From contig JAAXJD010000150.1 in NCBI GenBank assembly GCA_012270005.1, positions 1 through 55,378 of the forward strand: 55,378 nt of DNA. Reading direction: 5' to 3'. A program made the translations under genes and the position numbers. This DNA is from Flavobacterium sp. GTDB taxonomy: Bacteria; Bacteroidota; Bacteroidia; Flavobacteriales; Flavobacteriaceae. Of this stretch, positions 1 to 55,378 are shown piece after piece. Position 1 is the first letter of the stretch. Each line of letters starts with the position of its first letter. A model generated the notes under the pieces. That model did no database searches. It was not told the origin of the DNA and saw only the letters and a program-made list of their open reading frames with translations.

Positions 1-491
1 GCTAAATTTTCGGCGTGTTTGTTTATTTATGATCGTGCCACGTCCACACGTTGCTGCTCCCCGCCCGATAGTGCGGTAGGTTTATGATCTATCCTGTGGC
101 TAAGGCCCAGGTATTCCAGCAGTTTTTTTGCTTCGGTTTCGGTTTCAGCCTTTGGTTTTCCGGCTATGTAAGCGGGTATGCACACGTTTTCCAGCGCGGT
201 AAACTCGGGTAACAGCTGGTGAAACTGAAATATAAATCCCAGTTGCTGGTTGCGGAATTTAGAGAGCGCCTTGTCTTTTAGCAATAATACATCCTGCCCG
301 TTTATGATTAATGACGAACCGTTTTCGGTATCGGGCTTGTCTAGCGTGCCCAGTATTTGCAGCAGGGTAGTTTTACCGGCGCCCGATGCTCCTACTATAG
401 ACACTATTTCGCCTTTGTCTATGCTAAGGTTTACACCCTTTAGCACGTGCAGTTCATCATAATATTTGTGGATGTTTATAGCTTCAATCAT
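1..491 (-). CDS. lolD: LolD-type lipoprotein-export ABC transporter ATP-binding protein (3' end cut by window edge, internal stop)
   Basis: Cytoplasmic ATPase expected to power LolCDE-type release of lipoproteins from the inner membrane. Visible: Walker A GASGAGKT (residues 34-41), Q-loop Gln89 and the signature LSGGEQQ (141-147), with the spacing of the LolD/MacB subfamily. The frame meets TAA at 27-29, just after the signature. Reading past it to base 1 still gives recognisable family residues in the same frame (I-N-K, then A, then L-A) mixed with unexpected ones (Ser for Ala, His for Pro, Glu and Asn where hydrophobic residues belong). So the last 50 bases look corrupted by substitutions rather than shifted. 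Walker B lies outside the window. Divergent from msrA. Family assignment is firm; LolD against another member of the MacB-like group is less sure. Confidence 0.8.
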
Positions 492-651
492 GGTTTTTTA
501 ATGCTCAGAATTATCACCGGTTTGTATCGGCAGTGTGCCACACAAAGTAACAAACTATTTATGGCAAAATAAACCCTTTTGGCACAATATTTCGTATATA
601 GAAATATATCAATGCATAGCCGGAAATACTGTCGGTATGTTTTTTTAGGTA

Positions 652-659
652 TAACTTTA
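652..659 (+). promoter_or_regulatory. Possible -7 box of msrA promoter
   Basis: TAACTTTA resembles the Bacteroidetes -7 consensus TAnnTTTG and lies 14 bases before the msrA ATG. No clear TTTG -33 element is visible, only a T-rich run. Weak call. Confidence 0.35.
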
Positions 660-673
660 CGCAAACAAGCATT

Positions 674-1354
674 ATGAAAAAAGCCGCGCTTATATTACTG
701 GCATTTGTAGGCATTTCCTGCCAGGGGAGCAGCAATCCCATGGCTGCGTTTAAGCCACAAAAACAAAAAGATAATCAATTAGCAAAAGAAGGAGACAAAA
801 CAATGGATGACAAGAAAACAGAAACTGCCATTTTTGCAGGAGGCTGCTTTTGGTGTACTGAAGCATTTTTTACAGAACTTAAGGGAGTAGAAAAAGTAGT
901 TTCGGGGTATATAGGCGGTACGGTGCCAAATCCTACCTACCGGGAGGTGTGCAATGGTACCACAGGCCATGCCGAGGCCATACAAATAACTTACGACCCT
1001 AACCTTATAGCGTATGAAGACTTACTGGAAGTGTTTTTTGCCACGCACGACCCTACAACGCTTAACCGCCAGGGGAATGATGTAGGCACACAGTACCGCA
1101 GCGAAATTTTTTATACTACCGATGCCCAGAAAGCCTCAGCAGAAAATTTTATAAAACTGCTTACAGACCAGGACATCTTCGGGAAAAAGATTGTTACAAA
1201 AATTTCTAAGGCCAGTACTTTTTACCCGGCTGAAGATTACCACCAGGATTATTACGCGCAAAACCCCAATCAGCCGTATTGCATGATGGTGATTGCGCCA
1301 AAAATGGATAAGCTGAAAAAGAATTATGCCAGTAAGCTGAAAAAGAAATCCTAA
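674..1354 (+). CDS. msrA: Peptide-methionine (S)-S-oxide reductase MsrA, lipoprotein form
   Basis: Reduces the S-epimer of methionine sulfoxide in damaged proteins. The MsrA signature GCFWC is at residues 57-61, with Cys58 the expected catalytic residue and the usual Glu-containing stretch after it. The 226-residue protein starts with a lipoprotein signal peptide whose lipobox ends at Cys16 (GISC), followed by a charged linker, so this copy is probably anchored in the envelope and repairs periplasmic proteins. Further family motifs such as GHAE and the DPTTLNRQGNDVGTQYRS region are intact. It is a single gene, divergent from the LolD-like gene and closed by a hairpin terminator. Confidence 0.95.
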   Translation: MKKAALILLAFVGISCQGSSNPMAAFKPQKQKDNQLAKEGDKTMDDKKTETAIFAGGCFWCTEAFFTELKGVEKVVSGYIGGTVPNPTYREVCNGTTGHAEAIQITYDPNLIAYEDLLEVFFATHDPTTLNRQGNDVGTQYRSEIFYTTDAQKASAENFIKLLTDQDIFGKKIVTKISKASTFYPAEDYHQDYYAQNPNQPYCMMVIAPKMDKLKKNYASKLKKKS

Positions 1355-1384
1355 GTACTTTTTTGTGCAGGTTATATATAGAAG

Positions 1385-1410
1385 CCACCCCTAAACCGGG
1401 TGGTTTTTTT
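1385..1410 (+). terminator. Rho-independent terminator of msrA
   Basis: Stem CCACCC/GGGTGG followed directly by a run of T. It lies between the convergent msrA and the small membrane protein gene; the T-run is on the msrA side. Confidence 0.75.
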
Positions 1411-1418
1411 TATGCAGG

Positions 1419-1736
1419 TTATTTGTTAGGTCCTTTAGGAAGCAGGAAGCCCAGCCCCATGCCGCGCAGCATCTTTTTTTCGAATGCCCAAAAAAATGAA
1501 AACTGACCTGATATAAAACCAAAAAACATAAGCAGTACCTGATACGCAGGGAAAATAAGTATAATGTACAGTAGGTAGTAGGCCCACAAAGGGAAATCGG
1601 TTTTAGTAATACCAAGCCATGCCAGTATGGGTTTAGAGATATAAGCCGATGTAGAACCGGTTATTGCAAATACTATAAAAATAATTACCAGCTGGTAGTT
1701 GTGCTTAAGGCCCCAACGTTGTTTAAACTTTTCCAT
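1419..1736 (-). CDS. Small membrane protein, DUF6787-like
   Basis: A 105-residue protein of unknown function. It begins with a conserved-looking amphipathic MEKFKQRWGL segment, then has a hydrophobic helix at about residues 14-33 containing ITGSTSA. A long hydrophobic stretch at about 50-80 probably makes two more helices, and the C-terminus is basic (FEKKMLRGMG). It resembles small flavobacterial membrane proteins of DUF6787, which databases sometimes mislabel as prolipoprotein diacylglyceryl transferase; none of the Lgt signature is present here. It lies just downstream of the DUF6146-like lipoprotein on the same strand, 32 bases apart, so the two may be co-transcribed. Confidence 0.7.
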   Translation of the reverse strand: MEKFKQRWGLKHNYQLVIIFIVFAITGSTSAYISKPILAWLGITKTDFPLWAYYLLYIILIFPAYQVLLMFFGFISGQFSFFWAFEKKMLRGMGLGFLLPKGPNK

Positions 1737-1768
1737 CCTGATTGGCTAACAAGGCAAATATACCGTAA

Positions 1769-2233
1769 TTAATCTCTCGGCACAAGCCCGCCGAGCCTTT
1801 GGTTATTGGTGATTTGAAAATAAGACAGGTAATTAAACAACAGGTAATTTACTTCGTAACCGTAGTTAATGCTTGCCGAGTAATCTATCGGCATTTGATA
1901 CATATCTGCGTAGCGCGCCTGGCGTGCCCTGATGTTCCATTCTATAGTCCACTGTATGTTACGCGACCTCAAGTAGCTTTCTCCATAATAGCCCCTTGGT
2001 TTCGCCCGGCTGTATAGCCATGTATTAAACCCCGGGTCTATGATTATAACTTCATACTCCAGAGAGTCATTTGCAATGCGTACGGTGTCGTTTTTAGTTT
2101 TACCCTCTGTGCGCTCTGTAACGGGTTTGGCAGCGGCTACACTGCTATTTACATTGGCGTCTTTACCTGATTTACATGCCGCAAGGAACAACAACGATGC
2201 TATGAGGGAGCAGGCGGTTAAAAAAACTTTCAT
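1769..2233 (-). CDS. DUF6146-like lipoprotein
   Basis: A 154-residue predicted lipoprotein. The signal peptide ends in a lipobox with Cys20 (LAAC). A low-complexity linker follows, and then a compact C-terminal domain rich in Tyr, Trp and Arg, with the segments GFNTWL, WNIRAR and YGYEVNYLLFNYL. These match my recollection of DUF6146, a flavobacterial family without a known function. No catalytic pattern is recognisable. It is probably an inner-leaflet outer-membrane lipoprotein. The upstream YtxH-like gene is separated from it by a strong minus-strand terminator, so it should have its own promoter. Confidence 0.7.
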   Translation of the reverse strand: MKVFLTACSLIASLLFLAACKSGKDANVNSSVAAAKPVTERTEGKTKNDTVRIANDSLEYEVIIIDPGFNTWLYSRAKPRGYYGESYLRSRNIQWTIEWNIRARQARYADMYQMPIDYSASINYGYEVNYLLFNYLSYFQITNNQRLGGLVPRD

Positions 2234-2257
2234 GGTACGATTACTTTCGTTAAAGGT

Positions 2258-2303
2258 AAAAAAATAAAAGGTACCATAATGTTAACATCGTGGTACCTTT
2301 TAT
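2258..2303 (-). terminator. Terminator of the YtxH-like gene
   Basis: A perfect 13-base inverted repeat (ATAAAAGGTACCA and its complement, loop of 14) flanked on the left by seven A, which is a U-tract on the minus strand. Downstream of the YtxH-like gene. Confidence 0.75.
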
Positions 2304-2335
2304 GGTCTGTTGCTGTATAGCAGTATATTTTGCTA

Positions 2336-2584
2336 TTATGCAGTAGCCGATTTAATTTCAGATGCAGCTTTGTCAGCAATCTGGTTGCTTTTGCTTACAA
2401 TTTCGTCAATTTTTTTGTGTGCATCTTCTTTGGTATCGTTATACCTGTTTTTTAGTTTTTTACCAAAGTCTGTTGCTTTGTCTGTAATGCCATCCAGGTA
2501 GCCTTTTCTTTTTAGGATGATTGCTGTTACTGCCAGGGCTGCAACTCCCGCTGCTACGCCAAGTATTACTTTTTTGTTACTCAT
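2336..2584 (-). CDS. YtxH-like single-span membrane protein
   Basis: An 82-residue protein that starts MSNKK. It has one hydrophobic helix at about residues 6-24, a basic KRKGYL junction, then an amphipathic Lys/Asp-rich helix (about 30-80) ending in Ala-rich sequence. This resembles YtxH-type, apolipophorin-like stress proteins. The frame stays open upstream to an ATG at 2711-2713, which would add 43 residues rich in His, Pro and Asn (MKAHHQHPRN...). Both starts have the A-rich leader normal in this group. I prefer the inner start because the family begins there, but the longer form cannot be excluded. Function unknown; such proteins are often induced by envelope or general stress. Confidence 0.6.
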   Translation of the reverse strand: MSNKKVILGVAAGVAALAVTAIILKRKGYLDGITDKATDFGKKLKNRYNDTKEDAHKKIDEIVSKSNQIADKAASEIKSATA

Positions 2585-2905
2585 GATTTTTGATTTTATA
2601 GTGTTACTCTTAGGTTCTACATCACTGTATCGGTTAGGGCTTGTACCTGCATGGTCTGCCTGGTGTGCAATATTTCTCGGGGTGTTTCTTGGGTGTTGAT
2701 GATGTGCTTTCATAGCGTTGCTTTTTTATGGTTATTAAAATAGTTTCCTGATTTCTATACCCTAAAATTACCCATTGTAAACCGGGATTTGTGTTAGTAA
2801 TGTCTTAAAAATGCCTGTCTGTCTCGAAGTTTAACTTTTTGTTAGTGAATGTATTGCGAAACCTAAAACTGTTGTTAAATAATCAATGCGCTTATTAAAA
2901 GGCAT

Positions 2906-2937
2906 AAAAAAAACGGCACCTAACAAAAGGTGCCGTT
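2906..2937 (-). terminator. Terminator of the 57-aa membrane protein gene
   Basis: Perfect 9-base stem AACGGCACC/GGTGCCGTT with loop TAACAAAA, preceded on the plus strand by an A-run (U-tract on the minus strand). Confidence 0.8.
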
Positions 2938-2967
2938 ATACTGTATTTGGGGTCTTAAACTGATGTA

Positions 2968-3141
2968 TTATACAAATAGCGGATGATCTTCTTCGTCGTA
3001 AAGTTCTTCCATTTCTTCGTCCAACTCATCTTCGCTAAAAAAACCGAAGATTTTCACCAGCCCAAAACCTGCAACGGCTGCAAGGAAAAATTTAAGCAGT
3101 TTCATATCGTTTACGTTGTTTGGGTTAATGATAGCTTTCAT
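2968..3141 (-). CDS. 57-aa single-span protein with acidic tail
   Basis: A short gene that a 60-codon cutoff would miss. It starts MKAIINPNNV, has one hydrophobic helix (about residues 14-36, including KFFLAAVAGFGLVKIFGFF) and then a strongly acidic tail (SEDELDEEMEELYDEEDHPLFV). ATG and TAA are clean and a strong terminator follows 30 bases later, which supports a real transcription unit. An alternative start at Met13 would leave just the membrane helix and tail. No family recognised. The acidic cytoplasmic tail suggests a protein-protein contact at the inner membrane, but that is a guess. Confidence 0.6.
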   Translation of the reverse strand: MKAIINPNNVNDMKLLKFFLAAVAGFGLVKIFGFFSEDELDEEMEELYDEEDHPLFV

Positions 3142-3357
3142 GATTAATGATTTTTATGAGGTTATTGCTAATTTTCTGACGTAAAATTACTATAAGACTT
3201 CGCAATAAACCGCATGTATTAATAAAATTTTAATAACGAAAACGCAAATTTGTAATGAAATCCTTTTTTGATGTAACAAAACTAATTTGGGTTACTATGC
3301 AGGCATATTTTGTTAACTTTTGTTTCACATTTGTTACTGTTTTGTAGTATGCATAGT

Positions 3358-3387
3358 ATAAAAAAAGCCACCCGTGTAGCGGATGGC
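3358..3387 (-). terminator. Terminator of the response regulator gene
   Basis: Stem GCCAcCCG/CGGaTGGC with an A-run on its left flank (U-tract on the minus strand), 25 bases downstream of the response regulator stop. Confidence 0.65.
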
Positions 3388-3411
3388 GTAGCTTTCATTA
3401 CAGATAGGTTA

Positions 3412-3852
3412 CTATAAAATCATAAGATTTTTAGCGGGGTTATCTGAATAGATAATCTTCTCTGATGCTGTTTTTATAACGTCCATAATTCCTGCAATTT
3501 CCGAGGGTTTTACAGCATAGCCTACTGCACCCAGTTTTTTTGCCTTTTCCATGTCAGTAGGGTTTTTACTGGTAGAAAAAACCACCACCGGTACTGATTT
3601 AAGCCTTTCTTTTTTCTTTAAGGATCTCAGCATAAAAAAACCATCTTTAACAGGCATATTTATGTCCAGGAAAATAAGGTCGGGCTGCATTATAAATTCA
3701 CATTCTAAAAACGACAAAGCCTCTTCGGCACCATCAAAGTCATTGTAAATAATTTCAGGGTAAACGCGCTGAAGTATTTCTCTGAACACCATGCGATCAT
3801 CTTCATCGTCGTCTACAAAAACGATGTTCTTAAAGTTGCACATTTCCGCCAT
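3412..3852 (-). CDS. Single-domain response regulator (CheY-like receiver)
   Basis: A stand-alone receiver domain of 146 residues with no output domain. The acidic cluster DDDEDD (14-19) and the phospho-acceptor Asp63 in FLDINMP are present, as are Ser93/Thr94 in VVFSTS and the invariant Lys115 before Pro in GYAVKPSE. The DEDDR and LDINMPVKDGF patterns are those of the receiver proteins common in Bacteroidetes that pair with phytochrome-like or hybrid histidine kinases. No kinase gene is nearby, so the partner is encoded elsewhere. Met4 is an alternative start. A TAAATTTG promoter box lies 20 bases upstream and a terminator follows: a monocistronic unit. Confidence 0.9.
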   Translation of the reverse strand: MAEMCNFKNIVFVDDDEDDRMVFREILQRVYPEIIYNDFDGAEEALSFLECEFIMQPDLIFLDINMPVKDGFFMLRSLKKKERLKSVPVVVFSTSKNPTDMEKAKKLGAVGYAVKPSEIAGIMDVIKTASEKIIYSDNPAKNLMIL

Positions 3853-3872
3853 TGTTTTAAAATTTCGCTAAA

Positions 3873-3880
3873 CAAATTTA
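3873..3880 (-). promoter_or_regulatory. -7 box of the response regulator promoter
   Basis: Minus-strand TAAATTTG, an exact match to TAnnTTTG, 20 bases upstream of the ATG. The -33 element is not clear. Confidence 0.55.
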
Positions 3881-4007
3881 AGATTATTTTTAGACTTAAA
3901 AATGATCTATGTTACCTTTTAGCATTCTGACTTCCTTAATGTATGCTTAAATATTTACGTATTTTAAGATAAAACTTACATTTTATTGTGTTAAATATTC
4001 TTTGTGA

Positions 4008-4039
4008 TTGCAGAGCATCACAAAACCTATATATATTTG
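4008..4039 (+). promoter_or_regulatory. Promoter of the M1 aminopeptidase gene
   Basis: TATATTTG at 4032-4039 fits TAnnTTTG, with a TTG 21 bases upstream (4008-4010). The ATG at 4053 follows the box by 13 bases, so the leader is very short. Confidence 0.6.
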
Positions 4040-4052
4040 TTAAAAAAATACT

Positions 4053-5984
4053 ATGAAAGCTTTTAGCTTCCTTTACACTTGTTTAATTTTTACCGGTGCT
4101 GTGGCACAGCAACGTTCATTAAATGATTCTGATTACAAAACCCACGAAATAGCACAGGCAGAAAGCAAGGTACATGCACGTTTAGCTTCGTTTGTTGCTA
4201 ATGCTAACACAGGTAATTATGATGTGGGGCATCAAACACTGGAGTTTAACTTAGACCCTGCAAGCACCTCTATAAGCGGGAAGGTAACCAGTGTTATCAC
4301 TGCAAAATCAGCAATGACTACAGTTGTTTTTGATATGTCTGACCAGCTTATTGCTACTAACGTAACGGTTCAGGGGATAACAGCTTCATTTACACAACCC
4401 GGCACGGGCGAACTGGTTATAACCCTGCCTAATGCGCTTACACAGGGTCAGCAGGTTACAGTAGCGGTAACTTATAACGGTACGCCAGACCAAAGTAACG
4501 ACTATTTTACCACTACAACCCACAACAACGTACCCGTATTATGGACGCTTAGTGAACCATACGGCGCTATGGAATGGTGGCCATGCAAACAAGACCTTAA
4601 CGATAAAATAGAAGGGCTGGATGTATACATAACCGCGCCCAAACAGTACACCGCAGTAAGTAACGGCATGCAGGCAGACGCGGTGGTAAACGGTAATTTT
4701 AAAACCACACATTTTACCCACAATTACCCTATACCTGCGTACCTGGTAGCTATTGCAGTTACTAATTACAATGTGTATACTCAGGATTATACTGGTACGC
4801 AAAATAATTTCCCTATAGTAAATTACCTGTATCCGGAAACGCAAAGCACGAATCAGCCTTATTTAGCACAAACGCCACAGATTATGCGTTTTTACGAAGA
4901 AACGTTTGAAGCGTATCCGTTCAGGAACGAAAAGTACGGCCATGCACAATGGAACTGGGGTGGGGGTATGGAGCACACCACCGTATCGTTTATGGTTGGG
5001 TTTGACAGGGAATTGGTAGCCCACGAGCTTGCCCACCAGTGGTTTGGCGATAAAATTACCTGTGGTTCGTGGCAGGATATATGGCTTAACGAAGGTTTTG
5101 CTACCTACCTTAGCGGCTTAGTAGTGGAAGACCAGGATGGTGCTGACTCGTTTGATGTATGGAAGCAATACAGGATAATGAGTATTACTTCTTCGGCGGG
5201 AGGATCGGTTTATTTAACACCGTCTGATACCACGAGCAGCGACAGGATTTTTAGTGACAGGCTTAGCTACAACAAAGGTGCCATGGTATTACACATGTTG
5301 CGCTTTAAAATGGGGAATACGGCTTTTTACCAGGCGGTTAAAAATTACCTTGCCGATAGCAGGCTTGCGTACGGGTATGCCCGCACACCTGATTTGCAAC
5401 AACATTTAGAGCAGGCTTACGGCAGTAGCCTTCAGGAGTTTTTTAACGACTGGGTTTATAATCAGGGGTACCCTACCTATACGGTTACAGTAAGCCCGGC
5501 AGGCGTGGGGTTTGTTACGGTAAAACTATCACAAACACAGTCGCACCCCTCTGTAAGCTTCTTTGAAATGCCTGTGCCAATAACCCTTACAGGAGCTAAC
5601 GGCCAGCAACTGGATGTAGTACTTGATAATAACGTTAACAACCAAACATTTACGGTTCCGGTAGGCTTTAGTGTTACTGCGGCATACATAAACCTGCATT
5701 ACGACATTATAACGGGTACTAACCAAACCATACTTAGTACAACTCCGCAGCCAAAAGAGCTAACGGTAGCGGCTTATCCTAACCCTGCCGGCGATGTGCT
5801 TAACGTGCAGGTGCCACAGGATGCTGAGATAACACGGGCTGAGGTGTACAATATGCTTGGGCAGCGTGTGCTTACATCTACATCGGGTGCGGCGTATAAT
5901 GTGTCTTCACTGGCTTCCGGAGCTTATTTGCTTAAGTTAGAAACTACGCAGGGCAATACACAACTACGGTTTTTAAAACAGTAA
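4053..5984 (+). CDS. M1 family zinc aminopeptidase with T9SS C-terminal sorting domain
   Basis: Secreted metallopeptidase of 643 residues. Signal peptide about 1-18 (cleavage before QQ). An M1 beta-sandwich N-terminal domain is followed by the catalytic domain. Zinc ligands are His324 and His328 in HELAH, and Glu347 in NEGFA; Glu325 is the general base. The exopeptidase motif reads GGGMEHT (303-309), the His variant seen in bacteroidete enzymes. The large helical C-terminal domain of PepN is missing. Instead a roughly 75-residue type A sorting domain (YPNPAGDVLNV ... MLGQ ... GAYLLKL) ends the protein, so it should leave the cell through T9SS and be surface-attached or released. Likely role: trimming extracellular peptides for nutrition. 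Confidence 0.92.
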   Translation: MKAFSFLYTCLIFTGAVAQQRSLNDSDYKTHEIAQAESKVHARLASFVANANTGNYDVGHQTLEFNLDPASTSISGKVTSVITAKSAMTTVVFDMSDQLIATNVTVQGITASFTQPGTGELVITLPNALTQGQQVTVAVTYNGTPDQSNDYFTTTTHNNVPVLWTLSEPYGAMEWWPCKQDLNDKIEGLDVYITAPKQYTAVSNGMQADAVVNGNFKTTHFTHNYPIPAYLVAIAVTNYNVYTQDYTGTQNNFPIVNYLYPETQSTNQPYLAQTPQIMRFYEETFEAYPFRNEKYGHAQWNWGGGMEHTTVSFMVGFDRELVAHELAHQWFGDKITCGSWQDIWLNEGFATYLSGLVVEDQDGADSFDVWKQYRIMSITSSAGGSVYLTPSDTTSSDRIFSDRLSYNKGAMVLHMLRFKMGNTAFYQAVKNYLADSRLAYGYARTPDLQQHLEQAYGSSLQEFFNDWVYNQGYPTYTVTVSPAGVGFVTVKLSQTQSHPSVSFFEMPVPITLTGANGQQLDVVLDNNVNNQTFTVPVGFSVTAAYINLHYDIITGTNQTILSTTPQPKELTVAAYPNPAGDVLNVQVPQDAEITRAEVYNMLGQRVLTSTSGAAYNVSSLASGAYLLKLETTQGNTQLRFLKQ

Positions 5985-5994
5985 TACATACAAC

Positions 5995-6024
5995 AAAGGG
6001 CAGCATAACAGCTGCCCTTTTTGT
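5995..6024. terminator. Bidirectional terminator between aminopeptidase and VOC genes
   Basis: Perfect 10-base stem AAAGGGCAGC/GCTGCCCTTT with loop ATAACA and T-rich flanks on both strands, placed between the stop codons of two convergent genes. Confidence 0.85.
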
Positions 6025-6386
6025 TATAATTTAAAATGCGGATTGTATATAAGCCCTATGATATTTCCCCACGGGTCTTTTACAGATGCTACAGCAATAT
6101 CTCCGCCCACGCCGTGAGGTGCCTCGTGTTCGGCAGCACCTAAATCCAGCATACGGTAGTATTCGCTTTCTATGTTTTCTACGCCCCAGTAAGAAATAAC
6201 GTTATCACCGTTAACAGCCTCATCGGGCATAAGCCCTAACTCGTACCCCGCAATATTAAAACCTACGTAAAAAGGCTCATCAAAGTACGGTTCGGTTTCA
6301 AAGGCTTCGGTGTACCACTTTTTTGCTGCGGTTAAGTCGCTTACTTTATAGCCTACCGTACGCAGGCCCAGGATTTTTGTGCTCAT
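6024..6386 (-). CDS. VOC superfamily (glyoxalase/bleomycin-resistance-like) protein
   Basis: A 120-residue single-module vicinal oxygen chelate protein. The beta-alpha-beta-beta-beta fold is recognisable from GLRTVGYKVSDLTAAKKWYTEAF at the start and the end motif VKDPWGNIIGLIYNP. Such proteins can be glyoxalases, dioxygenases or antibiotic-binding proteins; nothing here fixes the substrate. The start at 6386 (MSTKI) is chosen because the in-frame ATG at 6413 falls on the TATATTTG promoter box, upstream of the expected transcription start. It is divergent from fabG, with 129 bases between the two starts. Confidence 0.8.
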   Translation of the reverse strand: MSTKILGLRTVGYKVSDLTAAKKWYTEAFETEPYFDEPFYVGFNIAGYELGLMPDEAVNGDNVISYWGVENIESEYYRMLDLGAAEHEAPHGVGGDIAVASVKDPWGNIIGLIYNPHFKL

Positions 6387-6412
6387 AGGTTTGTGATTGA
6401 CGTTGTTATGCA

Positions 6413-6439
6413 CAAATATACCCTTTTAATAGTGTCAAA
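6413..6439 (-). promoter_or_regulatory. Promoter of the VOC gene
   Basis: Minus-strand TATATTTG (6413-6420) with TTTG 15 bases upstream (6436-6439). The box overlaps the upstream ATG and so decides the start codon at 6386. Confidence 0.65.
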
Positions 6440-6454
6440 ACACAGCCATTACGT

Positions 6455-6483
6455 TTTGTACCCCAAAACATTTATTATATTTG
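6455..6483 (+). promoter_or_regulatory. Promoter of fabG
   Basis: TTTG (6455-6458), 17-base spacer, TATATTTG (6476-6483): a near-ideal Bacteroidetes promoter. The expected transcription start near 6490 leaves a leader of about 25 bases. Confidence 0.75.
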
Positions 6484-6515
6484 TGCCTTTGTAAAAATAA
6501 AACAAACGCTATTTT

Positions 6516-7265
6516 ATGAAATTACTGGAAGGAAAAACGGCTATCATTACCGGCGCAAGCCGTGGTATAGGCCGTGGTATAGCAGAAGCATTTGCAAAAC
6601 AGGGGGCTAACGTGGCTTTTACCTACAGCGCATCTGTAGAGGCGGCACAGGCTCTTGAAACCGAACTTGCTGCTTACGGCATTAAAGCAAAAGGTTACCA
6701 AAGCGATGCAGCCGATTTTAACCAGGCACAACAACTTGTAGACGATGTGGTTGCCGAATTTGGCACCGTAGACATACTTATTAATAACGCAGGTATTACT
6801 AAAGATAACCTGCTTATGCGTATCTCAGAAGCAGATTTTGACAAAGTAATTGAGGTAAACCTTAAGTCGGTTTTCAACATGACTAAGGCGGTACAACGCC
6901 CTATGCTTAAACAGCGCAAAGGCTCTATCATTAACATGAGTTCTGTGGTAGGTGTACAGGGTAATGCAGGCCAAAGTAACTATGCCGCTTCTAAGGCAGG
7001 TATGCTGGGCTTTACTAAGTCTATAGCGCTTGAGCTTGGTTCGCGCAACATTCGTTGCAATGCTATTGCGCCGGGCTTCATTCAAACCGAAATGACCGCC
7101 AAGCTGGACGAAAGCGTGGTAAAAGGCTGGGCAGATGCTATTCCGCTTAAGCGCGGAGGTACCCCTGAAGATGTAGCAAACGCTTGTATTTTCCTTGCCA
7201 GCGATATGTCTGCGTACATAACAGGGCAAACGCTTAACGTAGATGGCGGTATGATTACTGCATAA
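6516..7265 (+). CDS. fabG: 3-oxoacyl-[acyl-carrier-protein] reductase FabG
   Basis: NADPH-dependent reduction of 3-oxoacyl-ACP in type II fatty acid synthesis. A short-chain dehydrogenase of 249 residues, the usual FabG length. Cofactor motif TGASRGIG (12-19), NNAG (90-93), catalytic tetrad Asn115, Ser143, Tyr156 and Lys160 (YAASK), and the C-terminal GGMITA typical of FabG. The usual fab neighbours (fabD, fabF, acpP) are absent. The next gene, coding for a VWA-like membrane protein, starts 33 bases downstream on the same strand and may be read from the fabG promoter. FabG against a generic SDR: FabG is favoured by length and end motif. Confidence 0.92.
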   Translation: MKLLEGKTAIITGASRGIGRGIAEAFAKQGANVAFTYSASVEAAQALETELAAYGIKAKGYQSDAADFNQAQQLVDDVVAEFGTVDILINNAGITKDNLLMRISEADFDKVIEVNLKSVFNMTKAVQRPMLKQRKGSIINMSSVVGVQGNAGQSNYAASKAGMLGFTKSIALELGSRNIRCNAIAPGFIQTEMTAKLDESVVKGWADAIPLKRGGTPEDVANACIFLASDMSAYITGQTLNVDGGMITA

Positions 7266-7298
7266 ACAATAAATTTTTTAAATAAGCGATATTACTAA

Positions 7299-9326
7299 AT
7301 GACTGCAACAACGGTATTACTACTTATTGTGGCTGCGCTGGCAGCATTTGGCTTATCGTTTTATCAATATCTTTTCAGGGCTAAAAAGAAAGGCACTACG
7401 CTTTTCTTTTTGGCTTTTTTGCGTTTTGTTACCTTGTTTGCGGTATTTGTACTGCTTATAAATCCCGTAGTGAGCAATAAAGACTTGCAAGTTGCCAAGA
7501 CTCCGCTACCGGTACTGCTGGATAATTCACAGTCTATAAAGGAACTGGGGCAAGACAGCCTGGCTAAGCTTTTGGCAGAAAAAATATCAGGTAACAAACA
7601 GCTGAAAGACAAGTACGACGTACAGTTGTACACATTTGATGATGCTTTTGAAACGGGTAAAGTACCTGATTTTAAAGGGAAGCAAACCCGTATAGACCAG
7701 GCAGCGCAAAACCTGCAGCAGCTGTATCGTAATGCCACGTATCCTGTAGTTATGCTTACCGATGGTAACCAAACGGTGGGTAACGACTATATTTACAGCT
7801 TTAAAGAAAACACAGTTGTTTACCCCGTAGTGCTTGGCGACACCACTACATTTACAGATTTAAGGGTAGGGCAGGTAAACGTAAATAAATACGCCTTCCT
7901 GAAGAATAAATTTCCGATTGAGGTATTCTTGCAATACAGTGGAAACAAAGCTGTAAATGCTTCTTTTAGCATTATGCAGGGTAATACCACCCTGAGTAAG
8001 CAAACGGTTAGCTTTTCGCCGGATAAAAAGGCACAGGTAGTAAACGTGTTGCTTAACGCAGATAAAGTGGGTGTGCAAACGTATAGAGCCGTTATAACAT
8101 CTGCTGAGCCTGAAAAAAACAAATATAACAACGTAAAAAACTTTGCGGTAGAGGTTATAGACCAGCGTAGCGAAATTGCACTGGTTTCATCGGTTAATCA
8201 CCCGGACCTCGGAGCCATTAAGCGTGGTATTGAAACCAATAAACAACGCAGGGTTACCATACTTAAGCCATCTGAAATTAAGTCGCTTGCAGATTACAAC
8301 CTGCTTGTTTTATACCAGCCGGATGCTTCCTTCAGGCAACTGCTGGAGCAAAATAAAAGTGCCGGGCTTAACACGTTTACCATTACCGGGAACAGTACCG
8401 ACTATAACTTGCTTAACCAGTACCAAAACCTGGTTAGTTTCAGGATGAGCGGTCAGCGTGAAGATTATCTTGCAGATTATAACAACCAGTTTAGCCTGTT
8501 CTCCCAGGAAGATATTGGGTTTGCCAATTTTCCGCCGCTACAGCAACCATTTGGCACCATAACCGCTAAGGAAGGCGTTTCTGTGCTATTGTCATCGCGC
8601 ATACGTAACGTAGCTACCGGAAGCCCGCTTATGGTATTTAGTGAAGAAGGGGCTAAACGTTCGGCAATGCTTTTTGGCGAAAACATTTGGAAATGGCGTG
8701 TAGACTATCATGTAAACAACAAAACAGTTGAAGGTTTTGATATTTTCCTGGACAAAACCGTGCAGTTCCTTACTACCAATGCAAAGCGCAAATCGCTGGT
8801 GGTTAATCATGAAAGTTTTTATAACAGTGGAGAACCCATAACCATTTCGGCAGAGTATTTTAATAAAAACTATGAGTTTGAGGAAAATGCGCGCCTTACG
8901 CTTTCTCTAAAGAATAAAAAAACGGGTGCCTCTAAAAATTATGATTTCCTTAAAGGAAATAAAGAGTACAAGGTAAACCTCGATGGATTAGGTGCAGGCC
9001 AATATACATTTACGGTAAAAGAGGCTACGTCTAACACCAGCTATTCCGGGAAGTTTGAAGTGCTTGATTTTGAGATAGAAAAACAGTTTGTAAATCCTGA
9101 TCTTGCACGCTTAAAACAACTTGCCCAAAATACAAACGGAACGGCGTATTACCCGGCTAACGTAGAAGATCTTATAAAGGCCCTTGCTGAAAACGACAGC
9201 TACAAGCCTACCCAAAAAGAAGTTATTAAAAAATCACCACTAATAGAGTGGGTATGGATTTTAGTGATTATGGCGGTAGCGCTGGCAACAGAATGGTTTA
9301 CGCGCAAGTATAACGGGTTGCTATAG
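7299..9326 (+). CDS. Membrane protein with degenerate VWA-like domain
   Basis: A 675-residue protein of unknown exact role. Two N-terminal membrane helices (about 3-23 and 34-55) are followed by a domain with a metal-ion-dependent adhesion site: D75-N-S77-Q-S79, Thr130 and Asp155 in MLTDG. A long beta-rich periplasmic region comes next, and one C-terminal helix (about 650-668) ends in a basic tail. This is the layout of large Bat-like/VWA membrane proteins common in Bacteroidetes. No gene of a BatA-E operon or MoxR ATPase is near, so a Bat-type role is only analogy. It lies 33 bases behind fabG, on the same strand. Confidence 0.75.
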   Translation: MTATTVLLLIVAALAAFGLSFYQYLFRAKKKGTTLFFLAFLRFVTLFAVFVLLINPVVSNKDLQVAKTPLPVLLDNSQSIKELGQDSLAKLLAEKISGNKQLKDKYDVQLYTFDDAFETGKVPDFKGKQTRIDQAAQNLQQLYRNATYPVVMLTDGNQTVGNDYIYSFKENTVVYPVVLGDTTTFTDLRVGQVNVNKYAFLKNKFPIEVFLQYSGNKAVNASFSIMQGNTTLSKQTVSFSPDKKAQVVNVLLNADKVGVQTYRAVITSAEPEKNKYNNVKNFAVEVIDQRSEIALVSSVNHPDLGAIKRGIETNKQRRVTILKPSEIKSLADYNLLVLYQPDASFRQLLEQNKSAGLNTFTITGNSTDYNLLNQYQNLVSFRMSGQREDYLADYNNQFSLFSQEDIGFANFPPLQQPFGTITAKEGVSVLLSSRIRNVATGSPLMVFSEEGAKRSAMLFGENIWKWRVDYHVNNKTVEGFDIFLDKTVQFLTTNAKRKSLVVNHESFYNSGEPITISAEYFNKNYEFEENARLTLSLKNKKTGASKNYDFLKGNKEYKVNLDGLGAGQYTFTVKEATSNTSYSGKFEVLDFEIEKQFVNPDLARLKQLAQNTNGTAYYPANVEDLIKALAENDSYKPTQKEVIKKSPLIEWVWILVIMAVALATEWFTRKYNGLL

Positions 9327-9424
9327 CTTACCTGCTATTTAGCTTTTAGTGCGCTTTGCGGGAAATGTAATTCTACCATTATTAATGTAATACTAATTAT
9401 CAGGAAAGCCTTTTCAATATTGCT

Positions 9425-9432
9425 TAAATTTG
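9425..9432 (+). promoter_or_regulatory. -7 box of the META lipoprotein promoter
   Basis: TAAATTTG, exact match to TAnnTTTG, 24 bases before the ATG at 9457. A TTG at 9430 in the same frame lies inside this box and is therefore not the start. Confidence 0.6.
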
Positions 9433-9456
9433 AGATACAACTTAAGTAATAATGTT

Positions 9457-9885
9457 ATGAAAAAGCTATTTACCTTTTTATTTATCGGCCTTACGGCTGT
9501 TACAATATCGTCATGCCGTAGCACCCACGCCAGTACAGATAACGAGTTTCTTACCCAGGGTAATTGGGAACTGGAAACTATTAATGGTAAGCCCGCTACC
9601 GATGCCGGTTTTGCTAATGGTGTACCCACAGCTAATTTTTCTATCGATTTAAAAATAACGGGTAAAAACGGCTGTAATTCTTACGGAGGAGTGTATAACC
9701 TTAATACAGAAGGAGGTATAAACATTAGTAAAGTGTATGCTACCCGTATGTTTTGCCCGGGCGATGGAGAAAAACAGTATATGGATGCCCTTAATGCTGT
9801 AAATCAGGCTAAGATAAACAAAGACAAGCTAACCCTGCTTACCGATGTAAAAGAAGTGCTTGTATTTAAGCACATAACAGAGTAA
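9457..9885 (+). CDS. META domain-containing lipoprotein (HslJ-like)
   Basis: A 142-residue predicted lipoprotein. The signal peptide ends in a lipobox with Cys20 (ISSC). The rest is one META domain: the opening GNWELETINGKP, a central GKNGCNSYGGVY and the later ATRMFCPG with a conserved Cys. META/HslJ proteins are small envelope proteins, in E. coli linked to novobiocin tolerance and heat shock; here the role is unknown. The start is set at 9457 because the longer frame would begin within the promoter box. A strong terminator follows, so it is monocistronic. Confidence 0.85.
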   Translation: MKKLFTFLFIGLTAVTISSCRSTHASTDNEFLTQGNWELETINGKPATDAGFANGVPTANFSIDLKITGKNGCNSYGGVYNLNTEGGINISKVYATRMFCPGDGEKQYMDALNAVNQAKINKDKLTLLTDVKEVLVFKHITE

Positions 9886-9908
9886 TTGTTTACTACAATA
9901 AATAAAGG

Positions 9909-9932
9909 AGCCGGCTGAAAAGCCGGCTTTTT
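9909..9932 (+). terminator. Terminator of the META lipoprotein gene
   Basis: Perfect 8-base stem AGCCGGCT/AGCCGGCT with loop GAAA and a T-run. Confidence 0.85.
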
Positions 9933-10048
9933 GCTTACGGGTACGTTTTACCCTAAACTCTTAAATCCTGAGACCGTAGGCATTTCTCCCGGCTCCCTAA
10001 AGTTTTTGTATTTGTTTTTATGTAGAATAGTGGATGCGTAAACCTGTA

Positions 10049-10294
10049 CTACCAGGTTTGTACAATGTTGCTTCCGTCACGGGCCGGAGTTACCTTTTTG
10101 TTTACAAGGTGACTGTCATGGTCAGGATGACGGTGGTCGCTGTGCATTACCATTTTAGGGAATGAGGCGAGTTCTGCGGGGTTAACAATTGCTGGGTCAT
10201 CATAGGGTAAATCAAAATTACCGGATGTATGGCTCATTCTTTGAGTACCGCCCAATTCGTCCTGATTTGAACGGAAGGTAGTTGTTGTTGCCAT
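10049..10294 (-). CDS. Small hydrophilic protein, unknown function
   Basis: An 81-residue protein without signal peptide or membrane segment. It starts MATTTTFRSNQDELGGTQRM, has a patch of His and Asp in the middle (HSDHRHPDHDSH) that could bind metal, and ends in DGSNIVQTW. I do not recognise a family. The composition (polar, Gly/His/Asp-rich, probably disordered) resembles small stress-induced proteins. The A-rich leader and a TACCTTTA -7-like sequence about 30 bases upstream support expression. Confidence 0.5.
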   Translation of the reverse strand: MATTTTFRSNQDELGGTQRMSHTSGNFDLPYDDPAIVNPAELASFPKMVMHSDHRHPDHDSHLVNKKVTPARDGSNIVQTW

Positions 10295-10431
10295 AATAAA
10301 TTGTTGTTTTATATGTTAAAGGTACAACATTTTATTAAATCGGCAACACTTGGTGTTAAAAAATGTTTAATTACTAAAACGATATAAATTTTATATTTAT
10401 AACAATCACTCGTTTTCGCCAAGAATCATAG

Positions 10432-10836
10432 CTAATCCACAGGATTTACGAGTACTTGCACCTGATCTTTCATGCGTTCAATCAGCAGGTTCATCATCCG
10501 TTTATTGAGGTTGGATGAGTTTAGTATGTACTCCTTGTACTCGTTTAAGGTAAACTGCCCTATGATCATGCCTTTTAAAGCATTACGGAATTTAATGTCC
10601 TTGTGTATGGCGTTTTCTATGTAGGTAAGTTTTTTATCTGTAGTAAGGGCAAAAAACTGTCCTTTCTGTTTTGTGGCGTAGTTAATGAAAGCCTCAATAA
10701 AAAGCTCGTTTTGCATTTTCAGTACCGGACGCAGCGTGCCGTTCTGAAAACGTTCTTCGGCAGTTGCCTGTGGGTGTATAGTGGCTCCCGTTATTTGGGG
10801 CCTAAGGGATAGCAGGCCTTCGTCTCTTGTAGTCAT
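10432..10836 (-). CDS. Conserved flavobacterial protein, unknown function
   Basis: A 134-residue soluble protein. It begins MTTRDEGLLSLRPQITGATIHP and is mostly alpha-helical from residue 40 on, with many Lys/Asn/Met (NLNKRMMNLLIERMK). I recall similar proteins in Flavobacterium that are labelled glyoxalase, but no VOC motif is visible, so I give no enzymatic function. It lies 47 bases downstream of the E1 dehydrogenase stop on the same strand, yet a strong terminator sits between them. Confidence 0.6.
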   Translation of the reverse strand: MTTRDEGLLSLRPQITGATIHPQATAEERFQNGTLRPVLKMQNELFIEAFINYATKQKGQFFALTTDKKLTYIENAIHKDIKFRNALKGMIIGQFTLNEYKEYILNSSNLNKRMMNLLIERMKDQVQVLVNPVD

Positions 10837-10866
10837 AACTTGGTTTTGATTTAAAATTAAAGCCTT

Positions 10867-10901
10867 AAAAAAATACCCTAAGCTTAATATAGCTTAGGGT
10901 A
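10867..10901 (-). terminator. Terminator of the E1 dehydrogenase gene, overlapping its stop codon
   Basis: Perfect 11-base stem TACCCTAAGCT/AGCTTAGGGTA with loop TAATAT; A-run on the left is the U-tract on the minus strand. The TAA stop (10884-10886) is at the edge of the loop, so the last codons are part of the hairpin. Confidence 0.85.
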
Positions 10902-13289
10902 CTTGTTAGGCATTGCTTCGTGCATAATGCCGTATATTTTTTCATAAATGTCTTCTACCGAAGGTTTGCTAAAATAGTCACCATCTGTAGCATAGGCAGG
11001 GCGGTGTGGTTTTGCCGCCAGTGTTTCGGGCCTGCTATCCAGGTATTTGTAACCATCCTGCACCTCTACAATTTGTTGCAGTATATATGCCGATGCACCT
11101 CCCGGTACATCCTCATCTATAACCAGCAGCCTGTTTGTTTTGGCCACACTCTTTACAAGGTCGTGGTTAAGGTCAAAAGGTAGTAATGATTGCACGTCTA
11201 TAACCTCGGCATCTATGCCTACTTCCAGTAATTCTTTAGCGGCCTGTTCTACAAGGCGCAGGGTAGAACCGTACGATACCAGTGTAATGTCTGTACCTTC
11301 TTTTATTGTTTCTACAACACCCAGTGGCGTTTTAAACTCGCCCAGGTTAACCGGCATTTTTTCTTTAAGGCGGTAGCCGTTAAGGCATTCTACAACCAGC
11401 GCAGGCTCATCGCACTCCATAAGGGTGTTATAAAAACCAGCTGCTTTAGTCATATTCCTTGGTACAAGTACATTAATACCCCTTAGCGCATTTATAATCA
11501 TGCCCATAGGTGAGCCCGAATGCCATATACCCTCCAGCCTGTGGCCGCGGGTGCGTATTATAAGCGGGGCTTTTTGCCTGCCCGCCGTGCGGTAGTGCAG
11601 TGTAGCAAGGTCATCGCTCATTATTTGCAGCGCATATAGCAGGTAGTCAAGATACTGTATTTCGGCAATGGGGCGTAATCCCCTCATAGCCATACCGATA
11701 CCCTGTCCTAAAATTGTAGCCTCACGAATACCGGCATCGCTTACGCGAATTTCGCCGTATTTTTCCTGCATCCCTTCAAGCCCTTGGTTTACGTCGCCAA
11801 TGTTACCCACGTCTTCACCAAAAACCACTACTTCAGGGTATTTGGCAAAAAGCGCGTCAAAATTGTTACGCATAATCATACGGCCGTCGGCATTTTCAGG
11901 ATTATCTCCATACTCAGGTGCTACCTCCTGCGCATTTAGTACATTCTGAGCTGATTCAGAGTGCAGGTGGCTGCTGTATTTTGGCTGTATTTCGGCAAAG
12001 TAATTGTTAATCCAACTTGCCAAAAGGGCTTTACCCGGCTCGTTTATTACCATCCTAAGTACTTTACGGGCAGCAACAATCAGGTCTTTGCGTTGTACTT
12101 CTTTAATAGATGCAAGTTCATTAATGTACTTGTCTATAAATATTTTATTATCGCTGTTAGCAGCTACGTCCCTCAAAAGGTTTACAAGCCCGTCGCGTTC
12201 ATCTTTAATAGGGTTTTGGTACGCTGCCCATGCCGTTTTACGTCCTTCCAGTACCAGGTCTTTGGCTTCTTTTTCTATGGTTGCAAGTTCCTCTTCGGTA
12301 GCAATGCCATTTTCTATAATCCACTTACGCATTTGTACGTTGCAGTCGTATTCTGCTTCCCAGGCCAGGCGCTCCGGACTTTTATAACGCTCATGCGACC
12401 CAGATGTAGAGTGCCCCTGAGGTTGTGTAAGCTCGTAAACGTGTATAAGCACCGGTACGTGCTGCATACGGGCAATTTCGCCTGCACGCTCGTAGGCAGC
12501 TATAAGTTCGGCATAATCCCAGCCTTTAACTTTTATAATTTCGTAACCCTGATGGTCTTCATCCCGCTGAAAACCCTTCAATACTTCAGATATGTTTTCT
12601 TTGGTAGTCTGGTGGCGTGCATGTACCGAAATTCCGTACTCATCGTCCCACACACTGATTACCATAGGTACCTGTAGTACACCGGCTGCATTAATGGTTT
12701 CAAAGAAAAGGCCTTCGCTGGTACTGGCATTGCCTATGGTACCCCACGCTACTTCGTTTCCGTTTTCAGAAAAGTTTTCGCTTCCGGCATATCCGCCCAC
12801 GTGGCGGTATACTTTACTGGCCTGTGCCAGTCCTAGCAAGCGCGGCATTTGCCCTGCCGTAGGAGATATATCAGAGCTTGAGTTAGTTTGCTGTGTAAGA
12901 TTGCGCCAGTTACCGTTTTCATCAAGGCTATGGGTGGCAAAGTGGCCTCCCATTTGGCGTCCGGCACTCATAGGGTCGTGCTCCAGTGAAGCATGCCCAT
13001 ACAAACCGGCAAAAAACTGTTCTACATTAAGATGGCCCAGCGCCATCATAAAGGTTTGGTCGCGGTAGTAGCCCGAACGAAAGTCGCCGTTCTTAAAAGC
13101 CTTTGCCATAGCAAGCTGCGGAACTTCTTTTCCATCGCCAAAAATACCGAATTTGGCTTTTCCTGTTAATACCTCGCGGCGGCCCAAAAGGCTGCACTCG
13201 CGGCTGGTAACAGCAGTTTTGTAATCCCTGAGCACTTCTGCCCTGAAATCAGTGTACGAAAGAGTGTGTTTAGTTTCTGTACCGGTCAT
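10884..13289 (-). CDS. Fused alpha/beta E1 subunit of a 2-oxoacid (branched-chain type) dehydrogenase complex
   Basis: Thiamine-diphosphate-dependent decarboxylase of 801 residues that feeds an acyl group to a lipoyl E2. Residues about 1-430 are the E1-alpha part, with the ThDP region GNASTSEG ... NAAG at about 187-215 and the loop GHSTSGSHERY that corresponds to the phosphorylation/substrate loop. Residues about 455-801 are E1-beta (FGEDVG, GIREATILGQGIGMA, PGGASAYILQQ). Alpha-beta fusions of this kind are usual in Bacteroidetes and are mostly annotated as branched-chain 2-oxoacid (2-oxoisovalerate) dehydrogenase. No E2 or E3 gene is adjacent. The start at 13289 is preferred over an in-frame TTG at 13307 because the TAAATTTG box ends at 13312. 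Confidence 0.9.
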   Translation of the reverse strand: MTGTETKHTLSYTDFRAEVLRDYKTAVTSRECSLLGRREVLTGKAKFGIFGDGKEVPQLAMAKAFKNGDFRSGYYRDQTFMMALGHLNVEQFFAGLYGHASLEHDPMSAGRQMGGHFATHSLDENGNWRNLTQQTNSSSDISPTAGQMPRLLGLAQASKVYRHVGGYAGSENFSENGNEVAWGTIGNASTSEGLFFETINAAGVLQVPMVISVWDDEYGISVHARHQTTKENISEVLKGFQRDEDHQGYEIIKVKGWDYAELIAAYERAGEIARMQHVPVLIHVYELTQPQGHSTSGSHERYKSPERLAWEAEYDCNVQMRKWIIENGIATEEELATIEKEAKDLVLEGRKTAWAAYQNPIKDERDGLVNLLRDVAANSDNKIFIDKYINELASIKEVQRKDLIVAARKVLRMVINEPGKALLASWINNYFAEIQPKYSSHLHSESAQNVLNAQEVAPEYGDNPENADGRMIMRNNFDALFAKYPEVVVFGEDVGNIGDVNQGLEGMQEKYGEIRVSDAGIREATILGQGIGMAMRGLRPIAEIQYLDYLLYALQIMSDDLATLHYRTAGRQKAPLIIRTRGHRLEGIWHSGSPMGMIINALRGINVLVPRNMTKAAGFYNTLMECDEPALVVECLNGYRLKEKMPVNLGEFKTPLGVVETIKEGTDITLVSYGSTLRLVEQAAKELLEVGIDAEVIDVQSLLPFDLNHDLVKSVAKTNRLLVIDEDVPGGASAYILQQIVEVQDGYKYLDSRPETLAAKPHRPAYATDGDYFSKPSVEDIYEKIYGIMHEAMPNKYPKLY

Positions 13290-13311
13290 ATCGCGTAGTT
13301 TGAGCAAAATA

Positions 13312-13319
13312 CAAATTTA
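13312..13319 (-). promoter_or_regulatory. -7 box of the E1 dehydrogenase promoter
   Basis: Minus-strand TAAATTTG, 22 bases upstream of the ATG at 13289; it supports this start. Confidence 0.55.
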
Positions 13320-13479
13320 AACAAAAGTGCGAGATATCATAATATTTCGCATTAAATTTGAATGTCTTTTTTTTAACGAATGCGGGTTAAAATTTTCAAT
13401 AATGTATTTTAACTGCTTTTTTTAGCTGTAAACTGAAAGATGTTTAAAAAACTCAGACACTTTGCCGGCAAGTTACACA

Positions 13480-16296
13480 CTAAAACCACTTTCGGGTAAA
13501 TAACCCTAACAGTGTGCCCGGGCTTAGTGTTACTACAAAACGTATTTTTTGCGAATAGTTACCCTGAGATGGTTCAAAACCGTTACTGGAATACATTGGG
13601 AAATACAGCTCAAAGTAATCGGTAACAAGGTTTAGGCGCACGCCGCTGTCATAAACAAAGCGCGTGTTGCTGTATTTGCTTTTAATAAGTCCGGCGTCCC
13701 CGTACAGCTCTATCCAGTTCCAAATGTTAAAACTTCCGTTTACCGTAGTCATCCACTGGTTTACATAGCGATTATCGAGTATGGATTTAAAACCACCGTC
13801 GGCCATGATAAACTGCTGACTAAATAGCCCGGTGGTTTCGCTACGGCCGTAATAGTTATAGTCGAAAAGGTAATCAGAGGCACGGTCCAGGCCAAAGCTA
13901 AAGAAATCATTACTGGTGTCGCGGTACATAAAGGCGCCGGCAAAAAAGCGCAGGTTTACCTGCCTGTTATCATTAAACAGGTGCCTGTACTGGTATTCGC
14001 CCGATACGCGGCTAAAGAGGCTTGCCACCTGTATATCGGTATTCACATTGTTATGATGGCTTATGTTGCTGTTAATGTAGCTGTAGCGCGCATTAAATAC
14101 CGAATAGCTTTGACTTTGTGTGTTTGTAAGCACGTATGCCGATGGTCTTCGCTCTACCATAACCTGCCTTATGGTTATAAATTCTTTCTGGTTTTTGCGG
14201 TAATCATCCGGGCGCATGCGCAGCTGTATGGTAGGTACCAATTTATAGTAGCGCGCATCGGGCGTGTAGTGGTAGGTATTCCCGCTTATACTATAGCGAA
14301 TGTTATAAAGGCTTTCATTACGGATGTAGTGGTTGTACAGCAACGAAAAAGAGCCTATAAGCTGCTGTGTATTTGGTGAATATAGTCCGTTTATATCAAA
14401 TATAAATGGTTTTTCCAGCAGGGTTTTATTATGGAATCGTATACCCGGCGATAGCCCGTCGTACAAGTTATAAGTAAAGCCCGGCACATAAAATATTTGG
14501 TTATAATCAGGGTTTTCTATATCCTGAAAGAACGTAAATTTTAGCGGCCTGCGGTTAGTATAAAAACTTTTTAGCGTTTTTTGGTTATTACGCGGATTGT
14601 ATTCGGTCATTTCCAGCCCGTAGTTAATAGCCAGCCTGTCGGCCTGTTGCCTTGGCAGGGTAAGGGTAGTGTCTTTTTCAAAGGCATTAATCCATTGCTT
14701 AAAAACAACACCACGTTTTTTTATGCCATAGAGGGCAAGTGGTACCTGGGTGCCGGTCACATTTTTTAGCGTTACGGTTACCGAATCCTTATCTCGTTTA
14801 ACACGCCCTATTTTGTAGTCTACTAACTCGCGCGAATCAATAATATGGTCGAAAAACCAGCTTATGTCTTTTTGAGAATGCTTACGTAAAATTAGCTCTA
14901 TATCATTACGGTTGGTTTGCTGTTCCTGTTTGTTTTTAGCATAAAACTCCTTAACCGATTCGGCGATAGCATTATTACCCAAATAGCTTTCAAGGTGTTT
15001 TATGCCCTGTGCTACCTTGTATTTGTTAGCTATCTGCTCGTTAAACTTAATAAAAGTACTCTTATCGTCGCCCGGTGCCTGGTCCAGGTTTTTGCGTGCC
15101 ATAAGCAGGTATGCATACAAATACTGGTCATTTTGGGCAATGTTAAATATATGATGCCCTTTTAATATGCCTATATCCGAAAGGCTACCCATTAGTTTCC
15201 CGACAGGGTAATACTGGTTAAGGTATTTCATAACCAGTTCCATTTCCATAAAGCTGTATACCCAGCTGTCTTCGCGAGGGTTTAGTTTCAGGTTATTCCT
15301 TAAAAGCGCCGTAACGTAGGTTTTAAGAAATTTCAGTTCGTAGGTAAATGAATCAGGGAACGGCCGTATAAACGACGGTAGCTGATTTAAGCCATAAATT
15401 GGGTATCTGTCAGACTCGGCTTGGGTTACTTATACTTTTCCCCCTGCATTTGTTCCGAGATTTTCCCGCATAAAAGACGCCACCCTTTCTGCAATAATGC
15501 TACGTTCTATGCCATTTACCCGCTTGTCCTGCAGGTTGCTGTACACCGTGGCATCATGAAAATTAAACACTTCGGTACTAATTTGCTGCTCTGCTATCAG
15601 GTTAAATCCACTGCGGTTGCTGGCATTGTATGTAGTTGCCCCTTCGCTGCCGGTTTTATCCAAATCGCAAAATACGGTATATCCTGGTGTTATGCGTAGT
15701 TGCAGGTTGTAATCAGCCGGCGCGTTAGCTATATCGTCCAGGTTTTCGTTACTGTTTGTAACAAAACCCCTTTCGTACCGTGCCGGAGCCAGGTACCAGT
15801 CCCTTAGGTTATAGTTGCCGGTTCGGGTACTGTATCCAAAGCGTGTAAAACGGTCGTTAGGGATTTTAACCGTGTAATTTAAGTGTATGGTAAACGATTT
15901 ACCTGGGTAAATAGGGTTATTAAGTTGTACGTACACCAGGTCCGGATGCTCTTCGGGCCTATGCCACTTAAGGTTAAGGCCGTTTTGGTCTGCGGCGGCG
16001 TTAATGGTAGTACTGCCGCGATCTGCATCTTTAGCAAGGTGGAATGCTTTTATAAACTCATCTGTAAAACGCCGCGCCATAGGGGTGGTTTTAGATGAGT
16101 AAGCGTTATTCCAGTCGTTTAAGATAAGGTGTGAAAGCGTGTCTGCCGATTGATTTGTATATACCAAATCCTCCGTTACTTGTATAAGGCGCGTTTTTGT
16201 ATCAAAATCTGCCTTTAAGGTAATTTTATGCTGCCCCAGGGCAACCTGGAATATTAAGAGTATAAAGCAGTAACGTAGACGGTAAAATTTATCCAA
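13480..16296 (-). pseudogene. M1-like (aminopeptidase N fold, no zinc motif) protein fused to an outer-membrane beta-barrel, interrupted by one stop
   Basis: Read as one frame this encodes about 938 residues with a single TAA at 15430-15432. Upstream part (288 residues): signal peptide (about 1-21, before QHK) and an M1-type N-terminal beta domain. Directly after the stop the same frame runs on with YGLNQLPSFIRPF, an M1-like catalytic-domain segment, up to SWFFDHIIDSRE, then a beta-sandwich. The last roughly 350 residues are Tyr/Asn-rich alternating strands that end in Trp-Phe, as in outer-membrane barrels. HEXXH is absent; the equivalent place reads YELKF, so it is probably not a peptidase. 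Residues just before the stop (T-N-A-G-G-K-V) also look altered. The downstream piece could restart at 15249. Real decay or sequence error both fit. Confidence 0.75.
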
Positions 16297-16372
16297 AGCA
16301 ATGTTTTTTAAAATTATGAGCCCTTGTTTTTGCCTTAAATGCAGCGTAGCCCAACTATAACTGAAAAGTTAT

Positions 16373-16413
16373 AAAAAAATTGTGCCGTACAAAACTGTAC
16401 GGCACAATTTTTT
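16373..16413 (-). terminator. Terminator of the LOG-family gene
   Basis: Long near-perfect stem AATTGTGCCGTAC/GTACGGCACAATT with loop AAAACT, A-run left and T-run right; works on both strands. Its place 18 bases after the LOG stop fits that gene. Confidence 0.85.
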
Positions 16414-16430
16414 TCGCTCTTATGCTAATA

Positions 16431-17048
16431 TTAAAAATTAGGACTAAGGCTGTATTTTTTGTAGAACGCATCTATTACCGCAACTACTTCATCTGCAGTG
16501 TCTACCACTTTTATCAGATTCATGTCGTCAGGGCTGGCGTTGTGGTGTTTTTCTATAATAACCGTTTTTATCCAGTCTATTAGTCCACCCCAAAACTCAG
16601 TTCCTACAAGTATTATAGGGAATTTCGCTATCTTTTTTGTCTGGATAAGCGTGATTGCTTCAAAAAGTTCGTCTAGTGTACCAAAACCACCCGGCATAAC
16701 CACAAACCCCTGAGAGTATTTTACAAACATAACCTTGCGTACAAAGAAGTAATCAAAGTTTAGGTTCTTGTCATGGTCTATATACGGGTTAAAGTGCTGC
16801 TCAAAAGGCAGTTCTATATTTAACCCTACCGATGGGCTGCTGCCGCGGTGTGCACCTTTGTTACCGGCTTCCATTATACCCGGGCCTCCGCCTGTAATCA
16901 CGCCATAACCGGCGTTAGATATTTTTTCGGCTATTTCCTCTGTAAGGGTGTAGTATTTGTTATCCGGCTTAGTACGCGCCGAACCGAATATAGATACACT
17001 AGGGCCTATACGTGCCATGGTTTCAAATCCGTTTACAAACTCTGACAT
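16431..17048 (-). CDS. LOG family (TIGR00730) Rossmann-fold protein, N-terminus possibly truncated by a stop
   Basis: 205 residues with the LOG signature: GGGPGIMEAGNKGA and PGGFGTLDE, the nucleotide-binding and catalytic motif of cytokinin riboside 5'-monophosphate phosphoribohydrolases; bacterial members cleave AMP-type nucleotides. Upstream of this ATG the frame is open and codes for family-like sequence (SWNEIRVNDSWAIFKIMSEF) back to an ATG at 17156, but a TAA at 17145-17147, the fourth codon, blocks it. Flavobacterial homologues as I recall them include this extension, so the natural start is probably 17156 and the stop a mutation or error. It follows uvrA by 46 bases (from 17156), so it is probably in the same operon. 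Confidence 0.85.
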   Translation of the reverse strand: MSEFVNGFETMARIGPSVSIFGSARTKPDNKYYTLTEEIAEKISNAGYGVITGGGPGIMEAGNKGAHRGSSPSVGLNIELPFEQHFNPYIDHDKNLNFDYFFVRKVMFVKYSQGFVVMPGGFGTLDELFEAITLIQTKKIAKFPIILVGTEFWGGLIDWIKTVIIEKHHNASPDDMNLIKVVDTADEVVAVIDAFYKKYSLSPNF

Positions 17049-17202
17049 TATCTTAAAAATAGCCCAAGAGTCGTTAACCCTGATTTCATTCCACGACTTT
17101 TGCTTTAAGCCTTCGTGGATCCATTCGTCTTCACTGTTATATTTTTACTTTGCCATTTGTCTTTTTGTTAAATTTTAAAAAAGCCCGCTAATATAGTGCT
17201 TT

Positions 17203-20031
17203 TTATAATTCCTTTTTCAGGAATCGTGCCGTATGGCTTTTTTTATCTTTAGCCACCTGCTCTGGCGTACCTTTAGCTACCAGCTGTCCGCCGCCTTTAC
17301 CGCCTTCGTAACCTATGTCTATAATATAGTCGGCCAGTTTTATTACGTCCATATTATGTTCTATAATAAGTACGGTGTTGCCCTTGTCTACCAGCTTGTT
17401 AATAACATCCATAAGCACACGGATGTCTTCAAAGTGAAGCCCGGTGGTAGGCTCATCCATAATGTAGAACGTATTGCCGGTATCTTTTTTAGAAAGTTCT
17501 GTAGCCAGCTTTATACGTTGCGCCTCGCCACCACTTAGGGTAGTGCTTTGCTGCCCCAGGGTAATGTATCCAAGGCCTACATCCTGTATGGTTTTTATCT
17601 TGCGGTAAATCTTAGGGATGTTTTCAAAAAACGGTACCGCTTCATCTACAGTCATATCCAGTACATCGGCTATGGATTTCCCTTTGTAACGTATTTCCAG
17701 CGTTTCGCGGTTAAAGCGTTTTGCCTGGCAGGTTTCGCATTCCACATAAACGTCCGGTAGGAAGTTCATTTCTATAACACGCAGACCCGATCCTTCGCAG
17801 GTTTCGCAGCGGCCACCGCTTACGTTAAAGCTAAAACGCCCCGGCTTATAGCCACGAATCATCGCTTCGGGTGTTTGGGTAAACAGCGTGCGTATTTCGC
17901 TAAACACATCGGTATACGTAGCCGGGTTAGAGCGTGGTGTACGGCCTATAGGGCTTTGGTCAATATCTATAACCTTGTCTACATGCTCCAGCCCTTCAAT
18001 TTTTTTGTAGGGAGCCGGTTTTTTTACCGCGTTAAAAAAATGCGCGTTAAGAATAGGGTACAGGGTTTCGTTTATCAGCGTACTTTTTCCGCTGCCCGAA
18101 ACACCGGTAACACAAATGAGCTTACCAAGCGGAAACTCTACCGAAACATTCTTCAAGTTGTTACCTGTAGCACCGGTAAGTTTTATGGTTTTACCGTTAC
18201 CTTCGCGACGTTTTTTAGGAATAGAGATTTCTTTTTCGCCATTTAGGTAAGCAGCGGTAAGCGTATGTTCCTTAAGTAATTCTTTCGGGGTGCCTTTGCT
18301 TACTATTTGTCCGCCAAAACGCCCCGCTGCGGGTCCTATGTCTATAACATAGTCGGCGCGCTCTATCATGTCTTTATCGTGTTCTACCACAATAACCGAG
18401 TTGCCTATATCGCGCAGCGACTCCAGCGAGTGGATTAGCTTTTCGTTATCGCGCTGGTGCAGGCCTATACTCGGCTCGTCTAATATGTAAAGTACGCCCA
18501 CAAGTTGGGAGCCTATTTGGGTTGCGAGCCTGATACGCTGTGCTTCACCGCCACTTAGTGTTCCCGAACTGCGGTTAAGCGACAGGTAGTTTAGCCCCAC
18601 ATCTACCAGGAAGCCCAGGCGGGCGCTGATTTCTTTTACGATTTCTGAAGCGATTACTTTCTGCTTTTCAGTCAGGTTGCTGTTAAGGTCTGCAAACCAA
18701 GCCGAAAGGTCGCTAATGTCCATGCTGCTCAGTTCTGCTATGTTAAGGCCGTTTACCTTAAAGTAAAGCGATTCCTCGCGCAGGCGTGTACCATGGCATA
18801 CAGGGCACGGTATTTCGTCCATAAATTCTTTGGCCCAACGTTTTATGGATGCCGATGCTTCCTCATTAAACTGGTTTTTTATGAACGATGATATGCCTTC
18901 AAACTCTATTTTGTACTCGCGGTTAACGCCAAGGGTTTTGCTGTTAACGGTAAATTTCTCTTTACCGCCGTTAAGGATCATTTCCATGGCTTCCGCCGGA
19001 ATTTTTTCAATGGCATCTGTCAGCTTAAAGCCAAACTTTTCGCCAATAGCCTCCAGCTGTTTAAAAATCCACGAGTTTTTGTATTCGCCCAGTGGTGCAA
19101 AACCGCCCTGCTTTATGCTAAGCTTAGGGTTAGGTACTATTTTTTTAAAGTTGATTTCATTTACTGTACCCAGTCCGTTACAATGCGGGCACGCGCCCTT
19201 AGGCGAGTTAAACGAAAAATTATTAGGTTCAGGGTTAGGGTACGATATGCCGCTGGTAGGACACATAAGGTTACGGCTGTAATAGCGTACGTCTTCGCTG
19301 CCGTGCTCTATAACCATCATTACATCATCTCCATGATGCATAGCGGTTTTTATGCTTTCGGTAAGGCGTTTGTCGGTATCTTCGGTATCATCTACCGCCA
19401 TGCGGTCTATAACAATTTCTATGTCGTGCACCTTGTATCGGTCTAGCTTCATGCCGCTTTCTATGTCGCGGATTTCGCCATCTATGCGTACCTTAAGAAA
19501 ACCCTGCTTAGAAATTTGTTCAAACAACTCGCGGTAGTGTCCTTTACGGGCACGTACCACCGGCGCAAGAATGTTAATACGCTTGCCGTTAAACTTTTCT
19601 ACAATCAGTTGTTTTATCTGGTCGTCGCTGTAGCTTACCATCTTTTCGCCGGTAACGTAGCTGTAGGCATCGGCACCACGGGCAAAAAGCAGGCGCAGAA
19701 AATCGTAAATCTCTGTAATGGTACCCACGGTAGAGCGCGGACTTTTACTGGTGGTTTTTTGCTCTATGGCAATAACCGGGCTAAGGCCGTCTATTTTATC
19801 TACATCGGGGCGTTCCAGCCCGCCCAGGAACTGGCGTGCGTAGGCCGAAAACGTTTCTATATAACGACGCTGCCCCTCGGCATATATGGTATCAAAAGCC
19901 AGGCTCGACTTACCCGACCCCGATAGCCCTGTAATAACCACAAGCTTTTCGCGGGGAATTGTAACGTCTATGTTTTTAAGGTTGTGGGCGCGTGCGCCAA
20001 GCACTTCAATCGTTTCGTCTGTGTTCAGCAT
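17203..20031 (-). CDS. uvrA: Excinuclease ABC subunit UvrA
   Basis: Damage-recognition ATPase of nucleotide excision repair; loads UvrB on DNA. 942 residues. The first ABC module has Walker A GLSGSGKS (35-42) and the second GVSGSGKS (about 642-649). Both LSGGEAQRI signatures are present. Zinc-finger Cys pairs are visible: CPHCNG, CPVCHG, and the C-terminal CETCEG ... CETCQA module. The start at 20031 is preferred over an ATG at 20049 because a TACCTTTG promoter box ends at 20054, which puts the transcription start at about 20047. It is probably co-transcribed with the LOG gene. All motifs intact. Confidence 0.97.
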
Positions 20032-20053
20032 ATTTGAGTAGGTGTGCAAAACG

Positions 20054-20061
20054 CAAAGGTA
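20054..20061 (-). promoter_or_regulatory. -7 box of the uvrA promoter
   Basis: Minus-strand TACCTTTG, exact TAnnTTTG, 22 bases upstream of the ATG at 20031. No LexA-like palindrome was noticed beside it. Confidence 0.6.
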
Positions 20062-20115
20062 CTGATTTTATGGCAATTTTTAGGTGTAAGGGAATGGTAA
20101 GGTGGTGTTAAACTG

Positions 20116-20381
20116 TGATGTGTTTTGTTTTCAGTCAAAGTAGCTGTTTCCTGTCTAATCCGGTACGTGTTTGCGAGCGGAGTGCAACGGAGCGTGGCAA
20201 TCCTTTCCAATAATTTAGGTTGCTTCGTCGTTCCTCCTCGCAAAGACAGTGATGTGTTTTGTTTTCAGTCGCAGTCCCAGTTTTCAGTCCAATCCGGTAC
20301 GTCTTTGCGAGCGAAGTGTAACGGAGCGCGGCAATCCTTATCAAATGTTTAGATTGCTTCGTCGTTCCTCCTCGCAAAGCC
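20116..20381. repeat. Two tandem copies (period 134) of a palindromic REP-like element
   Basis: The sequence beginning TGATGTGTTTTGTTTTCAGTC at 20116 recurs at 20250. Each copy ends with an 80-base imperfect palindrome (20167-20248 and 20301-20381) whose outer arms are TTTGCGAG and CTCGCAAA and whose inner arms contain GCAATC and GATTGC or a close variant. This GCGAGGAGGAACGACGAAGCAAT-type core is a repeat I know to be scattered through many Bacteroidetes genomes. The unit lies in the 400-base gap between uvrA and the FabH-like gene, with no coding capacity of its own. Confidence 0.8.
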
Positions 20382-20395
20382 ATTTCATACTAACC

Positions 20396-20433
20396 AAAAA
20401 GCGGACTTTTTCATCTGAAAAAGTCCGCTTCTT
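20396..20433 (-). terminator. Terminator of the FabH-like gene
   Basis: Perfect 15-base inverted repeat AAGCGGACTTTTTCA/TGAAAAAGTCCGCTT with a two-base loop, A-run on the left. Confidence 0.8.
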
Positions 20434-20458
20434 TGTTTATCATGATAGGCCGTAGCCG

Positions 20459-21517
20459 TTACATTTTGTATATAAACGCGTTTATATTCATACCGGCGCC
20501 TACGCTGGCAAAAATAACTACATCGCCTTTGTTTAACGCCTGGTCGTTAAGTAAGCCTTTTTTAAGCAAGTCGTACAGTGTAGGTATGGTAGCCACACTG
20601 CTGTTGCCCAGCTTATGAATGCTCATAGGCATAATGCCTTCGGGCGGGGTTTGCTTATAAAGCTTGTAAAAACGCTGTATAATCGCTTCATCCATTTTTT
20701 CGTTTGCCTGATGTATCAGTACCTTTTTAACTTCATTTATATCTATGCCGCTTTTTTCAAGGCACTCTTTCATGGCTTTAGGTACATTACTAAGGGCAAA
20801 CTCATATATTTTGCGTCCGTGCATTTTTATGTAACGCACATCCGGGTCGTGATCCTTGTTGTAGGAGTTGCCGAAGAACAGGAAATACGCCTCATCATAC
20901 GTAAACGATGCGCTTGCCTGTGCCAGTATACCACCTTCCTCTTCGGTAGCTTCTATTACTGTGGCCCCTGCACCATCGCTGTAAATCATGCTGTCGCGGT
21001 CGTGCGGGTCTACCACACGGCTCAAAGTCTCCGCGCCTATTACCAGGCAGCGTTTTGCCATACCCGACTTAATGAAAGCCATGGCCTGGGTAACGCCTTC
21101 AATCCAGCCCGGACAACCAAACAGAATATCATACGCTACACAGTTCGGGTTTTTAATACGAAGGCTGTGCTTTACGCGGCTGGCAATGCTGGGTACAAGA
21201 TCGGTTTGTATAGCGCCATGCTTTACGTTCCCAAAGTTGTGCGCCAGTATAATATAATCTAACGTTTCCGGGTCTATACCGGAGTCTTCAATAGCTTTTT
21301 GCGCAGCAAAGTACGCAATGTCGCTGGTAAGCAAATCTTCATCGGCATAGCGACGTTCCTCAATACCTGTAATTTGTTTAAATTTTTCGGTAACTACCTC
21401 ATTAGAGTAGGGTAGCTGTACGCCTTCTTCATCTAAAAAAAGGTGAGAGGCAAAATCAATGTTGGGTACAATCCGATTAGGGATGTAGCTGCCGCTCCCT
21501 GTTATTTTAATATTCAT
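20459..21517 (-). CDS. 3-oxoacyl-ACP synthase III family (FabH-like) thiolase-fold enzyme
   Basis: 352-residue ketoacyl-ACP synthase III-type condensing enzyme. The catalytic triad is intact: Cys135 in FGCPGW, His269 in IHQANEK and Asn305 in GNSSVAT; DGAGA at 181-185 is also typical. The N-terminal region (VQLPYSNEVVTEKFKQITGIEERRY) differs from housekeeping FabH, and this type is a second FabH paralogue of flavobacteria. It may take a special primer for fatty acids, flexirubin/aryl-polyene-like or other lipids; the substrate cannot be read from the sequence. No acyl-carrier protein gene is adjacent. It is monocistronic, with its own terminator. Confidence 0.88.
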   Translation of the reverse strand: MNIKITGSGSYIPNRIVPNIDFASHLFLDEEGVQLPYSNEVVTEKFKQITGIEERRYADEDLLTSDIAYFAAQKAIEDSGIDPETLDYIILAHNFGNVKHGAIQTDLVPSIASRVKHSLRIKNPNCVAYDILFGCPGWIEGVTQAMAFIKSGMAKRCLVIGAETLSRVVDPHDRDSMIYSDGAGATVIEATEEEGGILAQASASFTYDEAYFLFFGNSYNKDHDPDVRYIKMHGRKIYEFALSNVPKAMKECLEKSGIDINEVKKVLIHQANEKMDEAIIQRFYKLYKQTPPEGIMPMSIHKLGNSSVATIPTLYDLLKKGLLNDQALNKGDVVIFASVGAGMNINAFIYKM

Positions 21518-21748
21518 ATTATAGTTTCCTGTTTCTGTTTCTGTCTTGCTAATGTAAACATTAAAAACGTGAAAACATCATAAAAGTTGTATGCTTGCAT
21601 AATAATTTTAAAAACGTCAGCATAGATGGTTTATTACGCCGAATTAATGAACTATTTGTATCACAACACCAGTTTTATTTGTAAACATTTCTTAAACAGG
21701 TAGAATTTTCAAGGGGGTAGTTACAGGGCAAAGAGTATATGCAGCGGG

Positions 21749-22123
21749 CTAAAGTGCGTCGGCAAGTTTTACGCGCATTACTGTTGCTATGGAAAGTGCA
21801 CGGGTTTTTGCATTTTCTGCAATGTTGCCGGCATACATTTCATCTACTGTGGCATTAAAATGATTTAGCCAAATGGTGAAGTGTTCGGCGGTGAGTTTTT
21901 CCTTTTCGTTAAGGTCCAAGTGTATTTGCATTACGTTCTTTTTATAGCCGTTGCGCTCTAATAGCATTTGCTCCCAAAAGTCAGTGAGCGAAGGCATGTG
22001 CGCATCAAGGTCTATCTGAGCCACACGGATAAAGATATAATTGATAGAAGGGTCTGCCAGTAGTTTGCGGTAAAATGCCCAGAGTAGTTTTTCCAGGTCA
22101 TTGCGGGTTTGAATATCGTTCAT
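21749..22123 (-). CDS. Group III truncated haemoglobin
   Basis: 124-residue globin. Group III features: FYRKLLADPSINYIF at the start, the MPSLTDFWEQMLL region, the proximal His in LTAEHFTIWL and the TVDEMYAGNIAENAK segment. TrHb III proteins bind oxygen or NO and are linked to microaerobic growth and nitrosative stress; the role here is not fixed. Start at Met 22123 (MNDIQTRND) is chosen over the ATG at 22141 because globin homology begins there and a TAATCTTTG sequence, near the -7 consensus, overlaps the first ATG region. No partner genes; the neighbours are unrelated. Confidence 0.85.
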   Translation of the reverse strand: MNDIQTRNDLEKLLWAFYRKLLADPSINYIFIRVAQIDLDAHMPSLTDFWEQMLLERNGYKKNVMQIHLDLNEKEKLTAEHFTIWLNHFNATVDEMYAGNIAENAKTRALSIATVMRVKLADAL

Positions 22124-22236
22124 GTGTTTGTTTTGCTGCAAAGATTATTCTTTATACGAGTTGAGAAAATGATTTGTATCAGGCTTTAAATTACCATTTT
22201 TTACCTATCTTGTAGCTTTATAAAAAACCAGTCAAC

Positions 22237-22797
22237 ATGAAATTTAAAATGCTTATTTGCATAGGTCTTTCCATGATGCTTTTCACTTCCTGCAGTGAAG
22301 ATAATAAAGATGATGATTCGTTACCTTTTTCGGGAAGGTACAAATTTACTTCTATGACATCTGATGTCGCAGCAGATCTTGATAACAACGGGGTTGCTTC
22401 AACAGATTTAATGACCGAAATACCCGAATATTTTACAAATTACCGTACTGATTTAGTAGTATTAGATGGTTTTATAAAAATGGCGAGTTTTTCTCTGCCG
22501 CATTGTAATGTCTATTTTGAATCTCCGGGAATACCTCAGGGGTACACTATATTTACTGCAAGTGGTATGAGTGCCCAGTTTAAATACAATCCGAGAACTA
22601 AAGTCATTGACTTAGTAATGCCGGAAAATTTAAACCTCTCTGATTATGAGGAGTTCGGTATGCCTTTAAAACTCGAATACATCAACGATAGCTCGTTAAA
22701 AGCCACTTTTTATAAACGGTACTACGATTATAGTACTGCGGGATGGAAATGGCTTACCGTAACGGCAGCTTATTATAAAACGGCCGATAACCTTTAA
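22237..22797 (+). CDS. Lipoprotein of unknown function
   Basis: 186 residues. The signal peptide ends in a lipobox with Cys19 (FTSC), followed by an acidic stretch (SEDNKDDD). Then comes a lipocalin-like start, FSGRYKFTSMTS, and an EF-hand-like acidic segment ADLDNNGVASTDLM at about 47-60, a pattern common in flavobacterial lipoproteins. The rest is beta-rich with many Tyr. I do not recognise a named family. It probably sits at the outer membrane. Monocistronic; it shares a bidirectional terminator with gcvP. Confidence 0.7.
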   Translation: MKFKMLICIGLSMMLFTSCSEDNKDDDSLPFSGRYKFTSMTSDVAADLDNNGVASTDLMTEIPEYFTNYRTDLVVLDGFIKMASFSLPHCNVYFESPGIPQGYTIFTASGMSAQFKYNPRTKVIDLVMPENLNLSDYEEFGMPLKLEYINDSSLKATFYKRYYDYSTAGWKWLTVTAAYYKTADNL

Positions 22798-22820
22798 ACA
22801 AATAATTGACGACTACTAAT

Positions 22821-22852
22821 AAAAAAAAGCTACCCATTTGGGTAGCTTTTTT
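22821..22852. terminator. Bidirectional terminator between the lipoprotein gene and gcvP
   Basis: Stem AAAAAGCTACCC/GGGTAGCTTTTT with loop ATTT, A-run left and T-run right, between convergent genes. Confidence 0.85.
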
Positions 22853-22870
22853 AGTATAATCCAGAAACTC

Positions 22871-25720
22871 TTAGTTTTCCATGTAAGCTTCGATAGGTGC
22901 GCACGAGCAAACCAGGTTACGGTCGCCATAGGCATCGTCTACGCGGCGTACCGCCGGCCAGAATTTGTTTTCCTGAAGGTATTCCAGCGGGAAAGCAGCT
23001 TTTTCACGGCTGTATGGAAGATTCCATGTATCTGCGGTAAGCATGGCCAGTGTGTGCGGTGAGTTTTTAAGGACGTTGTTTTTGTCTTCTGCTGAAACTT
23101 CCTCGATTTCCTTACGGATAGAAATCATGGCGTCGCAAAAACGATCAAGCTCCTCAAGGTTCTCACTCTCGGTAGGTTCTATCATAAGCGTGCCCGCCAC
23201 CGGGAACGATACTGTAGGTGCGTGGAAACCATAGTCCATAAGACGCTTGGCTATATCTGTAACCTCAATACCCTTCGCTTTAAACGGACGGCATTCTATA
23301 ATCATCTCGTGCGCTGCGCGGCCCATTTCACCGGTGTAAAGGGTATCATAGTGGCCTGCAAGGCGTTCTTTTATGTAGTTGGCATTAAGTATAGCATACT
23401 CTGTAGCGCTTTTAAGGCCTTCCGCACCCAGCATGGTAATGTAACCGTAAGAGATAAGGCATACCAGTGCAGAACCCCAAGGTGCTGCAGAAATTGCAGT
23501 AATGGCCTTATCGCCACCTGTAGTGATTACAGGGTTACCCGGAAGGAACGGTACAAGGTGTTCTGCCACACAAATAGGGCCTACACCAGGTCCACCGCCA
23601 CCGTGAGGAATGGCAAACGTTTTGTGCAGGTTAAGGTGGCACACGTCAGCACCAATGGTAGCCGGGTTTGTAAGGCCTACCTGTGCGTTCATGTTAGCGC
23701 CGTCCATATATACCTGTCCGCCGTTTTCGTGGATAATGTTGGTTATTTCTATGATAGACGCCTCGTATACACCATGGGTAGACGGATAGGTAACCATAAG
23801 GCAGGCAAGGTTATCCTTGTACTGCTCTGCTTTTGCTTTAAGGTCTTCTACATCTATGTTTCCGTTTTCAGATGTTTTGGTTACCACAACTTCCATACCT
23901 GCCATGTGCGCTGTAGCCGGGTTAGTTCCGTGAGCTGAAGCCGGTATAAGGGCAATATTCCTGTGGCTTTGACCAATGGAGTTAAGGTACGCGCGAATTA
24001 CCATAAGGCCTGCGTACTCGCCCTGTGCACCACTGTTTGGCTGTAGGGTAGTACCGGCAAAACCTGTAATTACGTTAAGCTGTTGTTCCAGTTTTTTAAG
24101 CATGGTTTGGTAACCCTGTGCCTGTTCTACCGGCGCAAACGGGTGAATGCTGTTCCAGCTTGGCAAGCTTAGAGGCAGCATTTCTGCCGCAGCGTTAAGC
24201 TTCATAGTACATGAACCCAGCGAAATCATACTGTGGTTAAGGGCAAGGTCCATACGCTCCAGTTTTTTAATGTAGCGCATAAGAGACGTTTCGCTGTGGT
24301 ACCTGTTAAACACATCGTGTTTAAGGTATTCGCTGGTACGGGTAAGATTTTCAGGGTAGTTTACAGCCTCTGTAAGTGCTGTAACCGTTTCGGCAGTTTT
24401 GCCTGTGGCTTCTGCAAAAACAGCAATAATATCGTTAATATCGTTTACAGATGTAGTTTCGTTAAACGATATGCTTACGGTGTTTTCGTCTATATAGTAG
24501 AAGTTGATTTCTTTAGCTTCGGCGGCAGCCTTAACTTTAGCAGCATCAGCTTTTACTACAATGGTATCAAAAAATGCAGTGTTCGTTTGATATACGCCAA
24601 GTTTATTAAGTGCGTCGGCGGTAGTTACAGCAGCAGCATGTACTTTGTTAGCAATATACTGAAGGCCTTTCGGGCCATGGTATACAGCATACATACCTGC
24701 CATAACAGCAAGCAGTACCTGAGCGGTACAAATGTTTGACGTAGCTTTTTCGCGTTTTATGTGCTGCTCACGGGTTTGCAGTGCCATACGTAGCGCACGG
24801 TTACCGTTAGTGTCTATAGTAACACCTATAATACGGCCTGGCATAGAACGCTTGTACTCTTCTTTAGTAGCGAAGAATGCTGCGTGAGGCCCGCCGTAGC
24901 CCATAGGTATACCAAAACGCTGTGTGGTACCTACGGCAACATCGGCTCCAAGTTCGCCCGGAGAGGTTAGTACGGTAAGGCTAAGTATATCTGCAGCAAC
25001 AGCTGTTTTAATGCCCGCTTCTTTTGCTTTGGCTATAAAGCCTGCATAGTCGTATATTTGACCGAATTTGCCAGGGTATTGCAGTATGGCACCAAAGAAG
25101 TCAGATGAGAAATCAAATGTTTCGTGGTTGCCCACCACAAGCTCTACGCCTATAGGGGTAGAACGGGTTTGCAGTACGCTAAGGGTTTGCGGAAGTATTT
25201 CTTCGCTAACGAAGAATTTGTTTACGTTGTTCTTCTTCTGGTCACGGGTGCGCACATCAAAAAGTAGTGCCATAGCTTCGGCAGCGGCAGTACCTTCATC
25301 CAGTAACGATGCGTTTGCTATTTCCATACCTGTAAGTTCTATTACAGTAGTCTGGTAGTTAAGCAGCGCTTCAAGGCGTCCTTGCGCTATTTCGGCCTGG
25401 TAAGGCGTATAGGCAGTGTACCACCCCGGGTTTTCAAAAATATTACGTTGTATAGGTGCAGGTACTATGGCAGGGTGATACCCAAGGCCAATAAACGACC
25501 TGAATATTTTGTTAGTGCGTCCCAGCTTGGTAATATGGTTTAGGTACTCATATTCACTCAGTGCAGGGTCTAGGTTAAGCGGTGCTTTCAGGCGGATGTC
25601 GTCCGGAAGGGTTTCGTAAACCAACTGGTCTATGCTTTCCACGCCAATTGTTTTAAACATGTGTTGGAGGTCAGCCTCCCTTGGGCCTATGTGCCTTAAA
25701 GCAAAAGCATCTGTTTTCAT
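22871..25720 (-). CDS. gcvP: Glycine dehydrogenase (decarboxylating), P protein of the glycine cleavage system
   Basis: PLP-dependent decarboxylation of glycine with transfer of the aminomethyl group to the lipoyl H protein. 949 residues, the single-chain form that fuses both halves. The N-terminus FALRHIGPRE is typical and the PLP lysine is Lys700 in NLHKTFAIPHGGGGPG. Other conserved parts are LGSCTMKLN and the CAPIEAY end. Start at 25720 is taken where the family homology begins; an in-frame ATG at 25774 lies upstream of the likely promoter box. gcvT and gcvH are not in the window. It is followed by a shared terminator. Confidence 0.97.
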   Translation of the reverse strand: MKTDAFALRHIGPREADLQHMFKTIGVESIDQLVYETLPDDIRLKAPLNLDPALSEYEYLNHITKLGRTNKIFRSFIGLGYHPAIVPAPIQRNIFENPGWYTAYTPYQAEIAQGRLEALLNYQTTVIELTGMEIANASLLDEGTAAAEAMALLFDVRTRDQKKNNVNKFFVSEEILPQTLSVLQTRSTPIGVELVVGNHETFDFSSDFFGAILQYPGKFGQIYDYAGFIAKAKEAGIKTAVAADILSLTVLTSPGELGADVAVGTTQRFGIPMGYGGPHAAFFATKEEYKRSMPGRIIGVTIDTNGNRALRMALQTREQHIKREKATSNICTAQVLLAVMAGMYAVYHGPKGLQYIANKVHAAAVTTADALNKLGVYQTNTAFFDTIVVKADAAKVKAAAEAKEINFYYIDENTVSISFNETTSVNDINDIIAVFAEATGKTAETVTALTEAVNYPENLTRTSEYLKHDVFNRYHSETSLMRYIKKLERMDLALNHSMISLGSCTMKLNAAAEMLPLSLPSWNSIHPFAPVEQAQGYQTMLKKLEQQLNVITGFAGTTLQPNSGAQGEYAGLMVIRAYLNSIGQSHRNIALIPASAHGTNPATAHMAGMEVVVTKTSENGNIDVEDLKAKAEQYKDNLACLMVTYPSTHGVYEASIIEITNIIHENGGQVYMDGANMNAQVGLTNPATIGADVCHLNLHKTFAIPHGGGGPGVGPICVAEHLVPFLPGNPVITTGGDKAITAISAAPWGSALVCLISYGYITMLGAEGLKSATEYAILNANYIKERLAGHYDTLYTGEMGRAAHEMIIECRPFKAKGIEVTDIAKRLMDYGFHAPTVSFPVAGTLMIEPTESENLEELDRFCDAMISIRKEIEEVSAEDKNNVLKNSPHTLAMLTADTWNLPYSREKAAFPLEYLQENKFWPAVRRVDDAYGDRNLVCSCAPIEAYMEN

Positions 25721-25751
25721 GTGTGTTGAGTGCGTTGTTTTTTTAAGGTAA

Positions 25752-25759
25752 CAAAAATA
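25752..25759 (-). promoter_or_regulatory. -7 box of the gcvP promoter
   Basis: Minus-strand TATTTTTG (TAnnTTTG) about 31 bases upstream of the ATG at 25720. No glycine riboswitch fold could be made out in the short leader. Confidence 0.45.
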
Positions 25760-25856
25760 ATCATTTATATTCAAATTTTTATCGATCTTAAAACTACAAT
25801 TTGTGAATTTTTCAACACAAGTTAATAACCTTTGTGATATTGATTAATTTTACCGT

Positions 25857-26675
25857 ATGGGAATACTAAAACGATTGTTAAGATTTTACGTCCATGGCAG
25901 CATCCACGTAGCAGTGGCGGTACTTAGCCTTGTTTTAATGACCTACCACATGTTTGGGCTGCCGCTTGATGCGCCTATGGCAGGTTTTGCGTTTTTCGGG
26001 ACATTGTTTGGGTACAACTTTATAAAGTACGAAGCTGTTTTCAGGAAAAGCGTACCGAAAACATCGTTTTACAAAGCGGTTTTGGCTGTAAGCCTGTTGG
26101 CTTTAACAGCAGGGGCGTGGTGCTTTTTTATGCTGTCTGCAAAGGCTCAGGTGGCCGCACTGATACTGTTTGTGTTTGCCGTGCTGTATGCGGTACCGGT
26201 ATCGCCAAGGGGCAACCTGCGTAACCTTGCCGGGATCAAAATATACATAGTAGCCCTGTGCTGGGCGGGTGTAACTACCCTGATGCCGCTGCTTAATGCC
26301 GGACTGGATTTAGGGCACGACGCCTGGCTGAAGTTTTGCCAGCGCTTTTTGCTTGTAATTATCCTGATCCTGATTTTTGAAATCATAGACCTTAGCGTAG
26401 ACGACCCCGCGCTTAAAACCGTACCGCAAAAAATAGGCGTAAAAAACACCCGGTTGCTTAACTTGTTTCTGCTGGCTATATTCTACTTTTTGGAGTTTTT
26501 TAAAACCCATACCGATTTCCACCAGCTGGTGGCCAATGTAATGCTGCTGCTTATGGTGGGCCTTTTTACACAGTTTGCCACCCCGCAACGCCCTAAGTAT
26601 TACACACTATTTTGGGTAGAAAGCGTACCGGTATTTTGGTTGGTTTTATTGTTGTTGCTGGATAGGGTGGTGTAA
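25857..26675 (+). CDS. UbiA-like prenyltransferase-family membrane protein
   Basis: 272 residues with about eight hydrophobic helices. The family signature is partial. The second Asp-rich loop of UbiA enzymes is represented by DLSVDDPALKTVPQKIG (about 181-197). The first (NDxxD) is replaced by GYNFIKYEA (about 52-60) with no Asp. This flavobacterial subgroup of UbiA-like proteins is common, but catalytic prenyl transfer is doubtful given the missing first motif. Divergent from gcvP. Function unknown beyond the fold assignment. Confidence 0.7.
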   Translation: MGILKRLLRFYVHGSIHVAVAVLSLVLMTYHMFGLPLDAPMAGFAFFGTLFGYNFIKYEAVFRKSVPKTSFYKAVLAVSLLALTAGAWCFFMLSAKAQVAALILFVFAVLYAVPVSPRGNLRNLAGIKIYIVALCWAGVTTLMPLLNAGLDLGHDAWLKFCQRFLLVIILILIFEIIDLSVDDPALKTVPQKIGVKNTRLLNLFLLAIFYFLEFFKTHTDFHQLVANVMLLLMVGLFTQFATPQRPKYYTLFWVESVPVFWLVLLLLLDRVV

Positions 26676-26738
26676 TACGTGCCGCAATAATTTATGCTAA
26701 TGTAATAAGCACGGATTGCAAATCCGCTATCTCGAGCC

Positions 26739-26759
26739 ATTACTATTGTCGATAGTAAT
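26739..26759. promoter_or_regulatory. Operator-like inverted repeat over a promoter
   Basis: Perfect inverted repeat ATTACTAT-TGTCG-ATAGTAAT. It covers the TTG that serves as the -33 element of the promoter for the next gene, so a bound repressor would block it. It has no T-run, so it is not a terminator. Confidence 0.5.
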
Positions 26760-26773
26760 ATTTTATATATTTG
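26746..26773 (+). promoter_or_regulatory. Promoter of the 153-aa membrane protein gene
   Basis: TTG (26746-26748), 17-base spacer, TATATTTG (26766-26773), 24 bases before the ATG at 26798. An in-frame TTG at 26771 lies inside the box and cannot be the start. Confidence 0.65.
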
Positions 26774-26797
26774 TCTCACAAACAAAACCACCGATTA

Positions 26798-27259
26798 ATG
26801 TTACAGGTATTTAATCCTAAATTTGGCACACCGTTTTTTGTACAAAAAATTAAGGCGACAGTAGTTGTAGAACAAGATAGCTCTGCTATAGCGCGCCTGG
26901 CCGATGGCAGTACGTTTAATCTTCGGGAGAGTGGCTTCAAGGATTTGCCGCTTATAAATGAGAGTGAGGTAAAACTTGTAGTAGCAGAAACCGAAACTTT
27001 ACAGCAGCTGGTTGCTATAGAGTTGGCTGACGGAATATTATATATAAATGAAGACGACCGCATATATACTGATTTATTTTACGGAAGCCGTTTATACACC
27101 AATATAAAGTATTTATCGTATGTATGTATAGTTATAACGCTTTTAACTATTATTGGCCCTGTAATAATTTCATTGGTTTTCGAAAGCGTAAACCATACTG
27201 CACGTAACGAAATAGCCGAATTCAAATATCGTTTAAAATACCGTTTCAAAGAGTTTTAG
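26798..27259 (+). CDS. 153-aa membrane protein, unknown function
   Basis: The N-terminal part of about 95 residues is beta-rich with OB- or Hedgehog/intein-like alternation (FFVQKIKATVVVEQDSSAIARLADG), probably cytoplasmic. One or two hydrophobic helices follow at about 103-128, and a basic amphipathic C-terminus (EFKYRLKYRFKEF). No family recognised. It is preceded by a clear promoter with an overlapping inverted repeat, hence probably repressible, and followed by a bidirectional terminator. It stands alone between the UbiA-like gene and a convergent TonB receptor gene. Confidence 0.6.
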   Translation: MLQVFNPKFGTPFFVQKIKATVVVEQDSSAIARLADGSTFNLRESGFKDLPLINESEVKLVVAETETLQQLVAIELADGILYINEDDRIYTDLFYGSRLYTNIKYLSYVCIVITLLTIIGPVIISLVFESVNHTARNEIAEFKYRLKYRFKEF

Positions 27260-27297
27260 TATAAGTTAATAAAGTTACTGACTGCGTTCAAAATAAC

Positions 27298-27327
27298 AAA
27301 CCCGACCTTCAAACGAAGGTCGGGTTT
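27298..27327. terminator. Bidirectional terminator between the 153-aa gene and a TonB receptor gene
   Basis: Perfect 13-base stem AAACCCGACCTTC/GAAGGTCGGGTTT with loop AAAC. Confidence 0.85.
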
Positions 27328-27362
27328 ATCTAAAATAGAATATATGTAACTACCTAAAAATC

Positions 27363-29963
27363 TTAGAAGTTGTAACGCATGCTGAAGTTCCAGGTACGGC
27401 CGTTACCAAAGAAACCGTTGTTTGTAACATTAATGCCCTTATAGGTGGTGGCACCGTCTGTAACAGGGTTTGCAGTGGTAAGCTCTGTAATATAAACCTC
27501 GTCGAACACGTTGTTTACGTTTAAACGGAACTGTAGTGAGTTGTCTTTAAAGTTTAGCCTGTAGGTAACCCCGGCATCTACAAGGTCGTAAGATGGTAGT
27601 TCTACGTTGTTTTTAGTAACTACAGTAGCATACAGTTTATCATAGTTCCTCCAATCAGCGTCTATGCTAAGGCCTTTGGTTATTTTGTATACTGCGCCTA
27701 AGCCCCATACGCTCTGTGCACCACCACCTACTTTACCGTCTTTTACGTCGACAATTTCTTCGCTGATAAGGTTTTGGTTCTGGTCAAATTTACGTTTGTA
27801 CACGTTATCGTCGTACTTCCAGTCGCCAAACGCCCCGCAGCCCCTTACATCAAGTTGTTTTGCAGGGTGTGCTGTAAATTCCAGCTCAACACCCGTGTGC
27901 AGCTGGCTAACACCAGAGTTGTTGTCAAAGGTTTCGTTACCATCTGCATCGGTAGTACTGGTGGTGGTAACACGGTTTTTCCAGGTAGTACGGTATACGT
28001 TTACATCGGCATCTACATAGGTGTTGCGGAAACGGTATCCTGCCTCAAGCCCTGTTATTTTCTCGTTTTTAGTAAGCGGGTTAACCTGGTTACCAAAGTT
28101 CAGGTAAATATTGTCGTGGTACGGCTGGCGCGAGTAGAAGCCTGCGTTTGCAAATACGGTGTGCCCTTCGGCAATGTTGTAACTTGCACCACCTTTAATA
28201 TTGTAACCGGCATTGGTAACCTTAGCCGATTTTTCGTTTTCTTTGGTGTACTGCCACCTGTCCCAGCGTACATGGCTTTGGTTAGATAGTGCACCTTGTA
28301 CAAATGCTGAGAAATCATCTGTAGCATATTCGGCCTGGCCGAAAATACCGGCATAGCTTATACGCTCATCATAATCGTAGTTAACCTTCTGGTTGTTTGC
28401 TGGTTTGTTTACAAACGCGCTCCATGGGTTAGCGCTATACTGTTCTGTTACCACAAACCCATCAGGATATTGCTGGTTACCACCCTTAACACCTGCTCCG
28501 GGCACCTGGAAACCACTTAAGCCCAGGAAGTTTGATATTTCCCTGTAGTGTGTACCTTTATAGGTACGAAGGTCAATACCGGCGTTGTAGCTAAAGTTAT
28601 CAGTTATTTTGTGGTTAAAGTTACTTACCACTCCATACCATGCGTGGTTATTTACCGAGTTTCTTATGGCGTATGCATTGTTTACGTTTCCTATGCCATC
28701 GGTAAGTGCCTGGTTGGCTTTGTATATGGCATTAAAATCAATATGCCCATCGTCTGTAGGTTTACGGGCATTACCCCAGTTACCCGTTCCTCCACCGCGG
28801 CCCCATGAGGCGTATAGTACGGTACTCAGGTTCATTTTATCGCTAATGGTGTAATCCCAGTTAAAGTTAGCCACCGGCTTGTGGTAGTAGTTCCTACGCT
28901 CGCTAAGGTAGTCGCCCCAAAGGAAACCGTAGTTGTTGTTGTACTTGCGGCCGTATTGCAGGTATTTCGACAGCGGTTTTGTAAAGTTCTGGTCATGCCA
29001 CTGCGGCGCGCCAAATACCAGGAAGTTAAACAAGTGCTTGTCATTAGCCTTGTACCCAAAAGACAGGAAGTAGTTGTATCCCTCTCCGTACGTACCACGG
29101 TTATAGCCGTCGCCACTCCACTTTGTAAGCATAGCACTTACGCCAAAGCCGTTTTGCATAAGCCCTGTGTTATAGCCTGCGGTTGTTTTTACAAAGTTGT
29201 TATTACCAATAATAGACTGTGCAAAACCACCCTGTTTTAGGTCTGTGGCTTTAGTAACTATGTTTACCGTACCACCTACCGAAGACATGGCAAGCTTAGA
29301 CGAGCCAAGTCCACGCTGTACCTGAACAGAGTTAGCCACATCAGTCATGCCGCTCCAGTTGCTCCAATACATATTACCATCTTCCATACCGTTTATAGGC
29401 TGTCCGTTTAGCATAAATGCAGTGTTGGTTTGGTCAAAGCCGCGCACATACATTTTAGAGTCGCCATAACCGCCTGCCTGGCTGGCTACATAAATACCCG
29501 GAGTGTTTTTCATAACTTCAGGGAATTCCTGGTTACCGGATTTTTCCTGTATTTCCTTACGGCTTATGTTACTCACGGCCACAGGTGTACGCCTGTCCTG
29601 GGCAAGGTCTATAACACCTTTACCCACAATCACTACGCCTTCAAGTTCCTGCGACGCTTCTGCCAGGGTTACAGTACCAAGATTTAACGGTGTTCCTGCA
29701 GTAATGGTAAAGTCTAGCGTTTGGCTGTTGTACCCCAGGAAGCTTATTACTACCTGGCCCGATAGTTTAGAAGTACTTAAGGTAAATGTTCCGTTAGCAT
29801 CGGTAGAGGTGGCATCTGAGCCATTTTTTACTGCTACAGAAGCACCCAGAAGCGGGGCACCTGTGGCATCGTTAACTGTTCCGGTAATTCTTTCCTGTGC
29901 AAAAGAAAGGGTAGCCACCAGTAACATTGTAAATAAAAAGAACGATTTGATACGCTGTTTCAT
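27363..29963 (-). CDS. TonB-dependent receptor with carboxypeptidase-like regulatory domain
   Basis: Outer-membrane active-transport channel of 866 residues. Signal peptide about 1-22 (cleavage at SFA-QER). A CarboxypepD_reg-like domain (about 24-110; ITGTVNDATGAPLLGASV) typical of bacteroidete receptors comes next. The plug (about 120-240; TPGIYVASQ, YVRGFDQTNTAFMLNGQP) and a 22-strand barrel follow, ending in the C-terminal Phe of SMRYNF. There is no SusD partner gene, so it is a stand-alone receptor; iron-siderophore, vitamin or small peptide uptake are possible, and the sequence does not decide. A 362-base gene-free stretch lies upstream. Confidence 0.9.
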   Translation of the reverse strand: MKQRIKSFFLFTMLLVATLSFAQERITGTVNDATGAPLLGASVAVKNGSDATSTDANGTFTLSTSKLSGQVVISFLGYNSQTLDFTITAGTPLNLGTVTLAEASQELEGVVIVGKGVIDLAQDRRTPVAVSNISRKEIQEKSGNQEFPEVMKNTPGIYVASQAGGYGDSKMYVRGFDQTNTAFMLNGQPINGMEDGNMYWSNWSGMTDVANSVQVQRGLGSSKLAMSSVGGTVNIVTKATDLKQGGFAQSIIGNNNFVKTTAGYNTGLMQNGFGVSAMLTKWSGDGYNRGTYGEGYNYFLSFGYKANDKHLFNFLVFGAPQWHDQNFTKPLSKYLQYGRKYNNNYGFLWGDYLSERRNYYHKPVANFNWDYTISDKMNLSTVLYASWGRGGGTGNWGNARKPTDDGHIDFNAIYKANQALTDGIGNVNNAYAIRNSVNNHAWYGVVSNFNHKITDNFSYNAGIDLRTYKGTHYREISNFLGLSGFQVPGAGVKGGNQQYPDGFVVTEQYSANPWSAFVNKPANNQKVNYDYDERISYAGIFGQAEYATDDFSAFVQGALSNQSHVRWDRWQYTKENEKSAKVTNAGYNIKGGASYNIAEGHTVFANAGFYSRQPYHDNIYLNFGNQVNPLTKNEKITGLEAGYRFRNTYVDADVNVYRTTWKNRVTTTSTTDADGNETFDNNSGVSQLHTGVELEFTAHPAKQLDVRGCGAFGDWKYDDNVYKRKFDQNQNLISEEIVDVKDGKVGGGAQSVWGLGAVYKITKGLSIDADWRNYDKLYATVVTKNNVELPSYDLVDAGVTYRLNFKDNSLQFRLNVNNVFDEVYITELTTANPVTDGATTYKGINVTNNGFFGNGRTWNFSMRYNF

Positions 29964-30325
29964 CTCAGGGTATTTTTTTTAAATTGTTGATGCCCAAAAT
30001 TCAAAATCATTGAGAATAGAAAGGTTAAGGAAGGGTTAAAAGCTGTTTTGTTTACAATAATGTAAAACTTGGTAATGGCTTTAAGAAAAATTTAAGGAAT
30101 TTTGTAAGAGATATAGAATCTATACCGGCTAACTGGTAACTTAAACTTAATACGTTATGTTTGATTTTATAAAAGTGGTGAATTTACGCACAGGTATTAC
30201 TGCTTAGGAACAGGTTGAACAATTCTAAACGCGTTACAAAACCGACTAATCCGGTAGAGAATTGTTAGAAAATATGCGTTTTTAAAGCGGGTGAACACAT
30301 CTCAATCAAAGCTAAAAAGTAACTT
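29964..30325. other. Gene-free stretch of 362 bases
   Basis: Holds the leader and promoter region of the TonB receptor gene (minus strand) and the 3' flank of the epimerase gene. AT-rich; no convincing terminator. A plus-strand TATGTTTG at 30156-30163 has no gene behind it, only a 16-codon frame. Confidence 0.5.
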
Positions 30326-31231
30326 TTACACCAGTGCATTTATAGCTTCAATAGCTGTGCTGTGCTGAAAGTTAAAACCGCTTTTTTGCAGGCGTACGGG
30401 TATTACATTTCGTGATTTTAAAACCAGTTCGGTTTCGGTACCTATCAGCTTAGCCCCGAAACTTAACAGCCATTCCGGTTGAGGTATCCCAAAGGGTATG
30501 TGTACCGCTTTGCGCAAAGCACTCATAAAATCTTTGTTTTTAATAGGATTTGGTGCTGTAACATTTACGGGGCCTGTTAATTTTTCGGTTAGTATAAATG
30601 CTACCGCGCGCGCAAAATCATGTTCATGTATCCAGCTGATGAACTGCCTGCCGTTACCCTGCTTTCCGCCCAGGCCTGCCATAGCAAGTTTTTTCATAAT
30701 GGGGAATGCACCTCCGTTATTACCCAAAACTATAGAGGTACGCAATGCCGTTTTATAGGTTTGCGGAGTATTAATACCAAAGAAGATACGTTCCCACATT
30801 TTAGCCACATTCATACTGAAATCGCTGCCAATTTCCCCTTCGTTTTCATTCATTTGTTTGTCTTCGCTGTGGCGGTATATGGTAGCAGTACAAGCGTTTA
30901 GCCAGTGCTTAGGAGGGTGGGTACATTGAGCTATGGCTTTGCCTAAAATGGCAGTGCTGTCTACACGGCTGTTTAGTATTTCGTTTTTATTGGTTATGGT
31001 ATAGCGGCAGTTCACTGATTTCCCTGCAAGGTTTATCAACGCGTCGGCACTGTTTAGTTCCGTTTCCCAACCGGTAAGGGTCTTGGCATCCCAGTGTACG
31101 TACCTTATGTTGCCATTATTAGGTAACGGCTTGCGGGTGAGTATGATAATCTCATCGGTTTTATCTTTAAAATAGGCAATAAGTACCTTACCCAGAAAGC
31201 CTGTTCCTGCGGCAATAACTAACTTTTTCAT
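30326..31231 (-). CDS. TIGR01777 family NAD-dependent epimerase/dehydratase-like protein (YfcH type)
   Basis: 301-residue Rossmann protein of the atypical short-chain dehydrogenase group. N-terminal nucleotide-binding AGTGFLG (8-14), NLAGKSV (about 88-94) and WERIFFG in place of the usual YxxxK context, then the C-terminal DUF1731 segment (FGIPQPEWLLSFGAKLIG ... RNVIPVRLQKSGFNF). The substrate of this family is unknown. It starts 9 bases after the stop of the DCC1-like gene and ends a three-gene unit (32399 to 30326) that follows a GbsR/MarR regulator gene, so it is likely under that regulator. Confidence 0.88.
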   Translation of the reverse strand: MKKLVIAAGTGFLGKVLIAYFKDKTDEIIILTRKPLPNNGNIRYVHWDAKTLTGWETELNSADALINLAGKSVNCRYTITNKNEILNSRVDSTAILGKAIAQCTHPPKHWLNACTATIYRHSEDKQMNENEGEIGSDFSMNVAKMWERIFFGINTPQTYKTALRTSIVLGNNGGAFPIMKKLAMAGLGGKQGNGRQFISWIHEHDFARAVAFILTEKLTGPVNVTAPNPIKNKDFMSALRKAVHIPFGIPQPEWLLSFGAKLIGTETELVLKSRNVIPVRLQKSGFNFQHSTAIEAINALV

Positions 31232-31240
31232 GGTGATTTT

Positions 31241-32077
31241 TTATTTAGTGATGGAGATATAGAGTACTACTGCCAGCAGTAACAGGAATCTGTAGCTAAG
31301 CCAGCTTATACAAAGTTTTACAGGAAGTTGTAGTAGTTCTACCCTGCGAAGATGTTCAAAAAACATGATGGTTGCTGTGATTAAAAACCACAATGTGTGA
31401 GGCTCAGGAGGAATGTTTATTATTGTATTTGCAATTATCCCTAATGTTAGCAGGAGCGAACCAAACACCGACACCGTAACCAGGTTGCCAAAGTATTCAA
31501 ACTGTATTTCCCTGTTTTCTTTCCGTAATACTATCCATTGAAACGGTATTTGCCCAAAGGCTAAAAAGAGCTCTATATAAAAGGGCAGAATAGCCCTTCC
31601 GTAATTCATAAGTTGCGAATAGCGGAACAGTACCAGCGCAGTTATTATCCCTCCAAACAAAATGTAAGCAATGCGGTACTTAAGGTTAAAATCAGGTATG
31701 CACTGTGCTTCGGTTTGATTTTTTGCCGAAGGGATAATTACCTTACGATTGTATGATATAAATGAATACAGCCTTTTTAGTACAGCATACACCGGTTTGG
31801 TTTTGCCCAGTTTTTCAATAAACGGCATGGAGTGCCCCAGTACTTTAAGCAGGCTGTCTATTCCGTATGTAACGGATTTGCTGGCGTGGTCTATTAACGC
31901 GATTTCGTTACGGGCACGGTCCGCATGTACAAGCATGCAACTTTCTGTGTTGAGTTCGGTATAGGGCAGGCGGCCATTTTCGTCGAGCATACCTGTTTTT
32001 ACAAAGCCTGATGTGTATGCCCTGCACAGTGGGCAGTCTTTATCATAAACCAGGGTTTGGTGTTTTAGGGTTTTCAT
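31241..32077 (-). CDS. DCC1-like thiol-disulfide oxidoreductase domain fused to a membrane region
   Basis: 278 residues. The N-terminus has the DxxCPxC motif of DCC1-like proteins: D12-K-D-C15-P-L-C18. A soluble domain of about 110 residues follows, then about five hydrophobic helices to the C-terminus. DCC1-like proteins are thought to be thioredoxin-fold oxidoreductases; the fusion would place the redox site at the membrane. The start at 32077 overlaps the end of the upstream gene by 35 bases, which suggests translational coupling. Longer in-frame starts inside the neighbour lack family sequence. Member of the unit behind the GbsR/MarR gene. Confidence 0.78.
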   Translation of the reverse strand: MKTLKHQTLVYDKDCPLCRAYTSGFVKTGMLDENGRLPYTELNTESCMLVHADRARNEIALIDHASKSVTYGIDSLLKVLGHSMPFIEKLGKTKPVYAVLKRLYSFISYNRKVIIPSAKNQTEAQCIPDFNLKYRIAYILFGGIITALVLFRYSQLMNYGRAILPFYIELFLAFGQIPFQWIVLRKENREIQFEYFGNLVTVSVFGSLLLTLGIIANTIINIPPEPHTLWFLITATIMFFEHLRRVELLQLPVKLCISWLSYRFLLLLAVVLYISITK

Positions 32078-32399
32078 GGTTGTCGAATTTATCTTTTTGA
32101 TTATACAATATATACGTAAAGTAAAAGGCCAATAGGGGTGGCAGTACGAACAACCAGTATTCAATGCCAAATCCTAACCAAAGCACAAAAAATAATATTG
32201 TAAAAAAGAAATAGATGTATATATGGATGTTCTTTGGGATCCAAAATAACAGTATTAAAGCCACAAGCACCTGTAAAAAGCCTGTAACCATAGTAGATAA
32301 GGGTGCAAAGAACAAAAGATAATTATCAGCGAATCCTATCAGTCCAAGTAACAACGGAAGCCCCAGAGCAAATGCATTAACGTAGTGTAGTGTTTTCAT
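32043..32399 (-). CDS. Small four-helix membrane protein, unknown function
   Basis: 118 residues, largely hydrophobic, about four membrane helices, with a polar C-terminal tail (NQKDKFDNHENPKTPNPGL). No family recognised with confidence; the pattern resembles small DoxX-like or DUF membrane proteins. First gene of the three-gene unit. A TTTCAAA-N4-TTTGAAA palindrome lies 20 bases before the ATG, the same site as in front of the regulator gene. Its 3' end overlaps the DCC1-like gene. Confidence 0.6.
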   Translation of the reverse strand: MKTLHYVNAFALGLPLLLGLIGFADNYLLFFAPLSTMVTGFLQVLVALILLFWIPKNIHIYIYFFFTILFFVLWLGFGIEYWLFVLPPLLAFYFTYILYNQKDKFDNHENPKTPNPGL

Positions 32400-32418
32400 A
32401 ATATTGATTGTTTTAAAC

Positions 32419-32436
32419 TTTCAAAAATATTTGAAA
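32419..32436. promoter_or_regulatory. Putative operator (copy 2) in front of the three-gene unit
   Basis: TTTCAAA-AATA-TTTGAAA, a perfect palindrome with 7-base arms. The arms are identical to those of the site at 32990-33007. It lies between the regulator gene and the unit 32399 to 30326. Confidence 0.65.
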
Positions 32437-32453
32437 TATATAGTTAAAATTTT

Positions 32454-32960
32454 TTAGCGCATTATTTTCATAACCAGGCGCGCTATCCAGTTATCTTTGT
32501 GTTCGGTAACTTTTTCTATCATGTTATCGGCTTTCAACACAAAATCGTATAGCTTGGCGGTCTGCTCTCTGAATGATTTTGCCTCGGCGGAGTTGTCCTG
32601 GTCAGAAAATGACGACACATCTTTAAGCACCTTAAGTGCGGGTTTAATTTCGCGGCGGCTGCGTTCCTGCGCTATTTTTACGGCAAGTTCGTCCAGGTCT
32701 TTTTCAGACACAAAAAACTCCCTGCGTTCGCCCGGTTTCAGCTCCTTATATACAATACCCCAGTCCATAAGCGCGCGAAGGTTCATGCTGGCGTTGCCAC
32801 GGCTTATGTGCAGCTCCTCCATGATCTCCTCCATGCTCAGGGCTTCGGGTGCTACCATAAGCAACGCGTGTATCTGTGCCATGGTTTTATTAATGCCCCA
32901 CTGGCTACCCAGTGCGCCCCAGGTTTGTATAAACTTATTTTTAGCTTCTCCGAATTCCAT
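32454..32960 (-). CDS. GbsR/MarR family transcriptional regulator
   Basis: 168-residue winged-helix protein of the GbsR type. The helix-turn-helix is at about residues 36-75 (LSMEEIMEELHISRGNASMNLRAL, where the ISRGNASMNLR recognition helix is typical), followed by the wing (GERREFF) and a helical dimerisation region. The family includes regulators of glycine betaine synthesis, but osmolyte genes are absent here. It is followed at 54 bases by a three-gene unit. Identical palindromes before this gene and before that unit suggest it binds them. The promoter box is so close to the ATG that the mRNA may be leaderless. Confidence 0.88.
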   Translation of the reverse strand: MEFGEAKNKFIQTWGALGSQWGINKTMAQIHALLMVAPEALSMEEIMEELHISRGNASMNLRALMDWGIVYKELKPGERREFFVSEKDLDELAVKIAQERSRREIKPALKVLKDVSSFSDQDNSAEAKSFREQTAKLYDFVLKADNMIEKVTEHKDNWIARLVMKIMR

Positions 32961-32964
32961 AACC

Positions 32965-32997
32965 CAAAGGTAAATAATAGTTTTTAAAATTTCAAAA
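32965..32997 (-). promoter_or_regulatory. Promoter of the GbsR/MarR gene
   Basis: Minus-strand TACCTTTG (32965-32972) with TTTTG 20 bases upstream, inside the palindrome at 32990-33007. The box ends only 4 bases before the ATG, which predicts a leaderless transcript. Confidence 0.55.
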
Positions 32998-33007
32998 TTA
33001 TTTGAAA
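32990..33007. promoter_or_regulatory. Putative operator (copy 1) in front of the GbsR/MarR gene
   Basis: TTTCAAA-ATTA-TTTGAAA, a perfect palindrome arm for arm, same 4-base spacing as copy 2. It overlaps the -33 region, as expected for an autorepressor site. Confidence 0.65.
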
Positions 33008-33035
33008 ATTAATTTTAAGTCTATAGTATAAAACA

Positions 33036-33062
33036 AAACCCCGAAGCAAAACTTCGGGGTTT
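33036..33062 (-). terminator. Terminator of the M3 peptidase gene
   Basis: Stem AAACCCCGAAG/CTTCGGGGTTT with loop CAAAA, A-rich left flank. Confidence 0.8.
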
Positions 33063-33089
33063 GTCTATATATCTTATCTCTCTTGTCTC

Positions 33090-35123
33090 TTAGTTTGCTA
33101 AAAGCCCAGCTCTCCTCAGCAGCGCTTCAGGCTTAGGTTCTTGTCCGCGGAAACGTTTGTACAGTTCCATAGGGTGCTCGGTGCCGCCCTTGCTCAATAC
33201 AAATTCCTTGAACTTGGTCGCAGTTTCTTTATCAAAGATACCCTTTTCCTGGAACAGCTCAAAGGCATCGGCGTCTAGTACTTCGGCCCATTTGTAGCTG
33301 TAGTACCCAGACGAATACCCACCTTGGAAAATATGGCTGAATGCCGTACTCATCGCGTTCTCCTTTACATCAGGGTACAAAGAGGTGTGGGCAAACTGCT
33401 GTGTTTCAAAATCCTTAAGGCTGGTAATATGGCTTGGATCTTCGCTATGCCAACCCATATCCAGCAACCCGAAACTTAGTTGGCGCAGTGTAGCCATACC
33501 TTCCTGGAAACTGGCACTTTCCTTAATCTTATTAATGTATTCAATCGGGATAATTTCTCCGGTTTCGTAGTGGTGTGCAAACAGAGCAAGTGCCTCCGGC
33601 TCGTAACACCAGTTTTCCATAACCTGGCTTGGTAGTTCCACAAAATCCCAGTACACGCTGGTACCGCTTAGGCTTGGGTAAACGGTGTTAGCCAGCATGC
33701 CATGCAGCGCGTGCCCAAATTCATGGAACAGGGTAGTAACCTCATTAAAGGTAAGCAGGCTTGGCTTGCTGGCGGTAGGCTTGGTAAAGTTGCACACTAT
33801 GCTTACGTGTGGGCGTTCGTTAACGCCATCCAAAACATACTGATTCTTAAAGGAAGTCATCCAGGCACCGTTGCGCTTGCCTTTCCTCGGGAAGAAATCG
33901 GCGTAAAAAATAGCCACCAGGTCACCATTTTCGTCTTTAACCTCATAGGTAGTAACGTCTTTGTGGTACACGTCTATGTCTTTTACCTCCTCAAAGGTAA
34001 GCCCGTACAGTTTGCCCGCTATGGTAAACGCGCCGTTTAGAACGTTCTCCAGCTTAAAGTACGGTTTTAACTTTTCATCGTCAAGGTTGAACAGTTTTTG
34101 TTTTAGTTTTTCGCTGTAGTAGGCACCATCCCATTTTTGGATTTGGTCTATACCGTCAAGTTCTTTTGCAAAGGCAGAAAGCTCTGCAAACTCACGCTCC
34201 GCAGCGGGCTTGGCTTTGGCAAGCAGGTCATTCAGGAATGATTTTACCTTATCCGGATGTTCTGCCATGCGCTCTTCCAGCACAAAATGCGCATGCGAGT
34301 TGTACCCTAAAAGTTGGGCACGCTCATGGCGTAGTTTGGCAATGCGCAGTACTATTTTCTCGTTGTTCTGTTCGTTATCCTGAAAACCTTTTGCTCCAAA
34401 TGCCAGCGCGAGTTGTTTGCGTAATTCACGATTATCGGCATAGGTCATAAACGGTACGTAGCTGGGGTAATCCAGCGTGAAGATCCAACCTTCCTTTTCC
34501 TGACTTGCGGCGGTTTCCCTGGCGGCTTCAATTGCACCTTCAGGTAATCCCGCCAAATCTTTTTCGTCGGTAATGTGCAGGGTAAACGCGTTGGTTTCCT
34601 TCAGTACATTTTCGCCAAACTCCAGGCTTAGCTTGCTTAGTTCCTTGTCAATTTCGCGAAGCTGGTTCTTTTTATCTTCAGGCAGGTTAGCGCCGTTACG
34701 GCTAAAGCCTTTGTATTGTTTATCCAGTAAGGTAGTTTGTTCCGGTGTAAGGTTAAGGCTGTCCTTTTGCTTGTACACGGCTTTAACGCGCTTGAATAAA
34801 TCGGCATTCAGGCGGATGTCATTCCCAAATTCCGAAAGTAGGGGAGAAACCTCCTGGGCTATTTGTTGCAACTCATCATTGGTTTCCGCCGAATGCAGGT
34901 TAAAAAAGATGCTCGAAATCCGGTCCAGCGTATCGCCGCTGTAGCTCATGGCTACGGTAGTGTTTTCAAATGTTGGCGCCTCGGGGTTGTGTGCTATGGC
35001 ATCAACCTCTTTGCGGGCCGCCTCAATGGCCTCTTTAAATGCCGGTAAAAAATCTTCGGTTTTTATGCTGCTGAAAGGTGCAGTATCGTGCTTTGTAGTA
35101 AATTTTTGAGTGAGTATGTTCAT
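33090..35123 (-). CDS. M3 family metallopeptidase (oligopeptidase / peptidyl-dipeptidase Dcp type)
   Basis: 677-residue zinc peptidase of the thimet oligopeptidase family that breaks down short peptides. Active site HEFGH with His467, Glu468 and His471, third ligand Glu496 in FVELPSQVMENW; the whole family block HALHGMLA is intact. No signal peptide, so it is expected in the cytoplasm, as for OpdA/PrlC; Dcp-like specificity is possible. A TAATTTTG sequence ends 2 bases upstream of the ATG, so either the mRNA is leaderless or this is not the promoter. It is closed by its own terminator. Confidence 0.93.
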   Translation of the reverse strand: MNILTQKFTTKHDTAPFSSIKTEDFLPAFKEAIEAARKEVDAIAHNPEAPTFENTTVAMSYSGDTLDRISSIFFNLHSAETNDELQQIAQEVSPLLSEFGNDIRLNADLFKRVKAVYKQKDSLNLTPEQTTLLDKQYKGFSRNGANLPEDKKNQLREIDKELSKLSLEFGENVLKETNAFTLHITDEKDLAGLPEGAIEAARETAASQEKEGWIFTLDYPSYVPFMTYADNRELRKQLALAFGAKGFQDNEQNNEKIVLRIAKLRHERAQLLGYNSHAHFVLEERMAEHPDKVKSFLNDLLAKAKPAAEREFAELSAFAKELDGIDQIQKWDGAYYSEKLKQKLFNLDDEKLKPYFKLENVLNGAFTIAGKLYGLTFEEVKDIDVYHKDVTTYEVKDENGDLVAIFYADFFPRKGKRNGAWMTSFKNQYVLDGVNERPHVSIVCNFTKPTASKPSLLTFNEVTTLFHEFGHALHGMLANTVYPSLSGTSVYWDFVELPSQVMENWCYEPEALALFAHHYETGEIIPIEYINKIKESASFQEGMATLRQLSFGLLDMGWHSEDPSHITSLKDFETQQFAHTSLYPDVKENAMSTAFSHIFQGGYSSGYYSYKWAEVLDADAFELFQEKGIFDKETATKFKEFVLSKGGTEHPMELYKRFRGQEPKPEALLRRAGLLAN

Positions 35124-35125
35124 GT

Positions 35126-35133
35126 CAAAATTA
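35126..35133 (-). promoter_or_regulatory. TAnnTTTG box directly before the M3 peptidase ATG
   Basis: Minus-strand TAATTTTG ends 2 bases before the start codon. If it is used, transcription would begin at or just inside the gene. Low certainty. Confidence 0.3.
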
Positions 35134-35144
35134 ATGTCTTGAAA

Positions 35145-35768
35145 TTATTTTAATGCGACGAGTCGCTTACTGTTCTTTTGTATTATTTTATCTAAAGCGG
35201 TCCTTAACTTATAGATAACTGTTGACGTGTTATAAGAGTGATTGATATTTTTTCTATTGTGTATGAGGTTTTTATGGAAGAAGCTGTCGGGAGATTTATC
35301 ATCTAAAACCCTTTTGCCGTTTATGTAAAGTGCTATTTCTTTAAATGAATAATGAAATGATAACGTTTTGTGGATATGAGTACCAGTACTATCTTTTACA
35401 ATTACTTCCGGGACTTTAATTTTTTGTGTTGCAGCAAGCTCTTTGTTCTCGAAATATATGTTCCAAAATTGGTCATCTTTAATTACAATAACGGGATATT
35501 CTTTGCAGTTATTCTTTTGGGTCAGATATGTTTTACCATTTGCTTTCCAAAATATATAGATGATTTTTTCTGTTTCAGGACAATCACCGCCATAATGCCC
35601 ACCTAGATATCCTACTGCATCATATTTTAAACTACAAATTGTATCTACTTTCTGTTTTTGAAGTGCAGCGATAAAAGCATCTGCTTGTTTCTCAGAAGGG
35701 AATTGCTGTGAATGAGCAGTTACAATACAAAGAAAAAAGAGTATTGAGAAGCTAAGATATGAAGGCAT
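35145..35768 (-). CDS. Secreted protein of unknown function
   Basis: 207 residues. Start at MPSYLSFSILFF is preferred: it opens a signal peptide (cleavage after AHS, before QQF), whereas the frame upstream overlaps the preceding small gene. The mature part has two Cys-containing segments (TICSLKY, GDCPETEK) and is Lys/Ile-rich, ending in a basic helical tail. No family recognised. It follows the 39-aa gene by 7 bases and is probably translated from the same message. Base use is more AT-rich than in its neighbours, which could mean later arrival. Confidence 0.6.
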   Translation of the reverse strand: MPSYLSFSILFFLCIVTAHSQQFPSEKQADAFIAALQKQKVDTICSLKYDAVGYLGGHYGGDCPETEKIIYIFWKANGKTYLTQKNNCKEYPVIVIKDDQFWNIYFENKELAATQKIKVPEVIVKDSTGTHIHKTLSFHYSFKEIALYINGKRVLDDKSPDSFFHKNLIHNRKNINHSYNTSTVIYKLRTALDKIIQKNSKRLVALK

Positions 35769-35775
35769 AGGAATG

Positions 35776-35895
35776 TTATTTCTCCATAGATGAGTTATAC
35801 TCTTCAATTAAAGCTAATATTTTTTCAATTAATGATACATCTTCCGTTTCCAATATCTTTATCGCAATTTTTATTTTCTTTTCATTGATATCCAT
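35776..35895 (-). CDS. 39-aa helical protein
   Basis: A short gene that starts MDINEKKIKIAIKILETEDV and ends ALIEEYNSSMEK. It forms one or two amphipathic helices and resembles the N-terminal segment of some flavobacterial antitoxin-like proteins, though no toxin gene is adjacent. A TATATTTG promoter box lies 20 bases upstream and the secreted-protein gene starts 7 bases after its stop. Its being real is supported by the promoter and spacing, not by homology. Confidence 0.45.
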   Translation of the reverse strand: MDINEKKIKIAIKILETEDVSLIEKILALIEEYNSSMEK

Positions 35896-35914
35896 AACAC
35901 AATCTTTATACTCT

Positions 35915-35922
35915 CAAATATA
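35915..35922 (-). promoter_or_regulatory. -7 box before the 39-aa gene
   Basis: Minus-strand TATATTTG, 20 bases before the ATG at 35895. Confidence 0.5.
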
Positions 35923-35966
35923 CAAAAACTATTCCGAATGCGTGTTGAAGACATTTTGGCATCTAA

Positions 35967-35996
35967 CAAAAAAGCCAACCTTCTCGGGCTGGCTTT
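35967..35996 (-). terminator. Terminator of purE
   Basis: Stem AAAGCCAaCC/GGcTGGCTTT with an A-run on the left flank, just after the purE stop codon. Confidence 0.7.
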
Positions 35997-35999
35997 ATA

Positions 36000-36482
36000 C
36001 TATTTTTTCAGGCTGTCTGAAGCTTTTATCACCGCTTCTTTAAGGCCTTGTTTGTAGGCTATGATTTTTGCCTGTACCAGTTTGTCATGGCTGCCCAAAA
36101 TTTGCGCTGCGAGTATGCCTGCGTTCTTGGCACCGTTAAGTGCTACGGTAGCTACGGGTACGCCACCCGGCATTTGCAGGATAGAAAGTACGCTGTCCCA
36201 TCCATCTATACTGTTGCTTGATTTTACCGGTACGCCTATAACGGGTAGCGGACTCATACTGGCTACCATACCCGGCAGGTGGGCTGCACCGCCTGCGCCG
36301 GCTATGATTACGTTAACCCCACGGGTATGTGCGGTAGTGCTGTATTCAAACAGTTTTTCCGGTGTGCGGTGGGCAGATACTATGTCTACCTCAGTTTCAA
36401 TACCAAATTCCTTTAATATATCTATGGCATCCTGCATTACCGGCATGTCCGATATGCTGCCCATGATGATTCCTATTTTCAT
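36000..36482 (-). CDS. purE: 5-(carboxyamino)imidazole ribonucleotide mutase PurE
   Basis: Class I PurE converts N5-CAIR to CAIR in purine synthesis. 160 residues from MKIGIIMGSISD. The GSxSD motif, SAHRTPE, and AGAGGAAHLPGMVAS are all intact, as is SILQMPGGVPVATV. The start at 36482 is where the family begins; the in-frame ATG at 36530 adds a non-conserved stretch. Lies 170 bases downstream of purK on the same strand, so the two purine genes act in sequence and may share a message. Confidence 0.95.
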   Translation of the reverse strand: MKIGIIMGSISDMPVMQDAIDILKEFGIETEVDIVSAHRTPEKLFEYSTTAHTRGVNVIIAGAGGAAHLPGMVASMSPLPVIGVPVKSSNSIDGWDSVLSILQMPGGVPVATVALNGAKNAGILAAQILGSHDKLVQAKIIAYKQGLKEAVIKASDSLKK

Positions 36483-36652
36483 GCTGACGAGTTTGTGGTT
36501 TATAGTTTGTAGTTCAGGGTGGAGTGGCATCGAATTAACGAATCCACGAATCCACTAAAATTAGTTGATGGTTGTTAGTTGTTAGGAACAACATTTAGCC
36601 CCACCAGCCAATTTAAAATTTATAATTCAAAATTTAAAATAAAAACTATAAC

Positions 36653-37807
36653 CTAATTACTAATTACCCTAATCGTATTCTTAACTTCCTCTGCAATCCT
36701 TCGGGCTTCGGATATGTTGCTGTTTACTATGGTTACGTGGCCCATTTTACGGAACGGTCGGGTTTCCTTTTTGCCGTAAATGTGTGGGGTAACACCGTCT
36801 TTGCCCAGTATCTTCTCTATGTTTTCGTATACCACATTACCGCTGTAGCCTTCGGCACCTACAAGATTTACCATAATACCGGCTACCTTGCTGTCGGTAT
36901 TACCAAGCGGTAGGTTAAGTATGGCACGCAGGTGTTGTTCAAACTGGCTGGTGTAGCTCGCTTCTATAGAATAGTGCCCGCTGTTGTGCGGCCTTGGGGC
37001 CACTTCGTTAACCAGTATTTCATCATCCTGTGTCTGGAACATTTCCACGGCAAGTAAGCCTACATGGTTAAATGCCTGCGACACGTTAAGGGCTATGGCA
37101 CGAGCTTTTTCGGCAACCGCATCATCTATACGGGCAGGGCAAATAACATACTCTACCTGGTTAGCCTCCGGGTGAAATTCCATTTCTACAACAGGGTAGG
37201 TTTTTATTTCGCCCTCCGGATTTCGCGCCACTATTACGGCAAGTTCATTTTTAAAGGCTATCATTTCCTCAGCTATGCACTGCACATCGGCAAGGCCGTT
37301 GAAACTTTCTATGCTGCGTATTACCTTAACGCCGTTACCATCGTAGCCGCCTTCGGTACTTTTCCAGATAAATGGGAATGTAAATTCTCCTGCCTGTGCA
37401 GCTCCTTTAAGGGCTGATGTAGACTCAAAACGTTTGTAAGGAGCAGTAGGTATGTTGTGCGCGCTGTAAAAATCTTTTTGCGCGCCTTTGTTCTGTATCT
37501 GTTTCAGGGTTTGTGGTGATGGGTATACCTTTACCCCTTCGGCTTCAAGCTTTTCCAGGGCTTGTATGTTTACCAGCTCTATTTCAAAGGTAAGTACGTC
37601 TACCTGTTTGCCAAAGTTGTACACGGTATCAAAATCCATAAGGCTGCCCTGTACAAATACATTGCTGCCTATTTTGCACGGTGCTTCTGCCGACGGATCA
37701 AGCACATAGGTTTGAATATCAAATTTTCGGGTTTCGGTAAGCAGCATTTTACCGAGCTGCCCGCCACCCAGTATGCCGAGTTTAAATTCGGAAGAAAAGT
37801 AGTTCAT
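36653..37807 (-). CDS. purK: 5-(carboxyamino)imidazole ribonucleotide synthase PurK
   Basis: ATP-grasp enzyme of 384 residues that makes N5-CAIR from AIR, bicarbonate and ATP, the substrate of the adjacent purE. N-terminal GILGGGQLGKML (about 10-21), the ATP-grasp segments FIWKSTEGGYDGNGV and VNEVAPRPHNSGHYSIEA, and the PurK-type C-terminal domain are present. A TATCTTTG promoter box lies 16 bases upstream. The purE gene follows 170 bases downstream. Confidence 0.96.
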   Translation of the reverse strand: MNYFSSEFKLGILGGGQLGKMLLTETRKFDIQTYVLDPSAEAPCKIGSNVFVQGSLMDFDTVYNFGKQVDVLTFEIELVNIQALEKLEAEGVKVYPSPQTLKQIQNKGAQKDFYSAHNIPTAPYKRFESTSALKGAAQAGEFTFPFIWKSTEGGYDGNGVKVIRSIESFNGLADVQCIAEEMIAFKNELAVIVARNPEGEIKTYPVVEMEFHPEANQVEYVICPARIDDAVAEKARAIALNVSQAFNHVGLLAVEMFQTQDDEILVNEVAPRPHNSGHYSIEASYTSQFEQHLRAILNLPLGNTDSKVAGIMVNLVGAEGYSGNVVYENIEKILGKDGVTPHIYGKKETRPFRKMGHVTIVNSNISEARRIAEEVKNTIRVISN

Positions 37808-37823
37808 GGTGTTGTTGTTTGCG

Positions 37824-37831
37824 CAAAGATA
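37824..37831 (-). promoter_or_regulatory. -7 box of the purK promoter
   Basis: Minus-strand TATCTTTG (TAnnTTTG), 16 bases upstream of the purK ATG. No PurR-type palindrome was noticed. Confidence 0.55.
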
Positions 37832-37969
37832 CTTATTAAATGAGCATAAAGCACCGGCAAATTCATGTAGTATTGTTCACTTTTATTTAGCATTTGGGTA
37901 TGCTAATATATTCGTATTTTAGGGGTTACAATATTTCTTACAAAACTATCTGAACTTAAATACCGCTGT

Positions 37970-39433
37970 ATGAGACTTACTGTAGAAAGAAAACCAGTAA
38001 AGGTGCTACCCGATACCAAGCGCGTTATAGCGCGCTTCTTTTTTAATGGGGAAGAACGCGCCATAGAACTGGTAAAAAAAATAATGGCGCTGGATAAAGA
38101 AGAGGTGTGGTCGTTAATATCGCCATTACTTCAGGATTTTTCTAAGCGCCACCGTAATATAACCCGTAAACTGCTGCGTAACTGTGAGCGTGTAAGGGCG
38201 TACATAGAAATGGCAGGCTATGATTTTAAAAGCCTTGATGAAGACTGTAAGTTGCTCATAGGTTCTTATTTTACACATGAATATTCTATAGAATCGGCTG
38301 CATTTTTTAATCCCAGCATAGTACCAGATCCGGATCAGGGCAACCTTGAAGAAGGACAGCTAAGGGTAATTATTAGCTTTAGGGCAGTAGGCGAGGGGCA
38401 CGTAAGTTCTGTAGTATTCCGTAGGGCAATTATAGACAAGAACTGTAATATTACCGTAATCCCGGCCGGTAATTATATAGATGAAGCTGAAAAAATACAC
38501 AACCTGGTCTACAATAAGCGGTTGTTTATTACCAAGGCCAGCGAAGCCGATATAAGCGAGCAATTTCTGCAAATGGTTACCGAAAAACTGGAAGACCGTT
38601 TTGATTATGAGCAACTGAAAAGGGTGGTCAATGCAGCACGGAGCCAATTTACTGATCCTGCTACATTATTAGACCTTAACCAGATACTGGCACTAAGCGA
38701 CAGTTACCGCCGTATTACCTTTAGTAAAGATACTGATATTAGCGACCGGGTTATTTTCCCTATTTCTGATTTTGAGAGCAAGGGGATTGAAGACGCCCGC
38801 TTTGTAAAATTTACCGATGAAAACGGAAAGGTAGCATATTATGCTACGTACACCGCGTACGATGGGTACCACATAATGCCGAAACTCCTTAAAACATTTG
38901 ATTTCTACGAGTTTAAGACCAGTCCGCTAAACGGATCAGGGGCTAAAAATAAAAACTTGGCACTGTTTCCAAGGAAGATAAATGGTAAATATGCCATGCT
39001 AAGCCGTATAGACGGCTGGAACAACTACCTTATGTACAGCGACCACATAAACGAGTGGGACGACCCTATTAAAATTCAGGCACCGGAGTATCCGTGGGAG
39101 TTTGTACAGATAGGTAATTGCGGATCGCCTATTGAAACCGAGTGCGGTTGGCTTATCATTACACACTCTGTGGGCAGTATGCGCCGTTATTGTATAGGTG
39201 CATCGTTATTAGACCTTAACGACCCTTCCATTGAAATTGGGCGCCTAAAAGACCCGCTTATTATTCCTAACCCGGATGAGCGCGAAGGTTACGTACCAAA
39301 CGTGGTATACAGTTGCGGATCTATTGTGCACGGCGAGGATCTTATTATCCCTTATGGGCTTAGCGATCACAGCTCCGGGTTCGCTACCGTAAAACTGCAA
39401 ACCCTGCTGGACAGGCTTAAGGCAGGGGGGTGA
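37970..39433 (+). CDS. Glycoside hydrolase family 130-like phosphorylase/glycosidase
   Basis: 487 residues, no signal peptide. The C-terminal two thirds is a five-bladed beta-propeller of GH130 type: GIEDARFVKF (about 264-273), KNKNLALFPRKINGKYAMLSR, the GNCGSPIETECGWLIITH block and YVPNVVYSCG. An N-terminal extension of about 100 helical residues precedes it. GH130 enzymes are inverting phosphorylases or hydrolases of beta-mannosides, so cytoplasmic phosphorolysis of an imported beta-mannoside is likely. The MFS carrier gene 149 bases downstream on the same strand is a plausible partner, though it has its own promoter. Confidence 0.82.
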   Translation: MRLTVERKPVKVLPDTKRVIARFFFNGEERAIELVKKIMALDKEEVWSLISPLLQDFSKRHRNITRKLLRNCERVRAYIEMAGYDFKSLDEDCKLLIGSYFTHEYSIESAAFFNPSIVPDPDQGNLEEGQLRVIISFRAVGEGHVSSVVFRRAIIDKNCNITVIPAGNYIDEAEKIHNLVYNKRLFITKASEADISEQFLQMVTEKLEDRFDYEQLKRVVNAARSQFTDPATLLDLNQILALSDSYRRITFSKDTDISDRVIFPISDFESKGIEDARFVKFTDENGKVAYYATYTAYDGYHIMPKLLKTFDFYEFKTSPLNGSGAKNKNLALFPRKINGKYAMLSRIDGWNNYLMYSDHINEWDDPIKIQAPEYPWEFVQIGNCGSPIETECGWLIITHSVGSMRRYCIGASLLDLNDPSIEIGRLKDPLIIPNPDEREGYVPNVVYSCGSIVHGEDLIIPYGLSDHSSGFATVKLQTLLDRLKAGG

Positions 39434-39471
39434 TTATATCCCGATATTAAACAATATGCCTATAACATTGA

Positions 39472-39502
39472 AACCCGTAAGCAATTAGTTTGTTTGCGGG
39501 TT
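39472..39502 (+). terminator. Possible terminator of the GH130-like gene
   Basis: Imperfect stem AACCCGtAAgC/GtTTgCGGGTT, T-rich 3' flank but no long T-run. Confidence 0.4.
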
Positions 39503-39555
39503 ATTCATATAATAAAACTTAAGTGTTTTCTAACCTTAGGTTACTAGCTTAGGTG

Positions 39556-39563
39556 TATCTTTG
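39556..39563 (+). promoter_or_regulatory. -7 box of the MFS gene promoter
   Basis: TATCTTTG (TAnnTTTG), 20 bases upstream of the ATG at 39583. Confidence 0.55.
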
Positions 39564-39582
39564 CAGGTAAATCAAACACTGT

Positions 39583-40887
39583 ATGGATAACGATACAACC
39601 TGCGTATCCCGACCGGGTTTTTTTGAGAAAAACCCCGTATTAAAAAATAAAGAATTTCTTGCTTACCTCTGCGTAAGGTTTGGCTTATTCTTTGCGCTGA
39701 ATATGCAAAGCACCACCATATTTTACTGGGTATACCAACTTACAAACGATAAGCTTTCGCTGGGCATGGTAGGCCTTGCCGAAGTTATCCCCGCTATAGG
39801 CTGCTCTTTGTTTGCCGGCCACTACGTAGACCTTAACGAAAAACGGAAAATGGTGCTGCTGGGCATAAGCAGTTATATAGCGCTGGGGCTTTCGCTTTTT
39901 GCGCTTACCACACCGTTTTCGTTCAATGCTTTGGGTAAAGAAACCACGCTGTATGCTATCTACGGATTAGTATTTGCCGGAGGTATCATACGTTCGTTTT
40001 TAGGCCCTTCGCTGTTCGCGTTGTTTGGCCTTGTGGTAAGCGACCGTAAACTGTATGCTAACGGAAGCAGCTGGAGTAGTATGGCCTTTCAAATCGGTGC
40101 TGTGGGCGGACCCTTAGCAGCGGGTGTTATGATAGCGTTAGATGGTGTTATTACCGGTATGCTGGCAGTTGCCGTGGTGCAGATATTGTTATTGTTCCCT
40201 GTGCTGTACATTAAAACAAAGCCACTTATACGCAAAGTAGAAAAAGAGCCCATACTGGAAAGCCTTTCGCAGGGTATACGCTTTGTACTAAAAACCCCCG
40301 AAATGCTTGGTGCACAATTATTGGATATGTTTTCGGTACTCTTTGGAGGTGCCATAGCGCTTTTGCCGGTGTATCAAAAAGAAATACTTCATGTAGATGA
40401 AGTAGGCTTTGGTATACTGCGTGCTGCCCCAGGGGTAGGTGCTTTGCTTACGCTGGGTATATTGGCCTTTTTGCCGCTACAAACAAATCCGGGGAAAAAG
40501 CTTTTTGTGGCGGTTACAGGGTTTGCACTTAGCATAATTGTGTTTGGTATTTCTACAAACTTTTATCTTTCGGTATTTATGCTGTTGCTAAGCGGAATGT
40601 TTGATGCAGTAAGCGTAGTGGTGCGTGGTACCATACTGCAATTAATAACCCCCGACCACATGCGCGGCAGGGTAGCCTCTGTAAATACCATATTTATAAG
40701 TTCCAGTAACGAACTGGGCGATTTTGAGAGCGGGGTTATGGCGCACTGGCTGGGTACGGTACGCGCGGTTGTTACCGGGGGCTGCCTTACACTGGGGGTT
40801 ATTGCCATTACGTTTTTCAGCGCGCCTAGGCTACGTAAATTCAGCTTTGACGATAATCACGATACTAACGACGAAGAGAAGAAGTAA
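39583..40887 (+). CDS. Major facilitator superfamily transporter
   Basis: 434 residues with about 12 membrane helices and the central cytoplasmic loop KTKPLIRKVEKEPILESLSQG that ends the first half. The family loop AGHYVDLNEKRKMVLLG (about 77-93) matches the MFS motif between helices 2 and 3. The best general match is the MFS_3 (enterobactin-exporter-like) group of exporters. Substrate unknown; export of a drug or metabolite, or sugar transport linked to the GH130-like gene before it, are both possible. Ends with a polar acidic tail and a hairpin downstream. Confidence 0.85.
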   Translation: MDNDTTCVSRPGFFEKNPVLKNKEFLAYLCVRFGLFFALNMQSTTIFYWVYQLTNDKLSLGMVGLAEVIPAIGCSLFAGHYVDLNEKRKMVLLGISSYIALGLSLFALTTPFSFNALGKETTLYAIYGLVFAGGIIRSFLGPSLFALFGLVVSDRKLYANGSSWSSMAFQIGAVGGPLAAGVMIALDGVITGMLAVAVVQILLLFPVLYIKTKPLIRKVEKEPILESLSQGIRFVLKTPEMLGAQLLDMFSVLFGGAIALLPVYQKEILHVDEVGFGILRAAPGVGALLTLGILAFLPLQTNPGKKLFVAVTGFALSIIVFGISTNFYLSVFMLLLSGMFDAVSVVVRGTILQLITPDHMRGRVASVNTIFISSSNELGDFESGVMAHWLGTVRAVVTGGCLTLGVIAITFFSAPRLRKFSFDDNHDTNDEEKK

Positions 40888-40910
40888 CCTTGGGGCGGGT
40901 ATAAAATTTA

Positions 40911-40937
40911 AAAGGCTCGTGGATGTCACGAGCCTTT
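40911..40937 (+). terminator. Terminator-like hairpin after the MFS gene
   Basis: Perfect 11-base stem AAAGGCTCGTG/CACGAGCCTTT with loop GATGT. The following bases are A-rich, not T-rich, so its function is less sure. Confidence 0.55.
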
Positions 40938-41301
40938 AAAAAGAAGAAAGTTGCTTGTTTGCATTTTATCATTCTTTCAGCCTATTTTTCGGTTACTTTT
41001 CCTGGATCAGGTGGTATATAGTGTCGTTCCCCATCGTCACTACCCTGTTGCAGTACTCAGTAAACCGTATCTTCAGCGAACTTTAAAATGGTATTTAAAT
41101 CTTTTACTAAAGTAAATAAAATATCAATCATTGATAACCGGTGGTGTGTTTTTATCAAATAATCATATATATGAATTTTTTACTGAAAAATTATAATGTG
41201 ATTGAATAAAATACCGCTATCTTTTTGTTAAAAAACCGTACCCTAACCCTTTTCTATAACGTTATAGTACTTGTTTTTTGTAAGAAAAAACGTTTAATTT
41301 T
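40938..41301. other. Gene-free stretch of 364 bases
   Basis: AT-rich except for about 40975-41085. There the minus strand has a 29-codon open frame ending GNDTIYHLIQEK and the other frames break after short runs. No promoter-terminator pair. It may be the remnant of a lost gene; nothing recognisable. Confidence 0.4.
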
Positions 41302-42531
41302 TTATTCGTCTACTAAAGGCTGGTATATATTGGGATTTTCGCCTTCGCTTTTACTTATAACAAGGGTGGCAATGCCATTACCTATAAAGTTTGTAATAGC
41401 ACGTGCTTCGCTCATAAATTTATCTACGCCAAGTAAAAATGCCAATCCCTCTACAGGAATTTTATGTATGGCAGTAAGTGTACTGGCCATAACTACAAAA
41501 CCACTTCCGGTAACCCCTGCCGCGCCTTTACTGGTTATCATAAGCAGGCCAATGATGGTAAGGATTTCTGCGAACGACAAATGCACATCGTACAACTGTG
41601 CAAGAAAGATAACAGACATGCTCAGGTAAATAGACGTACCATCGAGGTTAAAAGAATAACCCGTAGGTACCACAAGGCCCACAACCTCTTTGCTGCACCC
41701 TGCCTTTTGGAGTTTTTCCATTAAGTTGGGTAAAGCTGTTTCGGAAGAAGATGTACCCAATATTAAGATGAGTTCTTCCTTTACAAACTTTAAAAACCTG
41801 AGTATGCTCATTTTGTAATAGCGCAATATACTACCTAACACGCCAAATATAAACACCGCCATGGTTACATATACGCATGCCATAAGTTTGGCTAAAGGAA
41901 GTAGGGTATGCAGCCCAAATTTTCCTATGGTAAATGCCATAGCCCCAAAAGCACCTACGGGCGCAAGGTACATTACCCACTTCAGTAATTTAAAAACCCA
42001 TTTAGAAGCGGTATACAAATGCGTAATTACCTGTTCGCGACGGTTGTAAAAATTGAGTGCAATACCCGTAATAATGGCTGCTAGCAGCACTTGTAGTGTA
42101 AAGTTGTCCATCAAAAACTTTACCCAGCTAAATCCGGATGCCTGCGTGGTAAACTTAGTGGCATCCTGCATGGGTAGTGTGCTGCGGTCTATGCTGCCGG
42201 GTTGTAACAAATACGCCACACCTATACCTATGATTAGTGCAAACGTGGTTACTACTTCAAAATACAGCAGGGATTTAAGGCCTATTCGGCCCACTTTACG
42301 TAAGTCGCCCATGCCGCTTATGCCCAGTACTATGGTCAGGAAGATTATGGGTCCGATAAAAACTTTTATCAGCTCAATGAAATATTTGCCTACCGGTTCC
42401 ATTTTAAGCGCCTGCTGCGGTGCAAAGTGCCCAAGCAGTATGCCTGCAGTTATGGCAACAAATACCCAAAAGGTAAGGTTAGTAACTACTTTTAGTACTG
42501 CTATCTGCGGTTTGCTGAGGTTTCCGTTCAT
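41302..42531 (-). CDS. Dicarboxylate/amino acid:cation symporter (DAACS family)
   Basis: 409-residue inner-membrane secondary carrier of the GltP/DctA type. Serine-rich re-entrant loop TSSSETALPNLM, the NLDGTSIY motif (in GYSFNLDGTS) that binds substrate and cation, and the second loop TSKGAAGVTGSGF are all intact. Substrate is glutamate/aspartate or C4-dicarboxylates; the TSKGAAGVTGSG hairpin is closer to DctA-like carriers but this is not decisive. No neighbouring gene points to a pathway. The 3' flank has only a weak A/T hairpin. Confidence 0.9.
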   Translation of the reverse strand: MNGNLSKPQIAVLKVVTNLTFWVFVAITAGILLGHFAPQQALKMEPVGKYFIELIKVFIGPIIFLTIVLGISGMGDLRKVGRIGLKSLLYFEVVTTFALIIGIGVAYLLQPGSIDRSTLPMQDATKFTTQASGFSWVKFLMDNFTLQVLLAAIITGIALNFYNRREQVITHLYTASKWVFKLLKWVMYLAPVGAFGAMAFTIGKFGLHTLLPLAKLMACVYVTMAVFIFGVLGSILRYYKMSILRFLKFVKEELILILGTSSSETALPNLMEKLQKAGCSKEVVGLVVPTGYSFNLDGTSIYLSMSVIFLAQLYDVHLSFAEILTIIGLLMITSKGAAGVTGSGFVVMASTLTAIHKIPVEGLAFLLGVDKFMSEARAITNFIGNGIATLVISKSEGENPNIYQPLVDE

Positions 42532-42563
42532 AGAAAAGAGGTATTATAGCACGTGCAAGGTAC

Positions 42564-43112
42564 TTATAATTTCATCTTTTGCAAGAGTTCTTTTGCGGCG
42601 GCCTTATATGCTGCGCTGTGTGCAGAAAAGTCTTCAGATAGTATGCGCTTTAGCTCAGGGTACACCCACTCAGTATCTTTACCCAGTATGTAGAGCGTGC
42701 GCATAGCGTAGGCCTTGTTCGCTACTTTTCCTGCGGGATTTATAAGCCAGTCAAAACACGCTTCGGTAATTAATTCTTTTTGTTGTGCCGATAGGGTGAC
42801 AGGTTGGGTAGCCCAGCGGTTAGCTAGGAACAAACACACTTTTGAAACCGAACGGATGGCCCCATCGTGAGTGTAATCTTTTAGCCTGGTACAAAAAGTT
42901 TCAAGGTAGGCATCCAGCAACGAAATGTGGTTCTCAAAAACCAATTCAATGATCCCGCAGGCCTTGTGGTGGTTTTTGTCCTGCGTTTTAAAAGCTACGT
43001 CAAGCAACACCGTCAACAGGTTTATATCGTTTAAAACCCGCGTAGCCAATCCTTCGCGCGAAGGGCGGTGCGCTGTACTTGCAGCAATGTCGGTTATAAA
43101 ACGGTTTTCCAT
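42564..43112 (-). CDS. HEAT-repeat-like helical protein
   Basis: 182 residues, all-helical, with paired amphipathic helices of HEAT type (SLLDAYLETFCTRL, GAIRSVSKVCLFLANRW, YAMRTLYILGKD). Related flavobacterial proteins are often named adenylosuccinate lyase in databases, but the lyase signature is absent and that label looks wrong. Function unknown, probably protein binding. Lies 32 bases upstream of the symporter gene on the same strand, possibly co-transcribed. A TATTTTTG box lies 16 bases before the ATG. Confidence 0.65.
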   Translation of the reverse strand: MENRFITDIAASTAHRPSREGLATRVLNDINLLTVLLDVAFKTQDKNHHKACGIIELVFENHISLLDAYLETFCTRLKDYTHDGAIRSVSKVCLFLANRWATQPVTLSAQQKELITEACFDWLINPAGKVANKAYAMRTLYILGKDTEWVYPELKRILSEDFSAHSAAYKAAAKELLQKMKL

Positions 43113-43128
43113 ATTTTATCGGCTTATC

Positions 43129-43136
43129 CAAAAATA
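43129..43136 (-). promoter_or_regulatory. -7 box before the HEAT-like gene
   Basis: Minus-strand TATTTTTG (TAnnTTTG), 16 bases before the ATG at 43112, next to the terminator of the upstream gene. Confidence 0.4.
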
Positions 43137-43162
43137 AAAAAAGCGGGACAAACTGCCCCGCT
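43132..43162 (-). terminator. Terminator of the T9SS Ig-like gene
   Basis: Stem AGCGGG/CCCGCT with loop of 9 and an A-run on the left. Confidence 0.6.
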
Positions 43163-43188
43163 AAAACTATCTAAATTAATGTGGAAAA

Positions 43189-44607
43189 TTACTGTTTTGC
43201 AAACATCCTTGTCGCCTGCCCGTTAGCACTGATTATTTTAATAAGGTAGCTTCCTGCGGCAAGGTTGTCTATGTTTATGCCGTTAAGGTTACCGTTAAGG
43301 CTTCCTGTAGCAAGTTGCTTCCCTGTAACATCATATATAATGTAGGCATCTGCTGTAGCGTTGTTGTTTAGTTTAACATTTAGCATACCGCTTGCAGGGT
43401 TAGGGTACAGGGTTATGTTACCTGCAAACGAAGGGTTATTTACGCCTGCTTCACAATCTGTTCTTAGTTCTACCACAATTTCGGGCGTAGTAGATGTACT
43501 CTCTGGGCAAATAGCGGGGGCAGCCGTTACGGTGTATACTCCCGGTTCAGTAAAAGTATAGGTTGTAGCGGTAGCACCTTCTATAGGTTCGCCGTCTTTA
43601 TACCATTGTACTATGGTGTACGGGCTGCCTACAGTATTTTGTATAGTGCTGCCAGGGCACATCATAAAGTTACCATTATCCGGATTTACGTATACTTCAT
43701 TCTCGTTAAAGCTATGCGTAACTAATAGCCCCGCCCAGTTGTGGCTGTCTATTTGTATGGTGTTAGACTCGTATGTTTGTCCGTTTCGGGTTACTACCAG
43801 CTTAAATAATGCCTGGTCATAGGTATACCAGTCGTAGGTAAAGCTTGCCGATGTAGCGCCCTCTATAGGAGCAAAATCATCTGACAGGAACCAATATTTA
43901 AAATACCACTGGTATGTGTCATAGGTTTGGTTATTAGTTACCTGCGCAGTACCACTAGTGTTAGGGCAAAGCATTAAGTCGCCATCTATAACCGGGGCTA
44001 CAACTTCAGATGTTGAGCACGCTACAACAGAGCAGGGCAATGTGGTCTGTGTGCTATCCGGGCAGCTTTCTGGGGCCGCAACGGCATAGTAGGTGCCGGG
44101 TGTCGTAATGGTATACGATTGTTGCGTGGCACCAGCTATAGGTTCGCCATCTTTGTACCACTGCACGTTTGTATAAGGCTGGCCTACGGTGTTTACCACA
44201 GTGGCTCCATCGCAAAGTACATAGCTAAGCGTATCGGGGTCAAATGTTACGTTACCGGTGGTTTCTGTGCTGTAAAATATTGGTAAGAACACCATGCTGT
44301 CTATAAACAGCTCGTTAGAATATAGTGTTTCTCCATTCTGTGTTACTTTAGCACGAATGGTAGTAACGCTATACGTGTAGGCATCATAAGTAAAGGTGGA
44401 GTTAGTAGCACCCTCTATATCTGTAAATTCTGTAGCTCCATATTGCTTAACCTGCCACTGGTAGGTATCATACGGAATAAAGCCCATTACAATGGCTGTT
44501 CCGGTACTGTTTGGGCACAGCATTTCATCGCCCTGGATTACGGCACCCTGTGCAAAAATGTTTGTTACGCTGCAAAGCAACAGCAACACGAGTAATTTTA
44601 ATTTCAT
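43189..44607 (-). CDS. Secreted protein with duplicated Ig-like modules and T9SS sorting domain
   Basis: 472 residues from MKLKLLVLLLLCSVTNIFA (signal peptide, cleavage before QGA). Two tandem modules of about 190 residues share the phrases MLCPN ... GTA, YDTYQW, IEGAT, and PYT.VQWYKDGEPI.GAT; each module is made of two Ig/PKD-like beta-sandwiches with Cys pairs. The C-terminal roughly 75 residues are a type A T9SS sorting domain (LYPNPASGMLNVKLN ... GKQLATG ... GSYLIKI). A surface or extracellular adhesin-like role is likely. Start at 44607 is chosen for the signal peptide; the longer frame has a basic leader without one. Confidence 0.85.
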   Translation of the reverse strand: MKLKLLVLLLLCSVTNIFAQGAVIQGDEMLCPNSTGTAIVMGFIPYDTYQWQVKQYGATEFTDIEGATNSTFTYDAYTYSVTTIRAKVTQNGETLYSNELFIDSMVFLPIFYSTETTGNVTFDPDTLSYVLCDGATVVNTVGQPYTNVQWYKDGEPIAGATQQSYTITTPGTYYAVAAPESCPDSTQTTLPCSVVACSTSEVVAPVIDGDLMLCPNTSGTAQVTNNQTYDTYQWYFKYWFLSDDFAPIEGATSASFTYDWYTYDQALFKLVVTRNGQTYESNTIQIDSHNWAGLLVTHSFNENEVYVNPDNGNFMMCPGSTIQNTVGSPYTIVQWYKDGEPIEGATATTYTFTEPGVYTVTAAPAICPESTSTTPEIVVELRTDCEAGVNNPSFAGNITLYPNPASGMLNVKLNNNATADAYIIYDVTGKQLATGSLNGNLNGINIDNLAAGSYLIKIISANGQATRMFAKQ

Positions 44608-44743
44608 AGCGTCTCGGTTTTTAATAGTTATCTTAAAAAAACTTTTTTTGGATAGATACCGTAAAATTAAAAAGGTTGTGTGGCCGGTGTTAATTTTTTG
44701 TCTGATAAAGCGTGACACCTTGCGTGACATTGTGTGACATCGG

Positions 44744-46912
44744 CTAAAACGTGTAGCTAACCATCACATTACCATAATAGTTAACCGGGAGACCCGGATA
44801 GTAGTAGCGTGGGTTAATTCCTGTAGCGTTTACCAATACCATGGAAGCGTAATGCGTATTTGTAATGTTATTTACGCCAAAGGCTGCCCCGATACTTAGG
44901 CCACTTTCGCGGAAATAACTCCACCCGATTTTAGCGTTCAGTAAATTGTAGCTGTCTGCAAAAACGGTGTTGGCATCATTCATTGGCAGGTCGCCGGTAT
45001 AGTAATAATCAGCCGTAAGGTACAGGTTTAAAGGCATACTTAGCGTAAATCCGGCGTTTACCTTTGTAGATGGTACACCCGTAAGTTTGTTTCCGCTGTA
45101 GTCTGTGCCGTTGTTATTAAACGACATAAAACGGTATCTTCCCACAGATGCGGCCGCATACTGTGTAAGGTAAAATCCCTTTGCGACAGCATGGCTAAAC
45201 CGCGCTGACCATTCCACGCCTTCATGCAGTGTTTTACCGGCATTAATACCTATGTATTGATCATCGCCTACGCGCTGGGCTACAAGCAGGTCTTTTATTT
45301 CCATACGATACACTTCTACATCGGTATACAGGCGGTTGTGTAACAGGTATATTTTACTGCCAGCCTCCATATTATATCCGCTTTCAGGTTTAATGTTCGG
45401 ATTTATGGAACAATCTGCAGTAAGCGTATCTTATATTGCCGGAACCTAAAACCCCCGGCTTACCGATCCTTATACCCTAGAGGTCTTAGCGGGTTTGTAA
45501 AGTAAAGAAAACTGCGGAGCTATAATGCCCTTATAGCTGTGGTTTTCGCTATTGCTGCTTTCGGTAGGGAAGGTGGTGTCCAGGTCAAATGCTGTTTTAT
45601 TGTAGTTAACACCTGCCTGTGCTTCAAGCTTTTTGGTAAACTCCAAGCGTAGCTGCGCAAAGGCGTTTATAAAATAACGCTGTTGCTTGTCGCCGGTTAA
45701 CGGAAGCCCTTGCAGGGTACCGTTACCGTTGTTTTGCTGGTACAGGTTTTCATACGTATGCCCATTATAACCATCACGAAAGTATTCTAAACCTGCAATG
45801 TAGGTAGTTTTTAAACTGCCCGGTTCCAGGCTCCCCGTAAACTGAGTGCGGCCGCCGTAGCCCGTGCTGTTTTGGCTCAAAATGTCGAATGGACGGGGTT
45901 CGTAACTGTCCTTATTATTAAAGAAAATGGAGGTAGCATTTTTAAGGCGGGGTGCCAACTCAAATTCATAAGCCAGCCCTGCCATAACGCTGTTGTATTG
46001 TTCGTAGCCTTTGCTTGCAGCCCAGGTAGGCGCTGCTGCCTTAGGATTTTCGTTAAAGCTTTGCTTTGTTACAGAGCTGGGTATATAGGCTTTTAAATAG
46101 GTATAGTTGCCAAAATACGTTAGCCTGCTTTTCTCCTTTCGGAAAACATCACCTGCAAGGGTAACGCCCTCACGGTTATAGGTGCTGTTATCGCGCCAGC
46201 CGTCGCTTTGCAGTTTGTGGTAGTTAATATTCAGGCTGCCTGTGTTGGTGGCATAACCGTAATTTACCGTGTTTTTTAGCATTCCAAACGACCCTGCCGT
46301 AACGCTTACTTTAGCGGTGTTGCCATTGTTTAGTGTGTATTTCGGGGCGATGAGTATAGCACCGCCAAGCCCCGCGCCGTATATACTGCTGAATGGCCCC
46401 TTAATTACCTCTACTTTTTGTATGGCTTCCAGGTCTATATCTTCTATTGTAGTTTCGCTATCGCCTGTGGTAAGGGGAATGTTGCCGTAAAACGCCCTTA
46501 TTTTGTTAGTTCCATAGGTAGTACGCGCGCCAATACCCCGTATGGAAATGCGATTGGTATTCAGCGCGCCGCTTTGCATTTGCACCCCCGGCAGCGTATT
46601 TAGTAGCGGAGCTATATCTGTACTGTTATTACGTTGCAGGTTGGTTAACACACTAACGGCAGCGGGTACGGTTTGCAGGCTGTCGTTTAGGTGGAAACCT
46701 GAGATTACAACCTCGTTAAGGTCGGGTATTTTTATTCCTTTTGCATAATCAGTAATGTCATTTTTCTTTTTATCGGAATTTAGTATTGTATCTTTTTGTG
46801 CTTTAATGACTGCTAATATAGGAAGTGTCTTTTTTCTAATGGTATCCTGACCAATCATCATTTGGCTGTAGCCAATGAGCAGCATTAACAATAGAAGTAG
46901 TTTTTTAATCAT
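44744..46912 (-). pseudogene. TonB-dependent receptor with three in-frame stop codons
   Basis: A FecA/siderophore-type outer-membrane receptor. The upstream part (480 residues) has a signal peptide, the plug (IPDLNEVVISGF, LPGVQMQSG, SIRGIGARTTYG) and about half of the barrel; the rest follows from 45370 to 44744 and ends VMVSYTF. Between them the same frame is interrupted by TAA 45470-45472, TAG 45446-45448 and TAA 45431-45433. Residues around the stops are still the conserved GSVSRGF-x-VPAI-x-DTLTAD ... INPNIKPESGYN block, so frame and homology are kept. Each stop is one base away from a plausible sense codon (for example Ser for TAG). No CarboxypepD_reg domain. Ligand unknown; a stand-alone receptor next to a sorbosone-dehydrogenase-like gene. 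Confidence 0.8.
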
Positions 46913-47011
46913 AGGGGAATAGGAACTTTATGTTTACAGCCCGAATATAAGCGTTTAAATTTATATAAGATTTTCCTTTCTTTTTAGCAGTAAGTCAAAT
47001 TTCATGCATAT

Positions 47012-47040
47012 AAAAAACCTGCGGATGTTTAACCGCAGGT
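47012..47040 (-). terminator. Terminator of the sorbosone-dehydrogenase-like gene
   Basis: Stem ACCTGCGG/CCGCAGGT with loop of 8, A-run left (U-tract on the minus strand). Confidence 0.75.
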
Positions 47041-47075
47041 CTTTAAAGGAATATAATGGGAAATAATGCAGAAGG

Positions 47076-48353
47076 TTACTTTTTGGCACTGATTTGCCAA
47101 AGCGTGTTGCCACTGTCGTCGTTTACCAGTAACGAACCATCGGGTAGCAGGGTAACGTCTACCGGGCGGCCGTAAGCGGTGGCTTTACTTTCATCGGCTA
47201 TAAAGCCTGTAAGGAAATCCTGCGGTGCTCCGGCTGGTTTACCATCTTTAAACGGAATAAACACTACTTTATATCCGCTAAGTATGCTTCGGTTCCAGCT
47301 GCCGTGCTGACCTACAAACGCACCGTTACGGTATTTTTCAGGAAACTTGTCGTTGCTGTAGAACGCCAGCCCTAACGATGCTGTGTGCGCCCCCACAGGT
47401 ACATCGGGTATAATAGATTTTGCTACAAGTTCAGGCTTTTGGCCTTTAAGGCGCGGGTCCTCAATCTTTCCATAATAAGAATACGGCCAGCCGTAAAACC
47501 CACCCTCTTTAACCGATGTTACATAGTCAGGCACCAGTCCGTCGCCCAGTTCATCGCGTTCGTTAACGGCTGTCCATAACTGCTTGGTAACAGGGTTCCA
47601 ATCCATACCCACAGGGTTACGTATACCCGATGCAAATACCCTTTCGCCAGAGCCGTCGGGGTTAATTTCAAGGATATTAGCACGGCGGATTTCCGTATCC
47701 ATTCCATGTTCGCCCACGTTACTGGCAGACCCTACCGATATATAAATCTTAGATCCATCGGCATTGGCTATAAGATTACGTGTCCAGTGGTTGTTGTAGC
47801 CACCGGCGGGCAGGTTTACTATGCGCTTACCCGTACCGGTAAGTTTAGTATCTCCTGTTTTATATGGGTATTGGTATAAACCATCGGTATTGGCTATGTA
47901 AAACTTATCTTTAAGTATTAGTAAACCGTAAGGCTGGTTTAGCTTTTCGGCAAATATTGTACGGGTTTCATGCGTACCGTTTTTATCTGCATCCCTAAAT
48001 AGTGTAATACGGTCCGCGCTCCCGTGCGTGTTACTTTCCGCTACAAAAATATCCCCATTAGGCGCAACATACGTATTGCGGGGATTTTTAAGATCGCCCG
48101 CAAACTTTGTTACGGTAAAGCCTTCAGGAACCTTTGGCAACTGCCCCTCGGGCCAGTCTACAATTTTGCTGTTTTTTGCTACGCTTTCGGTGCTGTATGG
48201 CGCGGGTAGGGTAAGTGGCCCTATGGCGGTTTCTACGGTAACGGCGCCTTCGGCTTTAGCCTGTTCTTTTTCTTCGTTGGTTATTTTTTTCTCCTTACAT
48301 CCTGCGATAAGGAGTGCTGCGGTAGCTAAAAGAGGTAACAATGTGGTTTTCAT
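47076..48353 (-). CDS. PQQ-type sugar (L-sorbosone-like) dehydrogenase lipoprotein
   Basis: 425 residues, six-bladed beta-propeller of the soluble glucose/sorbosone dehydrogenase family. Lipoprotein signal with lipobox at Cys19 (IAGC). Conserved segments: NPRNTYVAPNGDIFVAES, the PYGLL turn, YISVGSASNVGEHG, GIRNPVGMDWNP and FVGQHGSWNRS. The family oxidises sugars or sugar aldehydes in the periplasm, passing electrons through PQQ; no PQQ biosynthesis genes are here, so the cofactor would come from outside or the activity may differ. Lies upstream of the broken TonB receptor gene on the same strand but has its own terminator. Confidence 0.85.
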   Translation of the reverse strand: MKTTLLPLLATAALLIAGCKEKKITNEEKEQAKAEGAVTVETAIGPLTLPAPYSTESVAKNSKIVDWPEGQLPKVPEGFTVTKFAGDLKNPRNTYVAPNGDIFVAESNTHGSADRITLFRDADKNGTHETRTIFAEKLNQPYGLLILKDKFYIANTDGLYQYPYKTGDTKLTGTGKRIVNLPAGGYNNHWTRNLIANADGSKIYISVGSASNVGEHGMDTEIRRANILEINPDGSGERVFASGIRNPVGMDWNPVTKQLWTAVNERDELGDGLVPDYVTSVKEGGFYGWPYSYYGKIEDPRLKGQKPELVAKSIIPDVPVGAHTASLGLAFYSNDKFPEKYRNGAFVGQHGSWNRSILSGYKVVFIPFKDGKPAGAPQDFLTGFIADESKATAYGRPVDVTLLPDGSLLVNDDSGNTLWQISAKK

Positions 48354-48491
48354 AGGCAGAAAATGAGTATGCGGAAAATTGTTATATACCGTTAAAATTA
48401 CATTTCCGTGCGATAAGAGGCTGTTAACTTATTGAAAATTAGTTTTAATTTAACAATTGTAAAAAAAATATAAAATACGCATGCCACTGTA

Positions 48492-48518
48492 TTGGCTGTA
48501 TTACAATTAGTATATTTG
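48492..48518 (+). promoter_or_regulatory. Promoter of hpt
   Basis: TTG (48492-48494), 16-base spacer, TATATTTG (48511-48518). It overlaps an in-frame ATG at 48492, so translation starts at the GTG at 48546. Confidence 0.7.
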
Positions 48519-48545
48519 TGGCTTATTAAAACAACACGAACTAAA

Positions 48546-49076
48546 GTGATACAGCTGCACGATAAAAAATTTGAACCGTTTATTTCGGCAGAAGAAATAA
48601 ACACACAACTGAAACGACTTGGCGAAGAGGTTGCAGCAGATATGCAGGGAGAAGTACCAGTATTTGTAGGTGTGCTAAACGGAGCTTTTATGGTGGTTTC
48701 TGATTTTGTAAAACACTATACCGCCCCGTGTGAGGTAAGTTTTGTAAAAGTAGCATCGTATGAGGGGATGGGCACTACCGGCGAAGTTAAGCAGCTTATA
48801 GGGCTTAACCAAAACCTGGAAGGCCGCAGCGTGGGGATTATAGAAGACATTGTAGATACCGGTAACACGGTAGAGGAACTTGTAAAAATGTTTAGCCAGG
48901 CGGGTGTAAAGCAGCTAAAACTGGCTACGCTTTTCTTTAAGCCTGAGGCTTATAAAAAAGACATTTTGCTTAACTACATAGGCTTTGAAATCCCAAACAA
49001 ATTTATTGTAGGCTATGGCCTTGACTACGACGGGCTGGGACGCAACCTGCCCGAAGTATACCAGTTGCACCAATAG
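48546..49076 (+). CDS. hpt: Hypoxanthine phosphoribosyltransferase, GTG start
   Basis: Purine salvage: hypoxanthine (and guanine) plus PRPP to IMP/GMP. 176 residues. The PRPP-binding loop IIEDIVDTGNT (about 98-108) and the VLNGAFMV and FVKVASYEGM segments are typical of Hpt. GTG at 48546 (VIQLHD, where relatives have MIQLHD) is preferred because the promoter box lies at 48511-48518, downstream of the in-frame ATG. First gene of hpt-adk-CNNM; adk follows after 32 bases. Confidence 0.93.
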   Translation: MIQLHDKKFEPFISAEEINTQLKRLGEEVAADMQGEVPVFVGVLNGAFMVVSDFVKHYTAPCEVSFVKVASYEGMGTTGEVKQLIGLNQNLEGRSVGIIEDIVDTGNTVEELVKMFSQAGVKQLKLATLFFKPEAYKKDILLNYIGFEIPNKFIVGYGLDYDGLGRNLPEVYQLHQ

Positions 49077-49108
49077 TATCTTAACCCAAACCCTATAAAT
49101 TTATAACC

Positions 49109-49684
49109 ATGATTAACATTGTATTATTCGGTAAGCCGGGCGCAGGAAAGGGCACCCAGGCCGATTTTTTGAAAGGAAAGTACAACCTTACGCACATTAG
49201 CACAGGAGATGTTTTCCGTTATAATATTAAAAACGAAACAGAACTGGGCAAGCAGGCAAAGGCGTTTATGGATGCCGGAGATCTTGTGCCTGACTCTCTT
49301 ACCATAAAAATGCTTCAGGATGAGGTAGAAAAGCATGCAGGAACTGCAGGCTTTTTGTTTGACGGTTTTCCCCGCACCGTACACCAGGCCGAAGCACTAG
49401 ACGCGTTCCTTATCTCTAAAGGTTGGGAAGTAACCGCTACCATAGCCCTTGAGGCCGATGATGAGGTGCTTGTACAACGCCTTTTAGAGCGCGGAAAAAC
49501 CAGTGGAAGGCCAGATGACCAGGACGAAGCACTGATACGTAACCGCTACCAGGAATACAACCATAAAACTGCGCCGCTGGCCGACTTTTATAAGAACCAA
49601 AAGAAGTTTTACGAAGTAGACGGAATAGGTTCTATACAGGAAGTTACCGAAAGGCTGAGCCTGGTAATAGATAGTCTTAACTAA
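49109..49684 (+). CDS. adk: Adenylate kinase
   Basis: Interconverts AMP, ADP and ATP. 191 residues, the short form without the zinc-binding LID. P-loop GKPGAGKGTQ (8-17), AMP-binding ISTGDVFRY and the DGFPRT motif (about 86-91), and the RGKTSGRPDD LID region are intact. Transcribed from the hpt promoter region, 32 bases behind hpt and 12 bases ahead of the CNNM-type transporter gene. Confidence 0.96.
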   Translation: MINIVLFGKPGAGKGTQADFLKGKYNLTHISTGDVFRYNIKNETELGKQAKAFMDAGDLVPDSLTIKMLQDEVEKHAGTAGFLFDGFPRTVHQAEALDAFLISKGWEVTATIALEADDEVLVQRLLERGKTSGRPDDQDEALIRNRYQEYNHKTAPLADFYKNQKKFYEVDGIGSIQEVTERLSLVIDSLN

Positions 49685-49696
49685 ACCCATACCTGA

Positions 49697-50974
49697 TTGG
49701 AAATAGCCATAATATTATTCCTTATTATCCTTAACGGGGTATTTTCGATGAGCGAGATCGCGCTGATTTCCTCACGGAAAAACCGCCTTGAAACCGCTGC
49801 AAAGAAAGGAAACAGCGCCGCACAAACCGCGCTGGACCTGGCCAATGCGCCAAACAAATTCCTGAGTACGGTACAGATAGGTATTACCCTTATAGGCATA
49901 CTTACCGGTATATACTCGGGTGACAGCGTTACAGACGATGTGCGTGCCTTTGTAGAAGGGTTTGCCGCTCTTAAGCCGTATGCTAATCAGTTATCAGTTG
50001 GTATAGTGGTGGTGGTGCTTACCTATTTTTCGTTAGTACTGGGCGAGCTGCTGCCAAAAAGGGTAGGGCTTACTTATCCTGAAAACATAGCAAAGCTAGT
50101 GGCAGTGCCTATGAAATACATAAGCATAATTACCGCACCGTTTATATGGTTGCTTACCGTAAGTACCGATGGACTTATGAAGTTGTTTAACATTCGCCCT
50201 ACGGCAGATGGAAAAGTAACAGAGGAGGAAATTAAGGCGATTATAAAAGAAGGTACCGAAGGCGGCGAAGTGCAGGAAATAGAGCACGATATTATGGAGC
50301 GCGTGTTTCATATAGGCGACCGTAAGGTAAACTCGCTTATGACGCACCGTAAATCTGTAAGCTACCTTAGCCCCGATTTTGATAAGGAAAAGATAAGGGA
50401 GGTAATGCTGGAAGAATTGCACAGTATGTACCCCGTATGCGAAAGCAATAACCTGGACGAGGTTATGGGCGTAGTGCTGCTTAAAGATATTTTTGCCAAT
50501 TACGAAACCCCTGGCTTTAAGCTTACCAATATTATTAAAGAGCCGGTGTATTTAATAGAGCATACATCTGCCTACAAGGCGCTCGAAATTTTTAAAAAAA
50601 CCAAGGTGCACTATGCCCTGGTAACTGATGAGTATGGTGTTTTTCAGGGTGTTATTACCCTTAACGACTTACTTGAGGCACTGGTGGGCGATGCTGGCGA
50701 TTTTTATGAAGACGAGTTTAAGCTGGTAGCAGAAGGCGAAGGAAGCTGGCTGGTAGACGGGCATTATCCGCTGCACGACTTCCTTACGTATTTTGACCTT
50801 GATGATCTTATAAATGAATACGAGGTTACTACTGTAAGTGGCCTTATTATGACAGAGTTGAGCTACATCCCAAAAGAGGGCGAAAAGCTTACCTGGAATC
50901 TTTTTGAGCTTGAAGTGGTAGCCATGGATGGTGTAAAGATAAATAACGTTAGGGTACGTTCGTTAAAAGAATAG
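49697..50974 (+). CDS. CNNM/CorC-type (hemolysin family) transporter with CBS domains, TTG start
   Basis: 425 residues. An N-terminal DUF21 membrane domain (helices at about 2-24, 57-78 and 93-117, with NGVFSMSEIAL at 12-22), then a pair of CBS domains (about 210-335) and a C-terminal CorC/HlyC transporter-associated domain. Such proteins move magnesium or act in divalent-cation tolerance; the old name hemolysin is misleading. The start codon is TTG at 49697 (MEIAIILFL in relatives); no ATG lies nearby before the first helix. It follows adk by 12 bases and is in the same operon. Confidence 0.9.
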   Translation: MEIAIILFLIILNGVFSMSEIALISSRKNRLETAAKKGNSAAQTALDLANAPNKFLSTVQIGITLIGILTGIYSGDSVTDDVRAFVEGFAALKPYANQLSVGIVVVVLTYFSLVLGELLPKRVGLTYPENIAKLVAVPMKYISIITAPFIWLLTVSTDGLMKLFNIRPTADGKVTEEEIKAIIKEGTEGGEVQEIEHDIMERVFHIGDRKVNSLMTHRKSVSYLSPDFDKEKIREVMLEELHSMYPVCESNNLDEVMGVVLLKDIFANYETPGFKLTNIIKEPVYLIEHTSAYKALEIFKKTKVHYALVTDEYGVFQGVITLNDLLEALVGDAGDFYEDEFKLVAEGEGSWLVDGHYPLHDFLTYFDLDDLINEYEVTTVSGLIMTELSYIPKEGEKLTWNLFELEVVAMDGVKINNVRVRSLKE

Positions 50975-51011
50975 ACTGTAAGCATCAGCTATTAAATAGA
51001 TAATTTATATG

Positions 51012-51053
51012 AAACCATCTTTGCAACGTAGTGTTGTAAAGATGGTTTTTTTG
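51012..51053 (+). terminator. Terminator of the hpt-adk-CNNM operon
   Basis: 16-base stem with a single G-T wobble (AAACCATCTTTgCAAC/GTTGtAAAGATGGTTT) and a T-run. Confidence 0.85.
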
Positions 51054-51054
51054 C

Positions 51055-51084
51055 AAAAAAAATCCCCACCTGAATAGGTAGGGG
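51055..51084 (-). terminator. Minus-strand terminator, far downstream of the MBL gene
   Basis: CCCC(T)ACCT/AGGTGGGG hairpin on the minus strand with eight T after it. It ends a minus-strand transcript about 200 bases past the MBL stop codon, so this transcript either has a long 3' UTR or is an independent small RNA. Confidence 0.65.
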
Positions 51085-51281
51085 TTAATAGCATTTATCG
51101 AGGGGACTCGAAAATGAACCGAACAGAAGGTTCATCAATAAGGTACAAAAATACGTATTAAAGAAACCATAATTAAAAATTGAGTATAGACACGGTATAG
51201 ACAAAAGTGCTAAAGGTACCAGAAATAAGCTTGTTTGCCGCTTAAGGCGTTTATACAGCAAGGCTTTGCAGTACCTCTCTT
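51085..51281. other. Gene-free stretch with small hairpins and a direct repeat
   Basis: Holds TCGAG-GGGA-CTCGA (51098-51111, a GNRA-type loop on the plus strand), GAACC-N8-GGTTC (51116-51133) and a direct repeat GTATAGAC-ACG-GTATAGAC (51184-51202). No coding frame. Together with the minus-strand terminator it could be an RNA or the scar of a lost element; see findings. Confidence 0.5.
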
Positions 51282-52019
51282 TTAATTATCATTTAAATGA
51301 ATTATGCTATGAGTATCATGGTATAACAGCACAGTCCAGTTATTTTCTTTTGCCTGCTGCTCCCATTTAATACGGTCTTCCATGGCTTTTTTTCCATCAT
51401 AATCGGTTTTGTAAGCAATATGAAATTTCAGGTAGGCGCGTTGGGGCAGGTTATCTGCTCCGTAAAAAGCCGTTTCATTTCCACTCTTTATCCAAAACAC
51501 CTGGTGAAAGGGAGAGTGTCCTCCTGTAACTTCGTAGGTAATATAGTTGCCAATATTTCCGCTGTTGTAATGCAGGGGTTGCAGGTTAGTTAACTGTGAA
51601 AAGGCTTGCAGTACCTCCTGGCTAAACGAATGGCTATCGGTTTGCGTAAGGCCATAATCAAGTTCGCGCGGCTGGTAATATATTTTAGCCTGCGGAAAGT
51701 TTTGTATAAACGCTCCCTCCTTAAAATAGCCCAAACCCTCTATATGGTCTTTGTGCAGGTGGCTCAGCAGAATCATATTTATATCAGCAGGGTTGTATCC
51801 CGCTTCTTCAATTAGGCGTAGCAGGGTAGGCTTGCCGTTTTCTACAGTGCCCAGCCCGGCATCTATAAGTATAAGTTGGTTAGGCAGCACTACCAGAAAC
51901 GGGCATACCGCCATGGTAAGGTAGCCGGTTTCTCCGGGTTGTAGAGGTGTATTTTTCGGGGTAAATTCTTTTTCTTTACTTACGCGGAACACGCCAAACT
52001 GTAAGGGGATTATTTTCAT
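51282..52019 (-). CDS. Metallo-beta-lactamase-fold hydrolase
   Basis: 245 residues. Metal motif HLHKDH with His87, His89, Asp91 and His92, then a His in GGHSPFHQ and Asp in YGADNLPQ complete the binuclear site. The N-terminus MKIIPLQFGVFRVSKEKEF and the LIDAGLGT loop match the N-acyl homoserine lactonase / MBL hydrolase type, but substrate cannot be set from sequence. Start at 52019 is chosen because a TATATTTG promoter box lies at 52041-52048, upstream of the ATG; a longer frame lacks family sequence. Lies on the strand opposite to adk and obg. Confidence 0.87.
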   Translation of the reverse strand: MKIIPLQFGVFRVSKEKEFTPKNTPLQPGETGYLTMAVCPFLVVLPNQLILIDAGLGTVENGKPTLLRLIEEAGYNPADINMILLSHLHKDHIEGLGYFKEGAFIQNFPQAKIYYQPRELDYGLTQTDSHSFSQEVLQAFSQLTNLQPLHYNSGNIGNYITYEVTGGHSPFHQVFWIKSGNETAFYGADNLPQRAYLKFHIAYKTDYDGKKAMEDRIKWEQQAKENNWTVLLYHDTHSIIHLNDN

Positions 52020-52040
52020 AAAAAAGTACCATTGTTGTTG

Positions 52041-52048
52041 CAAATATA
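52041..52048 (-). promoter_or_regulatory. -7 box of the MBL gene promoter
   Basis: Minus-strand TATATTTG, 21 bases upstream of the ATG at 52019; it fixes the start. Confidence 0.6.
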
Positions 52049-52153
52049 CATACCATAATGCTGCGGTGTTGTCAAAAAAAGTATAATATAGCCGCACTAC
52101 GATTGTACCTGTACTAACCGCTGGCAGACGCTTTAAAATTCAATAAAATAGTG

Positions 52154-52161
52154 TACCTTTG
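52154..52161 (+). promoter_or_regulatory. -7 box of the obg promoter
   Basis: TACCTTTG (TAnnTTTG), 35 bases upstream of the obg ATG. Confidence 0.55.
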
Positions 52162-52196
52162 CGCCCTTAAACCTTGAATAGTAAACTTTAAACACG

Positions 52197-53207
52197 ATGA
52201 CAGAGGGGAATTTTGTAGATTATGTAAAGATATATGTGTCTTCCGGAAAGGGAGGGAAGGGTTCTACACACCTTCACCGTGAGAAGTTTATAGAAAAAGG
52301 TGGGCCCGATGGTGGCGATGGTGGCCGTGGCGGACACGTATTTCTTGTGGGTAACAAGGGGTTGTGGACGTTGTTTCACCTTAAATTTGCCCGACATATT
52401 AAAGCAGGACACGGAGGCGATGGAGGTAGTTCGCGCAGTACCGGTGCCGATGGCGAAGACAAGTACATAGAAGTGCCGCTGGGTACTGTGGTTAAAGACC
52501 AGGAAACAGGCGAAGTTTTGTTTGAAATTACCGAGCATGGCGAGAAAAAAATACTTGCCAAAGGCGGTAAGGGCGGCTTGGGTAACTGGCATTTCAGGAC
52601 CAGTACCAACCAAACACCGCGTTACTCTCAGCCGGGTATGCCTGCAGAAGAAATTGATGTGCTGCTGGAACTAAAAGTACTTGCCGATGTGGGGCTTGTA
52701 GGTTTCCCTAATGCGGGTAAAAGCACCCTGCTTAGCGTGCTTACCTCTGCAAAGCCTAAAATAGCCGACTATCCGTTTACTACACTTAAGCCAAACTTAG
52801 GTATTGTAGCATATCGTGATTTTCAGAGTTTTGTAATTGCCGATATTCCCGGAATCATAGAAGGTGCAGCCGAAGGTAAAGGGCTTGGCCACTACTTCTT
52901 GCGGCATATAGAGCGAAACTCTATTTTAATTTTCCTTATCCCGGCCGATGCCGATGATATTAAAAAAGAATATGAGATATTGCTGGACGAATTACGCCGT
53001 TACAATCCGGAAATCCTGGATAAGGATCGTGTAATTGTGATTTCTAAGTGTGATATGCTCGATGAAGAGCTTACGGCAGAAATGAAATCTAACCTTGATG
53101 CGACTTTTAAAGACCTACCGTATCTTATGATATCGTCTGTAGCGCAGCAGGGACTTACAGAGCTTAAAGATGTGCTTTGGAAAATGCTTAATACTACTGT
53201 GGAATAG
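52197..53207 (+). CDS. obgE: Obg GTPase (CgtA)
   Basis: GTPase needed for late assembly of the large ribosomal subunit and for growth control. 336 residues. Obg fold (about 1-160) with the Gly-rich patterns SGKGGKGS and GGDGGRGG, then the G domain with GFPNAGKST (about 168-176), [16 protein letters not shown] and SKCD. The C-terminal OCT/TGS extension of some members is absent, as usual in Bacteroidetes. Faces away from the MBL gene. Followed by a 14-T run and a terminator. Confidence 0.96.
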
Positions 53208-53237
53208 ATTTTTTTTTTTTTTAAATATATGCTATAG

Positions 53238-53266
53238 AAAAACCGCTCTTTTTGGGCGGTTTTTTT
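53238..53266 (+). terminator. Terminator of obg
   Basis: Stem AAACCGC/GCGGTTT with a T-run of seven. Confidence 0.75.
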
Positions 53267-53341
53267 CATTTTTAGGATTGTAAGTTCATTTCTTTAACAT
53301 TTTTTGTAAATTTACGTACAACCAAATATTTTAAGCCAACT

Positions 53342-53872
53342 ATGGACCGACCGTTTTTACAAAAAGCGCGTGAATTTGCCATACAAAGTCACGGCGAACA
53401 AAAGTATGGCGTTTACCCGTATGAAATTCATTTGGGTAATGTGGTAAGTGTTTTACTACGCTTTGGGGTAGTTCCTGATTCTGAACGAAATGTAAATCTG
53501 ATTGCGGCTGCATGGCTGCATGATGTTTTAGAGGATACTCCTGTTACGTATAAAGAAATTGAAGAAGCGTTTAACCCGCAGGTAGCCCAAATTGTATTTG
53601 CTGTAACAGATGAACCCGGAGCCACCCGTAAAGAACGTAAGGAAAAGACCTATGTAAAACTTGCCGAAAACCCATCTGGCGTAATTGTGAAACTTGCCGA
53701 TCGTATTGCTAATGTGGAGTTTTCATTAGTACACGGCAACATAGACCTGGTTACCATGTACCATAAAGAGCAACCCGGATTTGAAGCAGCTGTACAAGCC
53801 GCATTGCATACCCCATTGTACAATGCACTGCTGGATTATCTTAAGCAATGTTATACCTTATATATGCAGTAA
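53342..53872 (+). CDS. HD-domain phosphohydrolase (SpoT/MESH1-like)
   Basis: 176-residue hydrolase of the RelA/SpoT HD type. Metal ligands His30 (YEIHLGNV), His60-Asp61 (AAWLHD), the ED pair Glu64-Asp65, and the later Asp in KLADRIANVEF, as in ppGpp hydrolases. It lacks the synthetase, TGS and ACT parts, like small alarmone hydrolases (SAH/MESH1). Probable role: breakdown of (p)ppGpp or a related nucleotide such as NADPH; not proven. A TAAATTTA -7-like box lies 27 bases before the ATG. Single gene. Confidence 0.82.
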   Translation: MDRPFLQKAREFAIQSHGEQKYGVYPYEIHLGNVVSVLLRFGVVPDSERNVNLIAAAWLHDVLEDTPVTYKEIEEAFNPQVAQIVFAVTDEPGATRKERKEKTYVKLAENPSGVIVKLADRIANVEFSLVHGNIDLVTMYHKEQPGFEAAVQAALHTPLYNALLDYLKQCYTLYMQ

Positions 53873-53931
53873 AAGTTTATTGTTTTTGGTTGCTTATTTC
53901 TATGAATTTACGTTTTCTTTAAAAAATATCG

Positions 53932-54102
53932 ATGACAAATAATGGATATACTGTAAATGAGATGTTGTATCGAAATGGCAAAATAGAAGAATTTGATACA
54001 GCTGTTAGAATCAAAAATGTTAGCCAAGTAATTGATATATTAAAAGAAATTGGATTAGATCGCAGTTCTATTGGGTCAATATTGAAAAGTTATGGTCTCT
54101 AA
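53932..54102 (+). CDS. 56-aa hypothetical protein
   Basis: Short gene starting MTNNGYTVNEMLYRNGKIEE, mixed alpha/beta, ending SSIGSILKSYGL. No signal peptide or membrane segment. It could be a small regulator or antitoxin-like protein or the end of a lost gene; no family recognised. More AT-rich than its neighbours. Lies in the gap between the HD hydrolase and the S46 peptidase genes. Confidence 0.4.
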   Translation: MTNNGYTVNEMLYRNGKIEEFDTAVRIKNVSQVIDILKEIGLDRSSIGSILKSYGL

Positions 54103-54230
54103 GAGTCTCTATGCCTATCTGTCATATAAAAACATTTTACCATATTCGTAAAATAAAGTATCTTCGCAAGGCTTTTTATTGCAAAAATGTAATAAACAGC
54201 ACAGCGAAATTTAACTTTATCCGAAAACAA

Positions 54231-55378
54231 ATGAAAAAACTCATTCTTTTCCTTACGGCTTTTGTACTGGTTACGCCGGTTAGAGCCGATGAGGGTATGT
54301 GGTTCCTTATGTTCATAGAGCGCCTTAACCACCGCGATATGCAAAAAATGGGGCTGCAACTTACAGCCGAAGAAATTTACAGCATTAACCACCACAGCCT
54401 TAAAGATGCCGTAGTACAATTTAACGGTGGCTGTACTGCCGAGCTTATCAGTAAAGATGGCCTTGTGCTTACTAACCACCACTGTGGTTATGACGCCATT
54501 GCCGAGCTGAGTTCGCCACAGGCCAACTATCTTCACGATGGTTACTGGGCTAAAGACAAGGCGGGTGAACTAAAGCCTAAGAGCCTTTTTGTACGCTTTT
54601 TTGTTCGTATGGACGATGTAAGTAAGCGTATACTGGGCAAGGTTAACGATAAAATGACCGAAGCCGAACGCGAAAAAGCGATTAACCAGGAAATTGCCGC
54701 TATTGAAAAAGAAAATTCAGAAGGTGGTAAATACACCGTATCGGTACGTTCATTTTTTCAGGGTAATGAGTACTACTACTTTGTATACCAGGATTATAAA
54801 GATGTACGTTTTGTAGGTACCCCGCCAGAGAGCATTGGTAAATTTGGTGGCGATACGGATAACTGGGAATGGCCACGCCACACGGGCGACTTCTCTATGT
54901 TCCGTATTTATGCCGATAAAGAGGGTAACCCGGCAGATTATTCTGAAAACAACGTACCGCTTCACCCTAAAAAATACCTTAATATAAGCCTTAAAGGTGT
55001 TCAGGAGAATGATTTTGCCATGATATTGGGGTATCCGGGCCGTACTAACCGCTGGATGCCAAGTGGCGGTATAGAGCAAAACGTAAAGTTTGCCTACCCG
55101 GCATGGGTGGAAGCCAGCAAGCTGGGCATGGACCGCATGAAGGTATATATGGATAAGGATACTAAAGTACGCCTTGATTATGCGAGCAAATATGCTCAGG
55201 TGGCTAACTACTGGAAGAACCGCCAGGGTATGATAGATGCCCTTACAAAGCACAAAACCGCGGCCACAAAAGCTGCCGGCGAGGCAAAATTTGACAAGTG
55301 GGCAAACAGCACCCCTAAGAAAAAAGAAAAATATGGTACGGTAGTCAGATCGATTAAACAGTATTACGACAAAACTAA
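54231..55378 (+). CDS. S46 family dipeptidyl-peptidase (DPP7/DPP11 type), cut by window end
   Basis: Secreted serine peptidase; 382 residues visible of about 710 expected. Signal peptide about 1-19 (cleavage at VRA-DEG). Catalytic His84 in TNHHCGYDAI and Asp220 in WPRHTGDFSMF; the catalytic Ser is beyond the window. S46 enzymes release dipeptides from the N-terminus of peptides in the periplasm; DPP7 or DPP11 specificity needs the C-terminal part. A TATCTTCG sequence (54159-54166) may be the promoter. With the T9SS M1 aminopeptidase it points to peptide-based nutrition. Confidence 0.93.
   Translation, partial: MKKLILFLTAFVLVTPVRADEGMWFLMFIERLNHRDMQKMGLQLTAEEIYSINHHSLKDAVVQFNGGCTAELISKDGLVLTNHHCGYDAIAELSSPQANYLHDGYWAKDKAGELKPKSLFVRFFVRMDDVSKRILGKVNDKMTEAEREKAINQEIAAIEKENSEGGKYTVSVRSFFQGNEYYYFVYQDYKDVRFVGTPPESIGKFGGDTDNWEWPRHTGDFSMFRIYADKEGNPADYSENNVPLHPKKYLNISLKGVQENDFAMILGYPGRTNRWMPSGGIEQNVKFAYPAWVEASKLGMDRMKVYMDKDTKVRLDYASKYAQVANYWKNRQGMIDALTKHKTAATKAAGEAKFDKWANSTPKKKEKYGTVVRSIKQYYDKT

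Follow-up and report, generated by a model that had tools for sequence, protein, structure and literature searches.

Why would a small regulator gene be framed by two copies of one palindrome, and which protein would read them? The window analysed here is a stretch of 55,378 nucleotides from Flavobacterium sp. (assembly GCA_012270005.1, contig JAAXJD010000150.1), in which TTTCAAA-N4-TTTGAAA stands on both sides of a GbsR/MarR-type regulator gene, at 32419-32436 and at 32990-33007, with no mismatch in either copy. Judging from related loci, the palindromes are very probably docking sites of the regulator encoded between them. The best explanation of the locus as a whole is that both are operators of this regulator, which would repress its own gene at copy 1, limit the following operon at copy 2 and be released by a ligand; we give this joint reading a probability of about 0.85.

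The palindrome pair and the regulator between them

In minus-strand order, the features of the unit are as follows:

33036-33062, minus strand: terminator-like hairpin with a 12-pair stem (6 G-C pairs), separating the unit from the upstream same-strand gene (33090-35123)
32990-33007, minus strand: predicted operator copy 1, TTTCAAATAATTTTGAAA, at about -47 to -30 of the regulator's predicted transcription start
32965-32972, minus strand: predicted sigma-A -7 box, TACCTTTG, 4 bases before the ATG; predicted transcription start at 32960
32454-32960, minus strand: GbsR/MarR-type regulator gene, 168 aa, assigned by Pfam MarR_2 and by its best PDB relative, Mj223 (1ku9)
32419-32436, minus strand: predicted operator copy 2, TTTCAAATATTTTTGAAA, 17 bases past the regulator stop codon and 19 before the next ATG
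32043-32399, minus strand: small protein, 118 aa, the first gene past copy 2; a membrane protein by eye
31241-32077, minus strand: DCC1-like protein with a C-terminal extension, 278 aa (PF04134, E 2.6e-5, 25.8 bits, under the cutoff of 27.8)
30326-31231, minus strand: TIGR01777 family oxidoreductase, 301 aa (TIGR01777, 267.7 bits vs a cutoff of 207.35)

The preliminary description of this DNA had taken the pair for two identical palindromes of 7+4+7 bases framing the regulator gene. The pair and its placement were borne out, and the arms are identical between the copies; the 4-base spacers differ (AATA vs ATTA on the plus strand), and the 7+4+7 form had to be rejected as the conserved unit, being seen in just 4 of 157 copy-1 and 2 of 157 copy-2 sites, the window included. 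By sequence comparison, the unit conserved in relatives is TTTCA-N8-TGAAA, that is 5+8+5, called the core below. The 157 + 157 sites come from 159 loci (the window and the sets of 80 and 78 loci described in the next section), after removal of identical stretches and of loci that lack the core or have too short a flank; species may be shared between the named and unnamed locus sets behind them.

A genome-wide count had been proposed as a check. The exact 18-base pattern is not frequent here, occurring at 2 places in the 3,573,020-base assembly, both flanking the regulator gene (its reversed control occurs at 1 place), although 170 of 397 family genomes hold at least one match somewhere, which means that the exact pattern is not locus-specific in other genomes. 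Within the window, a scan allowing up to 3 mismatches returned 10 matches vs 9.4 expected from shuffling; only the two exact copies stand out. The core alone occurs at 11 places in this genome vs 18 for its reversed control. Thus, the 18-mer and the core prove little as words, and position carries the proof: what chance does not account for is that, in relatives, the core recurs next to the regulator at the same two positions.

The regulator falls into the MarR superfamily, scoring 33 bits against PF12802 MarR_2 (cutoff 27) and 18.9 bits against PF01047 MarR, under the latter's cut-off of 24.6; the fold matches of its AlphaFold2 model (mean pLDDT 83.6, searched with Foldseek) include MarR proteins. 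It belongs to the GbsR-type subfamily, as its homology to Mj223 of Methanocaldococcus jannaschii extends over most of the protein. Mj223 (1ku9) is the closest solved structure both in sequence (E 4.4e-13, residues 4-145) and in fold (top Foldseek match, TM 0.62 and 0.68), and is the template for GbsR models. The best NCBIfam match is CudC (NF047500, E 4e-12), which we take to be GbsR-related; at 46.3 bits vs a cut-off of 218, the sequence marks the regulator as related to CudC, not CudC itself. Its nearest named relatives are in Flavobacterium species at 85-86% identity, and 25 aligned members all agree at residues I52 to N56 and S58 to N60, in the region of the presumed recognition helix. No opu or gbsAB genes lie beside it among its neighbours in the window, which speaks against a place in the osmoprotectant-responsive GbsR group.

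Conservation of the two sites in relatives

The first set of relatives comprises 80 Flavobacterium-type loci, the best 80 of 324 relatives in one-genome-per-species data, and thus favours close kin. A few record names among them (Limnohabitans MAG, Pedobacter) may be mis-labelled; one contig labelled as a Limnohabitans MAG (L120) carries a Flavobacterium-type locus and is probably mis-binned. In this best-80 set, 79 loci have the core no more than 150 bases upstream of the regulator, the exception (L105) having a variant core whose spacer is one base short, and all 80 have it downstream, the downstream zone being 450-4500 bases after the regulator start. The first downstream core stands 517-611 bases after the regulator start, within about 110 bases of the gene end, in 77 of the 80, and farther off in L071 (920), L070 (1203) and L138 (1412). 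Outside the two zones, no core was found in 824,651 bases of these loci, nor did a scrambled control pattern occur in any of the 80.

Conservation at orthologous loci had been named as a further check, and it holds across the family. A clear regulator orthologue (E below 1e-40) is present in 88 of 397 family genomes. Among the 78 loci with wider flanks, copy 1 is found in 77, copy 2 in 76 and both in 75; the remaining ten have copy 1 in nine (the tenth contig begins inside the gene) and copy 2 in ten. This brings the totals to 86 of 87 testable loci upstream and 86 of 88 downstream, with two loci lacking copy 2 and one lacking a perfect copy 1. At greater distance, 40 loci were chosen from a longer list: of 20 that belong to other families of the same order or class, 17 retain copy 1 and 13 retain copy 2, and of 20 more remote phylum-level homologues, 4 have copy 1 and none has copy 2.

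A directional pattern built from such sites, and for that reason partly circular for these genomes, gave 101 matches in the 397 family genomes, 93 of them at the regulator and all of these on its strand. Genomes with a match make up 62 of the 88 having a clear regulator vs 6 of the 309 without. The pattern misses 26 of the 88 regulator loci, where the plain core is present on inspection with few exceptions. The concentration of matches at the regulator means that the site follows the regulator, and the regulon looks, from these genomes, to be mainly one locus. A wider regulon was considered and rejected: 8 of the 101 matches lie away from the regulator (2 of these in genomes that have it), and they may be chance, since three reversed-control matches occur in the same table. 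At the locus itself, a second downstream core is seen in 11 of 159 loci; compared by eye, eight of these positions are a short way ahead of another gene, and the three near 2140 are probably inside coding sequence.

A proposed mode of action and its alternatives

Copy 1 had been placed over the -33 region of the regulator's own promoter, and the predicted promoter is indeed conserved: in 144 of 157 distinct loci, TAnnTTTG stands at a distance of 33-35 bases from where copy 1 begins. The distance from this box to the ATG is 3-4 bases in 118 of the 157, so that transcription should begin at or next to the ATG, and a leaderless regulator mRNA is expected in the window and in most of these loci. 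In F. psychrophilum, leaderless transcripts make up just 5.5% of mapped mRNAs (PMC9723704; this and all other papers are cited from excerpts). In F. johnsoniae numbering, copy 1 covers about -47 to -30 including the -33 region, an element that is weakly conserved in the promoters of that species (PMC6847099). Copy 1 is thus a putative promoter operator. By contents of the DNA, then, the core lies near the regulator's own predicted promoter, as in the CydE system described below. In 40 of 157 loci, copy 1 itself contains another TAnnTTTG word at index 7, which could be an additional promoter box or a coincidence of AT-rich DNA. An E. coli-type promoter scan of 30000-33200 found 8 candidates vs 7.7 expected from shuffles.

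The strongest outside support for the predicted binding comes, by analogy, from the footprint of CydE, a GbsR-type repressor of Alishewanella sp. WH16-1. CydE protected TATTTCAGAAATTTCTGAAAGTTCA in DNase footprinting and bound it in EMSA (PMC6096048); this site consists of TTTCA-N8-TGAAA followed by GTTCA, as at the flavobacterial sites. As proposed for the flavobacterial regulator, CydE represses its own operon (cydEAB) and has two binding sites; in contrast to it, CydE controls cytochrome bd, sulfate relieves the repression, its second site GGGATGCGCATATGCAAAT is another element, and both sites lie in one promoter region (PMC6096048). CioR of Chromobacterium violaceum also differs in controlling a cytochrome bd operon (PMC11837568). 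Plasmid-borne proteobacterial relatives were sampled as 14 of 167 records with a relative, picked for variety. The core starts 39-48 bases before the gene in 6 of the 14 (Alphaproteobacteria 6 of 9, Betaproteobacteria 0 of 2, Gammaproteobacteria 0 of 3), and all six have cydD or a cytochrome bd gene next door; the exact core is absent in the other eight, several of which show a variant palindrome by eye. As CydE binds the same element and six of the plasmid relatives have it, the operator type is not new: both it and the regulator family are already known. The recurrence hints that GbsR-type repressors of different phyla have retained a single operator sequence.

How such a site can act is illustrated by OpcR and GbsR of B. 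subtilis, which share with this unit the GbsR family and A/T-rich inverted repeats (PMC7396694, PMC6207618). OpcR blocks the -35 region, like copy 1 here, and GbsR forms a roadblock downstream of the transcription start, which is a model for copy 2; thus both modes exist in the GbsR family (PMC7396694). They differ from the present unit in that each protein is described as using one mode, that their targets are genes for osmoprotectant synthesis and uptake, and that choline is the GbsR ligand (PMC7396694, PMC6207618). For Mj223, the closest solved structure, the operator is given as not known in the excerpt of PMC7396694.

We propose the following mechanism. A regulator dimer on copy 1 would cover the -33 region of the regulator's sigma-A promoter and block RNA polymerase, causing autorepression by steric hindrance. 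A second dimer, at copy 2, would limit transcription of the operon behind it, most probably by forming a roadblock for polymerase coming from the regulator promoter. The roadblock is our first choice because B. subtilis GbsR works in this way (PMC7396694). Read-through with a roadblock also fits 135 of 165 loci, where at most 25 bases separate the regulator stop codon from copy 2. Binding of a ligand to the regulator would then release both sites together. The sites, their conserved positions and the predicted promoter box at copy 1 can be read in the DNA itself; binding, repression, the roadblock and the ligand are inferred. The preliminary description had the regulator controlling itself and driving the operon from 32399 to 30326, with copy 2 in front of that unit. 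The position of copy 2 agrees, and control of both parts is supported by the comparative evidence; "drives" should probably read "represses", as the described GbsR-type regulators are repressors according to the excerpts cited. In the open-licence literature, we found no binding or expression data for a Bacteroidetes member.

It is possible, though less likely, that copy 1 alone is a true operator of this kind and that copy 2 is part of a non-canonical promoter, repressed or even activated by the regulator, with the W7-TTTAA block and the TTTCTG of copy 2 as promoter parts. Indeed, copy 2 has copy 1's arms and the following GTTTAAAA, and at the same time a consensus of its own: index 12 is C in 133 of 157 copy-2 sites vs T in 143 of 157 copy-1 sites, and a conserved W7-TTTAA block lies upstream of copy 2 that is absent from copy 1 (157 loci). 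Where the gap between the regulator stop codon and copy 2 exceeds 40 bases, 9 of 20 loci have a terminator-like hairpin ahead of copy 2 (0 of 10 with a gap of 26-40); there, the operon needs a promoter of its own, and a roadblock to read-through makes little sense. Against a promoter at copy 2, TAnnTTTG occurs at no fixed position near it: the 157 stretches of 140 bases contain 5 matches in all, and 3 of these fall within the operator. On these grounds, a sigma-A promoter was rejected for copy 2. The short gap in most loci, moreover, makes read-through the simple solution.

Returning to the proposal of two DNA operators, the arms of copy 2 could also, judged by eye, pair as RNA and form a hairpin in the operon leader. 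This is improbable, since copy 1 has the same arms and lies upstream of the predicted transcription start, the site footprinted as DNA with CydE has the same sequence (PMC6096048), and Rfam has no match in the window. The pair adjoining the core, at positions (-1, 18), points the same way: its departures from Watson-Crick are mostly C-C, G-G and A-G, with the G-T type in 7 of 157 sites at copy 1 and 2 of 157 at copy 2, as expected of two half-sites read one by one. Binding by the neighbouring regulator is a prediction from sequence, and a more global regulator might occupy the palindromes with the neighbour as a bystander; as the directional pattern tracks the regulator gene across the family genomes and seldom matches elsewhere, we consider this highly improbable. 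That the palindromes are a chance repeat in AT-rich sequence would agree with the loose core being no commoner than its reversed control in this genome. The core is kept at both places beside the regulator, in 157 loci each, and chance is hardly credible as an explanation.

The exchangeable genes behind copy 2

If both palindromes are operators of the regulator, the genes behind copy 2 are its cargo. From the loci compared, the regulator and its two sites stay put and the genes behind copy 2 are shuffled between species. Gene profiles derived from the Flavobacterium loci served to count cargo up to 5 kb from the regulator start, or over less where a contig ends, so that all counts are lower bounds. 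After the regulator in the 80 Flavobacterium loci, TIGR01777 genes are found in at least 46, SRPBCC-like in at least 42, DUF2071 in at least 28, DCC1 in at least 27 and methyltransferase genes in at least 5; the 78 family loci have TIGR01777 in at least 41, DUF2071 in at least 21, methyltransferases in at least 19, and DCC1 and SRPBCC-like genes in at least 9 each. Among the 40 distant loci, TIGR01777 is present in at least 12 and DCC1 in at least 7. The SRPBCC label is our assumption, made by eye; an example matched PF03364 at 22.4 bits vs a cut-off of 23.4. The cargo often includes small proteins that match no Pfam family and look by eye like membrane proteins; the 118-aa protein of the window has no Pfam match above cutoff and no NCBIfam match, and its profile cluster was found at 45 or more of 80 related loci.

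The flanking genes tend to be constant: one gene cluster stands 5' of the regulator in 60 of the 80 loci and one 3' of the cargo in 55 of the 80. We take these clusters, judged by eye, to be an M3 peptidase (5') and gcvP (3'). A survey of the GbsR family in 2018, based on gene neighbourhoods, gave no consistent picture for the Bacteroidetes group (PMC6207618, excerpt). This group now has a more consistent picture, namely a predicted operator shared at two positions, along with a set of neighbouring genes that keeps returning. For experiments, the locus provides a handle in the form of an 18-base site, mainly at one locus per genome, with a regulator present in 88 of 397 family genomes. The handle extends to the poorly understood TIGR01777, DCC1-like and DUF2071 proteins.

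More tentatively, and at a little short of even odds, the two lines may be read jointly: TTTCA-N8-TGAAA would be a code common to GbsR-type autorepressors from Bacteroidetes to Proteobacteria, and Bacteroidia would have built a two-operator cassette on it. If so, this means that a fixed cassette with two operators sits at a stable chromosomal place in Bacteroidia, and that copy 2, lacking a sigma-A promoter, serves as a docking point for exchangeable operons of lipid- and redox-type enzymes. Each species could thus attach its own response to a single conserved switch whose regulator mRNA is leaderless. In the open-licence literature, where absence counts for little, no description of the site pair or of exchangeable cargo in Bacteroidetes was found. 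Searches there for GbsR with Flavobacterium, and for DCC1-like or TIGR01777 with Flavobacteri, also gave nothing. A link of the cargo families to light response was considered and rejected: open-licence searches for these families, and for MarR with Flavobacteria and light, returned nothing.

Several minor observations concern the genes farther downstream. In the window, an 866-residue gene at 27363-29963, presumably a TonB-dependent receptor as judged by eye, stands between the operon and its usual following gene, and a similar TonB-receptor-like gene occupies the same place in L067. An ECF-type sigma factor gene is found downstream in 54 related loci, and a small cysteine-containing protein without a Pfam match follows the operon in 15; L167 is an example of extra downstream genes, at about 1855 bases after the regulator start. 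Twelve loci of phylum-level homologues, identified by sequence, have a different downstream gene in common. In two Methylobacterium plasmids (L297 and L308), DUF4166 and SDR oxidoreductase genes come after a related MarR gene, an order reminiscent of the flavobacterial cargo, with a variant palindrome, TTTCTG...CAGAAA, upstream.
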